The notes beneath the pieces were generated by a model. That model saw only the letters and a list, made by a program, of their open reading frames with translations, did no database searches and was not told where the DNA came from. The translations under genes were made by a program, and so were the position numbers. This document shows positions 1 to 64,000 of a DNA stretch of 64,000 nucleotides, in pieces. How positions within the stretch are numbered: position 1 is the first letter of the stretch; each line of letters starts with the position of its first letter. This stretch comes from Natrinema halophilum (GTDB lineage Archaea; Halobacteriota; Halobacteria; Halobacteriales; Natrialbaceae): NCBI RefSeq assembly GCF_013402815.2, contig NZ_CP058601.1, positions 4,154,001 to 4,218,000 of the forward strand, given 5' to 3'.

Positions 1-232
1 CGAGATAGTCACGGCCTCGGTCCGTGATCTGGTATCGTCCATCCGCTATTTTTTCCACAAGACCATGCTCTGTGAACTCGGAAAGACGATTTGAGACGTG
101 CGGGCGAGTCATATCTAGATTGTAAGCGATTATCGCAGGGGATTGTACTGCAAGAATCTCGGGGTCACCTACGGCTTCGAGGATACGGAAATCTTCACGC
201 GACATCCAACTTGGTCGTTCTCGAATCGACAC
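1..232 (-). CDS. Winged-helix DNA-binding regulator, C-terminus cut by window edge
   Basis: About 77 residues are visible before the window edge. The reading includes SREDFRILEAVGDPEIL, then a recognition-helix-like stretch MTRPHVSNRLSEFTEHGLV and a wing ending in DGRYQITDRGRDYL, as in haloarchaeal PhiH1-repressor/MarR-like winged helices. I chose GTG at 232 because RERPSW before the internal Met (205) is typical of this family; ATG 205 is the alternative. It faces the gene at 451 across a promoter region carrying CGTAAT repeats, so it may control itself and that gene (inference). Target and ligand are unknown. Confidence 0.75.
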   Translation of the reverse strand, partial: MSIRERPSWMSREDFRILEAVGDPEILAVQSPAIIAYNLDMTRPHVSNRLSEFTEHGLVEKIADGRYQITDRGRDYL

Positions 233-288
233 GATTAGGCGCGAATACTCGTGCTGGGATCATTATTGTCATTAACCAAATACTATAC

Positions 289-316
289 CGTAATTCTTGA
301 TTACGATTCCGTAATC
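289..316. promoter_or_regulatory. CGTAAT operator-like repeats between divergent genes
   Basis: CGTAAT occurs at 289-294 and 310-315, and its reverse complement ATTACG at 300-305. The last two form the palindrome GATTACG-ATTC-CGTAATC at 299-316. The palindrome lies just upstream of a TATA-like box at 319-327 and near an AT-rich minus-strand promoter region (281-287). This geometry suggests an operator for the divergent winged-helix regulator; binding is inferred. Confidence 0.5.
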
Positions 317-318
317 AG

Positions 319-327
319 ATTTAAGTA
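319..327 (+). promoter_or_regulatory. TATA-like box for the rightward transcript
   Basis: ATTTAAGTA lies about 40 bp upstream of an ATG at 362 that has a strong GGAGG ribosome binding site (353-357). It abuts the CGTAAT palindrome, so a bound repressor would block TBP. Confidence 0.45.
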
Positions 328-361
328 CTATCCGGACCTGAGAGCCTATAACGGAGGCCAG

Positions 362-412
362 ATGAATCCACGACTACCCAAATCAGTCCTGAAAAGCGGA
401 CCCGGTGCCTGA
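362..412 (+). CDS. Possible 16-residue leader peptide
   Basis: An ATG at 362 follows GGAGG with a 4-nt gap and opens a 16-codon frame reading MNPRLPKSVLKSGPGA. Its TGA (410-412) sits inside the loop of a hairpin (CCGGTG 402-407, CACCGG 414-419). The next gene starts at 451 in another frame and has no recognisable ribosome site. That pattern is seen in translated leaders, but the frame is so short that it could be chance. There is no homology evidence. Confidence 0.35.
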   Translation: MNPRLPKSVLKSGPGA

Positions 413-450
413 ACACCGGCCCGCGTGGCTTCTGTTACCCACTGAAAGCC

Positions 451-939
451 ATGCCAGACGACGAGACGCGGGGTCTTGAAATCCTCGCTCGAGCAGACGC
501 ATCGCCCGCGAACCACCGACCGAGAGACGGCTGCCGCGCCTGGATCGAACTCACCGGTTTTCAGCGCGACTGTCTCGAGGCCCTCGCTCGGCGCGAGCGC
601 GACGGCCGCCCGTGTTATCCGTCGGGAATCGCGTGGACTCTCGTGCGCCGGTATCCCCGCGTCAGCCGCGCTCGGCTCGAACCGGCCTTGCGGGCGCTCT
701 GCAGGCGCGGCCTCGTCGCCGCAGGCGAGGAATCACCCGAGTACGACGGCCCGGACCGCCCCGCGACTGCCTACCGACTCACGGGTGCCGGGAACGCGCT
801 TCTCATCCAGCGCGCCGAACGGCTCGCCGCCCTCTGCGAACTCCGGGGTGTCGTGGTGGGCGGTGGAGCGAAACCGACCGATTGCGGCGACGCTGGGGGA
901 GAACCGGCCGCTCGAGGAGCGGACGATCGAACCGACTGA
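451..939 (+). CDS. PadR-like winged-helix protein
   Basis: This 162-residue protein has a central region (about 30-115) beginning WIELTGFQRDCLEALARRE. Predicted helices follow, with SRARLEPALRALCRRGLVAAG as a likely recognition helix, and then a wing ending in TAYRLTGAGNALL. That order matches the haloarchaeal PadR-like helix-turn-helix family. The tail (from about 130) is low-complexity Gly/Ala/Asp. The start at 451 has no clear ribosome site and may depend on the short upstream frame. Function beyond DNA binding is not known. Confidence 0.6.
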   Translation: MPDDETRGLEILARADASPANHRPRDGCRAWIELTGFQRDCLEALARRERDGRPCYPSGIAWTLVRRYPRVSRARLEPALRALCRRGLVAAGEESPEYDGPDRPATAYRLTGAGNALLIQRAERLAALCELRGVVVGGGAKPTDCGDAGGEPAARGADDRTD

Positions 940-958
940 TCGGAACTCGAGGCGACTT

Positions 959-1147
959 TCACTCCCAGAATGCGGCGTTTCCCAGACAGTAGAAAAAACC
1001 GACCCACCCGATGAAGAGGCCGCCGATTATCACCAGGAAATCCGCCAGTTGGGTGCCGACGATGAAGTCGTACCCGATACCGATCGTCAACAAAACGAGT
1101 GAAACGCCGATCAGGATATGACAGCGTCGTTCGGCTTTCGGATCCAT
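959..1147 (-). CDS. Small two-helix membrane protein
   Basis: The 62-residue product has a short charged N-terminus (MDPKAERR), then two hydrophobic segments at about 9-30 and 34-58. It looks like a small integral membrane protein of a kind common in haloarchaea. It converges with the gene ending at 939, leaving 19 bp. No catalytic or binding motif is visible and no function is assigned. Confidence 0.55.
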   Translation of the reverse strand: MDPKAERRCHILIGVSLVLLTIGIGYDFIVGTQLADFLVIIGGLFIGWVGFFYCLGNAAFWE

Positions 1148-1262
1148 ACGCGTTTGTATCTCGATCTACGGTAAATAGCCTATCTCACGAGCTGATGAGT
1201 TCGATGGCCGATGACGTATCCATCCCCCAGCACCCGGCTGCAACCGTTCCACGGCATCCGGC

Positions 1263-1991
1263 TCACGACCGCGCAATCCCCGTATCACAGACCACACACG
1301 ACTGAAGCCCGTTCGTGTCCGAGAAGCGATCGAACAGCGCAGAGAGCCGGACGTCGTGGCTCGCGAGCACGCCGCCCGCCTCGAGATGGGCCAGCGCGGT
1401 CTCGTACTCGAAGCGCATGTGGGGCAGCCGATGGTCCGAATCGTGGAGGAACAGGTCGACGGGGCCGATGCGCTCGAGCAGGTCGGGTAACACCTCCCGC
1501 GCATCGCCCCGGTGGAAATGCCAGCGGTCGCGACACCGGTCGGGGATCAGGTGGCCGTACTCGAACGGGCCGGGCGGACCGCCAGGAAGGTCCACCGAGT
1601 GAAGCGTTCCGCCGCCGTTTTCGACCATCGCGGCGAGGATGTGCGCGTCGAACGAGCCGTAGAGGACGCCGGTTTCCACGGCGGTCTCGATCCCCAGCGC
1701 GCGACAGACGACGTAGAGGGTGACGCCGTCGCGCCAGTGGGTGGTGCCGGTGGCGACTCCCGCGTCGTGGACGTCGGCGACGCGGTCGGCGTAGGTATCG
1801 TGAAACCACTCGAGGGACTCGTACTCGCGTTCGTACCCTCGCAGTTCGGCGACCGACGCCGGCAGGATCTCGGCCAGTCTGTCGGCCCGGTCGCGGGTCT
1901 CGCGGCCGTAGTCGAGTCGGCGGCGTTCGAGTCCCAGCCGGGCCTTCCGAAACGCGTAGATCGCGTCTCGGACGGCGTTCGTATCCGTCAT
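1263..1991 (-). CDS. Class I SAM-dependent methyltransferase (Methyltransf_24 type)
   Basis: The 242-residue protein starts with a basic helical region (1-60). The Rossmann core follows: AVETGVLYGSFDAHILAAM is the SAM-binding loop, TLHSVDLPG carries the acidic residue after strand 2, and DLFLHDSDH is the post-motif II acidic/His stretch. This set is usual for the Methyltransf_24/cephalosporin hydroxylase-like group acting on sugars or small molecules. Its ATG overlaps the stop of the upstream sulfatase-like gene by 4 bp, so the two are translationally coupled. The substrate is unknown; glycan methylation is an inference from the partner. Confidence 0.75.
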   Translation of the reverse strand: MTDTNAVRDAIYAFRKARLGLERRRLDYGRETRDRADRLAEILPASVAELRGYEREYESLEWFHDTYADRVADVHDAGVATGTTHWRDGVTLYVVCRALGIETAVETGVLYGSFDAHILAAMVENGGGTLHSVDLPGGPPGPFEYGHLIPDRCRDRWHFHRGDAREVLPDLLERIGPVDLFLHDSDHRLPHMRFEYETALAHLEAGGVLASHDVRLSALFDRFSDTNGLQSCVVCDTGIARS

Positions 1992-3040
1992 CGGTACCCA
2001 AGCGCCTCGAGGCGAGAGTCGATGTCGTCACTATCGCTCGTATCGGTCTCGTGGATGCCGTCGGGAAGAACGGGGTCGGCGGTTCCCAGATCCTGACCCT
2101 TGCGGACCACCCAGGGAACCCGCCGGATTGCAGGGACCGGCGTCCCGGGTGGATGCGACCAGACGCCGAACTCACCGAGGCCGTTCCCGTGATCGCTCGT
2201 CATCGCGACGGTACCATCGCAGTTCGTAAGCAGGCGCACCAGATCGTCGAGGACCCACTCGAGGTTGTCCCGGTACGCTCCCCAGACCGCCTCGAACGAG
2301 AGGTCGCCGTCGCGGAGGCGCAGCCAGGGATCGTTCGTGGAATCGCCGTCATCCTCCGCTTCGGCTTCGGCGAGCGCCTCGAGTGCTTCGCGTTCTTCGG
2401 GCAGGAGATCCTCTATATCGAGGTCGTCGTCGTCGCCGTTACCATCGGCGAACTGGCCCCAGTGTTCGATGTCAGCCGAGCCGAAGAACCACTCCGCTCG
2501 CGACCGGAAGGGTGCGTGGGGTTGCATGTAGTGGACGATGACACGGTCGACGCCCAGTGTCTCGCGCTCGTTCCAGATGGCGATCGCAGCGTCGGTCAAC
2601 GGCTCGGGCGGGATCGTCGAAATGTCGTCGTCGACCCAGTCGTCCCGCCAGGCTTCGTGGAAGACGGCGAAATCGTCGCTCGTCAACGGGAGGACGTCGT
2701 CGGAGGTCACGAGAAGGTGATCACAGGGCTGCGATGAAAACGGATTGCCGGTCACGTAGGCGGTCCGCGACATCACCTCGCGATACTGTGGATCGAACGT
2801 TCGGTCCATCCACTCGGCGGACTGCGATCCGACAGACCAGAGCGATCCAACCGTCTCGGGATCGGGAAGCGCCTCGTGACCTGCCGTCGCAACCTCCCGC
2901 ATGAGATCGAGACGGCAGCCGTCGAGCACACAACAGATGTCCCACTCGCGCTCCCAGATTGGCGTCGCTGGAAGGAATCGCGAAAGGGCGGCCCCGAGAC
3001 GGCCAGTCACTATCTTCCCGGGTAGCGTCACAAAGTCCAT
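1988..3040 (-). CDS. Sulfatase / alkaline phosphatase-superfamily hydrolase
   Basis: The 350-residue protein carries DICCVLDGCRLDLM (metal-binding Asp and nucleophile region), VIVHYMQPHAPF (residues about 175-186) and the late metal motif MTSDHGNGLGE. These are hallmarks of the alkaline phosphatase/sulfatase fold. No secretion signal is obvious, so it is probably cytoplasmic or membrane-peripheral. I chose the ATG at 3040 because MDFVTLPGKIV resembles starts in this group; a TTG at 3097 would add 19 residues. It is coupled to the downstream methyltransferase by a 4-bp overlap. Such pairs occur near glycan genes, but the substrate is not known. Confidence 0.75.
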   Translation of the reverse strand: MDFVTLPGKIVTGRLGAALSRFLPATPIWEREWDICCVLDGCRLDLMREVATAGHEALPDPETVGSLWSVGSQSAEWMDRTFDPQYREVMSRTAYVTGNPFSSQPCDHLLVTSDDVLPLTSDDFAVFHEAWRDDWVDDDISTIPPEPLTDAAIAIWNERETLGVDRVIVHYMQPHAPFRSRAEWFFGSADIEHWGQFADGNGDDDDLDIEDLLPEEREALEALAEAEAEDDGDSTNDPWLRLRDGDLSFEAVWGAYRDNLEWVLDDLVRLLTNCDGTVAMTSDHGNGLGEFGVWSHPPGTPVPAIRRVPWVVRKGQDLGTADPVLPDGIHETDTSDSDDIDSRLEALGYR

Positions 3041-3271
3041 CGGCGTCTGTTCCTGTGTGGGTTCTACACGCGGTTCTGTTAGAAGCTTTTGATCCAACAG
3101 TTACCTATCACGACCAACGGATACTGACGCGTTCGAACTCTTCGGCTTCGCTGTGCCGTCCGCCGGATTCCGTTGCGAGTAACTCGCAAGTATGCCACAC
3201 GGTAACAAGGCTTATTACATCGCTGTTCGTAGCGTTGTTTGAGGACCGACGAAACAGGTCCGTGTGACGAA

Positions 3272-3589
3272 ATGAGTTCCTCACCACCGAAAGCAGAAAC
3301 GTACGAAGTCACGCTCTCTAGAGACGAACAATGGGTCGTCCACCACGTCCTGTCGAACCGCGTCGATGACGCTCTCGACGCCGACGAGGCCCCGCCGGAG
3401 TGGGTTCTCGAAGTACTCGAGGCGATCGAGACGGGGGGCGACACGGACAGGATCACCGGCTCGCAGACTGATCACCTCTATGATGCGATGACAGCGTACG
3501 TCGACCGTGAGGAGACGCCGGACCGTGACGTCAATGACGGATCGGCCGTTCTCGCTCGACTCGAAGAGATCCGCAGTGGACGGGCCTAG
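3272..3589 (+). CDS. Small conserved haloarchaeal acidic protein
   Basis: The 105-residue acidic protein has the core TYEVTLSRDEQWVVHHVLSNR followed by helices around PPEWVLEVLEAIETG and ITGSQTDHLYDAMTAYVD. I associate this pattern with a family of small haloarchaeal proteins of unknown function; the exact DUF was not verified. The internal ATG at 3272 is preferred over 3239 because MSSSPP is a typical start. No TM segment or metal site is visible. Confidence 0.6.
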   Translation: MSSSPPKAETYEVTLSRDEQWVVHHVLSNRVDDALDADEAPPEWVLEVLEAIETGGDTDRITGSQTDHLYDAMTAYVDREETPDRDVNDGSAVLARLEEIRSGRA

Positions 3590-3667
3590 TGGTTGCGGCC
3601 GGGCGTAGCATTTCGATTGCGGTGTTGGCGATCGGTACGGTTCTGCGTCGTCTTTCTCGCGTGTTTC

Positions 3668-3988
3668 TCAGGGCCGCGTCGTCGCCCAGACAGCCGTAAT
3701 CGCGAGTACGGCGGCGGGGGCCAGCGGCAGGATGAGGAGTGCGAACCGATACCCTTCTGCACCAGGTGGGACGAAGAAGATGGCGGCTGGAACGACGAGA
3801 AACGCAAAGACGATCACGGCGACGAGCAGCCACCCGCGCCAGTCGAACTCGCGGTCGGCCGTCTCGGGATGAGGGGACTCACTCCCGGGGTCGCTGTTAC
3901 CCGGCTCACCGGACTTTTCCGTGCCATCCGTTTCGGCGTCGAATCCCGATGGAGTATGGACGTAGCCGCCGTCGTCGCTCGGACTCAC
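3668..3988 (-). CDS. Two-helix membrane protein with acidic N-terminus
   Basis: The 106-residue product starts at a GTG. Its N-terminal half is acidic and Ser/Gly-rich, ending in EFDWRGW. Two transmembrane segments follow, near 52-72 (WLLVAVIVFAFLVVPAAIFF) and 80-102. The soluble part is probably cytoplasmic. It converges with the preceding plus-strand gene. Function is unknown. Confidence 0.55.
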   Translation of the reverse strand: MSPSDDGGYVHTPSGFDAETDGTEKSGEPGNSDPGSESPHPETADREFDWRGWLLVAVIVFAFLVVPAAIFFVPPGAEGYRFALLILPLAPAAVLAITAVWATTRP

Positions 3989-4154
3989 TAGTCGACCGTT
4001 TCGGGCGCGCAGTGAAAGCCCTCACGGTTCCACAGCCGGCACTCGTCGACGAAATACAGGGGGCGCTTTCCCGTGGCGATCGGGACGTCGATCCGACGCG
4101 GCGATCGGGTACCACAGACCGATTCCCCGGATCGCACGAAGTGACGAAGACCCG

Positions 4155-5180
4155 CTACAGTTCGCTATCCGGGCGGACGACGACTTTGCCGAACCCTTCT
4201 CGATTCTCGATTATCTCGTGGGCGCGCTGGGACTCGCTCATCGGCAGGTCCTCGCGAATCGCCGGCTCGAAGGTGCCGTCCCAGACGAGCTCCATCACAT
4301 CATCGACCTGATCGGGCGTGGCCATCGTCGAGCCGATGATCTCGAGTTGATTCCAGAAGATACGGGGAATGTCCGTCTCGGGATTGCCGCCGGCGGTGCC
4401 GCCGCACGTAACGAGACGGCCACCTTTGGTGAGGCTCGCGAGCGAGTTTTGCCAGGTCGGCGCACCGACGTGTTCGACGACCACGTCGACGCCGCGGCCG
4501 TCGGTTTCGGATCGAACCCAGTCCGCGAAGTCCTCTTCCTCGTAGTTACAGACGTGATCCGCACCGTGTTCGCGGGCGTAGTCGAGCTTTTCCTCCGTGC
4601 TGCCGGTCGCGTACACTTCCGCGCCTGCGTAATCGGCGATCTGGAGGGCGGCGTGGCCGACCCCGCCACTCGCACCCAGGACGAGGACCGACTCACCAGC
4701 TTCGAGGTCTGCGCGTTCGATTAGCATCCGCCAGGCGGTCTGGAAGACGAGACAACTCGAGCCGGCGACCTCCCAATCGACGTCCTCCGGAACCGGAATC
4801 AAGTTATCCGCCGGAATCGCAGCGTACTCGGCGTGAATACCCGGAACGTGTTCGCCGATGATGTGATAGTGCGGGTCGAGCGTCGGGTCGTCCTTTCGCA
4901 GATCGCCGACGCCAGCCGAGAGCGCGACGCGATCACCTGCTTCGAATCGTGTCACGCCCTCGCCGACTTCCTCCACGATACCCGCACCGTCGCTGCCCGG
5001 GATGTGTGGCATCTCGAGGTCGAGCCCCGGCATTCCTCGTCGTGTCCAGATATCCAGGTGATTAAGCGCAGCCGCCTTGATGTCGACCAGAACCTCGTCT
5101 CGTCCCACTTCGGGATCGGGATACTCGCCGTACTCCAGGACGTCGGTGTCGCCGTGCTCCGTGACTTTGACTGCTTGCAT
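4155..5180 (-). CDS. MDR-superfamily NAD(P)-dependent oxidoreductase, quinone-oxidoreductase/ADH-like
   Basis: The 341-residue medium-chain dehydrogenase has an N-terminal GroES-like domain (MQAVKVTEHG..., IPGSDGAGIVEEVG) and a Rossmann domain with LGASGGVGHAALQ at about 165-178. The catalytic-zinc Cys of alcohol dehydrogenases is replaced in AALNHLDIW, and the GHE motif reads GSD. It is therefore closer to the zinc-free quinone oxidoreductase/zeta-crystallin branch. A start at 5180 gives the conserved MQAVKV N-terminus; 5273 would add an unrelated extension. It diverges from moaB across about 98 bp. The substrate cannot be deduced. Confidence 0.85.
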   Translation of the reverse strand: MQAVKVTEHGDTDVLEYGEYPDPEVGRDEVLVDIKAAALNHLDIWTRRGMPGLDLEMPHIPGSDGAGIVEEVGEGVTRFEAGDRVALSAGVGDLRKDDPTLDPHYHIIGEHVPGIHAEYAAIPADNLIPVPEDVDWEVAGSSCLVFQTAWRMLIERADLEAGESVLVLGASGGVGHAALQIADYAGAEVYATGSTEEKLDYAREHGADHVCNYEEEDFADWVRSETDGRGVDVVVEHVGAPTWQNSLASLTKGGRLVTCGGTAGGNPETDIPRIFWNQLEIIGSTMATPDQVDDVMELVWDGTFEPAIREDLPMSESQRAHEIIENREGFGKVVVRPDSEL

Positions 5181-5278
5181 ATGGTGAGCAACGGAAACGC
5201 CGTCTATAACAGTTGGGCAATCTACTGACGGTGCTTTTTTCAGCCAGTATTTTATTTGCTGGTCATCGAACACGGTAT

Positions 5279-5860
5279 ATGGCCGAATCGGACGCGAACG
5301 AGAGCGACGACCCTTCCGAGGGGACGCTCTGTACCGGCGTCGTTACTATCTCGTCGGACCGTGGCCTCGAGGACGATCCCGCCGGATCGGCAATCGCCGA
5401 TGCGCTCGAGACTGCTGGGAGTGAAATTACGGTGCGTGAACACGTCAACTCGGACTACGACCAGATCCAGTCGATCGTCTCCCGACTCATCGATCGAGAC
5501 GACGTCGACGTCGTCATCACAGCCGGTGGGACGGGCGTCGAACCGACCGATGATACCATCGAGGCGGTCGAACCGCTACTGGAGAAAGAACTGACCGCCT
5601 TCGGGGACCTGATTACTACACTGTCCTACGAGCAGATCGGGACGCGAGTCGTCACCGTCCGAACGCTTTCGGGTGTCGCCGAGGGAACGGCGATATTCTG
5701 TCTACCCGGTATCGTCGAAACGGTCGAACTCGCGCTGAACGAAATCATCCTCGTGGAAGGGACGACGATCGTCGAACGCTTGCGGGGCGATGGGCCGAAC
5801 GCAGCGGCCGATCCGGACGCCGAACCGAACGATGTCGACGCGGCGGACCGGGACCCGTAA
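5279..5860 (+). CDS. moaB: MoaB/Mog-family molybdenum cofactor biosynthesis protein
   Basis: The 193-residue protein matches MoaB: GVVTISSDRGLEDDPAGSAI near the N-terminus, DVDVVITAGGTGVEPTDDT as the molybdopterin-binding GGTG loop, and LPGIVETVELALNEII near the C-terminus. The family adenylylates molybdopterin before metal insertion. The ATG at 5279 (MAESDANESD) starts an acidic extension typical of haloarchaea; the frame is open to 5213 but hydrophobic there. No other Mo-cofactor gene adjoins it, although a MoaD-like protein is encoded at 22338. Confidence 0.87.
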   Translation: MAESDANESDDPSEGTLCTGVVTISSDRGLEDDPAGSAIADALETAGSEITVREHVNSDYDQIQSIVSRLIDRDDVDVVITAGGTGVEPTDDTIEAVEPLLEKELTAFGDLITTLSYEQIGTRVVTVRTLSGVAEGTAIFCLPGIVETVELALNEIILVEGTTIVERLRGDGPNAAADPDAEPNDVDAADRDP

Positions 5861-6201
5861 GCGCCGCGCGAGTGCGGGTACGGTCGACGACCGTTCTGGC
5901 CGGTTCCCGCCCGGTCGGTCCTCGAGTTCGGACTCGTCTGGCGAGCCCATACGACGGGAAGAAACCGTATGGCGGCGAGGCCGGGAGGGCGGTGGCAGTG
6001 GTGGACACTCGACGGGAGACGGCGGGAACGAGAAACCGCCGAAAGAGAGGTGAATACCCGCCGCCCATCGCTACCTCGTTAGCCGGGCGCAATGGTATCT
6101 CCGCGGGGCCGACAGTAAGCACGGAATCCGCGGGCGCAATGGTATCTCCGCGGGGCCGACAGTAAGCACGGAATCCGCGGCTGCGGTCAGTCACGGGTTC
6201 G
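5861..6201. other. Non-coding stretch downstream of moaB
   Basis: No convincing gene is seen in these 341 bp on either strand. A hairpin-capable CATACG...CGTATG lies near 5949-5972, and a perfect 47-bp tandem duplication occupies the right half. Confidence 0.5.
6084..6180. repeat. 47-bp perfect tandem duplication
   Basis: A 47-bp unit beginning CGGGCGCAATGGTATCTCCG runs from 6084 to 6130 and is repeated exactly from 6131 to 6177, with 3 more matching bases. It lies in non-coding DNA just beyond the stop of the small AsnC-type gene. Perfect identity points to a recent duplication. Confidence 0.9.
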
Positions 6202-6432
6202 TCAGTCCATCGCGATGTACGTCTGCGTGTCCTCGATGCCGTCGATAGCTTGTATTCGGGTGGCGGCGATCTCTTTGACTTCCGCGGGCGTTTCGACCCG
6301 GGCTTTCGCGATCAGGTCGACATCCCCTGCGACGATGTGGACAGACTGTACGCCCGCGATAGATTCGATGCTGTCTTTGAGTCGATCCGCCTCGCCCGTA
6401 TTTGCTTTGATCATAACGAATGCCGTGACCAT
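6202..6432 (-). CDS. Stand-alone Lrp/AsnC ligand-binding (RAM) domain protein
   Basis: The 76-residue protein is only the RAM (AsnC_trans_reg) domain: MVTAFVMIKANTGEADRL, then VQSVHIVAGDVDLIAKA and GIEDTQTYIAMD. The DNA-binding helix-turn-helix of full Lrp proteins is absent. Its ATG overlaps the trkA stop by one base (TGATG), so it is translationally coupled to TrkA. A second stand-alone RAM protein lies on the other side of trkA. RAM domains bind amino acids and form oligomers; a ligand-sensing role with TrkA is inferred. Confidence 0.85.
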   Translation of the reverse strand: MVTAFVMIKANTGEADRLKDSIESIAGVQSVHIVAGDVDLIAKARVETPAEVKEIAATRIQAIDGIEDTQTYIAMD

Positions 6433-7172
6433 CAGTTGACACCTCCAGTGTCGGTATCCGTGTCGAATTCCGTCGTTACGGAATCGGTGCCCGCGTTTGC
6501 GTCCGCTCGACCGGCCGTCTCGCCTACCAGCAACTGGCGTACCTCGCTGAGAACGTCGAAATCCGTGAGGACGACGAGTCGGTCGCCGTCCTCGAGCGTG
6601 AGATCGGCGTTTGGAATGCCAAGCGGCTGGTCGCGTTTGCCGAACGCGAGGACGGTCGCGTCGGCGGGCAACTGCAGTTCGCTGATCGTGTACCCGTTGA
6701 CGGGGGCTGAGTCTGTTATCGTGAGCTCGACGACCTGCAGAGACGGTGCGATGTCTGCGATAGCGCGGATCGTTCCGCCGAGCATAGCGTTTTTCGCGCC
6801 GATCGCGCCGAGGCGCTCGGGGTAAACTACCTCGTCGACCTGATCGGCATACTCGCGGTAGATACCTTCGCGATAGGCTTCGTCGATTCGCATTACCGTC
6901 CGACAGCCGTAGTGACTGGCTATCATACAGGCCGTGAAGTTAACGTTGAGATCGCCGGTCAACGCCCCGACGGCGTCTGCCTGTGTGACGCCGGCTTCCT
7001 CGAGAACGGCTTCGCGAGAGCCGTCTCCTTCGACGACGGTGAATTCCTGATTTCGGGCGCGTCTGATCCTCCTATCGTCACGTTCGATCAGCGACACCTC
7101 GTGGCCCTCGTCACGGACGACGCGTGCTGTGCGCAGTCCGACTCGTCCAGCCCCGATAATCACGAACCGCAT
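6432..7172 (-). CDS. trkA: TrkA-type RCK potassium-transport regulatory protein
   Basis: The 246-residue protein has an RCK-N Rossmann domain (MRFVIIGAGRVGLRTARVV with the GxGxxG nucleotide loop, LIERDD acidic end, VVEGDGS) and an RCK-C domain from about 140 (VVELTITDSAPVNG ... LEDGDRLVVLTD). Such proteins gate Trk/Ktr potassium channels by binding NAD(H) or ATP. A Thr/Asp-rich tail of about 25 residues closes the protein. The ATG at 7172 fits a TATA-like box at 7197-7205 for a leaderless message. No transmembrane TrkH partner lies in the window. Confidence 0.88.
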   Translation of the reverse strand: MRFVIIGAGRVGLRTARVVRDEGHEVSLIERDDRRIRRARNQEFTVVEGDGSREAVLEEAGVTQADAVGALTGDLNVNFTACMIASHYGCRTVMRIDEAYREGIYREYADQVDEVVYPERLGAIGAKNAMLGGTIRAIADIAPSLQVVELTITDSAPVNGYTISELQLPADATVLAFGKRDQPLGIPNADLTLEDGDRLVVLTDFDVLSEVRQLLVGETAGRADANAGTDSVTTEFDTDTDTGGVN

Positions 7173-7196
7173 GGACAGGGATACGCTCGCACGGGT

Positions 7197-7205
7197 GAAT
7201 AAGTT
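7197..7205 (-). promoter_or_regulatory. TATA-like box for leaderless trkA
   Basis: On the minus strand AACTTATTC is centred about 29 bp upstream of the trkA ATG at 7172, the spacing expected for a leaderless haloarchaeal transcript. Confidence 0.45.
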
Positions 7206-7306
7206 TGCCCCAGCGTACCATGGTAAAAGTTCGAACGGCACCGCTCGAGAGACGACGAAGTGGGAGGCCGCCGGGTTACCGGCCGAAGCGGCTGTGACCG
7301 GGTAGA

Positions 7307-7537
7307 TTATCCCATCGCAATGTAGGTCTTCGTGTCGGTGACACCGCTGAGTCCTTGCATGCTCGAGGAAACCGTCTGGAGCACATCGTAGACTTCCGGC
7401 GCGTTGACCTCCGCGATAATGTCGTAGTTACCAGCGACGATGTGGGCGTCGGCGACCAACTCGAGGTCGCCGATTTCCGCGAGAAGGCCCTCGGATTTTC
7501 CGGCGGCCGTTTTCACCATGATGAACGCGTGGACCAT
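7307..7537 (-). CDS. Stand-alone Lrp/AsnC ligand-binding (RAM) domain protein
   Basis: The 76-residue RAM-only protein reads MVHAFIMVKTAAGKSEGLL, ADAHIVAGNYDIIAEV and VTDTKTYIAMG. It is a paralogue of the RAM protein at 6202 with the same fold order and C-terminal IAM signature, and lacks any DNA-binding domain. The ATG at 7537 is preferred over 7561, because that start would add a non-conserved extension. It sits upstream of trkA in the same direction. A fragment closely matching its C-terminal half is found in inverted orientation at 7987-8125. Confidence 0.85.
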   Translation of the reverse strand: MVHAFIMVKTAAGKSEGLLAEIGDLELVADAHIVAGNYDIIAEVNAPEVYDVLQTVSSSMQGLSGVTDTKTYIAMG

Positions 7538-7601
7538 CGGCGGTGTGGTACACTCTATCATGACTAAAGCCTTTGCCCGATCCCGGGTCGTGTGACTTCG
7601 A

Positions 7602-7996
7602 TTATTCGTTCGCCGGTGTCGATGACGGTTCTCTCATCTCTGAGACGGCTGCCGCCAGTGCATCGGTCACTGCTTCGAGAACCGCGTCCGGCGGCCGGGT
7701 TGCGTCGACGCGGACGAATCGGTCGGGATCGCGCTCGATCAACCGCTCGTAGTTGTCGCGAACAGATGCGAGGTATTCGGCCCGCTCGAACTTGTTCGTC
7801 GTCCCCCGCACGCGTTGCGGCCGTTTCGGGATCCAGATCGAGGTAAATCGTCAGCGCCGGTTCGATCGAGAACGGCCGGGGGACGTCGACGACATACTCG
7901 AGCGGATCAGCGATCCCGTGGCCATCAACCGCCTCGAGGGTCGCGCCCTGATGGCGAACGGGAGTCGGAGTAGCGATCGGAGAGGACGAGGTCGCC
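7602..7996 (-). pseudogene. tmk: Truncated, frameshifted thymidylate kinase remnant
   Basis: This stretch matches the C-terminal 60% of the intact Tmk encoded at 11099. Pieces in different frames read [13 protein letters not shown], then QGATLEAVDGHGIADPLEY...[12 protein letters not shown], then [20 protein letters not shown] to the stop at 7602. At least two frameshifts separate them. The P-loop half is missing, so no active kinase can be made. The upstream edge runs directly into an AsnC-type fragment of the opposite strand. It looks like a decayed duplicate of tmk. Confidence 0.88.
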
Positions 7997-8125
7997 GGCA
8001 ACTACGCCATCATCGCAGAAGTGGATTCGCCGGATATCTACGACGTCCTCGAGACCGTTTCGGCGGACATGCAGAGCCTCGATGGGGCCACGGAGGCGAA
8101 GACCTCCATCGCGATGGGATACCTG
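7987..8125 (+). pseudogene. Remnant of AsnC/RAM-domain gene, N-terminus and stop lost
   Basis: On the plus strand the frame reads VAGNYAIIAEVDSP, DIYDVLETVSADMQSLDG and TKTSIAMG-like AKTSIAMG. It is very close to the C-terminal half of the RAM protein at 7307. The N-terminal half is absent, and the expected TAA after IAMG is TAC, so the frame runs on into a tandem repeat. It abuts or overlaps the tmk remnant at GTCGCCGGC, where both genes share bases, which suggests joining at short homology. Confidence 0.85.
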
Positions 8126-8145
8126 CGCCGTCCGTACGCGTTCGA

Positions 8146-8226
8146 TTCTCGGCTCACGTCGCTGGTGGTGTGTTCTCGGCTCACGTCGCTGGCGGTGTGT
8201 TCTCGGCTCACGTCGCTGGCGGTGTG
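8146..8226. repeat. Three tandem copies of a 27-bp unit
   Basis: Units start at 8146, 8173 and 8200 with TTCTCGGCTCACGTCGCTGG; the first copy differs from the others by one base. They lie just downstream of the RAM remnant and before the lipoprotein stop at 8266, outside any supported gene. Confidence 0.92.
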
Positions 8227-8265
8227 TTCGCCCAACACTGAGAGCGGCAGCGACGGGGACCGAAT

Positions 8266-9369
8266 CTAAACGTCCCCGATCAACCCGGCGAAGTATTTCG
8301 ACCAATCGAGGTGGAACGTGACGTGCCAGTGCTGTTCCAGTTTGACGCCGGACCCTCGGCGGCTCTGACTCACCTGAAGGATGTCGTCCGAAATCCACGC
8401 CGATAGCGTATCGCCGGGTGTGAGGTCCGCCTCGGTTCTGGTGAAATGACTCTTTTCGGGCCCGTCGGCGTTCTGGTCGAGTATCAGCTCCGCCCCGGCG
8501 GGGATCGGTTGTCCGGACTCGTGCGTGATCACAACCGCCCGTTCGTCGTCGGCGATCTCCATTCGCAACTGCGGCGCTTCCTGACGGGCGTCGGCGACCC
8601 AGCCGGGTTCCTCGAGGGTCGTCGCACCGATGTTCGAGACCGAAAGCGTCGTCTCGAGGAATCGCTGCCGGTCGCGCATGATTGCATCGAAGGAACCCCC
8701 GAACGAATGGATGATACCGTCGTCGTCGACGGTGAGCTCCGTCGAGATGTCATTGACGCGGTAGTCGCCGGGACCGGCCGGGTCCGCGAGGGCATCGCGG
8801 TCGGCGGGGGCGTTGGCCGTGAACCGGAATCGGTCCTCGTCGTCGTTCTCGACCGGCGGCCCGTACTCGCCCAGTCGAATGTACACCGCAAGCGCTTCAC
8901 CGAACGTCAACTGGTTGGGGCCGTACTTGTACGGGACGACCCTGCCAGTAGTTTGTTGCCGTCCGTAATGTGTCGTCCCGTCGTCGATCCGTCGCCACCA
9001 TTCGTCCGTGCCGTCGAAGTAGAAATCAACGGAGCGGGCGTTTGGTCTGTGGGTTCGTTCGATCGCCGCTCGGTCATCTTCGGCCCGGACTCGCATCGCG
9101 TCGTACCTCGCCTCGTCTTCCGAATCCTCGAACTCATACTCGAGCGTGAACGAGCGGTCGGCCAACTCGTTTTGGTGAGTCTGTGAGAGCGTTTCCGAGA
9201 GTCCGTCCTCGGAAATTCCCAGCGGATAGTCGGAGTTTCTACTGCTGGCACCGGTCTCCGACCCGGCCCCCTCGTCGGCGGCCGGTCCGTCCTCCCCGTC
9301 CTCGTCGAGGCGGAGACACCCGGCCATCATCGCGACGCTGCCGAGTCCGAGAAGCGTTCGTCGCCGCAT
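8266..9369 (-). CDS. Secreted lipoprotein, haloarchaeal DUF7537-like
   Basis: The 367-residue protein begins MRRRTLLGLGSVAMMAGC, a twin-arginine-like signal ending in a lipobox with the lipidated Cys at residue 18. An acidic linker follows. The body reads YPLGISEDGLSETLSQTHQN and then a beta-rich region with many Tyr/Trp residues (DFYFDGTDEWWRRIDDG), resembling DUF7537-type haloarchaeal lipoproteins. It should be membrane-anchored and face outward. No catalytic site is visible. It is the last gene of a minus-strand run with the PH-domain and Yip1-like genes, although 112 bp separate it from the former. Confidence 0.72.
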   Translation of the reverse strand: MRRRTLLGLGSVAMMAGCLRLDEDGEDGPAADEGAGSETGASSRNSDYPLGISEDGLSETLSQTHQNELADRSFTLEYEFEDSEDEARYDAMRVRAEDDRAAIERTHRPNARSVDFYFDGTDEWWRRIDDGTTHYGRQQTTGRVVPYKYGPNQLTFGEALAVYIRLGEYGPPVENDDEDRFRFTANAPADRDALADPAGPGDYRVNDISTELTVDDDGIIHSFGGSFDAIMRDRQRFLETTLSVSNIGATTLEEPGWVADARQEAPQLRMEIADDERAVVITHESGQPIPAGAELILDQNADGPEKSHFTRTEADLTPGDTLSAWISDDILQVSQSRRGSGVKLEQHWHVTFHLDWSKYFAGLIGDV

Positions 9370-9432
9370 ACGGCCAATGTCTTACTACGCCGATTAAACT
9401 CTAATGGCTTGGAGACAGTCGGGATCGAAAAT

Positions 9433-9496
9433 CGAACGCGAGACGCCTCTCAGTCCTCGGTTCGCGAACGCGAGACGCACCTCAGTCCTCGGTTCG
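9433..9496. repeat. 32-bp tandem duplication spanning a stop codon
   Basis: CGAACGCGAGACGCCTCTCA at 9433 recurs with two mismatches at 9465, an offset of 32 bp, each copy ending in CAGTCCTCGGTTCG. The second copy contains the stop and last codons of the PH-domain gene, so the first is a duplicated gene end lying outside the reading frame. Confidence 0.85.
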
Positions 9497-10096
9497 GGCG
9501 GTCGACACGGCGCGGATCTCCTCGCGAGTGCGTTCGGGATCGTCGAGGTGTTCGAATTCGATAAATCCGAGGCTCCGGTTCGTCCCGGCGGTCAGCAGTC
9601 GAATCGTGCCGTAACCGAGAAGCGACTGGACACGACCCTGTGAAAACTCGTGTCCGCGGAGTTTCGCGACGGGAACGACGCGAGACCGGGTTCGGTACAA
9701 CAGTTCGTACTCTCGACGGAACGTGTCGTCGGTGATCGTGTACGTCGTCCGCGCGAGAACGGCCGCCTTGATCAGCAGCCGAATCGCCACGACCGACGTG
9801 AGAACCAGGATTGCGGACCCGATGATATCGGCGATCTGGGCCCCGCCCAACAGAGCGGGGTTGGTCGCGATACTACCAACAATCACTAGACCGCCGATGA
9901 CGACGGCAGCGAGCGTGAGAAGTACCGGACGGATCGTCGGCGTCGTTTCGTACTGGACGTCGGTTGACGACGATTCCCCGTACGTGAGCGTCGTTCGGTC
10001 TGCCCCGTCGCTTTCGGAGCCATCATCGGCAGCTTCGGCTGCCGGTTCGCTATGCGCCCGTTCGATGTTGTCAATCTCGTCACTGTTTTGGGTCAT
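9482..10096 (-). CDS. Membrane-anchored PH-domain (bPH2) protein
   Basis: The 204-residue protein has an acidic disordered N-terminus (1-60), two transmembrane helices (about 66-88 and 96-118), and then a bacterial PH-like domain. The domain reads TYTITDDTFRREYELLYR, VVPVAKLRGHEFSQGRVQ and GYGTIRLLTAGTNRSLGFIEF. This matches the bPH_2 (YdbT/YdbS) family of membrane proteins with unclear roles in envelope homeostasis. Its ATG lies 2 bp downstream of the Yip1-like gene stop, so the two are likely co-transcribed. The C-terminus overlaps a 32-bp duplication. Confidence 0.75.
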   Translation of the reverse strand: MTQNSDEIDNIERAHSEPAAEAADDGSESDGADRTTLTYGESSSTDVQYETTPTIRPVLLTLAAVVIGGLVIVGSIATNPALLGGAQIADIIGSAILVLTSVVAIRLLIKAAVLARTTYTITDDTFRREYELLYRTRSRVVPVAKLRGHEFSQGRVQSLLGYGTIRLLTAGTNRSLGFIEFEHLDDPERTREEIRAVSTARTED

Positions 10097-10098
10097 GG

Positions 10099-10881
10099 TT
10101 ACAGGAACAGGGTACTCGAGGCGATAACGCCGATCACGTACAGTGCGGGGGAGATCGTCACGAACGCAACGGCGACGAGCGCCTCGAATCGCGTGCATCG
10201 GTGCGAGACTCGGGCACCGACGTAGAGGACGTAGAGATAATAGACCGCCGAGAGCAACAGGGCGGTCAACAGGAGTTGATCGAACGTCGTCATCAGTCCG
10301 GGAGCGACGGAATCGGGGCGACCGCCGGGGAGTTCGAGGTTCGCTCCCAACTGGTCGATAAAGAAGTAGAAAAACGACGCCTGGAGCGAGACGAGAAGGT
10401 CGTCGGCGGCGCGAACGCTCGGCGCGGTCGCAGCGTACCAGACGACGGTGAACATGGTCGCGAGATAGATCCCCGTGCTGTAACTGACGGTTCGAAGCGA
10501 TCGAACGATGCCGTCGGAACTCCGCGTCAAGACGACGCCCAGATGGAAGGTCCCGAACGTCAGGATCGTCGCGACGAACAGGAACGAACTGTTCTGTACC
10601 AGCGCTACCGAAAACTGCCAAAACGCGTCCGGATCGGTAACGAACGGGCCGACGAGCGAGCGTATCCCCTCGGGTGCGGTGCTCGCTTCGCCGGTTCCGA
10701 TGCCGGCGTACGTCAAGGGAAGCGCGTACAGGAGCAGATTTGAGAAATAGACCACCGACACTTTGGCGCTCGTAGCGATCGCAACGAGGACCCCGGTCGT
10801 TTCCGCATCCGAACGCGCGGCGACCAACGCTTCCGGCCGCAGCAGCACGTCGATCGGCCACTGAAAAAGTCCGGTCGTCAC
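10099..10881 (-). CDS. Yip1-like multi-pass membrane protein
   Basis: The 260-residue protein has about five hydrophobic segments, including SAKVSVVYFSNLLLYALPLTY, FLFVATILTFGTFHLGVVL, TGIYLATMFTVVWYAATA and two C-terminal helices ending ALYVIGVIASSTLFL. The pattern and the FHLGVVL/SYSTGIYL motifs recall haloarchaeal YIP1-family proteins. The GTG start at 10881 is supported by a TATA box (10903-10912) at leaderless spacing. It is followed after 2 bp by the PH-domain gene, implying a joint membrane role; what that is cannot be read from the sequence. Confidence 0.65.
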   Translation of the reverse strand: MTTGLFQWPIDVLLRPEALVAARSDAETTGVLVAIATSAKVSVVYFSNLLLYALPLTYAGIGTGEASTAPEGIRSLVGPFVTDPDAFWQFSVALVQNSSFLFVATILTFGTFHLGVVLTRSSDGIVRSLRTVSYSTGIYLATMFTVVWYAATAPSVRAADDLLVSLQASFFYFFIDQLGANLELPGGRPDSVAPGLMTTFDQLLLTALLLSAVYYLYVLYVGARVSHRCTRFEALVAVAFVTISPALYVIGVIASSTLFL

Positions 10882-10902
10882 GTGTCCTGCTTTACAAACA
10901 TA

Positions 10903-10912
10903 CTATTTATAT
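10903..10912 (-). promoter_or_regulatory. TATA box for the Yip1-like/PH-domain operon
   Basis: The minus-strand sequence ATATAAATAG is centred about 27 bp upstream of the GTG at 10881. This is the clearest leaderless promoter in this part of the window. Confidence 0.6.
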
Positions 10913-11098
10913 CCAATGACCAATTTCTTGACATATTGGTGGCTCGTAACGGTCTGCACTGCTCCGTTTCACGAGACGCAGGCTGGAGGCCACAGAGCGG
11001 TAGTTCCTCGGCCCGGGAGCGAAGGTATTCTGCAATCGTCGCGTCCGATCCGACCGTCGATACCAAGTATCCGAGGCGAAAGCGACGAACGAGGAGTA

Positions 11099-11728
11099 CT
11101 ATCGACCGGTACCCGCCGCGTCGCGCCCGTCAGACCCGGCTAGCGTCCGCTCGAGCGCGTCCGCAACCGCCTCGAGGACGGCGTCGGGATCCTGCGTTGC
11201 GTTCACGCGAGCGAACCGATCTGGCTCGCGCTCGAGCAACCGCTCGTAGTTCGCCCGCACGTCGGCGAGGTAGTCGGCGTGTTCGAACTTGTTCGTCGCA
11301 CCGGCGCGCTCGGCGGCGGTTTCCGGGTCGAGATCGAAGTAGATCGTCAGGTCGGGCGTGATCGAAAAGGGCTCGTGAACGTCGACGACGTACTCGAGTG
11401 GATCGGCGAGGTCGTGTCCCTCGGCCGCTGCGAGCGTCGCGCCCTGATAGGCGAAGCGGGAGTCGGAGTATCGATCCGACACGACGAGGTCGCCGCGCTC
11501 GAGTGCAGGTTCGATTACGCGGGAGAGATGATCGGCGTGATCGGCCGTGTAGAGAAAGAGTTCGGCGAGCGGATCGGCCTCGTCGTCTTCGATCGACCGG
11601 TAGACGGCGTCGCCGTACCACGAATTCGTCGGTTCACGTGTGAACGTGGCGTCCGGATAGCGCTCGTGTAAGGCCTCCCAGACCGTCGTTTTACCGCTGC
11701 CATCTAACCCCTCGAGCGTAGCGAGCAT
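11099..11728 (-). CDS. tmk: dTMP kinase
   Basis: The 209-residue protein phosphorylates dTMP to dTDP. It has the P-loop [16 protein letters not shown] at residues 4-19, the motif [28 protein letters not shown] (DRY-type dTMP-binding motif at about 84-98), [13 protein letters not shown], and a lid region around [12 protein letters not shown]. All core motifs are intact, unlike the partial copy at 7602-7996. The ATG at 11728 gives the normal MLATLEG start. Confidence 0.92.
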
Positions 11729-11842
11729 GGGTGCACTCGTCGTGACTGCTACTACAATCTGTCGAGAGGGGGTGAGGACGATCCCACCAGTCTGACGGCG
11801 TGGCCGCCCATCTATATATCGCCGTACCTGCATGTATCCGGT

Positions 11843-12727
11843 ATGCGAATCCTCGTCGCCGGCGGAACCGGCTTCATCGGCTCGAATCTGTGTACTGAAC
11901 TGGCCGAGCGCGACCACGAGGTGACGGCGCTGTCGAGACACCCGGACAGCGGCGATTTCCCGGACGGGGTCGATACGGCGATGGGCGACGTCGGGGCGTA
12001 CGACTCGATCGTCGACACCGTTGCGGAGCACGAGGCTGTCGTCAACCTCGTTTCGCTTTCCCCGCTCTATCAACCCCCCGATGGGAAGACACACGAGGAG
12101 GTCCACCTCGGCGGCACGGAAAATCTCGTCCGCGCCGCCGAAGCCGGCGGTGTCGATAGATTCCTGCAAATGAGCGGGCTCGGGGCCGATCCGAACGGCA
12201 ACACCGCTTTCCTTCGCGCCAAGGGGAAAGCCGAGGCAGTCGTCAGGGAATCGACTCTCGAATGGACGATCTTCCGTCCGTCGGTCGTGTTCGGTGACGG
12301 CGCCGAGTTCGTCGACTTTACGAAAACGGTGACGACGCCGTACGTAACGGGGCTCCCGGGCGGCGGGAAGACGCGCTTTCAGCCGATCTGGATCGGCGAC
12401 CTCGTTCCGCTGCTCGCGGATGCACTCGAGGACGACGATCACGTCGGCGAGACGTACGACGTCGCGGGCCCGCAAATACTCTCCCTCGCGGACGTGACGG
12501 AACTCGTCTACGACGCCGAGGGAAGGGACGTCACGATCGTTCCCATTCCGATGGCCGTCGCCAAACTCGGGTTAGCGGCGATCGGCCCGATACCGGTCGT
12601 TCCTCTCGGTCCCGATCAGGGTCGATCGCTCGAGATCGACAACACCGTCTCGGACAACGACGTTACCGCATTCGGCCGCGATCCGAGCGAATTGAAGACC
12701 TTCGGCGACTATCTCGGCCTCGAATAG
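11843..12727 (+). CDS. NDUFA9-like atypical SDR / NAD(P)-binding epimerase-type protein
   Basis: The 294-residue protein starts with [17 protein letters not shown], a Rossmann GxxGxxG loop. It continues with [23 protein letters not shown] and the mobile region [15 protein letters not shown], where the usual YxxxK reads [21 protein letters not shown] then follows. This matches the complex I NDUFA9-like atypical SDRs, which bind NADP but often lack dehydrogenase activity. In archaea it may act in lipid or quinone metabolism (family inference). It diverges from tmk by 114 bp. Confidence 0.8.
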
Positions 12728-12918
12728 ACAGTCGTACCGACGGCCGATCGGCACGTTCAGTTCGCTATCGGCCGCACTCCTCTCCCACGGGTAATATAAA
12801 GGGCGCGAGTGGCTGGATAAAACGCCCACATCCGAATTACTGTACGTGCCGAAAACCACACTTCCAGGCCAATGAGGCGCAATATTGAATTATTCGTGAA
12901 ATTCATCTTAGCACAAGA

Positions 12919-12926
12919 CTTATATC
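12919..12926 (+). promoter_or_regulatory. TATA box upstream of cetZ
   Basis: CTTATATC lies about 48 bp upstream of the cetZ ATG (12971), which would leave a 5' leader of roughly 20-25 nt. The DNA around it is notably AT-rich. Confidence 0.45.
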
Positions 12927-12970
12927 CTCCATCGCACTGTTACAAATCCAACGGAGCCCCCTATCAAACA

Positions 12971-14149
12971 ATGAAGCTGGCGATGATCGGATTCGGACAG
13001 GCTGGTGGCAAAATCGTCGATCGATTCCTCGATTACGACGATCGGACGAACAGCGGAATCGTCCGCGCGGCGATTGCCGTCAACACCGCGAAAGCGGATC
13101 TCATCGGTCTCGACAACATACCACAGGAGAATCGCGTACTCATCGGCCAGGCCCGCGTAAAGGGCCACGGGGTCGGTGCTGATAACGAACTCGGCGCCGA
13201 AGTCGCCGAGGAGGACATCGACGAGGTACAGAACGCAATCGATTCGATTCCGACTCACGAGGTCGACGCCTTTCTGATCGTTGCCGGGATGGGAGGCGGG
13301 ACCGGTTCGGGTGGTGCGCCGGTACTTGCGAAACATCTCAAGCGAATCTACACGATCCCCGTGTACGGGCTCGGCGTTCTACCCGGCACGGACGAGGGGG
13401 GCATCTACACGCTCAACGCAGCCCGGTCCTTCCAGACGTTCGTCCGCGAAGTCGATAACCTGCTCGTCTTCGACAACGACTCGTGGCGACAGACAGGCGA
13501 GTCCGTCGAGGGGGGCTACGACCAGATCAACGAGGAGATCGTCCGCCGCTTTGGTATCCTCTTCGGGGCGGGCGAGGTAGGCGACGGCCAGGAGGTCGCC
13601 GAGAGCGTCGTCGACTCCTCCGAGATCATCAACACGCTCTCCGGCGGTGGTGTCTCCACCGTTGGCTACGCCTCGGAGGAGGTGGAAGTCAATTCGGGTG
13701 GCGGCCTCCTTTCGCGGTTTACCGGCGACACAGGTGGTGACGACGATCTGGACGCTGCGAACACAACGAATCGAATCACGAGCCTCGTCCGCAAGGCTGC
13801 ACTCGGCCGACTCACGTTGCCGTGTGAAATCGAAGGCACCGAGCGCGCACTGCTCGTCCTTTCCGGACCCTCGGAGTACCTGAACCGAAAAGGAATCGAG
13901 CGCGGGCGCAAGTGGCTCGAAGAAGAAACCGGGAGCATGGAAGTCCGTGGTGGTGACTTCCCGCGCAGCGAACCGGAAGTCGCCGCGGCGATCTTGCTCT
14001 CCGGCGTGACGAACGTCCCGCGGATCAAGCGCCTCCAGCAGGTCGCGATCGAAGCACAGGACAACATCGACGACATCCAACGGGAAAGCGAAGAGAACCT
14101 CGAGGAACTCGTCGAGGACGACGAAGACGAACTCGAACCGCTGTTTTAA
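12971..14149 (+). CDS. cetZ: CetZ tubulin-superfamily cell-shape protein
   Basis: The 392-residue GTPase begins MKLAMIGFGQAGGKIVDRFL and has the tubulin/FtsZ signature GMGGGTGSGGAPVLA at about 104-118. LGVLPGTDEGGIYTLNAARS and FDNDSWRQTGESVEGGYDQI follow. The Ala-Val-Asn-Thr nucleotide loop near residue 38 and the Gly-rich stretch NSGGGLLSRFTGDTGG (about 240-255) fit CetZ rather than FtsZ. The C-terminus is acidic (ENLEELVEDDEDE). CetZ proteins form dynamic filaments under the membrane and govern rod shape and motility in Haloferax. It appears monocistronic, with T-rich sequence after the stop. Confidence 0.93.
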   Translation: MKLAMIGFGQAGGKIVDRFLDYDDRTNSGIVRAAIAVNTAKADLIGLDNIPQENRVLIGQARVKGHGVGADNELGAEVAEEDIDEVQNAIDSIPTHEVDAFLIVAGMGGGTGSGGAPVLAKHLKRIYTIPVYGLGVLPGTDEGGIYTLNAARSFQTFVREVDNLLVFDNDSWRQTGESVEGGYDQINEEIVRRFGILFGAGEVGDGQEVAESVVDSSEIINTLSGGGVSTVGYASEEVEVNSGGGLLSRFTGDTGGDDDLDAANTTNRITSLVRKAALGRLTLPCEIEGTERALLVLSGPSEYLNRKGIERGRKWLEEETGSMEVRGGDFPRSEPEVAAAILLSGVTNVPRIKRLQQVAIEAQDNIDDIQRESEENLEELVEDDEDELEPLF

Positions 14150-14308
14150 GCAGCAGGTCGTTCTATTTTCGACGCCACGAGCGGCCAATTTCGCGCCGAT
14201 GGACGGTTGAATCCGGTCTCGAAATGTCAGACCGTGTGTGGGTTCTCCCCGGATGAGAGCACTCCGATGTCCTTTTGAACGCGCCCGAACTACCGCAATC
14301 AGATTCAG

Positions 14309-15019
14309 ATGCGCGTCGTGGTCCCGTACGCCGCCAAGTCGCCGAAGACTCGCCTCGAGCCCGTGCTCACGGCAGCCGAGCGGTCGGTGTTTTCCCGGGC
14401 GATGCTCGCGGACGTGCTGCGGACGATCGTCGAAGCGGGTCACGAGCCGGCGGTCGTCACGACCGCACCACTGGACCTCGCCGACCTCGAGTTGCCGGGC
14501 GAGGTCGCCACGTCGACGTCTGTCGTGGTCGACGACCGCTCGCTTACAGCGGCGGTCAACGCGCGACTGCCGACGGACGAGAGAAGTGACGCAGGCGGGT
14601 CCGAAGACGGAAACGGAGACTCGAACGCTGTCGCCGTCGTTATGGCCGACCTCGCGCTGGCGAGTTCCAGTGCGCTCGAAGCACTCTTCGCTGCCGCGGC
14701 CGACGTGGCGATCTCGCCGGGGCGAGCCGGCGGGACGAACGCGCTCGTCGTTCGCCACCCAGCGTTCCGGGTCGACTACCACGGCGCCTCCTATCTCGAC
14801 CACCGCGTGATCGCAAGCGAGGTCGGAGCTTCTCTCGAAACGATCGATTCGTTTCGGCTCGCCACCGACGTCGACGAGCCGGTAGATCTCGTCGAGGTGC
14901 TCGTCCACGGCCGCGAGACCGACCGCGCACCTACCTGCCTCCGGGAATTTGGCTTCGAACTCGACGTGAGGGATGGGCGTGTCGCGGTCTCTCGAGAGGA
15001 AAGCGCGGCGACTGAATAA
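14309..15019 (+). CDS. cofC: 2-phospho-L-lactate guanylyltransferase, F420 biosynthesis
   Basis: The 236-residue protein opens MRVVVPYAAKSPKTRLEPVL, the nucleotide-binding start of CofC, and continues FSRAMLADVLRTI and VVMADLALASSSALEALF, where GDLP-like residues bind metal. DVAISPGRAGGTNALVVR is the family signature. CofC joins GTP to 2-phospho-L-lactate to form the activated side-chain donor for F420. A poorly conserved acidic loop (about 89-107) is inserted before the MADL motif. cofG begins 66 bp downstream on the same strand. Confidence 0.92.
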   Translation: MRVVVPYAAKSPKTRLEPVLTAAERSVFSRAMLADVLRTIVEAGHEPAVVTTAPLDLADLELPGEVATSTSVVVDDRSLTAAVNARLPTDERSDAGGSEDGNGDSNAVAVVMADLALASSSALEALFAAAADVAISPGRAGGTNALVVRHPAFRVDYHGASYLDHRVIASEVGASLETIDSFRLATDVDEPVDLVEVLVHGRETDRAPTCLREFGFELDVRDGRVAVSREESAATE

Positions 15020-15085
15020 TAGGGTACGGACGCCCTCCGTCGCGAAGTGAAGCCCTTATGTTCCACGCGCCAACACAGGGAGGTA

Positions 15086-16264
15086 ATGTTCCCCGGGGCG
15101 AGCGAGTACGGCGTCGATATCACGGTCCAGGACCGGGCCGTCGAGAATCTCCTTCAGGTTAGCCCGAACGACGTCGACGCGCCGTCGGCTCTCACCTTCG
15201 CACGGAACGTCTTCGTGCCCCTCACGACGGCCTGTCGGTACACCTGCACCTACTGTACGTACTTCGACCCGCCCGGACAGGCCTCCCTGCTGTCGCTCGA
15301 GGAAGTCCGCGAAATCTGTCAGCGCGGTGCAGACGCCGGGTGTACGGAGGCGCTGTTTACGTTCGGCGACGATCCCGACGACCGGTACACCGAGATCCAC
15401 GACCAACTCGCAGATTGGGGGCACGACTCGATTCATACGTATCTGCGCGAGGCCTGCGAGGTCGCCCTCGAGGAGGGACTGCTCCCGCACGCCAATCCGG
15501 GCGACCAGACCCGCGAACAGATGGAAACCGTCGCGGATGTCAACGCGAGTATGGGCGTGATGCTCGAGACGACTGCGGAGGTGAGCGCACACGCGGGACC
15601 GCGGCGCAAGGTGCCCGGACAGCGGCTCCGGACCCTCGCGAACGCGGGCGAACTGGACGTGGCCTTCACGACCGGCATTCTCGTGGGAATCGGCGAGGAC
15701 TGGCGCGATCGCGCCGAGAGCCTGCTGGCTATTCGTGAACTACACGACCGCTACGATCACATTCAGGAGGTGATCGTCCAACCCGTCGTGAACAACGAGC
15801 GTTGGGCCGAGGGCTCACCGGATCTCGCGACGATGCGTCGCGTGACGTCGATGGCCCGGGTCGCCCTCCCCGAAGAAATCTCGGTGCAGGTTCCGCCGAA
15901 CCTCGCCCCTGCGAAGGACCTGATCGACTGCGGCGTCGACGATCTTGGCGGTGTCTCGCCCGTCACGGACGACCACATCAATCCCGAATACAAGTGGCCC
16001 GCACTCCGCGAACTCGAGGAAATCGCCGACCACGCGGGCGTCCCGCTGGGCGAACGGCTGCCCGTCTACGAACGGTTCCTGCCGCCGGACCTGCGAACGG
16101 ACGGCTTCGATGGCGTCCTCGCCGACGGCGCGGGGTTCGACGGCTCCAACGCCGAGCGCAACTGGATCTCGCCGACGATCCGGGACGCGCTCGAGGCGGA
16201 CGATCCGGCCGGCGAGCGCTACCGATCCGTGCTACGGAGGGAAGCGGGGACCGCGACGCGGTGA
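15086..16264 (+). CDS. cofG: FO synthase subunit 1 (radical SAM)
   Basis: The 392-residue protein starts MFPGASEYGVDI and carries the radical-SAM cluster motif CRYTCTYC (CxxxCxxC) at about 48-55. TFGDDPDDRY and VMLETTAEVSAHAGPRRKVPG follow, all typical of CofG. With CofH it makes the deazaflavin FO from a ribityl-diaminouracil and tyrosine. The ATG at 15086 matches family starts and follows GGGAGGT closely; 15047 would add 13 residues. It follows cofC, and cofH is 1.5 kb downstream on the other strand. Confidence 0.93.
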   Translation: MFPGASEYGVDITVQDRAVENLLQVSPNDVDAPSALTFARNVFVPLTTACRYTCTYCTYFDPPGQASLLSLEEVREICQRGADAGCTEALFTFGDDPDDRYTEIHDQLADWGHDSIHTYLREACEVALEEGLLPHANPGDQTREQMETVADVNASMGVMLETTAEVSAHAGPRRKVPGQRLRTLANAGELDVAFTTGILVGIGEDWRDRAESLLAIRELHDRYDHIQEVIVQPVVNNERWAEGSPDLATMRRVTSMARVALPEEISVQVPPNLAPAKDLIDCGVDDLGGVSPVTDDHINPEYKWPALRELEEIADHAGVPLGERLPVYERFLPPDLRTDGFDGVLADGAGFDGSNAERNWISPTIRDALEADDPAGERYRSVLRREAGTATR

Positions 16265-16340
16265 CGAACTGTCACCCGAAGATGCGACGATGATCGGAGA
16301 TGTGAGGAACCGATCGCGCAGACGGCCGAGTTGCCCGACG

Positions 16341-16793
16341 TTAAAAGTACTCTTCGTGGACCGCGAGTCCCTCGTCTTCGAGAATTGGCCCGTCCACGGT
16401 CGTCGACGCGTCGGCCCGGTCAACGACTTCCGCGCTGGGGATCTCGATCACGCCGTCGTCTCGAATCGACGCGAGTGACTCGACGGAGACGCTGTAGACG
16501 ACCCGATCGAGTCCCGCGTAGACGATAGCGCTCGTACACATCGGGCACGGTTCCGTGCTGGTATACATCGTACACGCCTCGCGCTCGGCCTGCTCGAGTT
16601 CGCTCGCGGCCCATCGAGCCAGTTTGAACTCCGGATGGGCGGCCACGTCGTCGTCGGTCAGGGTTGTGTTCTCGGCCGTCCGGACGACCGTATCGTCGAT
16701 CACGAGCAGCGACCCGAACGGTGTGTTTCCGTTTTCGACCGCCGCCTTCGACAGATCGACCGCCTGGCGAACGTAGGACTCGTCTGTCTCCAT
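16341..16793 (-). CDS. Nucleoside/base deaminase (CDA superfamily, zinc)
   Basis: The 150-residue protein has the two zinc motifs of cytidine deaminase-like enzymes: AAHPEFKLAR (His-x-Glu) at about 55-64 and TEPCPMCTSAIVYAG (PCxxC) at about 86-100, in the order and spacing of guanine/tRNA-type deaminases. The N-terminal PFGSLLV substrate-loop motif is also present. The likely reaction is deamination of a free base or nucleoside such as guanine or cytosine; the substrate is not certain. I took ATG 16793 (METDESYVRQAV). It converges with cofG. Confidence 0.82.
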   Translation of the reverse strand: METDESYVRQAVDLSKAAVENGNTPFGSLLVIDDTVVRTAENTTLTDDDVAAHPEFKLARWAASELEQAEREACTMYTSTEPCPMCTSAIVYAGLDRVVYSVSVESLASIRDDGVIEIPSAEVVDRADASTTVDGPILEDEGLAVHEEYF

Positions 16794-16889
16794 ACCCGGA
16801 CATTTCATCGCCAGCACTGAAACAATTCCTCTCCCGGTGACTCGAGTGGGATCGGCCAGCGACCTCGATCTCGCCGGTCGTCGGTGTGG

Positions 16890-17648
16890 CTACGAACAGG
16901 AGAAACCGCCGTCGATGACCAGGGCCTCGCCGGTGATCCAGTCGGCCTCGTCGCTCGCCAGGAACAACATCGCGTTGGCGATGTCCTCGGGCCGACCGAG
17001 TCGCTTGAGGGGATAGTGGCGGGCCATCTCCTCTTTGGTGGCCTCCCACTCCGCGTCGGTCTGGCCCTTCCGCGGCATCGGCGTGTCCGTCACGCCGGGA
17101 CAGACCGCGTTCGCCCGGATGCCGCTCGGACCGACCTCCGCCGCGACCGTGCGGGTGAAGTTGACGACTGCGCCTTTCGTCAGCGAATACGCGCCGAGCT
17201 GTGGTGCACCGATAACGCCGGCCAGCGACGCCGTATTCACGATCGCACCCGACCCCTGCTCCTTGAAGTGCGGAATGACCGCGTGGCAGCCGTTCCAGAC
17301 GCCCTTCACGTTCACGTCGATGAGCCGATCCCGCTTCGCCTCGTCGATGTCCTCGACCGCGGCGGGGCCGTGGCTGATGCCGGCGTTGTTGATCATGATA
17401 TCGAGGCCGAATTCGGCGGCCGCCTCGTCGACGGCCGCGTGAACCGCATCGGCGTCCTGAACGTCCAACTCGAGTGCAGTTCCGTCTCGTCCTGCATTTT
17501 CGACCTGCTCTATCGTCTCCTCGGCACCCTCGATGTCGATGTCGGCCGCGACGATCGTCGCACCCTCTTTGGCGAACAGTTTCGCAGCTTCTCGACCGAG
17601 ACCTGATCCGGCACCAGTGATAAACGCTGTCTTGCCTTCGAGTCGCAT
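16890..17648 (-). CDS. Short-chain dehydrogenase/reductase (FabG-like)
   Basis: The 252-residue classical SDR has MRLEGKTAFITGAGSGLG (TGxxxGxG at about 10-17), ADIDIEGAE following strand 2, NNAGISHG, the catalytic Ser in NTASLAGV, YSLTKGA (YxxxK) and the C-terminal ITGEALVIDGGFSC. An Asp at the end of strand 2 suggests NAD(H) preference. Substrate is unknown; 3-oxoacyl or glucose/polyol oxidation are both possible. A TATA box at 17671-17680 is placed for a leaderless message. Confidence 0.88.
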   Translation of the reverse strand: MRLEGKTAFITGAGSGLGREAAKLFAKEGATIVAADIDIEGAEETIEQVENAGRDGTALELDVQDADAVHAAVDEAAAEFGLDIMINNAGISHGPAAVEDIDEAKRDRLIDVNVKGVWNGCHAVIPHFKEQGSGAIVNTASLAGVIGAPQLGAYSLTKGAVVNFTRTVAAEVGPSGIRANAVCPGVTDTPMPRKGQTDAEWEATKEEMARHYPLKRLGRPEDIANAMLFLASDEADWITGEALVIDGGFSCS

Positions 17649-17670
17649 ACTCAAATGCTATTTCGACGCA

Positions 17671-17680
17671 ATATAAACTA
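17671..17680 (-). promoter_or_regulatory. TATA box for the SDR gene
   Basis: The minus-strand sequence TAGTTTATAT is centred about 27 bp before the ATG at 17648, consistent with leaderless transcription. Confidence 0.55.
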
Positions 17681-17759
17681 TTTCACACCGGAACCCGTCC
17701 GTTCGTCGCCACGGCCGTCAAAGCCAGTCGTCTGATGGCAAGACGCTGTCCGGCAGTGC

Positions 17760-19148
17760 TCAGTCGTCTGCAGGAGCAGTCCGTGCCTCGCGCGCATCCT
17801 GTTCCTCGCGTGTGAGAAGCGGCGTTCCGTCCGCTTTCGGGCCGAGTTGGGGGCCGAGAGGTGACTCGCCGGGATCGATGACACGGCGGTTCTCGTAGTC
17901 GGTCGACCGTTCGACGGGAATGCGGCCGATCGAACTCACGAGGTCGACGTAGTCGGCGAACGAGCGATACTCGCCGAACTCTCCGCCCGCACGCTTGGTG
18001 ATCTCCTCGGAGAGGATCGTTCCCATGAAGTCGTCAGCGCCGCAGGAGAGCATTTTGAGCCCCTGCTGGTCGCCGTATTTGACCCAGGACGACTGGATGT
18101 GATCGATGTTGTCGAGGAAGAGCCGCGAGACGGCGATCATCAATTCGTCCTCGTCGGTGCTCGCACCGCCGGAAACCACGTCGTGTTCGTAAAGCGGCGT
18201 ATTCTGATGGATGAACGAGAGGGGAACGAACTCCGTGATCGTCCCCGTCCGATCTTGCAGATCGCGAACGCGCTTTAAGTGAATCGCCCGGTGGGCCTCG
18301 TTTTCGACGTGACCGTACATGATCGTCGCCGTCATTCCGAGACCGACAGTCGCAGCGGCCTCCATGGCCTCGAGCCAGCCGTCGGTGTCGATTTTCCCGG
18401 GACAGATCACGTCCCGGACTTCGTCGACGAGGATCTCGGCGGCCGTTCCGGGGACCGTATCGAGTCCAGCGTCTCGCAACCGTCGGTAGATTTCCTCGTA
18501 GGACCAGTCGGTTCCGCGGCGGGCGTGATACGCCTCTTCAGGGGTCATCGAGTGGACGTGAACCCCGTCGACGTCCATCGCCGCCATCTGTTCGGTGTAC
18601 GTGCCGGGGCTGGTCTCGTAAAGTTCAGGGGATTTGTAGTTGACTTCCTTCGGGTTTGGATGGGCTTCGAGGATCTCCCGGTGGTCGTCGTCGAGCGCGA
18701 ACGCGGGGTGGAGACCGGAGACAGACGTCACCTCGTATATACCTCGCTCGACGGCGTCGGCGACTATCTCTCGGGATTCATCCGGCGTTTTCGTAAAGCC
18801 TGCCGTCTCTATTTCCGTCTCTCGCTCGAAGGTATGTGCAGCATCCTTGAAATTACAGAAGAGACAACCTACGTTGCAGGCGGTCGTGACGTTGTTGTTC
18901 AGGTTCGCTATGAAGGTGACCTCTTCGCCGACGGTCTCCGCGCGACGGCGGTCTGCCGCCTCGAGGACGCGTTCCTTTCGCGTCCGGTCGATCCCTCCGC
19001 TGTCCGTTCCCGTCGTGAGTAACTCGATTGCGTCGTCGACCGTCAATCGGTCGCCGTCGCGCGCCTTTGCCAGTGCGTTCTCGAAGGACTGGTCGGTCTC
19101 GGGAACGTGTTCGAACGTGAGGTCTGCCTCGGTCACCGGTCGATCCAT
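17760..19148 (-). CDS. cofH: FO synthase subunit 2 (radical SAM)
   Basis: The 462-residue protein has the radical-SAM motif CNVGCLFCNF (CxxxCxxC) at about 92-101, after VTFIANLNNNVTTA. EVTSVSGLHPAF and FVPLSFIHQNTPLY follow, and the CofH-like HIQSSWVKYGDQQG comes near the C-terminus. It supplies the tyrosine-derived partner in FO formation with CofG. The ATG at 19148 gives the standard start MDRPVTEADLTF. Just upstream the frame stays open through an 18-bp repeat, which I regard as untranslated. cofC and cofG lie 1.5-5 kb away. Confidence 0.93.
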   Translation of the reverse strand: MDRPVTEADLTFEHVPETDQSFENALAKARDGDRLTVDDAIELLTTGTDSGGIDRTRKERVLEAADRRRAETVGEEVTFIANLNNNVTTACNVGCLFCNFKDAAHTFERETEIETAGFTKTPDESREIVADAVERGIYEVTSVSGLHPAFALDDDHREILEAHPNPKEVNYKSPELYETSPGTYTEQMAAMDVDGVHVHSMTPEEAYHARRGTDWSYEEIYRRLRDAGLDTVPGTAAEILVDEVRDVICPGKIDTDGWLEAMEAAATVGLGMTATIMYGHVENEAHRAIHLKRVRDLQDRTGTITEFVPLSFIHQNTPLYEHDVVSGGASTDEDELMIAVSRLFLDNIDHIQSSWVKYGDQQGLKMLSCGADDFMGTILSEEITKRAGGEFGEYRSFADYVDLVSSIGRIPVERSTDYENRRVIDPGESPLGPQLGPKADGTPLLTREEQDAREARTAPADD

Positions 19149-19240
19149 TGAACGAACGATACCAGTACAGTGAGAAAAGCGTGATGGATTTGCGAGTCCG
19201 ACACCGAGGTATTTGCCAGTCAGCCACACATGAATTTGGC

Positions 19241-19290
19241 GAACCGACACACAATTGGGAACCGACACACAATTGGGAACCGACACACAA
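19241..19290. repeat. 18-bp direct repeat upstream of cofH
   Basis: CGACACACAATTGGGAAC begins at 19245 and 19263, and a partial third copy begins at 19281. The repeat lies 93-142 bp upstream of the cofH ATG, in the region where its promoter should be. Confidence 0.88.
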
Positions 19291-19417
19291 ATTTGTGGGT
19301 CTGGCGAGGAGATCATTCCGAGCGACAGAAACTGAATCGTCGGGACGACGCCTTTGCTTTCGTTCGAAGTGACGCGCCTCGATCGGAAGATGGCGGTTTC
19401 GATGCTTGGTACTCGGA

Positions 19418-20419
19418 CTATTCCGTTCCCGCGGTCGGCCACTCTCGGACGTCAGATTCGACGAGGGCGAGCAACAGTCGTCGTCGCTGGCTCAGGTCCG
19501 CGACCGATTCAGTAAACTCTTCGTCGGAAACGGTGGGAACTCCAGCGTCGCGAATCGATTCGAGAGACGGCGCGGGCGGAGATCGATCAGCGGGTTCGAT
19601 GAACGCTTCGTGGAGCGTCTCGAGATAACTGTGGACGCTCGCCCGTGCGTTTTTCACGATCGTATCGCTTGGCCGGTCGGGTTCGGAAACGCCGAACCGA
19701 AGCAGCGCAAGCGCGTCGTCGAGAATCGCGATGCTCGTCACTGGTGCTCGTTCGGGCTGTCCAGTGTGGAAGTAGTGGAGAATCGGATACGCCTTGTGAT
19801 TCTCCGTGAGTACGTTCAACTGCGTGGTGAGGCTGTTCAGGGGGACGTCGAGGCCGCGAAATTCGTCGCCGTTCCAGCTCGCCCGGAGGATTTCGTCGCT
19901 CCGCGTTCCGAGACCGCTTACGCTGCTCGCGAACGACCGTTTCTGCGTCACGGCGTCGAGAACGGAGAGGACGTATGTCACGCTCAGCGTGACAAACAAC
20001 ATCCCGCTGGCCGTCGCGAACGTCGTTGCGAGTTGCCAGATGCCGTCTCGCGGGGCGAAATCACCGTTACCCAGCGTGAATATCGTATACCCGGTGAAGT
20101 AGATCCGGTCCAGCCAGGAGATCGGACCGCCGTCGATCGTATCGGTGAGGGGGTATTCGGCGCTCGCGAAGATCAGCGTCCAGCCACCCCACAAGAGGAC
20201 GATCCAGACGGCGAGGCCGATCACGAGTACAATCGGTCCTGAGAGGGTGAGCAGCGCCGAATTTCGACTTCCGATTCGTCGAATTCCGCGCCACGTCCAC
20301 GACATCAGCCGCGACGTGAGCGGCCCTGCACCTCCTTCGACCCAGAGCGTCGTCCACACGAGATCCACGACGACGAGAGCGAGAAGCCCCATCCCGAGAG
20401 CGAATGCTCCAATACCCAT
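19418..20419 (-). CDS. Two-helix ion channel (Ion_trans_2-like)
   Basis: The 333-residue protein has an N-terminal helix (MGIGAFALGMGLLALVVVDL), an outer helix (IVLVIGLAVWIVLLWGGWTL at about 62-81), a pore loop with FTGYTIFTLGNGDFAP near 110-125, and an inner helix (LATTFATASGMLFVTLSVTY). The filter is TLGNGD rather than the potassium-selective TVGYGD. A soluble domain of about 170 residues follows, rich in helices. It is clearly a channel of the two-TM class; ion selectivity is uncertain. The ATG at 20419 removes an unlikely N-terminal extension. Confidence 0.8.
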   Translation of the reverse strand: MGIGAFALGMGLLALVVVDLVWTTLWVEGGAGPLTSRLMSWTWRGIRRIGSRNSALLTLSGPIVLVIGLAVWIVLLWGGWTLIFASAEYPLTDTIDGGPISWLDRIYFTGYTIFTLGNGDFAPRDGIWQLATTFATASGMLFVTLSVTYVLSVLDAVTQKRSFASSVSGLGTRSDEILRASWNGDEFRGLDVPLNSLTTQLNVLTENHKAYPILHYFHTGQPERAPVTSIAILDDALALLRFGVSEPDRPSDTIVKNARASVHSYLETLHEAFIEPADRSPPAPSLESIRDAGVPTVSDEEFTESVADLSQRRRLLLALVESDVREWPTAGTE

Positions 20420-20844
20420 GTTACAACCACCTCGGAACTGTCCGTGTTCCTGGTTCTTCGATGCCGCCGGCCATCGAGTAATCGACCGGAACATGCGTGC
20501 CGTTCCGGTCCAAAATCAGTGGACTCACGTCTCCGTATTCGGTCTCGGGCCGGAAAGGTCTCCGTCCGGATCACCGTCGCTCCGGAGACGTCCCGACCGG
20601 TACGATCGGTGACTGCTCACGTCACCGACGAGGAATCCCTGGCGGAGTCGTTAGGAGAGGACGCAACGGAACTGCTCGAGGCCGTCGACGACGGCTGAGT
20701 GAACGACTCGACGAGCCGGTTTGCGGCCGAGGGAGTCACATCGACGGGCAGCGGGACCAAACTGGATATTGAAACCTTCTTACGGTCCCGCCACGGCAAC
20801 TGAGGTATGAACTGCGGCGCCGAATTCGTTTCGGGGTGTCTCGC
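20420..20844. other. Intergenic region with a weak possible small reading frame
   Basis: No confident gene is seen in these 425 bp. On the plus strand, about 45 codons ending at 20698 have haloarchaeal codon usage and an acidic tail (TDEESLAESLGEDATELLEA), but no good start codon precedes them. They may be the end of a decayed gene. The right end carries the purC promoter region. Confidence 0.35.
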
Positions 20845-21864
20845 GTGACGAGCGTCAAAGAATTCCGCATCGAAACGGAAGCGACCGCCGAGGACCTCGG
20901 TCGCGGCTCGTTCGTCTTCACCGACGATTACTCGGTCTTCGACTGGGGAAAGATGCCCGATCAGATCCCGCAGAAAGGTGCGAGCCTCTGTACGATGGGC
21001 GCGTTCAACTTCGAACTGCTCGAAGCTGACGGCGTTCCGACCCATTATCGGGGCATTGTCGAAAACGGGGACGTCGTCGGCCTCGAAGACGCGTCCCATC
21101 CGCCGTGGGAGATGGCGATCGACCTCACACAAGTGCCCGACCTGCCCCACGAGGGGCGGGAGTATGACTACGACCACTACCACGACGCGGCCGGCGAAAA
21201 CTACCTGATTCCACTCGAAATCGTCTTTCGCAACCGCGTCCCCGTGGGCTCGAGTCTGCGACACCGGACCGAACCCGCCGATCACGGCCTCGGGTTCGAC
21301 GAGTGGCCGGACGAGGCCGTCGATCTGGACGATCCGATCGTCGAATTCTCGACGAAGTACGAGGAAGGCGACCGCTACCTCGAACGCGACGAGGCGGATT
21401 TCATCGCGGGTGCGGCCGCCGTCGACGACCTCGCGTCGGTCGCCCGCGAGGTGAATCGGATCGTTACCGAACAGGCGGATTCGGCCGGATTGGTCCACGA
21501 GGATGGGAAGATCGAGTGCCTGTACTATGGGGGCGAGATCCGCGTTGCCGACGTCGTCGGTACCTTCGACGAGAACCGATTCAGCTACGAAGGGACCCAG
21601 CTCTCGAAGGAAGTGCTCCGCCAGTATCACAAACGAACCCAGCCCGAATGGGTGCAAGCCGTCGAAGCCGCGAAGGCCGAGGCGAAACGGGATAACATCG
21701 CCGACTGGAAATCACTCTGCAGTGTCGATCCCGAACCGCTCGAGGAGAATATCCTCGATACCGCCCGCGATATGTACTGCGCCGGGGCAAACGCCTACAC
21801 TGGTCGGGAGTTTTTCGACGCGCCGCCGCTCTCGAGTGCGATCGGGGCGGTTCGGCGGTTGTAA
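20845..21864 (+). CDS. purC: SAICAR synthetase, purine biosynthesis
   Basis: The 339-residue protein ligates aspartate to CAIR in de novo IMP synthesis. It reads [20 protein letters not shown], the ATP-grasp-like [46 protein letters not shown] (about 128-141) and [20 protein letters not shown] with metal and ATP ligands. Length matches the long archaeal PurC form. I preferred the GTG at 20845 (VTSVKEF); a GTG at 20836 adds three residues. Other purine genes, purS and purQ, are 6 kb downstream. Confidence 0.92.
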
Positions 21865-22044
21865 CCGTGATTCGCGGGCACTGGGCGCCGTTCCGCGGCT
21901 GCAGTCGGATCGAAGGCGTCGATAGGGTAGCCGGCAATATGCGAATCGCCATCGCCTTCATCTGGTTATTGGTATCGTTTCACAACCCAGCCGGAACAAA
22001 GTAACCCTCATATGGCGGGGTAACTCACATTCGAGCGAGCCACA

Positions 22045-22254
22045 ATGACACTCGCTATCGCCAGTGGGATCGCAACTGACGTCGTCCTGTTTACCTTCAC
22101 TACCGGAATCGCAGCCGTCGCGAGCGGCGTACTCGGGCTTATCGTTCTCGCGATGCTCGGTCTTACCGCCGCATCGGCGTTCTCCCCGGAGTGGTCCGGA
22201 CAGAGTGACGCGACGGCACCTGCCTCGAGCACTCCCGAACCGAGCGACGACTGA
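22045..22254 (+). CDS. Small hydrophobic membrane protein
   Basis: The 69-residue protein is one long hydrophobic stretch (about 8-47) that could form one or two helices, followed by a Ser/Thr/Pro/Asp-rich tail (SGQSDATAPASSTPEPSDD). No family is recognised with confidence. It lies between purC and the MoaD-like gene on the same strand, with 83 bp to the latter. Confidence 0.5.
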   Translation: MTLAIASGIATDVVLFTFTTGIAAVASGVLGLIVLAMLGLTAASAFSPEWSGQSDATAPASSTPEPSDD

Positions 22255-22337
22255 GATTCCCGCCTCGATAGATACGGTTGCGGCCGAAACCCCGATTTCT
22301 CGGTCGATATTTGTGTCAGGGCGATCCAGTAGAGACT

Positions 22338-22610
22338 ATGACGACCACGGTCACGGTTTTCGGACCGCTGCGGAGCGCAACGGGTGGGAAGACTATCTCC
22401 CTCGAGTGGTCGGGCGGAACGGTCGCCGATGCCATCGCAGCACTCGTCGATGCGTACCCACGAGCAGAGTCGCACCTCTACGCCGACGATGAAATTCGGC
22501 CGAGCGTCAGGGTTTCCGTGGATGGCGATCGCGCTGGGTTTGCTGATCGGGTTCCCGAGGACGCGTCACTGATGGTAGTACCCGCGATTCAGGGCGGTTC
22601 TGAGGAGTAG
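22338..22610 (+). CDS. MoaD/SAMP-type beta-grasp small modifier protein
   Basis: The 90-residue protein has the beta-grasp order of MoaD/ThiS/SAMP: MTTTVTVFGPLRSATGGKTI, DAIAALVDAYP, RVSVDGDRAG and DASLMVVPAIQGG. In functional sulfur carriers and small archaeal modifiers the chain ends in Gly-Gly. Here three residues (SEE) follow the diglycine, so activation would need trimming or the protein may act differently. The ATG at 22338 gives a family-like start. MoaB is encoded 16 kb upstream, but no E1-like gene is in the window. Confidence 0.8.
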   Translation: MTTTVTVFGPLRSATGGKTISLEWSGGTVADAIAALVDAYPRAESHLYADDEIRPSVRVSVDGDRAGFADRVPEDASLMVVPAIQGGSEE

Positions 22611-22738
22611 GTGGACGGTCGATCAGACTGCAGAATAACTGGAAACCCGTGAGAATCTCACCGTCGGTTTCCGTCACGACCCGTTCCGACGCGCTCCCGG
22701 TCACCGCACCGGGTAAATTCGTTCGTCCCGATCCATGA

Positions 22739-23497
22739 TCACAGCTTCTCGTTTTTGAACTCCTCATCGTTCGCTACTCGTTTCCTCGCGTCCCGTACGA
22801 CGTTGCTACTCGGCATTCCTCGGTTCTGTGGCGCATTTTTATCCGTGCCCGGGGCGGATAGTTTGGAGATGGACCAAACCACGGCGATTACGAATAATAC
22901 TCCAACCGTCGTCGCACTCGAGACCAAGCGGGACGTATCGTTAGCGAGATTGTACAGGCCGCCAAAGAGAAATAGAATAGAACCCATTACGCAATAGACT
23001 GAGAGAGTATACGTCATCGTCTTGTATTGGATCCGGCTCGCGTTGTGTTGGACACTCTTCTCTAGCCCCTCTATCAGGTTGATTCGCCACTGTTCGGTGA
23101 CTGCGCCCGACTTTATATCGGCAATAAACCCATCGAACTCTTCGTCTTTGAACCCGTCGTAATAGTCGCCGACGTCGCGGGTCAAGACTGCGAGTATAAG
23201 TGAGGCCAGTAAACTCACGACGCCGAAAACGATCGCCGGTTCGGATAAAAATGGCTTGTAGTATGCGATAACGTCGGCTCCCGAACTCTGAGAGGGTGGG
23301 ACGGGGAGGCCAACATACGGGGAAACTACGGCAACGAGCGAGGCGATCCCCGAAGCACCGGTGATGAGTGTGAACAAACTCGCTGCTTTCGCATCGATGT
23401 ATTCGACGGATTCGATCTGACTCGAGAGTTGCCGCTCTCTCGCTTCCAGCATATGTTCTTGAATTTTTACATCATCTGAGTTGTGTGAATCGCTCAT
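22739..23497 (-). CDS. Four-helix membrane protein resembling Pycsar-type TM effectors
   Basis: The 252-residue protein has a soluble helical N-terminus ending LSSQIESVEYIDAKAASLF, a first helix pair (about 45-70 and 95-115), a cytosolic helical loop containing W-R-I-N-L and HNASRIQYKTMTY, and a second helix pair (about 168-190 and 203-221). The IDxKA motif just before TM1 and the N...K motif before TM3 recall the PycTM-like effectors of cyclic-pyrimidine defence. The gene is visibly less GC-rich than its neighbours, suggesting transfer. No cyclase is adjacent, so the role is unproven. Confidence 0.55.
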   Translation of the reverse strand: MSDSHNSDDVKIQEHMLEARERQLSSQIESVEYIDAKAASLFTLITGASGIASLVAVVSPYVGLPVPPSQSSGADVIAYYKPFLSEPAIVFGVVSLLASLILAVLTRDVGDYYDGFKDEEFDGFIADIKSGAVTEQWRINLIEGLEKSVQHNASRIQYKTMTYTLSVYCVMGSILFLFGGLYNLANDTSRLVSSATTVGVLFVIAVVWSISKLSAPGTDKNAPQNRGMPSSNVVRDARKRVANDEEFKNEKL

Positions 23498-23637
23498 CGC
23501 GTGTGGGCCCACCACCCACCGTTGATAATAGCTTTTGGAAAGATATAGCGTCATCGACGTATCATAGTTCCGTTTCGAGCGGGACACTGTCCAATGCGTT
23601 CTCTGCCGCAATAGTCGAGTAAATATCGCGGTTCGAG

Positions 23638-24945
23638 CTACAGATCGTACTGGTCGCACACCAGATGAGCGATGCCGCGGTCCTCGAGGTCGGCTATCGG
23701 CGCGAGCATGTCCAGTTGAACGACGCCGGGAAGCCGACCGATCTGTACGCCCCCGGTGAACGTACAGCGGGAGCGGACTTCGCCTTCGCTCATATCGAGC
23801 AGTTTGGTCGTACGGTCGAATGCGTTCTGCGTGGCGTCGTTGATGGTCGCGCCCGTGCCGATTACCTGAATCGGCCCCATTTCGTCCTCGACCTCGACGC
23901 CGTGTTCGTCGCCGAGTTTACGGCCTGCTTCGCGTTCCTCGTCGCTGTAAGGTTTGCTGATGAACGGGAGATCTTCCGCAGGGGGGAGGAGAATCGGGCC
24001 GTCGAGTTCGAGGCCCTCGACGATTTCGACGTCCATCGTGACGGTACCGCTTACGTCGGTCGTATGTAGCGAGAGTTCGCCGTCGCCCTGGTTTGCGTGC
24101 AGGTCACCGACGTAGATTCCCGCACCGTCGATCTTGACGGGGCAGATCAGCGTCGCGCCCGGGCGCACCTGCGGAACGTCCATGTGACCGTCAGTTCGAG
24201 CATCGAGTTCGGCTTCGCTCTCGAGGCCGTACTCGTGTTCTGCTCCGATAAGGAACTGGCCGAAGTCACCCGCGTTGTGGGAGTCGGGCATCGTAACCGC
24301 CGGGGTCGTGCCGACGTTGCCGATAAACGGGCGCAACCGTCCCAGCGTGCCGGGCATTTCGCCAGGTTCGTACAGCAGGATGGGATGTTGTCGGGAGTTG
24401 TCCGGAATGTCCATCACTTCGTCGGCGGTTTCGGCGAGTTCGTGTGCACCGTCTTCGTCGAGCGTGATTCCGACGGTGCGGTCCTCATCGAAGGCGACGG
24501 TATACCCGTACTCGAAGCCGAACGAGGAGGCGTTTGCGCCGCAATCGGCGCATACGATCGCGTCCTCACCGGTCCCTTCCACAGTCGTCTCGGGCCACTC
24601 GGTTCCACACTCCGGACAACGGTGGTCGACGAACGGATCGTCGCCGAACGCGTTCTCTCGCTCGGCCATCGATCCGGTACTCGTCGCGAGGCTCGTCACC
24701 TCGACCTCGCGGATGTGGAGTGCGACGGCATCACCGACCGACGCGCCTTCGACGCGGATCGGCCTGGTCACCTCGTGGCCCCCACGGAACTCGGGTGTAA
24801 TCATCGGTCCCCAGCAGCCCGGCGGCGTATACGTCGTGATCGTCCCACCGTTCGCGACGGTTCCCGCCCATTGTTGATCGGGGCCGACGAGACCGAGCGT
24901 GTACTGGTCGACGAATAGCTCCTGTTGAATTCCTTGCTGTGACAT
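23638..24945 (-). CDS. Acetamidase/formamidase-family amidohydrolase
   Basis: The 435-residue protein matches the FmdA/AmdA family: TPPGCWGPMITPEFRGGHEV near the N-terminus, PHLGN-like IGNVGTTPAV, a PDSHNAGDFG metal-binding stretch, and ICPVKIDGAGIYVGDLHANQGDGE with conserved Asp/His. A zinc-ribbon insertion occupies about 100-132, with CPEC and CADC pairs. The expected reaction is hydrolysis of formamide or another small amide to ammonia and acid. ATG 24945 is used; the longer open frame upstream lacks family features. It stands alone, with no transporter adjacent. Confidence 0.85.
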   Translation of the reverse strand: MSQQGIQQELFVDQYTLGLVGPDQQWAGTVANGGTITTYTPPGCWGPMITPEFRGGHEVTRPIRVEGASVGDAVALHIREVEVTSLATSTGSMAERENAFGDDPFVDHRCPECGTEWPETTVEGTGEDAIVCADCGANASSFGFEYGYTVAFDEDRTVGITLDEDGAHELAETADEVMDIPDNSRQHPILLYEPGEMPGTLGRLRPFIGNVGTTPAVTMPDSHNAGDFGQFLIGAEHEYGLESEAELDARTDGHMDVPQVRPGATLICPVKIDGAGIYVGDLHANQGDGELSLHTTDVSGTVTMDVEIVEGLELDGPILLPPAEDLPFISKPYSDEEREAGRKLGDEHGVEVEDEMGPIQVIGTGATINDATQNAFDRTTKLLDMSEGEVRSRCTFTGGVQIGRLPGVVQLDMLAPIADLEDRGIAHLVCDQYDL

Positions 24946-25134
24946 GGCATACCAAGATACACCTGCAGCAGCGATAAGCGTACCGTTCGTTTGGTTTCCT
25001 AAAAACGGTGTTTCAGACATTTTAACGGGAGAAAACACGGTTTCCCACTCGAGCAGGCTGAGGAGTCCACCCACCGACGGACGATACGGCCGGAAAGTAT
25101 TCGTTAAAGTAGGTCTCGGTCCACCTGTTACCCG

Positions 25135-25305
25135 ATGACTGACTCGACCGATGAGGACGTATCCGAGTGTCACCAGTGCGGCGATACCGTCGGACCGTCT
25201 GCCGATCAGCGTGTCGTGACGACAGTCGAAGACGGAACGGCAGTGTACCAGTACTTCTGTAACGACGAATGTTTCGAAGCCTGGGAGTTGTCGAGTTCCG
25301 CTTGA
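25135..25305 (+). CDS. 56-residue zinc-ribbon protein
   Basis: The frame translates to a small acidic protein with ECHQCGDTVG (CxxC) at about 12-15 and FCNDECFEAW (CxxxC) at about 42-46, a treble-clef-like zinc site. Haloarchaea carry many such proteins; this one resembles the DUF7576 type, from memory. It may bind nucleic acid or protein, with no direct evidence. It converges with purU. Confidence 0.75.
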   Translation: MTDSTDEDVSECHQCGDTVGPSADQRVVTTVEDGTAVYQYFCNDECFEAWELSSSA

Positions 25306-25353
25306 GCGTCGAACTGCGGTCAGAAAGGACGAACCGTAGAACTAACGTGGCGT

Positions 25354-26313
25354 CTACTGATTGTCGGCGACTGCACTCCCGATGCCGTCGACGGGCCGAT
25401 CCGGCGTGAATTCTCGGATCTCGGCGGGCAGGCCGAGTTGATAGCTATCGCCGTTCTCGCGGACCGACGTTCGGCCGCGGTGAACCGAAACGTCACCGTT
25501 GAGGTGAAGTTGGACGGCCTCGAGCAGGGCATCGGCTTCCAGCGGTTGGCCGCGTCGCTTCATCTCTTCGAGGTCGGCATCGTCGGGGACGTCGAACGCG
25601 CGCTGGGTAATAATCGGCCCCTGATCGAGGTCGGTCGTCACATAGTGGGCGGTGACGCCGGCGACGCGGACCCCTTCCTCGACGGCCTGCCGGTACGCCT
25701 CCGCACCGGGGAACGCCGGTAACAGCGAGGGGTGAACGTTGATGATGCGGTCCTCGTAGCGGAAGACGACGTTCGGGCTGAGGATGCGCATGTATCGTGC
25801 GAGAACGATCAGATCGACGTCGTACTCTGCGAGTAACTCGAGGAGTTGCTCCTCGTTTTGTTGGCCGCCCTCGTCGCCGATGTCGTGAAACGGCACGTCG
25901 TAGTGTTCGGCCAGGGGCTGGAGGTCGTCGTGATTTCCGATGACGACGCCGATGTCCGCCCCGAGGTTGTCGTTGGCCCAGGCCTCGAACATCGCTTCGA
26001 GGCAGTGACTTTCCTTGGTGACGAGGACGGCGATCTGCTGGGTCTCGCGGTCGGCGGGAAACCTGACCTGAACGTCCAGTCCGAGGTCGTCTCCGAGCTC
26101 GTTGAGGTCTTCGCGGAGCGTCGTCTCCGTACAGACCATCTCGGAGGTATCGACGGCCAGATACATCCGAAAAACGTCGTCGCGGACCGCTTGATCGAGG
26201 TCTTCGATGTTGACCCCGCGCTCGAACAGAAGGCTAGTCACTCGGGCGACGAGCCCGGTGTCGTCCTCTCCGATCACCGTAATTTCGGTTACGTCGGTCG
26301 TCAACGCTGCCAC
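25354..26313 (-). CDS. purU: Formyltetrahydrofolate deformylase
   Basis: The protein (about 319 residues) has an N-terminal ACT domain (TEITVIGEDDTGLVARVTSL), a linker, and a formyl-transferase-fold domain from about 110 (VLVTKESHCLEAMFEAWANDN). The catalytic region reads NVHPSLLPAFPGAEAYRQAV and ends GVTAHYVTTDLDQGPIITQ. It hydrolyses 10-formyl-THF to THF and formate. There is no ATG at the domain start: GTG 26313 or TTG 26304 are the candidates. The C-terminus has about 60 extra residues after the usual domain end. Confidence 0.87.
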   Translation of the reverse strand: MAALTTDVTEITVIGEDDTGLVARVTSLLFERGVNIEDLDQAVRDDVFRMYLAVDTSEMVCTETTLREDLNELGDDLGLDVQVRFPADRETQQIAVLVTKESHCLEAMFEAWANDNLGADIGVVIGNHDDLQPLAEHYDVPFHDIGDEGGQQNEEQLLELLAEYDVDLIVLARYMRILSPNVVFRYEDRIINVHPSLLPAFPGAEAYRQAVEEGVRVAGVTAHYVTTDLDQGPIITQRAFDVPDDADLEEMKRRGQPLEADALLEAVQLHLNGDVSVHRGRTSVRENGDSYQLGLPAEIREFTPDRPVDGIGSAVADNQ

Positions 26314-26729
26314 CTCCGCTCGAGCGAATCTCGATTCATCACGACGGACACCAGTTTGCGAGCGGCTAAAAATCCTGCTTTCCAGCGGGAGCCGTGCGAA
26401 TTGCCCCCACTGGCCGCTTGATCCGATACCACGCCGGATCGAATCTAATCGCAACCCTTCATACGATCGTTCACTCCGGACGTGGCTACGACAGAGTTCC
26501 GTCAGCGCGGCCGCCGTCGATCCGGTGACTATTTTCCGGACCCCGTCAGATACGAGTCGACGAATCTTCTTCCGCCCCTGTTCGCTCGCTGCCGGACAGT
26601 TCACGTCGCGTAAATCGCTCGTCGGTCATCGGACGTCTGACGTATGACGGACGCTCGCGCGAAACCCCTCCCCCGTCGAGTGAATGGGATTATTTTGTCG
26701 TACAATCAAACGTAATTTGTCTGACAGGG

Positions 26730-26738
26730 TTTTATACC
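26730..26738 (+). promoter_or_regulatory. TATA box upstream of the HalOD1 gene
   Basis: TTTTATACC lies about 68 bp before the ATG at 26802, giving a 5' leader of about 40 nt. The surrounding DNA is AT-rich. Confidence 0.45.
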
Positions 26739-26801
26739 TTCGACTGTGGAACGACTTTTCAGTCACGTACAGTGACAGTCGCCAGCAGAGAGGTAACTAC
26801 A

Positions 26802-27116
26802 ATGACGGCTACACCACACGATTACGGACGATCGCGAATCGATCGCGAACGGAAGACCGCGTTCGTTTCACACGACTGGACGGGAACTGACTCGCTGACG
26901 ACGACCATCATATCGACAGTTGCGGAGCTCTCGGGGTCCGACCCGACCGAGGTAGAACGCCTCTACGATCGAATCGATCCCGAAAGCCTCGAAACGCTCT
27001 TCGCACCGACGGCTGGAGCTGCGGCCCGAAACATCGGACAGGTGTCGTTCCAGCTGGAAGCGTATACGATCACCGTCCACGCGACGGGCGATATCGTCGT
27101 CACACGGGCGGTATGA
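26802..27116 (+). CDS. HalOD1 output-domain protein
   Basis: The 104-residue protein carries the haloarchaeal output domain 1: LTTTIISTVAELSGSDPTEV, ERLYDRIDPESLETLF and GQVSFQLEAYTITVHATGDIVV. HalOD1 often ends response-regulator or signalling proteins but here stands alone. Its biochemical role is not established; a signalling or gene-control output is generally assumed. The ATG at 26802 is preferred to 26772. Confidence 0.83.
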   Translation: MTATPHDYGRSRIDRERKTAFVSHDWTGTDSLTTTIISTVAELSGSDPTEVERLYDRIDPESLETLFAPTAGAAARNIGQVSFQLEAYTITVHATGDIVVTRAV

Positions 27117-27254
27117 TCGCCGACCGGCCGATTACCACCGAACGCCGATCTGGTGAGCGGCGAACCGGCGTCGAGACTCGAAATTGTATCCATATATGTG
27201 TATTGCGGCCCAAAGACGAAAGCGTTTTTGAGCACGAATACGGGGTATTAGACG

Positions 27255-27506
27255 ATGACCGCCTACACCGCGACGGTGACGGTTCGACTCAAACACGGCG
27301 TGCTCGACCCGGAGGCCGAGACCACGAAGGGCGCCCTGAAGCGGCTGGGATTCGATCTCGAGGATCTGCGGTCGGCTGACCGCTTCGAGATCGACCTCGA
27401 GGCCGACTCCGCAGACGGCGCTCGATATCGCGCGGGCGAAATGGCCGAACGCCTCCTCGCGAATCCGACCATCCACGATTACGACGTGGAGGTCGACGAA
27501 CGGTAG
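27255..27506 (+). CDS. purS: FGAM synthase subunit PurS
   Basis: The 83-residue protein reads MTAYTATVTVRLKHGVLDPE, then GALKRLGFDLEDLRSADRFEI and LANPTIHDYDVEV, the full PurS family pattern. PurS dimers bridge PurQ and PurL in FGAM synthase and channel ammonia. purQ begins 60 bp downstream in the same direction; purL is not in the window. Confidence 0.94.
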   Translation: MTAYTATVTVRLKHGVLDPEAETTKGALKRLGFDLEDLRSADRFEIDLEADSADGARYRAGEMAERLLANPTIHDYDVEVDER

Positions 27507-27565
27507 ATGACCGTTTTAATCACATCAATCGATGCCGGCGGTTTCGACACCGTGGGGTGGCGGTT

Positions 27566-28258
27566 GTGACAGTCTCTATCATCCGCTTCGGTGGCTCGAA
27601 CTGCGATCGCGACGCAGAGCGCGCCCTCGAGCATCTCGATATCGACGCACGAATCGTCTGGCACGAGGACGGTCTGCCGGCGGAGACGACGGGCATCATC
27701 CTCCCGGGTGGGTTCTCCTACGGGGATTATCTCCGCGCCGGTGCGATGGCGGCTCGATCACCGATCATGGCCGAGATCCGCGAGGCTGCAGCCGAGGGCG
27801 TTCCAGTCCTCGGAATCTGCAACGGTGCCCAGGTCGGCTGCGAGTCCGGACTCACCGAGGGAGCGTTCACGACGAACGAGAGCGCGCGTTTTCAGTGCGA
27901 ACACGTCTATCTGCGCGTCGAGCGTGACGACACTCCCTGGACCGTCGCCTACGACGAAGGTGACGTCATCGAAGTCCCAATCGCCCACGGAGAAGGTCGA
28001 TACGAGATCGACGATGACCGACTGATGGAACTCGAGAACGAAGACCGGATCCTCTTTCGATACTGCGATGAAACCGGCGAGACGGGTCCAGAAGTAAACC
28101 CTAATGGGTCCAAACACAACATCGCCGGTGTTCTCGGCGATCGCCACACAGTCGCTGTCTTGATGCCCCATCCCGAACGCGCCAGCCTGCCCGACGTGGG
28201 ACCGACCGACGGCCAGGGCATCCTCGAGGGCTTCGTTCGCGTTGAAACGTCCATCTAG
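27566..28258 (+). CDS. purQ: FGAM synthase glutaminase subunit PurQ
   Basis: The 230-residue class I glutamine amidotransferase has VSIIRFGGSNCDRDAERAL, ILPGGFSYGDYLRAGAMAA, the nucleophilic Cys in VLGICNGAQVGCESG (about 80-94), and the His/Glu pair in LMPHPERAS. It releases ammonia from glutamine for FGAM formation. GTG 27566 gives the conserved VTVSIIRFG start; GTG 27557 is 3 codons upstream. It lies directly downstream of purS. Confidence 0.94.
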   Translation: MTVSIIRFGGSNCDRDAERALEHLDIDARIVWHEDGLPAETTGIILPGGFSYGDYLRAGAMAARSPIMAEIREAAAEGVPVLGICNGAQVGCESGLTEGAFTTNESARFQCEHVYLRVERDDTPWTVAYDEGDVIEVPIAHGEGRYEIDDDRLMELENEDRILFRYCDETGETGPEVNPNGSKHNIAGVLGDRHTVAVLMPHPERASLPDVGPTDGQGILEGFVRVETSI

Positions 28259-28378
28259 GGGCCACAAACGGCCGACCACGAGACGGTCGTTCTCCTTCGA
28301 TATCTGACGACTCACCTCGTGAGTTGAGTCAAACAGTAATAGTGATGCCGTTCCTCATTGTCAGCCGGAGTACAGGGG

Positions 28379-30286
28379 ATGGGTACGACTATCGGACCAA
28401 ACACTCGCATCGTCAGTGCGGTACCCGACGCGGGTACCACCGTTGAATGCGCTCTCGATGACCTCGGCGTTACGATCGACGCAGTCCAGACTGCAGAGGC
28501 CTGTTTGAGGCAGATACCGAGTGCTGATGGGGTCGTGATAGCGGACACGCTCCCCGACACGACGGTCGTCGATTTCTGTGCAGATATTCGATCTCGGAGA
28601 GCCGAAATCCCGATCGTCGTCTACCCGGCGAACGGAAGTGAAGCGCTTGCAGGCGCGGTCGTCGCAGCGGGGGCCGATGCATACGTCCCTCGCACGCAGG
28701 GAACTGAAACCCTCATCGACCGGCTGCGCGAGTTGGTGGCCGCCGATAGAGTCGACACAACCGATCCAACCGACGCTACTACCGCGATACCGTCGACCAC
28801 AGTCGACGTCCCATCAGATCGCTTTCAGCAATTTATCGAACGGTTACCACTTGCGGTCATCGAATGGACCCTCGAGGATGAAATACGAACCTGGAACCCG
28901 GCGGCGACGGAACTGTTCGGCTACACCGAAGACGAGGCGGTCGGCGAATCGGCCGTAGAACTGCTCGTGCCGGAGCGAGACAGGGACACAGTCTACGAAC
29001 TACAGGAAGCCATCGTCGAGGACGGTTTCGACGGCGATCCGTTCTGGCAGGTCGATACGAACGTCCGGAAAGACGGGAGGCAGGTCACCTGCGAGTGGAT
29101 TAACATACCGAAGGCCATCACTTCGGGTCCCGACAACGAGGTCGCCAGTGTTCTCTCCATCGCGCGAGACGTCACCGAGGAACAAAAGCGCGCGAACGCG
29201 CTCGAGGAACGCCTGCGGGCGGAGCGAGATCGGTTTATGGCACTGTTCGAGAACGTGCCAGACGCAGTCATTAGTGTCAGCCAACTCGAGGACGGTCCGA
29301 TCGTCGAGAAGGCAAATCCGGCGTTCGAACGGATTTTCGGCTACGAGGAAGCTGAAATCGTCGGCACTCAGATCGATCAGATCATCGTTCCACGCGATCG
29401 GATGACCGACGCGGAAACCCTCAATCGACAGGGCAGCCGTGGTGAAATCGGTACGGCGGAAGTGAAACGACAAACGTCGGACGGTCTACGCGACTTCAGG
29501 CTTCGCGTCGTTCCGATGGAAACGGATGGATCGTCGGATCGTGCGTTCGCCCTCTACACCGACATCACCACACAGAAACAGCGACAGAAACGACTCGAGA
29601 TCCTCAACCGCGTACTGCGTCACGATCTGCGCAACGGAATGAACATCATCGACGGGTGTGCGGAAATGCTCACAGACGGCATCGACGACGAGGACCGCAA
29701 ATACGCCGATATCATCCAGGAGCGCACGGACGAACTCATCGACCTCGCAGAGAAAACACGCACCGTCGAGCGGATCCTCGACCGCGATGAGATCGTAGAC
29801 GGACCGATCGACCTCACTGCAGCGATCGAACGGGCAGTCTCGAACCTCGAAAGCGCCCATCCCAGCGTCGACATCACCTGCTCGGTACCGGACCGAAGCT
29901 TCGCTCAGGCCGACGAGTACCTCCAGACGGCCATCTACCAGCTCCTCGAAAACGCCGTCGAACACAACGATCGGGCGCGTCCGACCATCGAGGTGACACT
30001 GGCGGACAGTCCGGACGACGAGTTCCTCTCGCTTTCGATCTCGGACGACGGTCCCGGGATACCCGACGATGAGCAAGACCTGCTCGAGGGTGACAAGGAG
30101 ATCACGCAACTCAGACACGCGAGCGGCCTCGGCCTCTGGCTGGTCAATTGGGCCGTTACCCGGACGGGCGGTCACCTAAGCTTCACGGACAACGACCCTC
30201 GTGGTACCGTCGTCACCATCGAAGTGCCCCGAGCCAGCGTGGAATCGATCACGGCGGCAAGCGACGGAACGGCAACCGGAGATTAG
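28379..30286 (+). CDS. Hybrid-type sensor histidine kinase (REC-PAS-PAS-HK)
   Basis: The 635-residue cytoplasmic kinase has a receiver-like domain (about 10-120; the DSLMP-type site reads IADTLPDTT), two PAS domains (about 150-270 and 285-400, with WNPAATELFGYTEDE and ANPAFERIFGYEEAE), an H-box in LNRVLRHDLRNGMNIIDG, the N-box YQLLENAVEHND, and the G-boxes SISDDGPGIPDDE and HASGLGLWLVNW. No transmembrane segment is seen, so it should sense an internal signal. ATG 28379 or 28358 could serve as start. No response regulator gene is adjacent. Confidence 0.87.
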   Translation: MGTTIGPNTRIVSAVPDAGTTVECALDDLGVTIDAVQTAEACLRQIPSADGVVIADTLPDTTVVDFCADIRSRRAEIPIVVYPANGSEALAGAVVAAGADAYVPRTQGTETLIDRLRELVAADRVDTTDPTDATTAIPSTTVDVPSDRFQQFIERLPLAVIEWTLEDEIRTWNPAATELFGYTEDEAVGESAVELLVPERDRDTVYELQEAIVEDGFDGDPFWQVDTNVRKDGRQVTCEWINIPKAITSGPDNEVASVLSIARDVTEEQKRANALEERLRAERDRFMALFENVPDAVISVSQLEDGPIVEKANPAFERIFGYEEAEIVGTQIDQIIVPRDRMTDAETLNRQGSRGEIGTAEVKRQTSDGLRDFRLRVVPMETDGSSDRAFALYTDITTQKQRQKRLEILNRVLRHDLRNGMNIIDGCAEMLTDGIDDEDRKYADIIQERTDELIDLAEKTRTVERILDRDEIVDGPIDLTAAIERAVSNLESAHPSVDITCSVPDRSFAQADEYLQTAIYQLLENAVEHNDRARPTIEVTLADSPDDEFLSLSISDDGPGIPDDEQDLLEGDKEITQLRHASGLGLWLVNWAVTRTGGHLSFTDNDPRGTVVTIEVPRASVESITAASDGTATGD

Positions 30287-30299
30287 GCCGAGTGGCTCC

Positions 30300-30464
30300 T
30301 CAGCGCCCCCATTCGTAGAACCACCAGCTTGCGCCGAGCAGCATAAGCCCCGCTCCGAAAGCCGACGTTGCGGGTTCGGGGAAAATGAATAGTACGAAAC
30401 CGACGGCGATAAGCAGCGTTGGTTCGATTTCGTTCCAGTAATCCAAGACCGATGGGATCGCCAT
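30300..30464 (-). CDS. 54-residue membrane protein
   Basis: The frame reads MAIPSVLDYWNEIEPTLLIA, then two hydrophobic segments (about 16-31 and 35-50) and a WYEW-like end, WWFYEWGR. It looks like a two-helix membrane protein of a small haloarchaeal family; function unknown. It converges with the kinase, whose stop is 13 bp away. Confidence 0.6.
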   Translation of the reverse strand: MAIPSVLDYWNEIEPTLLIAVGFVLFIFPEPATSAFGAGLMLLGASWWFYEWGR

Positions 30465-30596
30465 ACGATCTGCTACCAGCGGTAGCGTAAAATACCTGCC
30501 TCGTTTGATCGACTTCTGAGTCCGTTCGCACCCGCCCGGATCGAGGGTTTCGAGCAGGACTCGACGGAGTGGCCGATCGTCGCCTCGGCGGCCCGC

Positions 30597-31940
30597 TCAC
30601 TCGTTTGCTTCGTCCACCTGGACCGGATCGCTCGCGCGTGCCGGTGGGTCCTCGGAGACGGTTCGCTCGTCGATCAAATGACAGGAGACCCGCCGTCCGT
30701 TCTCTGCGACGAGGTCCGGACTCGAGTGCTGACAGATCGTCGGCAACTCGGCGTCGAGCAACTTCCGGGCCGCGGCAAAGTCCCCGACCGCCAGCCGTTC
30801 GACGGTGCTCGCGAACACCGATTCGATCCGCTCGTCCTCGAGGGGAACGTCGAGTTCGTACTCCGAACGAAGCGCGTCGTCGACGTCGGCCTCGAGGAGT
30901 TGGCAGGGACCCTCGCGCTCTTCGGCCAACGCAGGATACACCAGTTCGAACAGTTCGTCGGTTGTCATCCCCGACTCGATCCGTTGCTTGAAATCGAGGA
31001 TCGCCCGCCAGGTCTCCTGTTCGATGTCGTATTCGTTCGGCGGGATGACCTCCGGACAGCGAGTGTGGAACCGACACCCGCTGGGTGGATTTGCGGGATC
31101 GGGGACGTCGCCTTCGAGTCCGACACGTCGTCCCCGTTGAGAGGGGTCGGCCGAGGGAATGGCCGAGACCAGGGCACTTGTATAGGGATGCTTGGGATTC
31201 GAGAACAGATCCGCTGCCGGTCCGACTTCCACGAGTTTTCCGAGGTACATAACGCCGACGCGATCGCAGATGTGCCGAACGACCCCGAGATTATGGCTAA
31301 TGAGAAGGATACTCAGCCCAAACTCCTCCTGAAGGTCAGCCATAAGCTCGAGGATTTCGGCCTGTACTGAGACGTCGAGCGCACTGACTGGTTCGTCCGC
31401 AACGAGCAGTCGCGGATTCAAAACGAGCGCCCGGGCGAGTCCGATCCGCTGTTTCTGCCCGCCCGAGAATTCGTGGGGGTATCGGTCGATGTCGTCCGCT
31501 TGCAGCCCGACGCGGGCGAGAAGCGACTCGATAATCGACCTGCGGCGTTCGCGATCTTTCATGCCGTGGACGATCAGCGGCTCCGCAAGCGATTCGCCGA
31601 CGCTCATTCGCGGATCGAGACTCGAATCGGGATCTTGAAAGAGTAGCTGTGCTTCGCGGCGGAACCGCTTCAGCTCCGCTCGATCGTACCCGGTAACGTC
31701 CCGTCCATCAAACCGAACGGTCCCGCCAGTCGGCTCCTCGAGACGAAGGATGGTCCGTGCCGCAGTCGATTTCCCGCACCCGGACTCGCCGACGATGCCG
31801 AACGTTTCGCCCTCGGCGATCTCGAAGGAGATCCCGTCGACGGCCTGCACGCGCCCAATTTCGTCGTTCAACACCCCTCGAGTCATCGGGAAGTGTTTCT
31901 CGAGGGAATCGACCTCGAGCAACGATCGGTCCTCGCTCAT
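30597..31940 (-). CDS. Peptide/nickel-type ABC transporter ATP-binding protein (OppF/DppF-like)
   Basis: The 447-residue ATPase has Walker [14 protein letters not shown], the Q-loop in [12 protein letters not shown], the signature [15 protein letters not shown], Walker [14 protein letters not shown] and the H-loop ISHNLGVV. The oligopeptide-type C-terminal region with cysteines is followed by an acidic extension of about 110 residues ending in [14 protein letters not shown]. It is the last gene of a five-gene operon; its start overlaps the preceding gene by 4 bp. Confidence 0.93.
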
Positions 31941-32968
31941 TGGCCACCTCCGAGGTGCGGGTTCGCGTCGGGCGTCCCCGCTACGTCGGGAAGGCTATCT
32001 GCTCCCTCACACAGGTGGACGCAAGACGCCCGATGACCGTCGCGGAGTTCGGACAACGGTGGCTGCTCACCGGCGTGACACTCCTCGGTCGCGTACTCAC
32101 ACCGTTCGTGGAACCGACACCCGGCCGGCGGGTCGATCGGGCTGGGGAGCGTTCCGGGGATCGGCTCGAGACCTGAGCGGCCGGGAAGGCAGTCGAGTAG
32201 TGCTTTCGTGTAGGGATGGGCCGGATTCTCGAAGATATCCTCGACGGAGCCGATTTCCATCACCTTCCCCGCGTACATGACGACGACCGTATCGGCGATC
32301 TCGGCGACGATGCCGAGATCGTGGGTAATAAAGATGATACCCATGTCGTATTCCGCCTGCAGCTCCCGGAAGCGTTCGAGTATCTGTGCCTCTATCGTAA
32401 CGTCCAGGGCCGTCGTCGGCTCGTCCGCGATCAACAGGTCCGGGTCGCAGGCGAGTGCCATCGCGATCACGACGCGCTGTTTCATTCCGCCGGAGAACTC
32501 GTGAGGATAGTCGTCGATGCGGGTGGTAGCTTCGGGGATACCGACGTCCTCGAGGAGGTCGATCGCCCGTCGACGGGCCGTCGCCTTCGAAACGTCGCGA
32601 TGAGCGTCGATCGCTTCCCGGATCTGGTAGCCGACGGTGTAAACGGGATTGAGAGCTCCTTCCGGGTTCTGGAAGACGTGTCCGATCCGGTCGCCGCGGA
32701 GCTCCCGTAACCTGGCGTCGGAAGCGGTACCGAGGTCCTCACCGTCGAAAACGACCGAATCCCCGACGAGTTCTGCGGGCGGCATCGGGAGTAGCTTCGT
32801 CACCGATTCGCCCGTCACAGTTTTTCCGGATCCGCTCTCACCGACGAGACAGACGGTCTCACCGCGATTCACGTCGAAGCTGACGCCGTCGACCGCCTCG
32901 ACGACTCCGTCGTCGGTGTGAAAGTGCGTTCGCAGGTTCTGGATCGAGAGTAGTGGTTCGGTAGTCAT
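31937..32968 (-). CDS. Peptide-type ABC transporter ATP-binding protein (OppD/DppD-like)
   Basis: The 343-residue ATPase has Walker [35 protein letters not shown] (Q-loop), the signature [15 protein letters not shown], Walker [14 protein letters not shown] and the H-loop [10 protein letters not shown]-terminal oligopeptide-transporter region, [15 protein letters not shown], carries the cysteines typical of OppD/DppD. It overlaps both neighbours by 4 bp, so the operon is tightly coupled. It pairs with the following ATPase to power uptake. Confidence 0.93.
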
Positions 32969-34134
32969 CGTTGTTCGTGTCGGGGGTCAAGCGCGTCTCG
33001 CAACGCATCGCCGAGGAAATTGAAAGCCAGTACCGTCAGGAAGAGGAAGAGTCCGGGAATCGTCGCGACCCACCACGCGTTCTGGAGGTCGTTGCGGCCG
33101 ACGGAAATCGCCCGCCCCCACGACCAGACGTTCGGGTCACCGAACCCGAGAAACGCCAGGACAGCCTCGTAGAGGATGAGCGACGGGATCGCGAGCGTCG
33201 CAGCTGTGATGATCGTGTTCGAGACGTTCGGAACGAGGTGTCGCGTAATGATCCACCACTCGCTCGCGCCGACGTTCTTTGCGGCATCGATGTATTGCTC
33301 TTCGGTGCGCTGAAGCGCCTCAGATCGGACGAGCCGTGCGGTCGCCGTCCACGTTGTCAATCCGAGGATGAGAAGGATGGTGAACAGATCGCCGCCGTAG
33401 AGGTAGACGACGAATAGAATGAGGAAAAACGTCGGGAACGTGAGCATGATGTCGACGAACCGCATCAACGCCTCGTCGACCAGCCCCCCGAAGTAGGCGG
33501 CGGTCGTTCCAACTGCACTGGCGAGAACGATAATCAGCAGACAACCGATGAGACCGACCATCATGCTCACCCGAGCGCCACTGACGACGATCTGAAGGAC
33601 GTCTTCGCCCGACTGCATCGTTCCGAGCGGATGCTCCCAGGTCCCGCCCTCGAGACCGGGAAGGTAGCGGTAGAACACCGGCGGCTGGTAAGGGCTCGTG
33701 ATATCAATCTCGGGCCGGCCGACGATGAACGGCCCGAACACGGCCAGCAGAAAGACGAACCCGAGGAAGCCGAGACTCACCACTGCGGCCCTGTTTTTGC
33801 TGAACTCCGCCCAGTAGTGGCGGGTCATCCGCGGGTTCTGATACAGGGGGACGATCCCGTAGAAGAACAACACCGCGATGGTGAGGGTAAATAGCCACTC
33901 GACGTTCCCCGGGTTCGGAGCGAACTCGAGCGGTCCCACCTCGTACGCGACGAGCGGGTGACGATTTCCGGCGAACAGGGCGTCGAGAACCCAGGCGAAT
34001 ATGATCCCGCCTATCGTGACGAGCGTCGCGATCCGTGTCGGCGTCAGTTCGAACCCGTCTTCGTACTCGTCCCAGTCGATATCTTCGAAGCCGATATCGT
34101 CCTGACCGCGGTCGGTTCGTGTGTCCGTATTCAT
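32965..34134 (-). CDS. Peptide-type ABC transporter permease (OppC/DppC-like)
   Basis: The 389-residue permease has an acidic N-terminus, about six helices and the BPD_transp_1 domain in its second half. The EAA loop sits near AKNVGASEWWIITRHLVPN, the coupling segment for the ATPase. Compared with the usual ~300 residues, the N-terminus has an extra pair of helices (about 33-95). It starts inside the upstream permease stop (4-bp overlap). Substrate is likely peptide, but nickel or sugar cannot be excluded. Confidence 0.9.
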   Translation of the reverse strand: MNTDTRTDRGQDDIGFEDIDWDEYEDGFELTPTRIATLVTIGGIIFAWVLDALFAGNRHPLVAYEVGPLEFAPNPGNVEWLFTLTIAVLFFYGIVPLYQNPRMTRHYWAEFSKNRAAVVSLGFLGFVFLLAVFGPFIVGRPEIDITSPYQPPVFYRYLPGLEGGTWEHPLGTMQSGEDVLQIVVSGARVSMMVGLIGCLLIIVLASAVGTTAAYFGGLVDEALMRFVDIMLTFPTFFLILFVVYLYGGDLFTILLILGLTTWTATARLVRSEALQRTEEQYIDAAKNVGASEWWIITRHLVPNVSNTIITAATLAIPSLILYEAVLAFLGFGDPNVWSWGRAISVGRNDLQNAWWVATIPGLFLFLTVLAFNFLGDALRDALDPRHEQR

Positions 34135-35105
34135 TCGCGATCACCGAAGTCGATACGCGGATCGAGAACCGTATAACAGACGTCCTGAATCAGGTTCCCG
34201 AGGATAGCGATTAACACTGGTATGAGCACCGTCGCGAGGACGAGCGGCGTGTCTTGCTGGATGATCGCCTGATAGCTGACCAGCCCGAGCCCGGGGATCT
34301 GGAAGATCACCTCGAGGACGTAGCCCCCGGCGAACAACAACCCGAGAACGTCACCGACGAGGATCGTGATCAACGGCACCATCGCCGGCCGAAAGATGTG
34401 CCGGAGGGTCACCTCTCCCTCGGAGAGCCCTTTCGCCCGGGCCGTTTTGACGAACTCCGCCTGAACGTACTCGAGCGATTCCGCCCGGGCGTAACGCATC
34501 TCGGTGGCGATTGCGGACGTCCCGAGAACGACGATCGGCAGGAGGAGTTGCTTGACGTTCCCGAGAGAGAGGAGGGCGTGTTTGGTGGTGTAGAAGCTCG
34601 GCAGCACGTCGAACTGGACGCTGAAAAGCAAGATGAGCATGATCGCGAACCAGAAGTTCGGGAGACTGATGCCGGTGAACGCGACCAGCGTCGCCGCGTA
34701 GTCTTCTCTCGTGTGCTGGTGAGTCGCCGAGTACAGCCCGATTCCGAACCCGAGAACGACAGAGAGCACCGTTGCAGGGAACACGTACTGGAACGAGTAT
34801 ATCCAGGAACTCGTGATGACGTCGATCACCGGCTGGTTGTACAGGGTCGACCAGCCCCAGTCGAGGGTCACCAGCCCGATCATGAAATTCGCGTATCGCT
34901 CCCAGACGGTGTCTCCGTACCCGAGCTGGTGCTGGTACAGTTCTTTCGCTTCGTTCACGCTCATGCCCGATTGCACCTGCTGATCGACGAACGTGGCCCC
35001 GCCGGCGGAGATTGGCGAGAAGTCGATGAGCAGGAACGTGATCGTCACCGTGATCCAGGTCGCGACGACAGTCCACGCAAGTCGCTTCGCGATGTACCGT
35101 TTCAT
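34131..35105 (-). CDS. Peptide-type ABC transporter permease (OppB/DppB-like)
   Basis: The 324-residue permease begins MKRYIAKRLAWTVVATWITV, the classic OppB start. It has six predicted helices and the EAA loop VKTARAKGLSEGEVTLRHIF. The periplasmic-type loop between helices 1 and 2 (about 35-95) is typical. It follows the binding-protein gene by 13 bp. ATG 35105 is chosen because an in-frame extension upstream is Arg/Ser-rich and unlike protein. Confidence 0.92.
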   Translation of the reverse strand: MKRYIAKRLAWTVVATWITVTITFLLIDFSPISAGGATFVDQQVQSGMSVNEAKELYQHQLGYGDTVWERYANFMIGLVTLDWGWSTLYNQPVIDVITSSWIYSFQYVFPATVLSVVLGFGIGLYSATHQHTREDYAATLVAFTGISLPNFWFAIMLILLFSVQFDVLPSFYTTKHALLSLGNVKQLLLPIVVLGTSAIATEMRYARAESLEYVQAEFVKTARAKGLSEGEVTLRHIFRPAMVPLITILVGDVLGLLFAGGYVLEVIFQIPGLGLVSYQAIIQQDTPLVLATVLIPVLIAILGNLIQDVCYTVLDPRIDFGDRE

Positions 35106-35118
35106 TGTTCGATCGTGG

Positions 35119-36903
35119 TTACTGTTCGGTCTCGAGTTGCCAACGGACGATGTCGTACCCCCACGAGATGCTCGGTTCTTCGGTCGGATCGACGTAGCTG
35201 CGGTAGCCGTTGACATCCTTTCCGAAGTAGAGGAAGTTCCAGGGTTGTTCTTCGCTGAGGATACCGAACACCTCGGCGAGAGCCGCTCGTCGCTCGTCAA
35301 GGTCAGTCGTTCTGGCCGACTCGGCGAGGCGGTCTGCAATCCCGTGTGGATCGTCGTAGCCGTACGCGTTTGCCGTGTTCCACGGCTCGTCGGTGGCACG
35401 CCAGTACGATTCGGTCGCTTCCGGGGCTCGCGGGTACGAGTTGCGACCGATCCCGCCCATCAGGTCCCACTGTCGCGCGTCTCCCGGTGGCGAGTAGAAG
35501 TACTCGTCCAGCATGGTATTCCACGGGGTCGGATCGAGTTTCACCGTGAGTCCGAGATTATTCTCGAACTCCTTCTGGATGTATCGGGCCGTCAGCTTCG
35601 TCGACTCAGACGAGTCCGAGAACACGTAATTGAGGGTAACCACCTCGCCATCGCCGTCGACGACGCGTCCGTCCACGTAGGTGTACTGACCGGAGAGAGA
35701 CCGCTCGAGTCGGTCTCGAGCGCCGTCCGGATCGTACTCCCACTCGACGACCTGCGAATCATCGTAGAACTCGGAGTACGCCGGCTGGAGCGTATGCGCG
35801 ACGTCTGCGTACCCATAGATGATGTTCTCGACGATCGCCGCTCTGTCGACGGCCATGGTTAACGCTTGTCTCACTTCGGCCGTCTCGAGTGGATTCCAGC
35901 CGTCAGCTCGCATGTTGTACATCAGGCTGGTACAGTAGACAGTCGGCGTCGGGATGACCTGGACTCCGTTCATCGCCTCGAACTCGTCCGCGCGACGTGC
36001 CGGAATGCCCGTGTTGGTGATGTCGCCGGCCTGAATGGCAGACAACCGTGTCGATTCCTCGCGCATGACCTGATAGGTCCACTCTTCGATATTCGGTGCG
36101 TCTTCGTACCCCTCGTAGTTTCGCAGGTAGTAGTCGTCGTTTCGGGGTGCGTACATTCGCGACTCGGTCTCGAGTTCGTCGACGGTGAACGCACCGAGAT
36201 TACCGGTGTAGCTCAGTCCCTGGATTTCTTCGTCTTTGTTCAACCCGTCTCCGTTACGCTCTTTTACGTACGGCTCGGCGAGTTCTTTTGGCACGACTGC
36301 CTGAAATCCCCAGAGAACCGGTGCCTTCAGGAATCCCGGGAACGGCTCCGGCGTCCGGACCACGATCTCGTAGTCGCCGGTTTGCTCGACGTTGAACCAC
36401 GCCTGAGTTCCGTCCGAACCGGCGGTCTCGAATCCCTCCGGTACCTCGTCGACGCCCATTCGCCAATTGTCGGCCATCGAGACTGCGGCCCAGTTGTCCT
36501 CGCCCTGGATGATTTCGGTTATCGAATACACCCAATCCTCGGCGGTCATCGAGCCGTAAGGGTCCGACCACTCGCCGTATTCGGTAAGCGTGAACGTCCA
36601 CTCAGTGAAGTCGTCGTTGGTCTCGTAATCCCTCACGAGACGGGGTACGAAGTCGTCGTTTTCGTCGAAACCGTAGGCCGGGTCCAACACGCGGGAGACG
36701 CGATTGCCGGAGGTGGTGTCCGTGATTCGAAAGACGTTGTAATTTGGGGCTTCACTCCCTTGAGCACCGATCCAGTGTTTCTGATTGGAGCCACCGGTGG
36801 CCGGCGAATCGGTACAGCCAGACAGAAATGCCGTACTACCGATCGCCATCGATTTCAGGACGGTTCGCCTCCTGTTACCGTTTAATTTTCTACTGGGTGT
36901 CAC
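35119..36903 (-). CDS. Peptide-binding lipoprotein of an ABC transporter (SBP family 5)
   Basis: The 594-residue protein has a Tat-type lipoprotein signal: NGNRRRTVLKSMAIGSTAFL then SGC, with the lipidated Cys at about residue 32. The SBP_bac_5 body includes NRVSRVLDPAYGFDENDD, WTFTLTEYGEWSDPYG and a late VDRAAIVENIIYGYADVAH. It delivers substrate outside the membrane to the permeases encoded downstream. Start codon is GTG (36903). It is first in the operon, so the promoter lies in the AT-rich region upstream. Confidence 0.93.
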   Translation of the reverse strand: MTPSRKLNGNRRRTVLKSMAIGSTAFLSGCTDSPATGGSNQKHWIGAQGSEAPNYNVFRITDTTSGNRVSRVLDPAYGFDENDDFVPRLVRDYETNDDFTEWTFTLTEYGEWSDPYGSMTAEDWVYSITEIIQGEDNWAAVSMADNWRMGVDEVPEGFETAGSDGTQAWFNVEQTGDYEIVVRTPEPFPGFLKAPVLWGFQAVVPKELAEPYVKERNGDGLNKDEEIQGLSYTGNLGAFTVDELETESRMYAPRNDDYYLRNYEGYEDAPNIEEWTYQVMREESTRLSAIQAGDITNTGIPARRADEFEAMNGVQVIPTPTVYCTSLMYNMRADGWNPLETAEVRQALTMAVDRAAIVENIIYGYADVAHTLQPAYSEFYDDSQVVEWEYDPDGARDRLERSLSGQYTYVDGRVVDGDGEVVTLNYVFSDSSESTKLTARYIQKEFENNLGLTVKLDPTPWNTMLDEYFYSPPGDARQWDLMGGIGRNSYPRAPEATESYWRATDEPWNTANAYGYDDPHGIADRLAESARTTDLDERRAALAEVFGILSEEQPWNFLYFGKDVNGYRSYVDPTEEPSISWGYDIVRWQLETEQ

Positions 36904-37358
36904 ACTAGGTAATAAGTAACCGTTTACATAATACTTTCCGCTATTTTGGAAAATGTATCGCTACTTCTGCTTAGTTATATCATAATCTGGCGAATAGTAA
37001 TACTATCGCCTATTGATAATACCGATAGTTATCGCGTCTCGAGATGTTCGCGTAAGCTGCCATTACCAGTACGTCACGCCGTCTCGAGACGTCGCTCGAA
37101 TTGCGGTTCTATCCCGTTCCAGATGCCACTGCGCCCGATGCAATCGAACGTGTTGAGTTACGCTCTATCGACCGGTCCCGTCCGAATCCGATTCGAAATC
37201 GAACAGTTGGTTCGCCAGCCCCGACCAATCGGCAGGGTCTCGGTCGAATCGAACCGAACCGCGATACCCACCTGCGTAGCAAAACAGCAGCCGCTTGCAC
37301 CGTTCTGTAGGTCGGTGGCTTGAAATGGCAACTCGTCGAACTGTCCATACGGCGCCTG
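36904..37358. other. Intergenic region upstream of the peptide transporter
   Basis: No supported gene is found in these 455 bp. The left 130 bp are strongly AT-rich and hold the promoter for the minus-strand transporter operon (TATA-like sequence around 36925-36940) and a 6-1-6 palindrome. The right part has ordinary GC content and only frames without family character. Confidence 0.5.
36994..37006. promoter_or_regulatory. Palindrome upstream of the transporter promoter
   Basis: ATAGTA-A-TACTAT is a perfect 13-nt palindrome about 55-80 bp upstream of the likely TATA region of the transporter operon. A regulator-binding role is inferred from its position. Confidence 0.35.
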
Positions 37359-38453
37359 TTATCGCGTCAGCGGCTGATTGAAGCTCCGTTCGCGATCTCT
37401 GACGGTCTCCCAGGTCAGTTCGCATTCGCACGAAACCTGCTCGAAGACCGCCGGATCCTGCCGCAGGTCGAAATCTTTGATCGCCTTCTGAACGCGGTCG
37501 TCACAGTCCCCGCAGTTGTGGGGCCCTCGATCAGAGCCGTGGCCAACTGGATCCGAGACAACGATCGCGTCGACGTCCGCCGTCTCCTCGAGGACGTGGG
37601 TAACTGACCAGAGCCACGGCGGCCGGTAGCCGTCGTTGAAGTAGAGTTCGTCGACCATCGTGTAGCGCTGGACGTTACACGGGTTCATCGAGACGGTGTG
37701 ACAGCCCTCGACGGCTGCACACCGTTCGACCGACGAAATCATGTCCTCGACGGATTCGGATTCGGTGAGGAAGGGCGGCTTCAGCAGGAGGTAGGCCTTG
37801 ATCCCTGCCGCGGCGTCGCTCTCCGAGTCTGCGGCGGCGGCTTCCGCACAGGCGGCCTCGAAGTCCGCGAAATCGAAGTACTTGTTCACGCAGTCGTGGC
37901 GAACGCGGTCTGTCGCCGTCTCGAGGCCGATCGCGACGTCGGTGTCGAGTCCGTGCCGGGCGAAATCACCAATTTTCTCTCGGTCGACGAAATCGGGAAG
38001 GGATTCGACAACCATGCGCTCGCGGTCGGCGAAGGTGTCGGCGATCGCACGGCGACTTTCCGCGCCGACCTCGCGTTCGTCGAGGAACGAGCCGGAGGTG
38101 TAAATCTTGATCAGGTCGGCTAGCTCGTCTGCGTTGTCGGCTTCGTGCTCGAGACAGACGTCGATCTGGTCCATGAGCGCGTCGTGAGGGACGGAGCCGC
38201 CATCGACGCTCTCGGCGACGTAGCCGCACATGGTACAACCGCCGGCGCGTGCCCAGCGACAGCCACCGGTGTTGAGAATGATCGTCAGGCTCTTCTTGAC
38301 GCCGTCGGGGGTATTGTCCTCGTCGAGCCAGACGCGGGTCGGCTCGTGGGGATCGTAACTGGCCTCCTTGCGCGAGCGAATCTCACGCATCGCCTGGTTG
38401 TGGGCGTCCATGCCCTTGCCCTGCTCGTAGACTTCGGGCGTGGGTTTACTCAT
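37359..38453 (-). CDS. Archaeosine synthase radical SAM subunit RaSEA
   Basis: The 364-residue protein has the unusual cluster motif CRWARAGGCTMCGY near 61-74. It reads ADLIKIYTSGSFLDEREVG, DVAIGLETATDRVRHDCVNK and FDFADFEAACAEA, then VSMNPCNVQRYT. This is the pattern of RaSEA, which works with ArcS to convert the lysine adduct on preQ0-tRNA into archaeosine. The ATG at 38453 (MSKPTPEVYEQGKG) is preferred over 38552. TgtA and ArcS are encoded 2 and 14 kb downstream, giving the complete tRNA part of the pathway. Confidence 0.88.
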   Translation of the reverse strand: MSKPTPEVYEQGKGMDAHNQAMREIRSRKEASYDPHEPTRVWLDEDNTPDGVKKSLTIILNTGGCRWARAGGCTMCGYVAESVDGGSVPHDALMDQIDVCLEHEADNADELADLIKIYTSGSFLDEREVGAESRRAIADTFADRERMVVESLPDFVDREKIGDFARHGLDTDVAIGLETATDRVRHDCVNKYFDFADFEAACAEAAAADSESDAAAGIKAYLLLKPPFLTESESVEDMISSVERCAAVEGCHTVSMNPCNVQRYTMVDELYFNDGYRPPWLWSVTHVLEETADVDAIVVSDPVGHGSDRGPHNCGDCDDRVQKAIKDFDLRQDPAVFEQVSCECELTWETVRDRERSFNQPLTR

Positions 38454-38627
38454 TAGAGGACGAAAGCGGACCAGCGCGTAAAGCGCCTTCGTCTGCCCTC
38501 GACCCTCGCGTTCGCTCTGCTTCCGTCGGTGGTCGATCGATGGCCCGTACAAGAAGAGACGGGTATCGGCTGCCTCGACTCGGCTCGCGCGCTCTGAAAA
38601 AAGTATCTTCGAACGTCGAGTTGCGAG

Positions 38628-39965
38628 CTAGTTTTCGGCTCCGCCGGCAACGCCGTCGCCCTCGGCACTGGCTTCGTCTTCACCACCGCTCTCGTTCATT
38701 TCAGATGACGCGTCGTCGCTTCCGATGTCCTCGAGTTCGCTTGCGTCGGCGAGCGTGAGCGTGTCACCGGTTGCGTTCTCGATCGTGATCGACGATGCGG
38801 AGAGCGACGAGATGGTCCGATTAGAGCCCGCGTCGCTCTCATTTGCCATCCCGTCGGTCATCGTCGCGTCGTCCTCGCCCATCGTCGTATTTTCGTCGGC
38901 GCTATCGAGGTCGTCACCGTCGGTGGTCTCGTTGTTCATTCCGTTGCCATCCGCGTCCATGCCGACGCTCTCAGTGCCTTCTTCGACCGACTCGACGGAC
39001 ATCGATTCGATCGTCACTGTATTGACGTCGAACGCTTGGATCGTGAGGTTCTCGATCTCCCGCGACGCGTTTTCCGCCGACGCGTTTTCGGCTGACGCGT
39101 TACTCGCATCCGACATCTCGAGGTCGGTACTCTCGGTCGTCGCGTTCTCGTCGCCGGCCGACTCGAGGTCGTCGCCTCCGGTCATCTCGGTATCGTTCGT
39201 CGCCGTATCGTTCGTCGCCGTATCGTTCGTCGACGCGGTTTCGTTGGCCGATGCGGAGTCACCGGCGTTCTCGCCGGCAGTCAACTCCTCGATCGTCATC
39301 TCTTCGACAGTCATCCGCTCGATCGTCAGGTTCTGAATCGTGACCTCGCTCGTGTTCTCGTCGAGCAGGCCCTGATCGCCGGCGCTTTCGTTCGCCATAG
39401 TGTCGTTTTCGTCGGTGCTGTGGTCGGTTTCCACACCGTTGCCGTCGCCGCCGACGCCGAGATTCGTCTCGTTCTGACTGGCGGATTCGTTCGCGCCTAT
39501 CTTGGCGGACTGGTTCGCGTCGCCGCGTTCGAGGTCCTCAAGCGTGACGCCTTCGAGCTCGAGAGACTCGAACTGAACGTTCGAGAGCGTTACGTTATCG
39601 CTGGCGTTGGATTCGTTTCGGGCGGCGGTTCCGTTATCGCCAGCGGTGGCGGTATCAGCGTCGGTCGCGTTGCTTTCGTTGTCGACGGTAGCGGTACCGC
39701 CGAGTTCGTCCTGCAGTTCCTGTACGTCAGCGTCCAACTGCTCGACGTTCAACTCCTCGATCGTCGCGTTTTCGATCGTGATGTTCTCTATCTCGAGTGT
39801 CTCGACCTGTACGTTCTCGAGCGTTGTGCCAGAATCTGACTCCGATTCGCCCATGTCTCCGGCGTCGTCCGCGACTACGGTCGCACCGGCGAGGGCGGGA
39901 CCCCCCGAAAGTGCGACGAGTAGTGCGACGAAGACGGTGCCGACTGTCTGCGGTCGTGAAACCAT
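38628..39965 (-). CDS. Secreted acidic sequon-rich surface protein
   Basis: The 445-residue protein has a Sec-type signal ([20 protein letters not shown], cleavage near ALAG) and an almost lysine-free acidic body. About 30 N-glycosylation sequons (N-x-S/T) are spread over it. Blocks such as [20 protein letters not shown] and [19 protein letters not shown] alternate hydrophobic residues every 5 positions, as in stacked beta-helix turns; disordered Asp/Asn/Ser linkers separate them. No C-terminal anchor is visible. It is probably an exported, heavily glycosylated protein; its role is unknown. Confidence 0.75.
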
Positions 39966-40310
39966 GCGATTTCGGCTCCCACCGATCACAGACTAAAACG
40001 AGGTGACTGTTACGGAATTAGCCTCGAGAAAGTTACTGTTAGAATCTCGCAGCAGGCGCTAACCGCTAGTTCATCGTTTTGCTCTCGATTACTGTTTAGC
40101 TATTCGTCAGGAACGATCGATGGACTAATAGGAAGCGCGACTCCGCCGGGACGGGTATTTGGGTTGCAGCTGCCAGTTCCCGACGTAGATCGCCACGAAA
40201 CGGTCGCCAAGGCGCTCGTAACCGCTTTTCGTGACGAATTTAGCTGGCTTCAGTTAGCCACTCGGCCGAAACCCCGCAAGACTTACGTTGGACACTGCAA
40301 CAGACGGTCG
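39966..40310. other. Divergent intergenic region
   Basis: This 345-bp stretch separates the surface-protein gene from tgtA. It must contain both promoters; the plus strand has GTATTTGGG (40155-40163), TATA-like, ahead of tgtA. No gene or RNA was recognised. Confidence 0.4.
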
Positions 40311-41786
40311 ATGCGCGAGTGCTTCGAACTACGGGACACCGACGCCGGCGGACGGATCGGTGATCTCGCCGTCCCGCGTGCCGGCGTCACCGTCGAAACC
40401 CCGGCGCTCCTCCCGGTGATCAACCCGAACCTGGATACTATCAGCCCTCGACGCCTCGCTGACGAATTTGGCGCCGAGATCCTCATCACGAACTCCTATA
40501 TCATCCACGGCGACGATACCCTCCGCGAACGCGCCATAGAGCAGGGTCTCCACGAGATGCTCGACTTCCCCGGCGCGATCATGACCGACTCGGGTTCGTT
40601 CCAGTTATCAGAATACGGTGAAATCGACGTCACGACCGAGGAGATCCTCGCCTTCCAGCGCGAGATTGGCTCCGACATCGCCACCCCCGTCGATATCCCG
40701 ACGCCGCCGGACGTCTCCCGCGAGCGCGCCGAAGCCGAACTCGAGATGACCCAGGAACGCCTCGAGATCGCCGACGCGGCCGACACGGGAGAGATGCTCA
40801 TCAGCGCGCCCGTCCAGGGATCGACCTACTCGGACCTCCGCGAGCGTGCCGGCAGCCACGCCGAGGAAACTGACCTCGACGTCTTCCCGATCGGCGCGGT
40901 CGTCCCGCTGATGAACGATTACCGATACGACGATATGATCGACGTCGTCGCCGCCGCCAAACGCAGCCTGGGTGCTGACGCCCCTGTCCACCTCTTCGGC
41001 GCAGGCCATCCCATGATGTTCGCGCTCGCGGTCGCGATAGGCTGTGACCTGTTCGATTCGGCGGCCTACGCGCTGTACGCCCGCGACGACCGCTACCTGA
41101 CCGTGCGAGGCACTCGAGCGCTCGAGGATATCGAGTACCTCCCCTGTTCCTGTGCCGTCTGCACCGAACACTCTCCTGACGAGCTCCGGTCGCTCCCCCC
41201 GAACGAACGCGAGACGGAGCTCGCAGCCCACAACCTCCACGTCACATTTGCCGAAATCCGTCGGATCAAGCAGGCGATCCGCGCCGGCAATCTGCTCGAA
41301 CTCGTCGAGCAACGCGCCCGCGCTCACCCGACGATGCTCGACGGGTATCGCGCATTGCTCGACCACGCCGCCCAACTCGAACGCTCTGATCCCGTCTCGA
41401 AGGGCTCGTTTTTCTACACGTCCCACGAAAGTGCACGTCGCCCGGAAATCCTGCGTCACCACCAGCGCCTCGAGCGACTCTCCGTTCCCGATTCGCTGTT
41501 GCTAACCGTCGATCGGTCCGCACCTGACGACGGGTTCGACGAGGTCTGGCGAGTCCAACCCCCGTTCGGTCCCTTCCCACGGGCCCTCTCGAAGAGCTAC
41601 CCCCTCACCGCTGAGGTCCCGAAACGAACGGATCGGGCGGCCCTCGAGGCCGCAGCCGCCGGCATCACTCGACTCGTCGAGGCCAATCCGAACGCGTCGG
41701 TTACGCTCGCTCATCGAGGATGGCCGACGGGAGTCCTCGAGACGGTCCCCGAGTCGGTCCAACTACTCGACCTCCTGGCTGAATAG
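40311..41786 (+). CDS. tgtA: Archaeal tRNA-guanine transglycosylase
   Basis: The 491-residue enzyme exchanges guanine for preQ0 at tRNA position 15. It starts [19 protein letters not shown] and has the base-binding aspartates in [14 protein letters not shown] and [14 protein letters not shown], and [10 protein letters not shown]. The zinc site reads [14 protein letters not shown] (CxCxxC at about 281-286) with a later His. A C-terminal region of about 150 residues follows the catalytic domain; a PUA module is not obvious. ATG 40311 is supported by the family start. Confidence 0.94.
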
Positions 41787-41787
41787 G

Positions 41788-43458
41788 TCACTCATCGTCC
41801 GCTCGTTTGTCGCCCCCCTGGTTATCGTTAGTGATGAGTCGACGCGAGGCAAGGGCCGCACCACCGGCCATAACGGCGAGACCGGTGATGGCACCGAGTG
41901 GATTCACATCGCCGAAGAAGCTTCCCGTCGATCCCGTTTCGGATGGCGCCCCGGACTGGTTCGCACCACCGCCCGAGTCGTTACCGGAATCGTCAGCCGA
42001 ACCCTCTGTTTCGTTCGAGTTCCCGCCTGTTCCGTCGGATTCTTTCGAATCGGTTCCGGAATCGCCAGAGCCGTCAGAGTCTTTCGAATCGTCTCCGGAA
42101 CCGCCCGTCCCGTCGGAATCCTCTGAATCGCCGCCAGAGCCGCCCCTATCGCTCGAGCCGTCTCCGGAACCATCGGACCCGTCGGAGTCTTTCGAACCGT
42201 CTCCGGAGTCGTCATCTGAGGTACCGTCGTCGGTGGTGCCGTCGTGTGACGTCTCTCGAATCGCCATCACGGTCTCATCACCGACCAGATAGATCGTTTC
42301 CTCGCTAATGGCGAGCTGACTGGTCTGATCCGTGCGATCCATGTCGAACCGCCACTTTTCCGTCCCATCAGTCTTGTCGAGAGCGACTATGGAGTCGGGT
42401 TCCGTCTCGGCTCCGGAGTCGGACGATAAATACGTGTAGATCGTCTCGCCGACGATCACAGGCCGTGTTCCGCCCCCTGACCATTGGTGCAGGGTCTCGC
42501 AACTCTCGATATCCACTGCTTTCGCGCCGCTCTGGCCGGTGATAACGGCGATATCGTCTCCGAGCGCGAAATGAGTTCCACTGCGATCAAACAGGGCTTC
42601 CTTCGTCCGGGAGTCGTAGACGGTAATGTCCGTTTCGCCGAACGCGGTTGATTCGATCGCGATTGCGTTCGAATTCGCCGCGACCGACCGCACGTTACCT
42701 GCGGCGTCACCCCCGAACCGATCCACCGTTTCACCCGTCATCGGATCGAGCGCGAAGCACATCTTGATCGCCGCAAAATAGAGGAGTTCGTTGGCTGCCG
42801 CCGTTCGGAACGGGGGTTCGTCGCACGACCCCGTGTTGTCCGTCCATTCGTACAGTTCCCGCGTCCACCGGCTCGAACCGTCGTCAGTCTCGAGGGCGTA
42901 CAGCGTTCCATCCACAGTTACGTAGATAGCACCGTAGGCGACCGTCGGCGCGGAGATGAACTCGGCTCCGAGGTCTCTGTGCCATCGTCTACTCCCGTCG
43001 CTCGGGTCGAGAGCGACGATTTCGCCGTCTCCGCCGGCGTAGATCGTTTCATCGGCCACGACCGGATACGAACCGCATACGTCATTCGATTCCCATTTGA
43101 CCGAGCCGTCGGTGACGGTTCGAGCATGGATGCCGTCACCGGTTCCGATATAGATGGTGTCGTCTGCAACCGCAACCGTATCACTTCCCCTGTCGGCCGT
43201 CCATGCGACCTCGAGGGTGTCGCCGTCGAACTCGCCGCCCGTTTCGAAGAAAGACGTATTCGCCTCGTTACCACGATACGACATCCAGCCAGCCGGCCGA
43301 TCCGTCTCGGGGAGTGCGTTCGGATCCTCGCTCCCATCGGAATCCTCGCACCGTTCTCCTGAGCTGGCGCTGACACTATCGCCGCCGGTGAGTACCCCGC
43401 CAGCGATAGTTGCCCCAGCCCCCGTTATCAGGAGGCCGCGCCGGTTGCATCTCGACAT
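41788..43458 (-). CDS. Tat-exported PQQ-like beta-propeller surface protein, paralogue 1
   Basis: The 556-residue protein begins MSRCNRRGLLITGAGATIAG, a twin-arginine-type signal. About seven propeller blades follow, with motifs DGSVKWESN, DGSRRWHRD, DGSSRWTREL and DGTEKWRFD, as in PQQ-like repeats that do not always bind PQQ. A long Ser/Gly/Asp-rich low-complexity linker (about 390-510) leads to a hydrophobic C-terminal helix and RRLITND. It lacks the PGF motif of its neighbours. It should be exported and anchored outside the membrane; substrate is not visible. The gene converges with tgtA, 1 bp between stops. Confidence 0.85.
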   Translation of the reverse strand: MSRCNRRGLLITGAGATIAGGVLTGGDSVSASSGERCEDSDGSEDPNALPETDRPAGWMSYRGNEANTSFFETGGEFDGDTLEVAWTADRGSDTVAVADDTIYIGTGDGIHARTVTDGSVKWESNDVCGSYPVVADETIYAGGDGEIVALDPSDGSRRWHRDLGAEFISAPTVAYGAIYVTVDGTLYALETDDGSSRWTRELYEWTDNTGSCDEPPFRTAAANELLYFAAIKMCFALDPMTGETVDRFGGDAAGNVRSVAANSNAIAIESTAFGETDITVYDSRTKEALFDRSGTHFALGDDIAVITGQSGAKAVDIESCETLHQWSGGGTRPVIVGETIYTYLSSDSGAETEPDSIVALDKTDGTEKWRFDMDRTDQTSQLAISEETIYLVGDETVMAIRETSHDGTTDDGTSDDDSGDGSKDSDGSDGSGDGSSDRGGSGGDSEDSDGTGGSGDDSKDSDGSGDSGTDSKESDGTGGNSNETEGSADDSGNDSGGGANQSGAPSETGSTGSFFGDVNPLGAITGLAVMAGGAALASRRLITNDNQGGDKRADDE

Positions 43459-43683
43459 ATACTGACGATCAGAAACAGCGGTTATTCATACACACAATCT
43501 AAGGAGGTTGCACGTCAAGCAACATACGCGGCGGACGGCATTGGAAACGCCTCAGATTGCTGTTTCACCGCTTTTGGGGAAATATCCGGTTTCGGCGACG
43601 CCGCCCGCCCGCGACCGCGCAATGATACAATCGCTTGTCTCGACGAAACGGTTCGTTTTCGGTTTTGGCGCTAAATTTCGACG

Positions 43684-45327
43684 TCAGTCACGATCCACCG
43701 ATTCGTCGCTGGCGATGAGGCGACGAGCGGCGAGCGCCGCGCCACCGACGGTGCTGGCGAGTCCGCCGACGATGCCGAAGCCGGGTGTTGACTCCGCTTT
43801 GTCGGAGTCGTCTTCAGGCTCGTTCGATGGTTCTTCGGCGTCTCCGGAACTGCCGTTGCTTTCGTCGGCGTCAGTTCCGTTCAGTTCGGTACCGGGAGCT
43901 GAATCAGTGTCGTTCGAGACGGTATCACCGCTGGTGTCTGTATCGGATGACTCGTCGCTGTCTCCAGCAGTATCACCATCCTCTCCATCAGTGCTCTCAG
44001 ATTCGCCGTCGTTGTTGGTACCGCCGTCGGGACCACTACCGTCGGACCCGTTAGCGTCGGATTCGGACTCGCGGCGCTGATCGTCATCCTCGTCGCCGTC
44101 GTCAGGGGTCGTAGACGTGTTCCGATATGCCGTCAGCCGTCCACCGCCCAGAAGATAGAGCATTTCGGTGCCGACGACGAGTGTCGGTTGGATGTATCCA
44201 TGATCGAGTTTGGACTCCCACTTTGTTGTCCCATCGTACTTGTCGAAAGCGATGAGTTTCCCTGAACTTCCGTCGTGGAAGTAAACGGTCTCGCCGACGA
44301 TCACGGGTTGGACACCCCCTTCCGGCACCTCCCATAGCCTGTCGCCGGTCTCGAGATCGACCGCAAACAGTCCGTGCTCCTCGTAATTCTCGTGCATACA
44401 GACGGCGACTTGCGTACCGAGAGCCAACGAAGACGATCCGGGAACGGCTGCGATCTCCTCTTGCGTCTCGATGTCGTACAGCCAGGTCGTGTTCGTTCCC
44501 GCAACTGCGAGCGTGGTGGAACTCGCAGCGACTCTCGGAGCGGCACTTCCATCGTACGGTAGTTCCCATGCGACGTCTCCCGTCTTCGGATCGAACCCGA
44601 AGGCTTGCTCCGACGAGATGAAAACGAGACCGTTGGCCACAGCCGGTGTCCCCCAGAAACTGCGAACGTTCAACTCGTCGGACTGTCGGGACCACCGGAG
44701 CGAGCCGTCGTCGGTTTCGAATGCGTACACCGTCTCCCCGCTGATCAGATAGACTGCACCGTGAGCCACTGTCGGGGACGACTGAATCGGTCTGTCGTTC
44801 CCGATGTCAACGGTCCACCTGTGACTCCCGTCCGCTCGATCGAGCGCATGGAGCTGGGCCTCTGATTGGGCTCTCACACAATAGACTGTGTCTTCGGTCA
44901 CAGTGGGATCGCCAAACGCCGTTTCGTTCTTCCACTCGACCGACCCGTCGGCGGTGCTGAGAGCAACCATGCCCTCGCGATGAATGACACTCTTGTCCAT
45001 CGTCGCCGCACCGGAATACACAGTGCCATCCGCAACGGCGATCCGATCGCCGCCTAAATAGGGATGCCTGCTTCTCGCCTTGTCGTATTCCCAGACAGAT
45101 TCGAACGTGTTCGCACCGAATTCGGGCCCATCAGCGATGTAGTTCGCGTTTCGCGCGCTACCGTTAGCAGAGATCCAGCCCGCCGGTTTGTCCGTCTTCG
45201 GGAGGGAGTTCGAACCGGTACCCGTTGCACCGACACTGGCAGCCCCGCCGGCCGACAGAATCCCACCAGCCATGAGTGCCACACCCATGCTCGTCTCGAG
45301 CACATCGCGACGGTTGTAGTCCGACAT
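43684..45327 (-). CDS. Tat-exported PQQ-like propeller with PGF-CTERM-like anchor, paralogue 2
   Basis: The 547-residue protein opens MSDYNRRDVLETSMGVALMA (Tat-type RR). Blades carry DGSVEWKNE, DGSHRWTVD, DGSLRWSRQ, TGDVAWELP, TGDRLWEVP and DGTTKWESK. A Ser/Asp-rich linker precedes the C-terminal STPGFGIVGGLASTVGG hydrophobic segment and ARRLIASDE. PGF plus a helix and basic residues is the archaeosortase-type sorting signal. It is a close paralogue of the genes at 41788 and 45509. A ribosome site AGGAGGG precedes the ATG by a few bases. Confidence 0.87.
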   Translation of the reverse strand: MSDYNRRDVLETSMGVALMAGGILSAGGAASVGATGTGSNSLPKTDKPAGWISANGSARNANYIADGPEFGANTFESVWEYDKARSRHPYLGGDRIAVADGTVYSGAATMDKSVIHREGMVALSTADGSVEWKNETAFGDPTVTEDTVYCVRAQSEAQLHALDRADGSHRWTVDIGNDRPIQSSPTVAHGAVYLISGETVYAFETDDGSLRWSRQSDELNVRSFWGTPAVANGLVFISSEQAFGFDPKTGDVAWELPYDGSAAPRVAASSTTLAVAGTNTTWLYDIETQEEIAAVPGSSSLALGTQVAVCMHENYEEHGLFAVDLETGDRLWEVPEGGVQPVIVGETVYFHDGSSGKLIAFDKYDGTTKWESKLDHGYIQPTLVVGTEMLYLLGGGRLTAYRNTSTTPDDGDEDDDQRRESESDANGSDGSGPDGGTNNDGESESTDGEDGDTAGDSDESSDTDTSGDTVSNDTDSAPGTELNGTDADESNGSSGDAEEPSNEPEDDSDKAESTPGFGIVGGLASTVGGAALAARRLIASDESVDRD

Positions 45328-45508
45328 ACAGCCCTCCTGAAGTCGTCACTCTTTACGTATATTCGAGTTAATGTGCCGTGGAAATCGCTCACATTCCATG
45401 CTGGCGATATCGGCGCTGTTAGCTCTCTTTCGGCCGTTGTGGCTATTGAGTAAGACACAACGTTTGATAAAGAAAAAACAGAGGCGGTATCGCGGAGTCG
45501 GCGCTCAG

Positions 45509-47122
45509 TCACTCCGGCAGGTCGTCACTCGAGACGAGGCGACGGGCGGCGAGTACTGCGCCACCGACCGTTCCGGCAAGTCCGCCAACGACGCCGAAGC
45601 CGGGTGTCTTTTCCGTTTCGTCGTCGGACCCGCTCGAATCGGCCTTCGAGTCGCTCGTCCCCCCGGTACTCTCGTTCGTCTCAGTGGCGTTCGAATCGTC
45701 GACAGCAGGGGTTTCAGACTCGAAATCGTCCGACTCGGTACCGTTTCGGGTGTCGGAACTCTCAGATTCGGTGCCGTCGCCAGTGTCCGCCCCTCCAGAT
45801 TCGGTGCCGTCGCCAGCACCATCGGCACCGTCATTCCCGGTACCGCCACTCTCGCTTCCAGTGGTGTCCGACATGTCCCGCATTGCTACTACACCGTCTC
45901 CTACCAGATACATCATGTCGCCGCTCACGACGAGGTCGAGGAAATCCCTCGAGTCGTCGTCCGGGAGAGCTGGTGTATACGTCCACTGTTTCGTCCCATC
46001 GTGTTTCGAAAGGGCGATTATTTCTTCGTTTTCATATGTGTAGACGGTATCCCCGACGATGATCGGTTGGGCCGTCACGTTAGAATTCCTCCACAGCTTT
46101 TCGCCGCTTTCTATATCAATCGCTGTCAACCCGCCCTTGTAGTGGCGGATGATGGACACGTTTTCACCATGAGCAACTCGATCGCCGTCGATTCCTCTCG
46201 TGATCACCTCTTGGGTCTCGATGTCGTAGAGGCCGACGACTGGATCCACACGACGATCCAAGGCGAACGTCGCTGAACTGACGGCCACTGATTCGACAGA
46301 TCTACTCAGACTGTCCTCCGCCTGAAAGTCCTCGTCTAGTTTCCATTGTATCTCACCCGTCGTCGGATCGAGCGCGAGGAGCTCTCCGACCGCTGATGCA
46401 TACACCAATCCGTTGGCTGCAGCCGGCGTCGTATCGAAGATCCGATCCTCCGTTGCGTGCTCGATTTGCCATCGAACCGTGCCATCATCGGTCTCGAGTG
46501 CATACAGCGAGCCGTTGACCGTCGTGTATACGGCGCCATATGCCACATTTGGGACGCTTGCCTTCCCATACTTGGGTGTCCACCAAAGAAAATTATCTTC
46601 TGAAGGGCCCTGATTCTCGTCGAAGGTGACCTCCCAGCTGATCTGTCCGTCCGAGCGATCCAGCGCAACGATCCCGTATGGCTTCCTGACGAAGACCGAT
46701 TCATCGTCCACCGCTGGATCGGTGCCAGCAACGGTCTCGTTTTTCCACTTGATCGACCCATCGTCGGCATTGAGTGCGGCGACACCCTCGGCGTTACCTG
46801 CGGAGTACCCCGTGTACACGGTGGCGTCTGTTGTGGCTATCTGAGAGTTTTTGAAGGTCGGCCTCGTATACGATTGATCGTTCACCCACACTGTTTCGAG
46901 TGCATTGCCATCGAATTCATGGCCATTCTCGATGTAACTCGCATTCTTCGAATTCCCCTGGTACGATGTCCACCCCTCGGGTTGACCCGTCTCCGGAAGA
47001 GACAGGAAATCGCTGTCCGTCTCAGCGCCAGTGACAGTCCCGCTTCCTACCGCACTCCCACCAGCGATGAGTACTGCACCCGTACTCGTCTTCAGAACGT
47101 CGCGCCGCTTGTATTCAGACAT
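45509..47122 (-). CDS. Tat-exported PQQ-like propeller with PGF-CTERM-like anchor, paralogue 3
   Basis: The 537-residue protein opens MSEYKRRDVLKTSTGAVLIA (Tat-type). Blades hold DGSIKWKNE, DGQISWEVTF, DGTVRWQIEH, TGEIQWKLDE, SGEKLWRNS and DGTKQWTYT. The linker from about 410 is Thr/Ser/Asp-rich; the C-terminus is KTPGFGVVGGLAGTVGG followed by ARRLVSSDD. It resembles paralogue 2 most closely in its two ends. It is the third of a head-to-tail array whose fourth member lies upstream in decayed form. Confidence 0.87.
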   Translation of the reverse strand: MSEYKRRDVLKTSTGAVLIAGGSAVGSGTVTGAETDSDFLSLPETGQPEGWTSYQGNSKNASYIENGHEFDGNALETVWVNDQSYTRPTFKNSQIATTDATVYTGYSAGNAEGVAALNADDGSIKWKNETVAGTDPAVDDESVFVRKPYGIVALDRSDGQISWEVTFDENQGPSEDNFLWWTPKYGKASVPNVAYGAVYTTVNGSLYALETDDGTVRWQIEHATEDRIFDTTPAAANGLVYASAVGELLALDPTTGEIQWKLDEDFQAEDSLSRSVESVAVSSATFALDRRVDPVVGLYDIETQEVITRGIDGDRVAHGENVSIIRHYKGGLTAIDIESGEKLWRNSNVTAQPIIVGDTVYTYENEEIIALSKHDGTKQWTYTPALPDDDSRDFLDLVVSGDMMYLVGDGVVAMRDMSDTTGSESGGTGNDGADGAGDGTESGGADTGDGTESESSDTRNGTESDDFESETPAVDDSNATETNESTGGTSDSKADSSGSDDETEKTPGFGVVGGLAGTVGGAVLAARRLVSSDDLPE

Positions 47123-47303
47123 ACACCGATGTGAAGTAGCGCCCCTCTTTTACTTACGGATGGTATAGTTTTACAATTAACACGCTGTGGGTTGCGATAC
47201 GTCGTCGGTACCGGTTTCCTCGGAGATAGACGGATTCGTCGCGGCACTTGCATGGTGCCCAACGCTTCGAATTTGGCAAAAATGACAATACGTGCGTCTA
47301 TTC

Positions 47304-48150
47304 TCAGTCACGCTCTGTCGGATCGTCACTTCTGCCGAGACGGCGAGTTACACGCACCGCGCCATCGACGGTGCTTGCGAGTCCGACGGCCACCCGAAGC
47401 CGGAAGTCTTTCTGCACATTGGTGTCGGATTCCGCTATGCTCGAATCGGTCTCGGGGTCAACCGGGCCGTTCCCGCTCTCGTCAGTATCGGCCCGTTCGA
47501 ACCGGCGTCAGTGGAGTCTGCAGCACTCGTGTCAGTATCAGAAGGATCGATACTACCGCTTTCACCGTCGGCGTCTCCTTTAGAAGCGCCATCGAAATCG
47601 TCGGCATCGGTGCCGCCATCGCCTCCACTATCTTGCGTCGCGCTTATCCGTATCGGATCTGGAATCGGGACTCCATTTGTGGTCTTCATCACAGTTGCAG
47701 GCACCATCGCCGTCGGTGTCAGTTTCATCCGGTGCGTTACGTGGCGAAGCAATTCGGCCGTCAGAGCCGATGACATAGATCGCATCGATGCTTGGTACGA
47801 CTCGAAAGCCGGACAACGAGAGAATATCTGGCAACTCTGGCGTGAACAGTGTCCCTCTCCGTCGATCTACCCACGTCGTGTACGAGGAGTGGGCCGACAC
47901 CGCTTGCATCGCTTGCCGAATACGGGCCATATTCAGTGCCGTCCGTACCAGCAATGCGGCTGTGGGCTTCTTTTCTGGGTTCTTCGTTCATCCAGCCCGT
48001 TCCGAGTGCGTCCGGATCGATATCGAGGCCATCCTTGCTGTGGTTCGCGTTCTTCGGAGCGGCGCGGCCGACGGTCTATCCATCCGGTCGATTCAGATTG
48101 GAGGGCGACGTTGAGCGTGCAGTCCCGGCAGTGGCGGTAGCGACACCATT
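47304..48150 (-). pseudogene. Decayed fourth PQQ-like propeller gene
   Basis: The minus strand holds pieces of a further paralogue. N-terminal side: PKNANHSKDGLDIDPDALGT and RIAGTDGTEYGPYSASDASG match the start of the propellers. Middle: DAIYVIGSDGRIASPRNAPD matches the last blade, directly after a large internal deletion. C-terminal side: VGLASTVDGAVRVTRRLGRS and then DDPTERD with a stop at 47304 match the anchor. Several frames and stop codons interrupt it, and the PGF motif is altered. It cannot encode a working protein. Confidence 0.85.
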
Positions 48151-48294
48151 CGTTGATACCTCGTCTCAACCCAACAGTCGCATCCTGGCTTCGCCACGTT
48201 CGGCAAGGAGCCCCCAACACGTGGATTCGATATCGAAGCGGAAGCCGATGGTCAGTATCGCAACACCAAAGACCCGGGCGGAACCGATTTCGGT

Positions 48295-48657
48295 ATGGCT
48301 GGCCCAGTAGTACTCGGCGCGGGTGGACTTCTGGTCCTCGTAATCGGCTCCGTATTGTTCAAACGGGCTCGCGGCCGAAATCGATCGGCAGGCGAGCGCC
48401 GATCGAAGGACCGCCACGAGGCAGCACAGAAACGCGAGCCGCCGGTCGATATCGGCGACACTGTGACGGTCGCCATCAGCGAGTTTACCGACCATCACTC
48501 CGGCGAACGACGAGCGGTCGGAAAAGTCGAGGGATTCGTCGTCTTCGTCGAAGACGTTCCCGACGACTGCGAGGTGACCGACCCGATTCGAATCTCGATT
48601 CTTTCGTTCAACCGCGGTCACACGTCGGCGACGGCGCGATATCTCGAGGCTGCGTAG
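48295..48657 (+). CDS. Membrane-anchored TRAM-domain-like protein
   Basis: The 120-residue protein has one N-terminal helix (VVLGAGGLLVLVIGSVLF), a basic linker (KRARGRNRSAGERRSKDRHE) and a TRAM-like beta-barrel from about 48 (PPVDIGDTVTVAISEFTD, GKVEGFVVFVEDVPDD, RISILSFNRGHTSATARY). TRAM domains bind RNA; a helix-tethered form is unusual. Coding-like sequence (GFDIEAEADGQYRNTKDPGG) runs in frame upstream of the ATG back to a stop near 48150, so the gene may have lost its original N-terminus. It is flanked by a pseudogene and a MITE-like element. Confidence 0.7.
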   Translation: MAGPVVLGAGGLLVLVIGSVLFKRARGRNRSAGERRSKDRHEAAQKREPPVDIGDTVTVAISEFTDHHSGERRAVGKVEGFVVFVEDVPDDCEVTDPIRISILSFNRGHTSATARYLEAA

Positions 48658-48784
48658 ACGTGTCGGAACTTACGGAGCCGACGAAACCACACGGATGTGA
48701 GGCCGACCCTGCGCGGGGAGTCAGGTAGATCGTGCAGGCCAGTTAGATGGGTGGACCACTCGTCGTATTTTCGCCAGACCTGAA

Positions 48785-48898
48785 CTATAGCAGTCGTTGA
48801 AACGATTCACCCACCGCTTGCGCTGGGGCGCCCAGCGAGCGCTCGCTGGCCGGGAATTCGCGAGCGAGATGTGCAATGACGTTCAACGACTACTATAG
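48785..48898. mobile_element. MITE-like element, copy 1
   Basis: This 114-bp element has near-perfect terminal inverted repeats: CTATAGCAGTCGTTGAAACG on the left and, on the right, CGTTCAACGACTACTATAG, which is its inverse apart from small differences. It encodes no protein and ends in TATAG, so TA target duplication is possible. A second, diverged copy occupies 60680-60790 with the same internal CCAGCGAGC...CGCTG...GGGGATTCG-like core. No source transposase is in the window. Confidence 0.75.
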
Positions 48899-49005
48899 CG
48901 GTCGTGATCGATCGTTTTGTAGCACCATCTTTCTGGGATTCTCGTCGCGGCTGCGATCGGTGCTGGTGGTCCAATCGTCGCCGATGTCGGTTCGACAGCA
49001 TCCGA

Positions 49006-49489
49006 CCCGTCGCGTTCACCGACGCGGTTTCCGCCGGCCTCTCCCTCGTGGACGAGTACGCACTCGACGAAGCTGACGAACTCCCGCGCGCCCGGGTATT
49101 CTGTTCGCAGTATGAGTCCGTCGTCGGTTATTCCGGGGTCGAAACGTTCGTCGAAGATCAGCGCCAGCCGGTCCACGACCAGCGGTTCGGCTATCGGCTC
49201 ACTATCTACGTCTCGGACTACGGCGACGTCGGAATCGAGCTGACGGACGATGGCTATCCGTTGCCCGAGCGGTCCCCGGATGGACCGACGCAGAAAGGGC
49301 GCGGTTCGTCGTTGGTAGCGACGCCCAGACGCCGACCGGGGACACGGTCGTTCCGTTTGCGACCGCGGGGAGGCGACGGCGTTTACCGAGGAGTACGGCG
49401 GCACCGTTCAGTCGTGGGAATCCATCCTCGGTCGCTCGTTCGAGCGCGACGACACGGCAGTCGCCCGCGCCCGCGTCGACGACCGCTAG
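49006..49489 (+). pseudogene. Broken NosL-like gene fragment
   Basis: The plus strand reads AFTDAVSAGLSLVDEYALDE, RVFCSQYESVVGYSGVETFV and YRLTIYVSDYGDVG in one frame. After two frameshifts it reads ARFVVGSDAQTPTGDTVVPF and then ATAFTEEYGGTVQSWESIL to a stop at 49487. Order and motifs recall the nitrous-oxide-reductase accessory protein NosL (VxYVTDY..., FVVGS..., F.EEYGG). No copper-binding Cys pair is intact. Identification is tentative, but the frame damage is plain. Confidence 0.5.
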
Positions 49490-49537
49490 TGACTGGCGGG
49501 CGAACGAGTAGAAAACGCGTCGTCACTTTCCGACTGG

Positions 49538-49648
49538 CCGACGTCGATAGTCGTCGGTGACGGTACGGACACCGTTCAAGAAGCCGTCGACCAGGCGCCG
49601 CCGGACACGACTGTTGGGGTTCCCGATGGGACTTCGCGATTATTCTGA
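49538..49648 (+). pseudogene. Short NosD-like fragment
   Basis: A 36-codon stretch reads TSIVVGDGTDTVQEAVDQAP then PDTTVGVPDGTS and stops at 49646. It resembles the beginning of NosD/right-handed beta-helix proteins (TIQxAVDxAxxGDTVxVxxGTY). There is no start, and the rest of the gene is absent. Its position right after a NosL-like wreck supports a decayed nos cluster, but the piece is short. Confidence 0.4.
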
Positions 49649-49735
49649 TCTCAGCGTCAGCCGCCACGAACTGATCGTTCAGATAGGGTGAAAATGAAAA
49701 ATCGATACCGAGTCGGTTCGTCAGCGCCGACGCCG

Positions 49736-51733
49736 TTATTCGCGGAGTCGGAGGACGAACGTCGTCAGCAGACCTGCGATCGCCGCGAGTCCAACTCCCA
49801 TTCCGAAGCCGGGGATGCTGTCGCCGCCGTTTTTGTCGTCCTTGTCATCTCCGTCGTTCGAATCGGTCTTCAGGTAATTTTGCATCTCGTCGGTTTTGAC
49901 CGGCGGGAATTCCTCGTCCCACTCGCCGGCCGCGTGGACGGTCGTCTTCGAGCCGACCACGTCGAGATGCTCGATGTCCGATTTCGTCGCCGACGCGGTG
50001 TCGACGTCGCCCATATCGTCGACGTAGACGTACACCGATGCGCTGCCATCGTTCGTTTCTGACGCGACACCGCTGATGGACATGGAGTTGCTGACGGTAT
50101 CCGTGAGCTTGCTCATGTCCTTGAATCGTGCGCCGCCTTCGATACGAACGGTTCCGTCACCGAGATTCGCGTCGACGCGAGCGACTTCGAGTTCGGACTC
50201 GGCCAGCGCCTGAACGAACTGATCGGCGTCCGAGGACATCGTGGTCGAACTGCTCTGAACCGACTTGGCCCACGCGTTGACCGCCTGCGTTGCCAAGTCT
50301 TTGGCCTCGAGATCGAACTGCGCATCGAGCGCGAGTTCGTCCCCGTCCGTTTTCGCGGACATCTCGAACGTGACGTCTTTCGGCGGTTCGACGCCCTCAG
50401 ATTCGAGTTTATCGATGTAGGCGCCCCAGTTTTCGGTGTTGCTCGAGATCGAGGCGTCGAGTTTCATCTCCTGATTCGACGTCTGTTCGATCGACCCGTC
50501 CCACTCGAGTTTCCACGTGAGGTCGGCCGCCTGCTGGGCCTCAATTGCCGTTCTTGCGCTCTCGATGTCCTCCTGCGGTATCTCCCCACTGGCGGAACTC
50601 GCTTCTATCATATCGATCATCGCGAGCGACAGTTCATCGTAGTTCGCGATGGCGATGGTCCAATCGGCGTCCATCGATCCACCACTTCCGTCGAGCGTGA
50701 ACTCGAGCGTCTCGATCTCGAGGTCGGTGACGGTAGACGCGATTTCGGTTGCTTCGGACCGACTCAGATCGGTCGACGGATCGCTCGCGAGTTGGCTCGC
50801 GAGTTGCTGTTCGATACCGTTGTCGATTCCGGAGTACTCGACCGTGAACTCGAGTGTGAGCTTGTATTGGCCGTTGGATTGTTCGACGAAGTTGTAGTTG
50901 GAAATCGTGACTTCACTCGATCCGCCAAGCCCCGTTGCGACGCTTGCGTACTGCTGCTGGAGGGTCTGCTTGGCTTTTTCACGGGTTTCCCACTGACTGG
51001 CGCTCCACTCGGAGACGAGTTGCTCCTGGGTCATGTCCAAGGTGTACCCGCTGTTCGTATCTTCGAGGGAAACGTCCATGTAGGTGCCCGAAGCGGCCGC
51101 ACCCATCCCACCCTCGACGGAGACGGATCCGCTCGTCTCGAGGCGATCCGGGGTAGCAGTGACGTGGCCGTTCGTGCTGACCGTCCCAGCAGTCGCGGCC
51201 TGGCTTTCGAACGTTCCCGTTGCGGACGCATCGAACGTATTCGCCTCGCTGGAAACTTCGCCGGAAACCTCGGCGTTGAGGTCTTTGAGGTCGTCGGGCT
51301 TTTGCATGATCATCGAGCCGTCTCCGGAGAGCCCGCTCTGGTCGAGGACCGCGGAGAAGCTCGCTTCCTCGTACTCCGCGTTCTGGTTATCGGTGTCGTC
51401 GACGACCAGCATGTGGACGAGTCCTTCGCTGACGTCCACCCCGAGGTCGAATTTGTTGAGGTCGGAACTATCGTCTTTGTAATGGAGAACGGCACTCCCG
51501 TCGTCTTTCAGATAGATGTCGTCAGCAGCGCCGAGGCTCGATTCGGCCTGCGAAATGCTGTCGTACGATTCGACGTCTGCGGTCGGCTCTGCAGCTTCTG
51601 CAGTCGTCGTCACCCCACCGTAGAGAAGCGGCAATCCCATCGTTGCAACTGCAACGGTAGCTACCAGAAAGACGGCAAGGAACGCCCGTACTCCGTCTTT
51701 CGTTCGTATCTTTGTATCTATTTTTGGCACCAT
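49736..51733 (-). CDS. Large PGF-CTERM surface protein
   Basis: The 665-residue protein has an N-terminal signal region with a hydrophobic helix (about 15-40: VRAFLAVFLVATVAVATMGL), a long Ser/Asp/Glu-rich extracellular body with repeated beta segments (DLEIETLEFTLDGSGG, VTFEMSAKTDGDELALDAQF), and the C-terminal anchor SIPGFGMGVGLAAIAGLLTT followed by FVLRLRE. PGF plus helix plus basic tail is the archaeosortase A sorting signal, so it should be lipid-linked to the cell surface. No enzyme motif is visible. Leaderless start at 51733 with TATA at 51754. Confidence 0.85.
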   Translation of the reverse strand: MVPKIDTKIRTKDGVRAFLAVFLVATVAVATMGLPLLYGGVTTTAEAAEPTADVESYDSISQAESSLGAADDIYLKDDGSAVLHYKDDSSDLNKFDLGVDVSEGLVHMLVVDDTDNQNAEYEEASFSAVLDQSGLSGDGSMIMQKPDDLKDLNAEVSGEVSSEANTFDASATGTFESQAATAGTVSTNGHVTATPDRLETSGSVSVEGGMGAAASGTYMDVSLEDTNSGYTLDMTQEQLVSEWSASQWETREKAKQTLQQQYASVATGLGGSSEVTISNYNFVEQSNGQYKLTLEFTVEYSGIDNGIEQQLASQLASDPSTDLSRSEATEIASTVTDLEIETLEFTLDGSGGSMDADWTIAIANYDELSLAMIDMIEASSASGEIPQEDIESARTAIEAQQAADLTWKLEWDGSIEQTSNQEMKLDASISSNTENWGAYIDKLESEGVEPPKDVTFEMSAKTDGDELALDAQFDLEAKDLATQAVNAWAKSVQSSSTTMSSDADQFVQALAESELEVARVDANLGDGTVRIEGGARFKDMSKLTDTVSNSMSISGVASETNDGSASVYVYVDDMGDVDTASATKSDIEHLDVVGSKTTVHAAGEWDEEFPPVKTDEMQNYLKTDSNDGDDKDDKNGGDSIPGFGMGVGLAAIAGLLTTFVLRLRE

Positions 51734-51753
51734 GGTTTGTAGTTCAGCTGATA

Positions 51754-51763
51754 GATTATAAAG
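51754..51763 (-). promoter_or_regulatory. TATA box for the PGF-CTERM protein gene
   Basis: The minus-strand sequence CTTTATAATC is centred about 25 bp before the ATG at 51733, a leaderless arrangement. The surrounding 40 bp are AT-rich. Confidence 0.55.
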
Positions 51764-51913
51764 TTTTATCTTCATAAATACCTAACGGTAAAAATCAAAA
51801 AGATAGCACTAGTAATGGCCAACCACTCCAACGATGGTCGGTAGTCGGTATTCGTTTCGGAAGGTGTCGCTTCCGATCGACAGCCTCTTTCGCTCGCCCC
51901 GGTCATATCGAGT

Positions 51914-53671
51914 ATGACCGACTTCTTCGAAGTACACGAGCGCGACGGGGCAGCGCGCGTGGGCGAACTTCGCCTGTCTTCGCCAATTTCGACCCCTGCG
52001 CTCGCCGACGGCGTCCTCGAGGACGCGGGCTCGCTCTGGAGCGGCGACCGTGAAATGCCGGCCGGTGACGAGTCACACCTCACCGTGCTCCCTCACCGAG
52101 CGTTTCCCGGCGGCACCGCAGACGAAGTTCAGGACTCGTTCGCCGTCGACTACCCCGACGTCGATTATCCCAGCGTCGCCGTCGTCTCGAGCGAGCACGC
52201 CGAAGACCACGGCACCGACGCGTACGCACTTTCGGACGTCCAGTCAGTGATGGGCCACGGCGAGGCACTCGTCGAAGCAATCGTAACCGTTCGCGAAGCG
52301 ATTCCAGCAGACACGGCGTTGCTCCTCTCCGGAGTCGCGACGCCACGAAACGTCGCGCTGTTGGCCTACGCGGGCGTGGACCTGTTCGACGAGACCGCAG
52401 CCGTCGTCAGGGGAACGGAAGGCCGGTATCTGACGGCCGACGATGCGTACTTTCTCGAGGATCTCGACGAACTTCCCTGTTCGTGCCCGGCGTGCCAGCA
52501 GCCCCGCGACGAGTTTACCCGCGAGGACTGCGCCGACCACAACACCAACGCCCTCGCAGCAGAACTGGCGATCGTCCGTCGGCGCATTCGCGACGGCCGC
52601 CTTCGGGATTACGTCGAAGGACAGACCCGCCACGACCAGTGGCTCACCGCTGCAATGCGAGAGCTCGATTCCCAGTGGGGCTACCTCGAGGAACGGACGC
52701 CCATCCTTCGCGATGCCGAAATCAGCGCCGCGACCGAGGACACCCTCCGCCGAGTGGAAATACAGCGCTTTGCCGACCGGGTGACGACGCGCTACCGAAA
52801 CCGGTTCAAGAACCCGCTCGTGCTGGTCCCCTGTTCTGCGGCCAAACCCTACAGCGAGTCCCAGAGCCACCGCCAGTTCCACGACGCCATTCAGTGGCGC
52901 GCCCACCTCGTCTCCATGACCAGCCCCATCGGCGTCGTTCCCCAGGAACTCGAGACGACCTACCCCGCTCAACACTACGATACGGTGGTGACGGGCCGCT
53001 GGTCCGAAGACGAGAAGCAATTCGTAAGCGAGGTGCTGCAACGCTACCTCGAGCGCAACGAGTACCCGGACGTAATCGCACACGTCCCCGACGAGGGCTA
53101 CCGAGACATCGTCGAACGCGTCGAAGAACGACTCGAACTCGAAATCACGTACACGGTTCCCGAGGGTGGACATCCGACCGACGACACGTCGCTTGCGAAC
53201 CTCGCCGAGTCCCTCTCGGGCGAATTGCAGTACTCCAAGCGGGAACGAGAGCACAATACGGTCCGTGCCATCGCGGACTACCTGCTCGGCGACGGCGCCG
53301 GCGACGCCCTCTTCGAGGATATCAAGACGACCAGCCGGTATCCAAAGATCCAGGTCCGTGACGACGCGGATACCCAACTCGCGACGATGGTTCCTCAATA
53401 CGGGACCCTTTCGTTCACTCTCGCGGGTGCTCGACGGTGGCTCGAGAGTGATGCGCCGGTCAAACGCGTCGAGATCGATGGGTTCGTTCCTCACGGTAGC
53501 GTCCTCGCGCCGGGCGTCGTCGATGCCGACGAGGAAATCCGCGTCGGCGACGAGGTCGTCGTCGAGGGACCGAACGCCTTCGCAGTCGGACGTGCAGAGA
53601 TGTTCGGCCGGGAAATGTCCGAGAGTACGCGCGGTATCGCCTGTGAGATCCGCCATGTGGAGGAGCGGTAG
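51914..53671 (+). CDS. arcS: Archaeosine synthase
   Basis: The 585-residue protein is the TgtA2/ArcS family: an N-terminal TGT-like half without the catalytic pattern (LLLSGVATPRNVALLAYAGV; CSCPACQQPRDEF), then the ArcS core motif LVLVPCSAAKPYSESQSHRQ (about 297-316), and a C-terminal PUA RNA-binding domain (about 510-585: VKRVEIDGFVPHGSVLAPGV). ArcS transfers lysine onto preQ0 in tRNA, and RaSEA completes archaeosine. TgtA and RaSEA are encoded in the same window. Confidence 0.93.
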   Translation: MTDFFEVHERDGAARVGELRLSSPISTPALADGVLEDAGSLWSGDREMPAGDESHLTVLPHRAFPGGTADEVQDSFAVDYPDVDYPSVAVVSSEHAEDHGTDAYALSDVQSVMGHGEALVEAIVTVREAIPADTALLLSGVATPRNVALLAYAGVDLFDETAAVVRGTEGRYLTADDAYFLEDLDELPCSCPACQQPRDEFTREDCADHNTNALAAELAIVRRRIRDGRLRDYVEGQTRHDQWLTAAMRELDSQWGYLEERTPILRDAEISAATEDTLRRVEIQRFADRVTTRYRNRFKNPLVLVPCSAAKPYSESQSHRQFHDAIQWRAHLVSMTSPIGVVPQELETTYPAQHYDTVVTGRWSEDEKQFVSEVLQRYLERNEYPDVIAHVPDEGYRDIVERVEERLELEITYTVPEGGHPTDDTSLANLAESLSGELQYSKREREHNTVRAIADYLLGDGAGDALFEDIKTTSRYPKIQVRDDADTQLATMVPQYGTLSFTLAGARRWLESDAPVKRVEIDGFVPHGSVLAPGVVDADEEIRVGDEVVVEGPNAFAVGRAEMFGREMSESTRGIACEIRHVEER

Positions 53672-53701
53672 GAACACGGAAACCGACGACCGACGGAGAC
53701 G

Positions 53702-53839
53702 CTACCGCGACGGCTGTACTGCTTCGCGGCCGTCGACGACGCGTTCTCGACAGGACGGACACCGGGAACCGTTTACGAATCGATTGACGAATCGTTCACA
53801 CTCGGGACACTGAAAGAGACAGGACTTCGAGGGGGACAT
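53702..53839 (-). CDS. 45-residue double-CPxC zinc-finger protein
   Basis: The frame reads MSPSKSCLFQCPECERFVNR and then SRCPSCRERVVDG, giving two CPxC knuckles at about 11-14 and 28-31, a zinc ribbon. Such very small zinc proteins are a known class in haloarchaea and usually lack assigned roles. It converges with arcS, whose stop is 31 bp away. Confidence 0.7.
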   Translation of the reverse strand: MSPSKSCLFQCPECERFVNRFVNGSRCPSCRERVVDGREAVQPSR

Positions 53840-54122
53840 CTTGTTTCGTCGCCATTTCGAGGAGCCGAATAGGTGTTTTCCCGTGCTTCACTGCGGGAAA
53901 ACGGACCCGGTCGCGAACCGGTGAGCCGATGCGTGGGGGGTCGGTGCTGTGCGTTCATCCTCGTCACCGCTGTGCGATCATCCTTATCACCATTACGAAA
54001 GCCGTTGAGACGCGAATTCGACGAACCTGATGACTATCGCGGCGGATCGAAGCGAGACTCGAAGATCGCGAGCCCGAATATCGCGGCGAGGAAGTCGGAG
54101 AGTTCCGATTGGTCGGTACTGA

Positions 54123-55022
54123 TCAGCGTCGGTCGTAAACGTGGACGGCCCGGTCGTGTCGCTTCGAGAGACCGTTTGGATTTCGTCGGTTCGACCGATC
54201 GGCGTACCGGGCGCGAAGGCCGTCCAAAAACCCTCGAGCGGCGTTTCTGACGACGTCCGTGCCGTCGGATACCCAGCCCGTCGGCGTCGCGTCCCCTGAC
54301 GCCAGTTGACAGGCGCCAGCAGCACCGTCGTGTACCGCGTTCTTGGCGGTTCGGGTGAGGACGCGCGGCCGCGGCCCGTAGTTCTTCGCGAGTCGGTACG
54401 TCATCGATCGGTAGGTCACACCCCAGTCGGGGTCGGCTCGACCACCGTCGGTGCCGAATTCACAGCGGGCAGCCATCGCTGCGTTCCACGAGACGTCGAA
54501 GCCGAGTGCTGCCACGCGGTGAGCACAGTCCCGCTCGCTTTCCTGGCCAATGTACTCGTCGAACCCGTCCAGTGCCTCGAGAACTGGCCGCTCGAAAGCG
54601 ACGTTGTCGCCGTGAAAATGCGTTATCCGCTGACCTCCCTTCTCGCGTGGCTGCTTGAGTTCGGAGACGGCGGGGCTGCCGGTGACGGGTCCGGTGACGA
54701 CGTTCGTTTCGTCGTCGATTTGGTCGTCGATGGCCTCATACCAGCTCTGGTCGATCGCGTACTCGCCGTCGAGAAAGGCAACGACGTCGCCCGTCGCCTG
54801 CTCCAGTCCGGCATTTCGAGAGACGCTTTCGTTCCGTTCGGAGATCTCGACGAGGACGTCCACGTCGTCGCGTTCGCGGACAGCACCGGTCGTCCCATCC
54901 GATGACGGGCCGTTGACGACGATTATCTCCGTCGATGGTGGCGTCCGTTCCGCGAGGGCGTCGAGACTCGATAGCAGCCGCTCCCGGTCGTTCAGCGTCG
55001 ACACGACTACCGAGAGCTCCAT
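54123..55022 (-). CDS. Family 2 glycosyltransferase
   Basis: The 299-residue protein has a GT-A fold start: MELSVVVSTLNDRERLLSSL, EIIVVNGPSSDGT, SRNAGLEQATGDVVAFLDGE (donor and metal-binding DxD-like region) and TGPVTGSPAVSEL. A GDNVAFERPVLEALDGFDEY acceptor region with Asp follows at about 165-184. No transmembrane helix is obvious; it is probably cytoplasmic and attaches a sugar to a lipid-linked or protein glycan. Its gene follows a methyltransferase on the same strand. Confidence 0.87.
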   Translation of the reverse strand: MELSVVVSTLNDRERLLSSLDALAERTPPSTEIIVVNGPSSDGTTGAVRERDDVDVLVEISERNESVSRNAGLEQATGDVVAFLDGEYAIDQSWYEAIDDQIDDETNVVTGPVTGSPAVSELKQPREKGGQRITHFHGDNVAFERPVLEALDGFDEYIGQESERDCAHRVAALGFDVSWNAAMAARCEFGTDGGRADPDWGVTYRSMTYRLAKNYGPRPRVLTRTAKNAVHDGAAGACQLASGDATPTGWVSDGTDVVRNAARGFLDGLRARYADRSNRRNPNGLSKRHDRAVHVYDRR

Positions 55023-55075
55023 AACGCCCGATAGGGGCTCCTGATAGTAAATAGATGGGATTCCAGTCAGCACGG

Positions 55076-55783
55076 TCAGCGAACCTGGGCGTTCCAGTAC
55101 GACACCGACGCGAGGTGATCCACGATCTGTCGGCCTCCGATCGCTTCGTCGAGCGCTCGCAACGGCGACGCGAGTGCGTTCGGAATCGCTCGGTAGAGCC
55201 CGTACGGAAGGAGAAAGTCGTCCTCGACGTCGAGGAGCGTCAGATCCGTTTTCGCGAGCAGAACGGCGACTTCGCTCTTCGAGTACAACCGCGACCCCAT
55301 CGGAAGCGCCCAGTTGTAGACACTTCGGGCGGAAAATCGGTTGAAAGTGTCGAAAACGATCTGATCACGGGAAACCCGCCGCATTTCCTGCAGAAATGCC
55401 TCCGGATCGTCCGCAAGGTGGAAAAATCGCATCGCGATTACGGTATCGAAGTGATCATCCGGAAACGGCAACCGACCCGCGTCCCCGCGGAGGAACTCGA
55501 GTGTGCCCGAAATATCGGTGTTCCGGGTTTTCTGGCGCCCCTGTTGTAACATCGCCGCAGAGATGTCGAGTCCGACGACGTCCGCCCCTTGATGGGCGAG
55601 CATGAGCGTAAATCGCCCGGTACCACAGGCGATCTCGAGTATATTCCGATCCTCGACAGGCATGATGGCTTCGAGGACGGCTTCTTTTTCCCGGCGGTCG
55701 ATCAGTTGTCCACCCCGAGAAAACCGCTTATCGTCGTATTCCTTGGCAACATCGTCAGCCTGGTACCACTCCTGTCCTTTCAC
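55076..55783 (-). CDS. Class I SAM-dependent methyltransferase (Methyltransf_11 type)
   Basis: The 235-residue protein begins at GTG (VKGQEWYQADDVAKEYDDKR). The SAM loop is ILEIACGTGRFTLMLAHQGA at about 47-66, the acidic residue DISAAM follows strand 2, then LRGDAGRLPFPDDHFDTVIA and an RFFHLADDPEAFLQEMRRV tail. This is the Methyltransf_11 pattern, often for sugars, lipids or quinones. A longer frame upstream has no SAM-family character. It lies 53 bp ahead of the GT2 gene, so glycan methylation is plausible but unproven. Confidence 0.83.
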   Translation of the reverse strand: MKGQEWYQADDVAKEYDDKRFSRGGQLIDRREKEAVLEAIMPVEDRNILEIACGTGRFTLMLAHQGADVVGLDISAAMLQQGRQKTRNTDISGTLEFLRGDAGRLPFPDDHFDTVIAMRFFHLADDPEAFLQEMRRVSRDQIVFDTFNRFSARSVYNWALPMGSRLYSKSEVAVLLAKTDLTLLDVEDDFLLPYGLYRAIPNALASPLRALDEAIGGRQIVDHLASVSYWNAQVR

Positions 55784-56006
55784 ACTGGGCGAAGCTACTA
55801 TCGTGCTGGGATAAAACGATACTGGAGTCCGTCGGCGACTCGTCGCCCAAGTCAATCGTGATTCGTCTGGGTTGCCAGCTGGACGACGTCGAAATAGGAA
55901 TTTCACCGCCCTGTGATAATAGGTCATTTAGATGCATTATACAAACTGGATTATTCGTATCTGAATATAGGGAAGCTTTACCATCGTTGATTCCGCTCTC
56001 GTAGAT

Positions 56007-56288
56007 ATGAGCACAAGTACAGTCGAGGACCCGGATGCCATTGCTGAGGAACCGTTGTCGGAGGAGGAATACCGCAACCGACTCCGCGAGTTGCCGCCGA
56101 GCGCGAAGCTCGTTGCAAAAGTGTTAGAGATCGACTCGCCGCTCTCACAGGGACAACTCACCGAAGAATCGCTGCTCCCCGATCGCACCGTCCGCTACGC
56201 GCTCAATCGACTCGAAGAGGTCGGCCTGGTCGGCTCCCGGTACAGTTTCAGAGATGCTCGCAAGCAAGTGTACTTTCTCAAGCACTGA
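56007..56288 (+). CDS. MarR/winged-helix DNA-binding protein
   Basis: The 93-residue protein has an acidic N-terminus and a helix-turn-helix core: RELPPSAKLVAKVLEIDSPL, the recognition helix in QLTEESLLPDRTVRYALNRL, and a wing SRYSFRDARKQVYFL. This matches a compact winged-helix family widely conserved in haloarchaea. Its gene lies just before the MBL-fold gene on the same strand. Target genes unknown. Confidence 0.8.
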   Translation: MSTSTVEDPDAIAEEPLSEEEYRNRLRELPPSAKLVAKVLEIDSPLSQGQLTEESLLPDRTVRYALNRLEEVGLVGSRYSFRDARKQVYFLKH

Positions 56289-56388
56289 TTCGGCGCTACG
56301 ACGAGTGCGTCTTTCGTGATGCGACGACGGCGGTCGCGAGATCGCCAGGTGCCGATATACACTTTTCCGGCCGGTGTCTGTTTGTCGT

Positions 56389-57180
56389 ATGGACATCGTT
56401 TCGCGATCCGTTCCGGTCCCTACGCGAGCGCCGAGCGGTACCACCAACACCTATCTGCTCGGCACCGATCCGGCGATTCTCGTCGACCCAGCGACACGAT
56501 CCGACGAACTCGATCACCTGGTCCGTAACCGACGTGTCGAGCACATCCTCGTCACTCACACCCACCCCGATCACGTCGGGGCCGTCGATTCCTACGCCGA
56601 CCGCACCGACGCGACGGTCTGGGCGCGAAACGGACGAATCGACAGGTTTCGGGACGCCACAGGTTGCAAACCTGATCGCACGTTCACGTCGGGCACGACG
56701 ATTCACAGTGGTGACAAGCGCGTTCGGGTCCTCAGCGCACCGGGGCACGCACCGGACCACGTCGCCCTCGAGGCTGGCCGCGGCGGTCCCATCCTCTGTG
56801 GCGACTGTGCCGTCCGCGAGGGGAGCGTCGTCGTCGGCGCACCGGAAGGTGACATGCGCGCATACGTAACGACGTTACGACGACTCTGGGCGATCGACCC
56901 GCCAGCGCTTCATCCCGGTCACGGTCCCGTGATCGACGCCCCTCGCGAAACGCTCGAGCGCCTGCTTTCCCATCGAACCGAGCGCGAACAGCGCGTGCTC
57001 GAAGCTGTCGCCGACGGCGCTCGGTCGCTCGATGAAATCCTCGGTGGGGCCTACGAAAAGGATCTGTCCGGCGTCCGTGACCTCGCGCGGGCGACCGTGG
57101 CTGCCCACCTCGAGAAACTCGCCGTCGAGAGACGACTGTCGTGGGACGGTGAACGAGCGAGGACGCTCGATGGCGACTGA
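56389..57180 (+). CDS. Metallo-beta-lactamase-fold hydrolase with winged helix (LACTB2-like)
   Basis: The 263-residue protein has the di-zinc site HTHPDHVG at about 58-65 and further ligands in SAPGHAPDH and LCGDCAV (Asp); HPGHGPV supplies the last His. A winged-helix domain follows from about 190 (RVLEAVADGARSLDEIL). That order matches LACTB2-like MBL proteins, some of which are endoribonucleases. Start ATG 56389 (MDIVSRSVPVPTRAP) is chosen; 56374 adds five residues. Confidence 0.85.
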   Translation: MDIVSRSVPVPTRAPSGTTNTYLLGTDPAILVDPATRSDELDHLVRNRRVEHILVTHTHPDHVGAVDSYADRTDATVWARNGRIDRFRDATGCKPDRTFTSGTTIHSGDKRVRVLSAPGHAPDHVALEAGRGGPILCGDCAVREGSVVVGAPEGDMRAYVTTLRRLWAIDPPALHPGHGPVIDAPRETLERLLSHRTEREQRVLEAVADGARSLDEILGGAYEKDLSGVRDLARATVAAHLEKLAVERRLSWDGERARTLDGD

Positions 57181-57210
57181 CTTTTCCGCCTCGACGGTTT
57201 CCGTTCGACT

Positions 57211-57888
57211 GTGCGATCACTCGAAGCCGAACTTGAGCAAGCCCGTTCCCTCGCTGTCGACGACCTCGCAGATGCAATCGAATCTATCGGCTTCGAGTGT
57301 ACGCGTTGTGGTGCCTGCTGTACGGGCCACGGCGAAGACGAACACACGGCGACGGTCTTCCCCGACGAAGTGCGCGAACTGCGAGATGCGACGACAAACC
57401 GTGAGGACGACCGGGACTGGCGCGACGTCGCTCGGCCGATGCCCTACGGCCTCTCCGAAACCGACGACGGCGACCTCGAGGGCGAAACCTTCGAGTGGGC
57501 GCTTCAGACCGACGACTGCGGTAACTGTACGTTCTACGAGGAAGACGACGATGGAGTCGGCGCGTGCGTCGCCCACGAGGACCGGCCGCTCATCTGTCAG
57601 ACCTATCCGTTCAGCGTTGCACTCGCGGGCACCAGCCAGCCGATGGGGGAGGCCGTCGACGAGGAAGGCGTCGTTCGCGCCCACGAATGCGAGGGACTGG
57701 GCCGCGACATCTCACGGGCGGACGCCGAAGAATTGGCTCGAGCGCTGAAGGAACGAGCCGTTCGAGAACTCGAGGAAGCTATCGCTGTCCGAGACACCTA
57801 CCGTCCCGCCGACCCCGATCCGGGCGAGATAGTCGTTTACGATTCCGAAGGGGCGAAACGGGCAGACGGAACGCCACTCGAGGACTAA
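57211..57888 (+). CDS. YkgJ-type Fe-S/zinc cysteine-cluster protein
   Basis: The 225-residue protein has the cysteine cluster of the YkgJ/Fli-B-like family: FECTRCGACCTGH at about 29-41, DDCGNCTFY at about 101-109, and a later RPLICQTYPF motif. It probably binds an Fe-S cluster or zinc. The GTG start at 57211 is 30 bp after the MBL gene stop, so the two may be co-transcribed. Function unknown. Confidence 0.78.
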   Translation: MRSLEAELEQARSLAVDDLADAIESIGFECTRCGACCTGHGEDEHTATVFPDEVRELRDATTNREDDRDWRDVARPMPYGLSETDDGDLEGETFEWALQTDDCGNCTFYEEDDDGVGACVAHEDRPLICQTYPFSVALAGTSQPMGEAVDEEGVVRAHECEGLGRDISRADAEELARALKERAVRELEEAIAVRDTYRPADPDPGEIVVYDSEGAKRADGTPLED

Positions 57889-58175
57889 AACTGGTTTCCC
57901 CATTCTCTCGGGCTGTCGCGGACGTCCAAGAGACGCCCGTACGTCTCTGCGGGCAGCGCCCGGCGGAGTGAGTACAGTCGAGAGTCACCAGCGACGCCAG
58001 GAGGATAACGAATGGTGGGAACGGATTCGCTAGCGACTCTGTATGCGGCGACTGGACAGCGCGCTTTGGGCGCCGTTTCACCGAGTACGCCACAGGGACA
58101 TTCGACGGCGGCCGTTCGAGATTGGTGCGCCCAGTGGTTCGCACGCCCTGTGAACTGAGCGCTGACGGGCTCTTC

Positions 58176-58586
58176 TTAGAATGTCTCTTCGATGATCTCG
58201 CCGACGGCGAAGTTCGACTTGACTTCGGTGACCTCGATTTTGACGCGTTCGCCGACGTCGGCGCCGGGGACGATGATAACGTAACCTCGTTCGACGCGTG
58301 CGATGCCGTCTCCCTGTTTGCCGATATCCTCGATCTCGACGTAGCGCGTTTCGCCGACGTCGACAGGTGGTTGCGGTTCGGACGGCGGAGTCTGGGGTTG
58401 GGTGGTGACCGAACTGTCGTCGCCACCAACCCCCTCCTCGCGCGAGATCAATGCGACGCGGTAGACCTCCCCAGGGTCGATGTCTCCGGTTTCGACCTCC
58501 TGTTTCGGTACTTCGATGATGTATCGATCCTCCTCTTCCGAAACGTCCGTACTGAACAGACACAGCAATTTTTCAGATATTTCCAC
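58176..58586 (-). CDS. TRAM-domain RNA-binding protein
   Basis: The 136-residue protein starts at GTG with VEISEKLLCLFSTDVSEEED, a haloarchaeal N-terminal region, then a Gln/Pro linker (TTQPQTPPSEPQ) and a TRAM domain at about 78-136: VDVGETRYVEIEDIGKQGDG, YVIIVPGADVGERV and FAVGEIIEETF. TRAM proteins bind RNA and act as chaperones in archaea. It is distinct from the membrane-tethered TRAM-like protein at 48295. GTG 58586 matches family starts; the frame is open 19 codons further upstream. Confidence 0.88.
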   Translation of the reverse strand: MEISEKLLCLFSTDVSEEEDRYIIEVPKQEVETGDIDPGEVYRVALISREEGVGGDDSSVTTQPQTPPSEPQPPVDVGETRYVEIEDIGKQGDGIARVERGYVIIVPGADVGERVKIEVTEVKSNFAVGEIIEETF

Positions 58587-58759
58587 AGGTAGACCCTCTA
58601 TTTCACCTCTGATCCCCATCCATAATAGAACTACCGACACCAAACCGTCAATTGATGGCCGAATCGTCCCGATCGCGACTACCGCGATGAACGATCGTCG
58701 ATCGTGAGACCCCAGTACCGTCGACCGTTTGTAACCGGGTCACAACGCAGGAGTCGGCC

Positions 58760-60511
58760 TTAGTCGGCGCGTTCGAGCGCTCGAGCCGTCATGAACCGTG
58801 AGAGGTCGAAGGTTGTCCCGAGCGACGCTTCCTGGACCGATTCGTACGGGCGGTTGACGATGATATCGCCCGCTGTACTGTCGCCGACGCCGGGAATGGC
58901 GGTGAGTTCGTCCATCGATGCCGCGTTGATGTCGAGCGGGTAGGGAACGCCGGTTACGGACCGATACCCGTGATCGACGACCGCGACGTCGACGGTTCGC
59001 CCGAGGGTGCGCTCACCCGGAATCCCGACCAGCAACGGGTACGTGCCGAGTTGGCGGCCGAAGGTCTTCCCGTCCTGGTGATATTCGAGGTGAACGTTCG
59101 GTAGAACGGTGCCTGTTGGCGCGACGCGCTCGAGCATCGGGTTGTCGATCTCCTCGCGAACCTGCCGTTTGTACCGTTTGAAAAGCTTCTTGTGGTCGTT
59201 TGCGATCTCCGCACCGGTGTCTGACATGTCGGTGCCGTCGAAGGCCATTACCTGCCGAATGTTGATGCGCCGGAGCATGTAGCCCTCGTCGTAGACGCGC
59301 TGCAGGAACTCGCGGTTGAGTCGATATGTCTCCTCGCGTTCGCCTTTGAGGCCGTGGAGCAGGTTGATGCCGGGCAGCAGTTTCGGTAGTCGTCGGGGAC
59401 CGCCCCCGCCGACTGTCCGAGCGTCTTCGGACGCTTCTCCGCAGTTCTTTCCCGCGTTCTCGCCGGGTCTCCATCCCGCTTCCTCGTTGACGACCTTCAC
59501 CGCTTCGAAACATTCCTCGGCGGTGACGTTCAGGTTGTTTTCCTCCTGGACGACCGGGTCCGCCGATTCGAGGCCGAACGCTGCCGTATCGCCTGGCGTG
59601 TTGTGTTCGGCGATAATCCGAATGCCCTCCCGGCTCGCTTCGGGCCACTCGACGATCGTGATCGGGTTCATGTTATCGAGGTGCAACGTCTCGAGATCAG
59701 GGGCGACCTCACGTATTCCACCGTACAGTTGGCGAAGAGCGTCGGGATTGGGTGCTTCGCCGTCGCCGCCGTAGGCGAGGATATCAGCCTGCCGGCCGAT
59801 TCGGAAGTGTCTGACGCCGTGGTCGGCCAGCGCGTCGACTTCGCCGACGACGGTCGGCGGTGGCCGGAACGTCGGGTTCCCGTAGAGCGGTTCCGTACAG
59901 AACGAACATCGGTACGCACAGCCCCGCGAGGTCTCGAGTTCGGCGATGAGGTGGTCCGGGTGATTGGGATGTGCTTCGACCACGAATGCGCCTTGTCTGG
60001 CCCAACGCGATACTTCGTCGACGTCTCGCATCCGATCGTTGAACCCTTCGAGGCCGCTCTCGACGAGGTCGTAGACGGCGGCCTCTACGTCGCCCTTGGC
60101 GACGAAGTCGAAGTCCAGATCCTGCCGTTCGGTCTCGGTCGCGCCCGCGTTTTCGTCGCCGACGCCGAACTTGACGGGGCCGCCCATCAGACTCGTCCCA
60201 GTGGCAGTCCAGGCGAGTTTCCGAACTTCGTCCGGTTCGGCCGGCGTGCCGCCGACGTACTTTCCCGGAACGGTCATTCCGCCGAGGTAGACCAAGAGGT
60301 CCGCCTCGTCGACGTCCTGCCATCTGTCCGGTTCGTCGCGTAGGCCGTCGATCGTGTGATAGGTGATCAACTCGCGCGGGACGCCCGCGTCGACGAGCGC
60401 ACCCGCTGCGTATCGCGGATACGTCGAGATGTACGGCGGCACCCCGAAGTGTGCTGGTTCGTCGACGTAGCCGTCGACGATCGTCACCGACAGCGTCTCG
60501 GGGTCGATCAT
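58760..60511 (-). CDS. Radical SAM protein with C-terminal HhH domain
   Basis: The 583-residue protein has a B12-binding-like N-terminal domain (about 1-150; IVDGYVDEPAHFGVPPYIST), a radical-SAM motif RGCAYRCSFCTEP (CxxxCxxC at about 195-205), a SPASM-like region, and a C-terminal helix-hairpin-helix (INAASMDELTAIPGVGDSTA). This order matches the archaeal MJ1487-type radical SAM proteins of unknown reaction. A stretch with a poorly conserved Gly-rich insertion (RPGENAGKNCGEASEDAR, about 350-370) interrupts the core. Start ATG 60511. Confidence 0.85.
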   Translation of the reverse strand: MIDPETLSVTIVDGYVDEPAHFGVPPYISTYPRYAAGALVDAGVPRELITYHTIDGLRDEPDRWQDVDEADLLVYLGGMTVPGKYVGGTPAEPDEVRKLAWTATGTSLMGGPVKFGVGDENAGATETERQDLDFDFVAKGDVEAAVYDLVESGLEGFNDRMRDVDEVSRWARQGAFVVEAHPNHPDHLIAELETSRGCAYRCSFCTEPLYGNPTFRPPPTVVGEVDALADHGVRHFRIGRQADILAYGGDGEAPNPDALRQLYGGIREVAPDLETLHLDNMNPITIVEWPEASREGIRIIAEHNTPGDTAAFGLESADPVVQEENNLNVTAEECFEAVKVVNEEAGWRPGENAGKNCGEASEDARTVGGGGPRRLPKLLPGINLLHGLKGEREETYRLNREFLQRVYDEGYMLRRINIRQVMAFDGTDMSDTGAEIANDHKKLFKRYKRQVREEIDNPMLERVAPTGTVLPNVHLEYHQDGKTFGRQLGTYPLLVGIPGERTLGRTVDVAVVDHGYRSVTGVPYPLDINAASMDELTAIPGVGDSTAGDIIVNRPYESVQEASLGTTFDLSRFMTARALERAD

Positions 60512-60679
60512 AGCGTTCGATAGCCCCTCGATGGGTAAAACGATGACTACACGTACCGCTCCGATTCGCTGGGCTCGGAATCCAACGATCGGTCCGGTCC
60601 TGATTTCCGAGTTCTGTTATTGATGTCATAGCTGATACGATTGCTGACGAGACAATTGGGCGAGATGACACGCCGGTAG

Positions 60680-60790
60680 TACAGTAGTCGTTGAAACGGG
60701 TTACTCATCGCCCGCCATCCGGCGGCCAGCGAGCATCCGCTGACCGGGGATTCGCTACCGGGGTGTGGAATGACTATCAACGTCTACTAC
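60680..60790. mobile_element. MITE-like element, copy 2 (diverged)
   Basis: The left end ACAGTAGTCGTTGAAACG and the inverse right end ATCAACGTCTACTAC, about 111 bp apart, match copy 1 (48785-48898) with drift in both termini and core. It lies between the radical SAM gene and a small zinc-protein gene. No protein is encoded. Confidence 0.6.
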
Positions 60791-60845
60791 GACCTGTGGT
60801 GCCGCAACCCCGACGTTGATAGTCGTCGTGCTGTTACTGTCGTCT

Positions 60846-61004
60846 ATGCCACGAACGGAGGAAATCGTCTGTACCGATGAAGACTGTTATCTCGATATGT
60901 TCGAGAACCACTACACCTACGACGTGCCGAGTGACTCCGACATTTCGGACCTTGCGTGTCCAGTTTGTGGCGGCACCGACTGTCTCGAGCAGATCGAACT
61001 CTGA
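60846..61004 (+). CDS. 52-residue zinc-ribbon protein
   Basis: The protein reads MPRTEEIVCTDEDCYLDMFE, then HYTYDVPSDSDISDL and CPVCGGTDCLEQIEL, giving CxxxxC and CPVC metal pairs. It matches a very conserved haloarchaeal micro-protein (recalled as DUF7559, not verified). It is encoded immediately after a MITE-like element. Function unknown. Confidence 0.82.
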   Translation: MPRTEEIVCTDEDCYLDMFENHYTYDVPSDSDISDLACPVCGGTDCLEQIEL

Positions 61005-61210
61005 TCGGTGAATTCGGTTCCGAACGGGCTGCTCCGATCGACTGCGACGGGCTAGAACTCGTCAGACATTTCTTTTGTTTCCATCAAAAGGGATATCAAT
61101 GCGGCTGTCATAGCCATTCGTACAGTCGCCTCTCCCATGTACCGCCAACCCCTTCTCTCGGTCCCTCCGACCGCTGTCAGTGATGGACGCCCCGATCGAG
61201 GTGACGGGCC

Positions 61211-61735
61211 ATGACGCTCAAAGACCTCGGGAAATCGGTCGGCAGTGCGTTGTATCGGCAGGTCGGCCGCGCGAACGGTCGCGTCCAGAATCACCGATCG
61301 CTTCCCGTCGACATCCTGGAAAACGACACCGCCTATCGAGTCGTTTTCGATGCGCCGGGGGCAGAACCGGACGACGTTCAGGTCCGCTATCTCGAGGGCA
61401 ACGTCAAGATCCGAGTCGACCGATTCAGGCAATTCCACGAAGGGTACGAGATGCGTTTTCCCGGACGCGGAATGGATCTAAACGGCGAAGCCGAGTTACC
61501 ATCCGACGCGGTCGTCGATGCGGATGCCGGAACAGCGAGGCTATCCGAAACAGGAACGCTGAGCGTCGTCATTCCGAAGGATTCGGCGATCGATGACGTC
61601 GACGAAGCGGACGGCACAGCCGACTTCGAAGATCCCAGCGAGGCGGACGAAACGACCGACCTCGAAAGACCTGGCGAAGCCGTCACCGATTCGGACTCGA
61701 ACACCGAATCGGAACCGGTCACCATCGACGACTGA
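61211..61735 (+). CDS. Hsp20/alpha-crystallin-like small heat shock protein
   Basis: The 174-residue protein has an alpha-crystallin domain at about 30-122: NDTAYRVVFDAPGAEPDDVQ, VRYLEGNVKIRVDRF, then ELPSDAVVDADAGTARLSET and GTLSVVIPK. The IxI tail is replaced by a long acidic Asp/Glu/Ser region. Such proteins hold unfolded clients. It converges with the FAD oxidoreductase gene with 1 bp between the stops. Confidence 0.78.
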   Translation: MTLKDLGKSVGSALYRQVGRANGRVQNHRSLPVDILENDTAYRVVFDAPGAEPDDVQVRYLEGNVKIRVDRFRQFHEGYEMRFPGRGMDLNGEAELPSDAVVDADAGTARLSETGTLSVVIPKDSAIDDVDEADGTADFEDPSEADETTDLERPGEAVTDSDSNTESEPVTIDD

Positions 61736-61736
61736 T

Positions 61737-62930
61737 TCAGTTCGGATCGAGCGCCAGTCCCTCCAGGACGTCGAATCCCTCGTCACCGTCGAATCGGGTC
61801 GGGTCGAAAGCGCCGATCCCTGCCCCTCCGAGCATTTCTTCTGCGAGGCGCCGTCCGATGGCCGGTGCGCGCATGAAGCCGTGACCCTGGAACCCGGTCG
61901 CCACGTACAGCCCGTCACGAACGTCACCGACCAGCGGATCACGATCGGGTGTCGCGGTACAGAGACCGGCCCACGCGCGATCGAACCCGCGTTTTCCGGT
62001 GTCGTCGATCGCCGGAACGCGGTGAGCGACCCGCTCTCCGAGATCCGTTGCAAACGTCGAGTCGGCGTCGCGGTCGTAGGCATCCGGATCGGCTTCTCGG
62101 TTTTCCGTGCCGTCGCCAGCGAGAAGGCCGTCTGCGTGCGGTCGCAGGTAGAAGCCGCCGGTCGCGTCGTAACACATCGGCTCGGCGAAATCCGCGCCCG
62201 CGACGAGAGCCTGGACGCGGTAGGGTTTCATCGCCAGGGAGACGCCCGCGTCCGCGAGCAGGTTCGCCGTTCGGGCGCCGGCGGCTACCAGCACCGCATC
62301 GAACTCGCGGGCGTCGCCGTCGGTACGGATCACCCGCGCGGGATCGACTCGAACCTCGACCGGCGTCTCGGTCTCGAGGGTGGCTCCGGAATCGGCCGCC
62401 GTGGTCGCGAGAGAGACCGCGTACTCGGTCGGATCGGCGTACCCCGATGCGCCCGCGACCCCCGCGACTTCGATATCTTCGGTTCGCAGCGCGGGAAATC
62501 GGTCGGCGAGCGCGTCGCCGTCCATCTCGAGAGCGACGACCCCGTTGTCCTGCATACGTCGGACCTGTTCTCGAATGGCGTCGGCCCGTTCCGTGTCTCC
62601 ATCGCGAGCGAACCAGACGTACGGACATTCGACGAACGGGAAGGTGTCGTCGCCCGACAGCGCACGGAATCGCTCGATCGATTCGCTCGCGATTGCAGCG
62701 TCGAGACCGCCTGCAAAGGCGTCGTAACAGATACCCGCTGCTCGCCCGGTTGCGCCGCTCGCCACATCGCCGCGGTCGTAAAGCGTGACGTTTGCACCTT
62801 CGCGGGTAAGGTCGTACGCTACTGTCGCGCCGACCGCGCCTGCACCGACGATTGCGATTTCGAGGTCTGCGCCCCGCTGGGCGAGCGCGTCTGAGCCGAC
62901 GGTCGATTCTGTCCGGCCCGAACCGGTCAT
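61737..62930 (-). CDS. FAD-dependent oxidoreductase (DAO family)
   Basis: The 397-residue protein has the dinucleotide loop EIAIVGAGAVGATVAYDLTR at about 24-43, an acidic end LYDRGDVASGATGRAAGI, AVLVAAGARTANLLADAGVS and the C-terminal DGLYVATGFQGHGFMRAPAI. This is the DAO/glycine-oxidase/sarcosine-oxidase pattern. It oxidises an amine or amino acid; the exact substrate is unknown. Start ATG 62930 (MTGSGRTESTVGSDALA) is preferred over 63041. Confidence 0.88.
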   Translation of the reverse strand: MTGSGRTESTVGSDALAQRGADLEIAIVGAGAVGATVAYDLTREGANVTLYDRGDVASGATGRAAGICYDAFAGGLDAAIASESIERFRALSGDDTFPFVECPYVWFARDGDTERADAIREQVRRMQDNGVVALEMDGDALADRFPALRTEDIEVAGVAGASGYADPTEYAVSLATTAADSGATLETETPVEVRVDPARVIRTDGDAREFDAVLVAAGARTANLLADAGVSLAMKPYRVQALVAGADFAEPMCYDATGGFYLRPHADGLLAGDGTENREADPDAYDRDADSTFATDLGERVAHRVPAIDDTGKRGFDRAWAGLCTATPDRDPLVGDVRDGLYVATGFQGHGFMRAPAIGRRLAEEMLGGAGIGAFDPTRFDGDEGFDVLEGLALDPN

Positions 62931-63149
62931 GGCTTGCCACCCACCGGACGGGATCGGTCGAAATGCGTCGAAACACGACCGCCGGTTGATTTCTCGCGTT
63001 CGGGGTCGGCGTTCATAGAACCCATTGTGAGAGCGACCCACTTACGTCTGGGTGGTCGGTACGCGGGTCTTCCACATCGCGATCCGAGCCGTGGGACTTG
63101 CTACTCGGTCGAATACGAAAACCCGAGAGGCGCGCGTGTGAAAACGAGA

Positions 63150-63319
63150 GACGACGAGAGACCAGCGATGACGGGAGACCAGCGATGACGGGAGACCAGC
63201 GATGACGGGAGACCAGCGATGACGGGAGACCAGCGACGACGAGAGACCAGCGACGACGAGAGACCAGCGACGACGAGAGACCAGCGACGACGGGAGGCCA
63301 GCGATGACGGGAGACTAGC
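63150..63319. repeat. Ten tandem copies of a 17-bp unit
   Basis: From 63150 a 17-bp unit (GATGACGGGAGACCAGC or GACGACGAGAGACCAGC) repeats ten times without gaps, to 63319. Copies fall into two blocks of like variants plus mixed ends. It lies in 402 bp with no gene, downstream of the minus-strand membrane protein stop at 63333. Confidence 0.93.
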
Positions 63320-63332
63320 CCGAAGGGCCCGC

Positions 63333-63626
63333 TCAAGTGACGTACAGCGAGTACGCGATCACGATAAACCCGGCGAGGACCAGCAAGCTTTCGAGCAAGA
63401 CGCCTCTCATAAGCGGGACGGAAAGCAGTTCGTACAGCATGCCGGCCAGTACGAGCCCGAGCGTCACGAGGCCGAAACCGAGCGCGAGATACCCCAGTGC
63501 CGGCTGTCGCGTTCGCCGATATGCCTTGTACGCGAAGAAGGTGATGATGCCGCCGACGGTGAGGACGAGCGTTTTGACGATCGCAAGCGCGATCGCGGTC
63601 GGCATAGCCGCGGCGTAGAACGACAT
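63333..63626 (-). CDS. Haloarchaeal three-helix membrane protein (DUF7521-like)
   Basis: The 97-residue protein has three hydrophobic segments (about 9-31, 44-66 and 73-94), with basic YKAYRRTRQPALGYLALGFG between the first two. This resembles a compact haloarchaeal membrane family often next to transcription regulators (recalled as DUF7521). No regulator adjoins it here. ATG 63626 (MSFYAAAMPTAIALA) is preferred. Function unknown. Confidence 0.65.
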   Translation of the reverse strand: MSFYAAAMPTAIALAIVKTLVLTVGGIITFFAYKAYRRTRQPALGYLALGFGLVTLGLVLAGMLYELLSVPLMRGVLLESLLVLAGFIVIAYSLYVT

Positions 63627-63777
63627 GTCTGTTCTCACTCCGATATTCAAGACCTGTACCAAGAACCTTGCCGTTCCTGAAAGCCGTGGTCCGTGCCAGC
63701 CACTCCCACAGTCCGGCGTCGATCAACCCGGTCAGTGTCGCGAACCGTTTTGGTCGTGGCGACCGGAGACGAATTCG

Positions 63778-64000
63778 ATGACTCGACTTGTCGAACTCGA
63801 TGCGACGGGACCGCGAAAACTCGAGGCGTCCGATATCGACGACGTGAATGGCGACATCGCAGTCTGCCGGTGTGGGCTCTCGAACTCGTTTCCCTTTTGC
63901 GACGGGAGCCATCGGCAGACCCGCGACGAAGACGACGAAACGACCTACGTCTACGAGGAGGGACGGCGATGTGAAGTCGAGCGGGTCGTGACGACCGACG
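63778..64000 (+). CDS. CDGSH iron-sulfur domain protein, 3' end cut
   Basis: The visible 74 residues read MTRLVELDATGPRKLEASDI and then the cluster motif CRCGLSNSFPFCDGSH (CxC...CDGSH at about 31-46). CDGSH (mitoNEET-type) domains hold a 2Fe-2S cluster with three Cys and one His ligand. The gene continues past the window edge. Haloarchaeal copies are small cytoplasmic redox proteins. Confidence 0.88.
   Translation, partial: MTRLVELDATGPRKLEASDIDDVNGDIAVCRCGLSNSFPFCDGSHRQTRDEDDETTYVYEEGRRCEVERVVTTD

Follow-up and report, generated by a model that had tools for sequence, protein, structure and literature searches.

A lineage-specific tandem array of probably exported, stalked propellers and its decaying fourth copy in Natrinema halophilum

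The window, by which we mean the whole 64,000-nucleotide stretch of contig NZ_CP058601.1 of Natrinema halophilum that was analysed, carries three consecutive propeller genes and the remains of a fourth. How such a row came to stand at one place, and which of its members are being kept or lost, is the question raised by this locus. It is probably a lineage-specific tandem array of Tat-exported, stalked, surface-located 8-bladed PQQ_2/BamB-like propellers with a single local origin and later loss of copies. Gene content, one origin at the level of the locus, loss in relatives and purifying selection on gene 1 are the parts of this answer drawn from sequence comparison.

The array and its broken fourth copy

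The interval from tgtA to arcS was compared in 29 genus-level genomes, comprising that of the window (G000) and 28 relatives. In the window it contains the following features.

40314..41786, plus strand: tgtA, archaeosine tRNA-guanine transglycosylase (TIGR00432, 628 bits, cut-off 350; 29 of 29 genomes), the left border of the array and convergent with it
41788..43458, minus strand: gene 1, 556 aa; propeller of the 8-bladed PQQ/BamB type behind a Tat-type signal, followed by an acidic stalk and a hydrophobic C-terminal anchor with NPLG instead of PGF
43684..45327, minus strand: gene 2, 547 aa; architecture as gene 1, with a PGF-type anchor
45509..47122, minus strand: gene 3, 537 aa; architecture as gene 1, with a PGF-type anchor
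47307..48150 (approx.), minus strand: gene 4, a pseudogene made up of an N-terminal part and, fused to it, the last-blade end, the stalk and a damaged anchor
48295..48657, plus strand: 120-aa ORF, the right border of the array (present in the intervals of 28 of 28 relatives)
48935..49633, plus strand: frameshifted remnant of a nosD-like gene (37–68% to a gene in L118/L119)
49736..51775, minus strand: 679-aa protein with a PGF ending (intervals of 21 of 28 relatives)
51914..53671, plus strand: arcS, archaeosine synthase alpha subunit (NF040592, 843 bits, cut-off 440; 29 of 29 genomes), closing the compared interval on the right

According to the ORF list of the window, genes 1–3 lie head to tail with spacers of 225 and 181 bp. 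Each of these three long minus-strand frames scores above the Pfam cut-off of 27.6 bits for PF13360 (82, 120.4 and 99.6 bits for genes 1, 2 and 3), which bears out the three intact head-to-tail paralogues described by an earlier, sequence-only reading of this DNA, whose coordinates are correct to within about 30 bp. PF01011 (PQQ) is also matched above its cut-off of 26.7 bits (42.1, 34.7 and 51 bits, respectively). The propeller spans about 370 residues in each protein, and the stalks consist to 86–92% of D, E, S, G, T or N. Over their full length the paralogues share only 33–38% identity, and a comparison of their upstream spacers revealed no similarity and no shared promoter region.

Gene 4 was picked up independently by a search of the organism's own genome (47845–48144, E 9.8e-8, 32% to gene 3 residues 29–131). 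Its N-terminal part contains one in-frame TAG; positions 48150–47845 align with gene 3 residues 27–131 with a score of 123, compared to a maximum of 44 in 40 shuffles. Positions 47801–47307 align with gene 2 residues 383–547 through two frameshifts, and this second part corresponds to the last-blade end, the stalk and an anchor in which PGF is replaced and the RR tail is still present. The frames match only these two stretches in succession, and most of the propeller has consequently been deleted. No signal start was recognisable in the frame alignment. A decaying fourth member with a damaged anchor, as originally proposed, is therefore what the locus contains.

Origin and loss of copies

Propellers between tgtA and arcS are found in only three of the 29 genomes: that of the window, G003, and Natrinema gelatinilyticum BND6 (G005). 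A species tree built from tgtA plus arcS places the three in one clade (100/100), so that a single gain at the locus suffices. A more sensitive scan of stop-masked frames in the 28 relatives detected no propeller remnant in the other 26 intervals; a 13-bit match in G023 in that scan is held to be due to chance.

Orthologues of gene 1 occupy the same place in G003 and G005, with 58–61% identity. In G003, the space separating gene 1 from the 120-aa ORF additionally contains the intact anchor of a PGF-type copy, a stump of about 60 residues, with everything else of that gene gone; G005 has gene 1 only, without even such a stump. Gene-family turnover can thus be followed at one syntenic place among close relatives, in genes that are intact, one that is wrecked, one reduced to its anchor and one cleanly lost. 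Local duplication combined with lineage-specific loss at a syntenic locus is what defines a birth-and-death family; here the loss is seen and the duplication is likely, the array clade having moderate support; the history suggested at the outset is upheld in this form. Gene 1 is the stable member, present in three of three species and under purifying selection by sequence comparison, and the PGF-type members turn over.

The relationship between the copies was analysed in a protein tree of 60 rows, taken from the retrieved loci only and not from every family match. Of 71 matching frames, 11 were left out (10 partial or of other families, one frameshifted), and the stalk was removed beforehand by a composition rule. 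The array genes, their orthologues and a dispersed sister copy (G000:C1:149196-150878) form one clade (96/90), with a support of 90 (SH-aLRT) when the dispersed copy is omitted; the latter groups with gene 2 (98/83). Genes 2 and 3 are each other's highest-identity rows. Two trees that separate gene 1 from genes 2 and 3 survive the AU tests (p 0.12 and 0.066), and genes 2 and 3 and the dispersed copy sit on long branches. Because of these tests and the several long branches, local duplication is graded as likely, not proven, and the shared ancestry of the array genes, judged from their sequences, has moderate support. A phylogeny placing the paralogues apart had been named as the outcome that would speak against a common family history; the tree groups them instead.

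The anchors of genes 2 and 3 share the codon at 18 of 25 identical degenerate residues, compared to 85 of 186 elsewhere. This figure is suggestive, small and post hoc, and the anchor stump of another species is equally close to gene 2 (20 of 28 codons shared); exchange of anchors between genes 2 and 3 was not retained as an explanation. No relative was detected when genome contigs were scanned with gene 3.

Gene 1 and the PGF-type genes might alternatively have been inserted separately, from different sources, and lie side by side by chance. We regard this as unlikely. The AU tests leave the split open, and the low paralogue identity, the different anchors, the dissimilar upstream spacers and the presence of related propellers on plasmids of other haloarchaea are all in keeping with separate arrival; the best tree nevertheless unites the array genes (90 even without the dispersed copy), and the mutual closeness of genes 2 and 3 also argues against it. 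According to the preferred reading, the common ancestor of the three Natrinema-type species would have acquired an ancestral gene at the site flanked by tgtA and the 120-aa ORF, where it would have duplicated. One copy would also have moved elsewhere on the chromosome, and large deletions and frameshifts would later have removed copies.

Similar genes are widespread in the Natrialbaceae. Matches to gene 1 with E values of at most 1e-25 occur in 44 of 125 family-level genomes, with 128 matches in total by hand count, 7 of which have an in-frame stop, and clusters of at least two neighbouring matches are found in nine other genomes. In the tree set, RR lies within the first 25 aa in 59 of 60 proteins and PGF is present in 43 of 60. 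Natrinema zhouii (L145) has a run of four propeller genes and, beyond what we take to be a ValS-like gene, a fifth. Such Tat/PGF propeller arrays resemble the present one in being tandem and head to tail and in their architecture, but they fall into separate clades of the family tree and occupy different loci. By these sequence comparisons the array is a further member of a widespread, often tandem family. As arrays and broken copies recur, the window is one good example, and with genes of this kind common in the Natrialbaceae, the case is informative without being surprising.

Export signals, anchors and fold

All three array proteins carry a twin-arginine motif (NRRGLL, NRRDVL and KRRDVL in genes 1, 2 and 3), and the export that the sequence-only reading had assumed is accordingly predicted to be probable. 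The C-termini of genes 2 and 3 consist of PGFG, a hydrophobic stretch and RR; in gene 1, NPLG takes the place of PGFG. Genes 2 and 3 resemble haloarchaeal PGF-CTERM surface proteins processed by archaeosortase A in their acidic Thr/Ser/Gly stalk, PGF, hydrophobic stretch and RR, but fall just below the cut-off of the curated NCBIfam PGF-CTERM model (21.1 and 22.8 bits; cut-off 24.5), and gene 1 differs from these proteins by its lack of PGF. The same genome encodes archaeosortase A (TIGR04125, 319.7 bits; cut-off 75).

That the anchors differ between the copies, as was initially pointed out, stands. A reading of the missing PGF in gene 1 as decay does not: the absence is common to G000, G003 and G005 and therefore represents an established, stable variant. 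According to PMC7157517, substrates of archaeosortase A (ArtA) combine PGF with a hydrophobic domain and positive residues; the same paper cites, by title, work in which permuting PGF blocked processing. Given this published signature, of which PGF is a part, the product of gene 1 is presumably not an ArtA substrate. PGF and NPLG on sister proteins of one cell constitute a natural pair for testing the requirements of archaeosortase A.

Fold predictions were generated with AlphaFold2 from six sequences only, and the models of genes 1 and 3 reach a pTM of 0.79. A hand count of the strands in the gene 1 model gives eight blades, and the ring is closed by the N-terminal strand. Foldseek ranks BamB highest, and the best VIA-align matches are to mycobacterial Rv3035 and to YxaL, a secreted PQQ-type propeller of Bacillus velezensis; non-enzymatic propellers rank on top and tetrathionate hydrolase ranks lower. 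BamB/YfgL (PF13360) is likewise an 8-bladed PQQ-type propeller and gives the best PDB sequence matches as well, but the array proteins differ from it by their Tat signal, acidic stalk and C-terminal anchor. Their scores of 60.1, 75.6 and 79.8 bits against the BamB equivalog TIGR03300 are far below the cut-off of 285.2, and an assignment as BamB proper was rejected. We know of no BAM complex in archaea. YxaL and Rv3035 share the fold of the array proteins (Z 32–33) at a sequence identity of only 12–17%, and to our knowledge neither possesses a stalk or a sortase-type anchor. The PQQ-repeat protein R4T7S6 of Haloarcula californiae tailed virus 2 also matches the fold of gene 1 (TM 0.54). A literature search, including the consulted portions of PMC9425974, PMC8875312, PMC7157517 and PMC9218822, found no paper on this propeller family.

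The description best supported by these features is that of Tat-exported, membrane-anchored, stalked binding heads, a role that we infer along with their export and anchoring. Tat would export the propeller in the folded state, and the acidic stalk would raise it off the membrane. Archaeosortase A would cut and lipid-anchor the products of genes 2 and 3, and the product of gene 1 would remain as a C-terminal transmembrane anchor. The faster-changing upper face of the propeller, described below, may bind an extracellular partner.

Constraint, variable faces and alternative readings

The dN/dS values of gene 1 in the three species pairs are 0.35, 0.30 and 0.32, compared to 0.07–0.13 for tgtA and arcS and 0.12–0.28 for the 120-aa ORF. 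The ratio stays below 1 in every 60-codon window, with a maximum of 0.51 in the closest pair, and no positive selection on gene 1 was seen with pairwise dN/dS, which may miss single sites. With values near 0.3, gene 1 looks like a working gene, fast-evolving but constrained, and by this sequence measure it is under purifying selection. Recombination between blades, which had been put forward as something to look for, left no sign: pairwise identity of the propeller is even, at 0.41–0.43 in the three paralogue pairs, and silent sites in the propeller are near saturation in all three.

When mapped on the gene 1 model, variable positions among the gene 1 orthologues are more frequent in the upper loops (57 of 88) than in the lower loops (23 of 57; p 0.006), with 68 of 176 in the strands. 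For another trio of orthologues, located elsewhere in these genomes, the corresponding counts are 41 of 77 (upper loops), 11 of 57 (lower loops) and 57 of 171 (strands). Between the array paralogues, pairwise identity is 0.21–0.24 in the upper loops and 0.54–0.63 in the lower loops, where the structural DG-turn of the PQQ-type blade is located. A motif-based control with three other PQQ propeller groups yielded upper above lower in two and the reverse in one. The bias toward the upper face is real in these data, and it hints weakly, as placed on the model, at change driven by a partner. The proposal that the blade faces diversify thus holds insofar as the upper face is more variable; the low dN/dS in all windows and the like bias in two of three controls weigh against it.

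These data also bear on the remaining alternatives. That genes 2 and 3 are also being lost, as relaxed and non-functional paralogues, so that only gene 1 matters, is again improbable: both sit on long branches and PGF-type copies have been lost or reduced in both relatives, but the two genes are open and full-length with intact signals and anchors, and an identity between them of 0.61 on the lower and 0.24 on the upper face points to constraint and not to free drift. Quinoprotein-type enzymes instead of binding heads are very improbable. PF01011 is matched above its cut-off in all three proteins; against this, gene 3 scores 47.7 bits with the PQQ alcohol dehydrogenase model TIGR03075 (cut-off 480.05), for which genes 1 and 2 have no listed match, and non-enzymatic propellers lead the structural comparison. 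Slightly less probable than the decay of genes 2 and 3 is a role as surface receptors or decoys that vary in the course of conflicts with viruses or other cells and whose arrays would be kept because turnover is useful. The recurrent tandem arrays, the turnover of copies, the variable upper face and the fold match in a haloarchaeal tailed virus would suit this role, which is countered by a dN/dS nowhere above 1, by the face bias of the controls and by the lack of a tblastn match to gene 3 among 50,697 phage records. At a similarly low level of probability, the Natrialbaceae may possess a system of exchangeable recognition heads, in which short-lived, species-specific arrays keep the lower face and the anchor constant, perhaps by exchange between copies, as the upper face changes for cell–cell, mating or virus recognition; the data permit such a turnover-prone system and do not demand it. 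The preferred reading is still that of an anchored array of binding heads with a local origin and subsequent copy loss.

The nosD-like remnant is a second decayed locus, directly adjoining the array; in G005 and G012 the tgtA–arcS interval contains a run of genes that are presumably nosD-, ABC ATPase-, permease- and nosL-like, and that of G003 contains at least what we take to be the ATPase and the nosL-like gene. The 120-aa ORF has no Pfam match; the 679-aa protein, with no Pfam or NCBIfam match, belongs to an older arrangement of the interval. Many relatives (L128, L131 and others) have a short conserved ORF, presumably HalOD1-like, that is convergent with tgtA at the site of the array, ahead of the 120-aa ORF. 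In two Natronococcus genomes (L070:12057-13979 and L104:12057-13910) a Tat/PGF-type propeller gene lies directly downstream of arcS, in the same neighbourhood as the array, yet with only 28–34% identity to the array genes.
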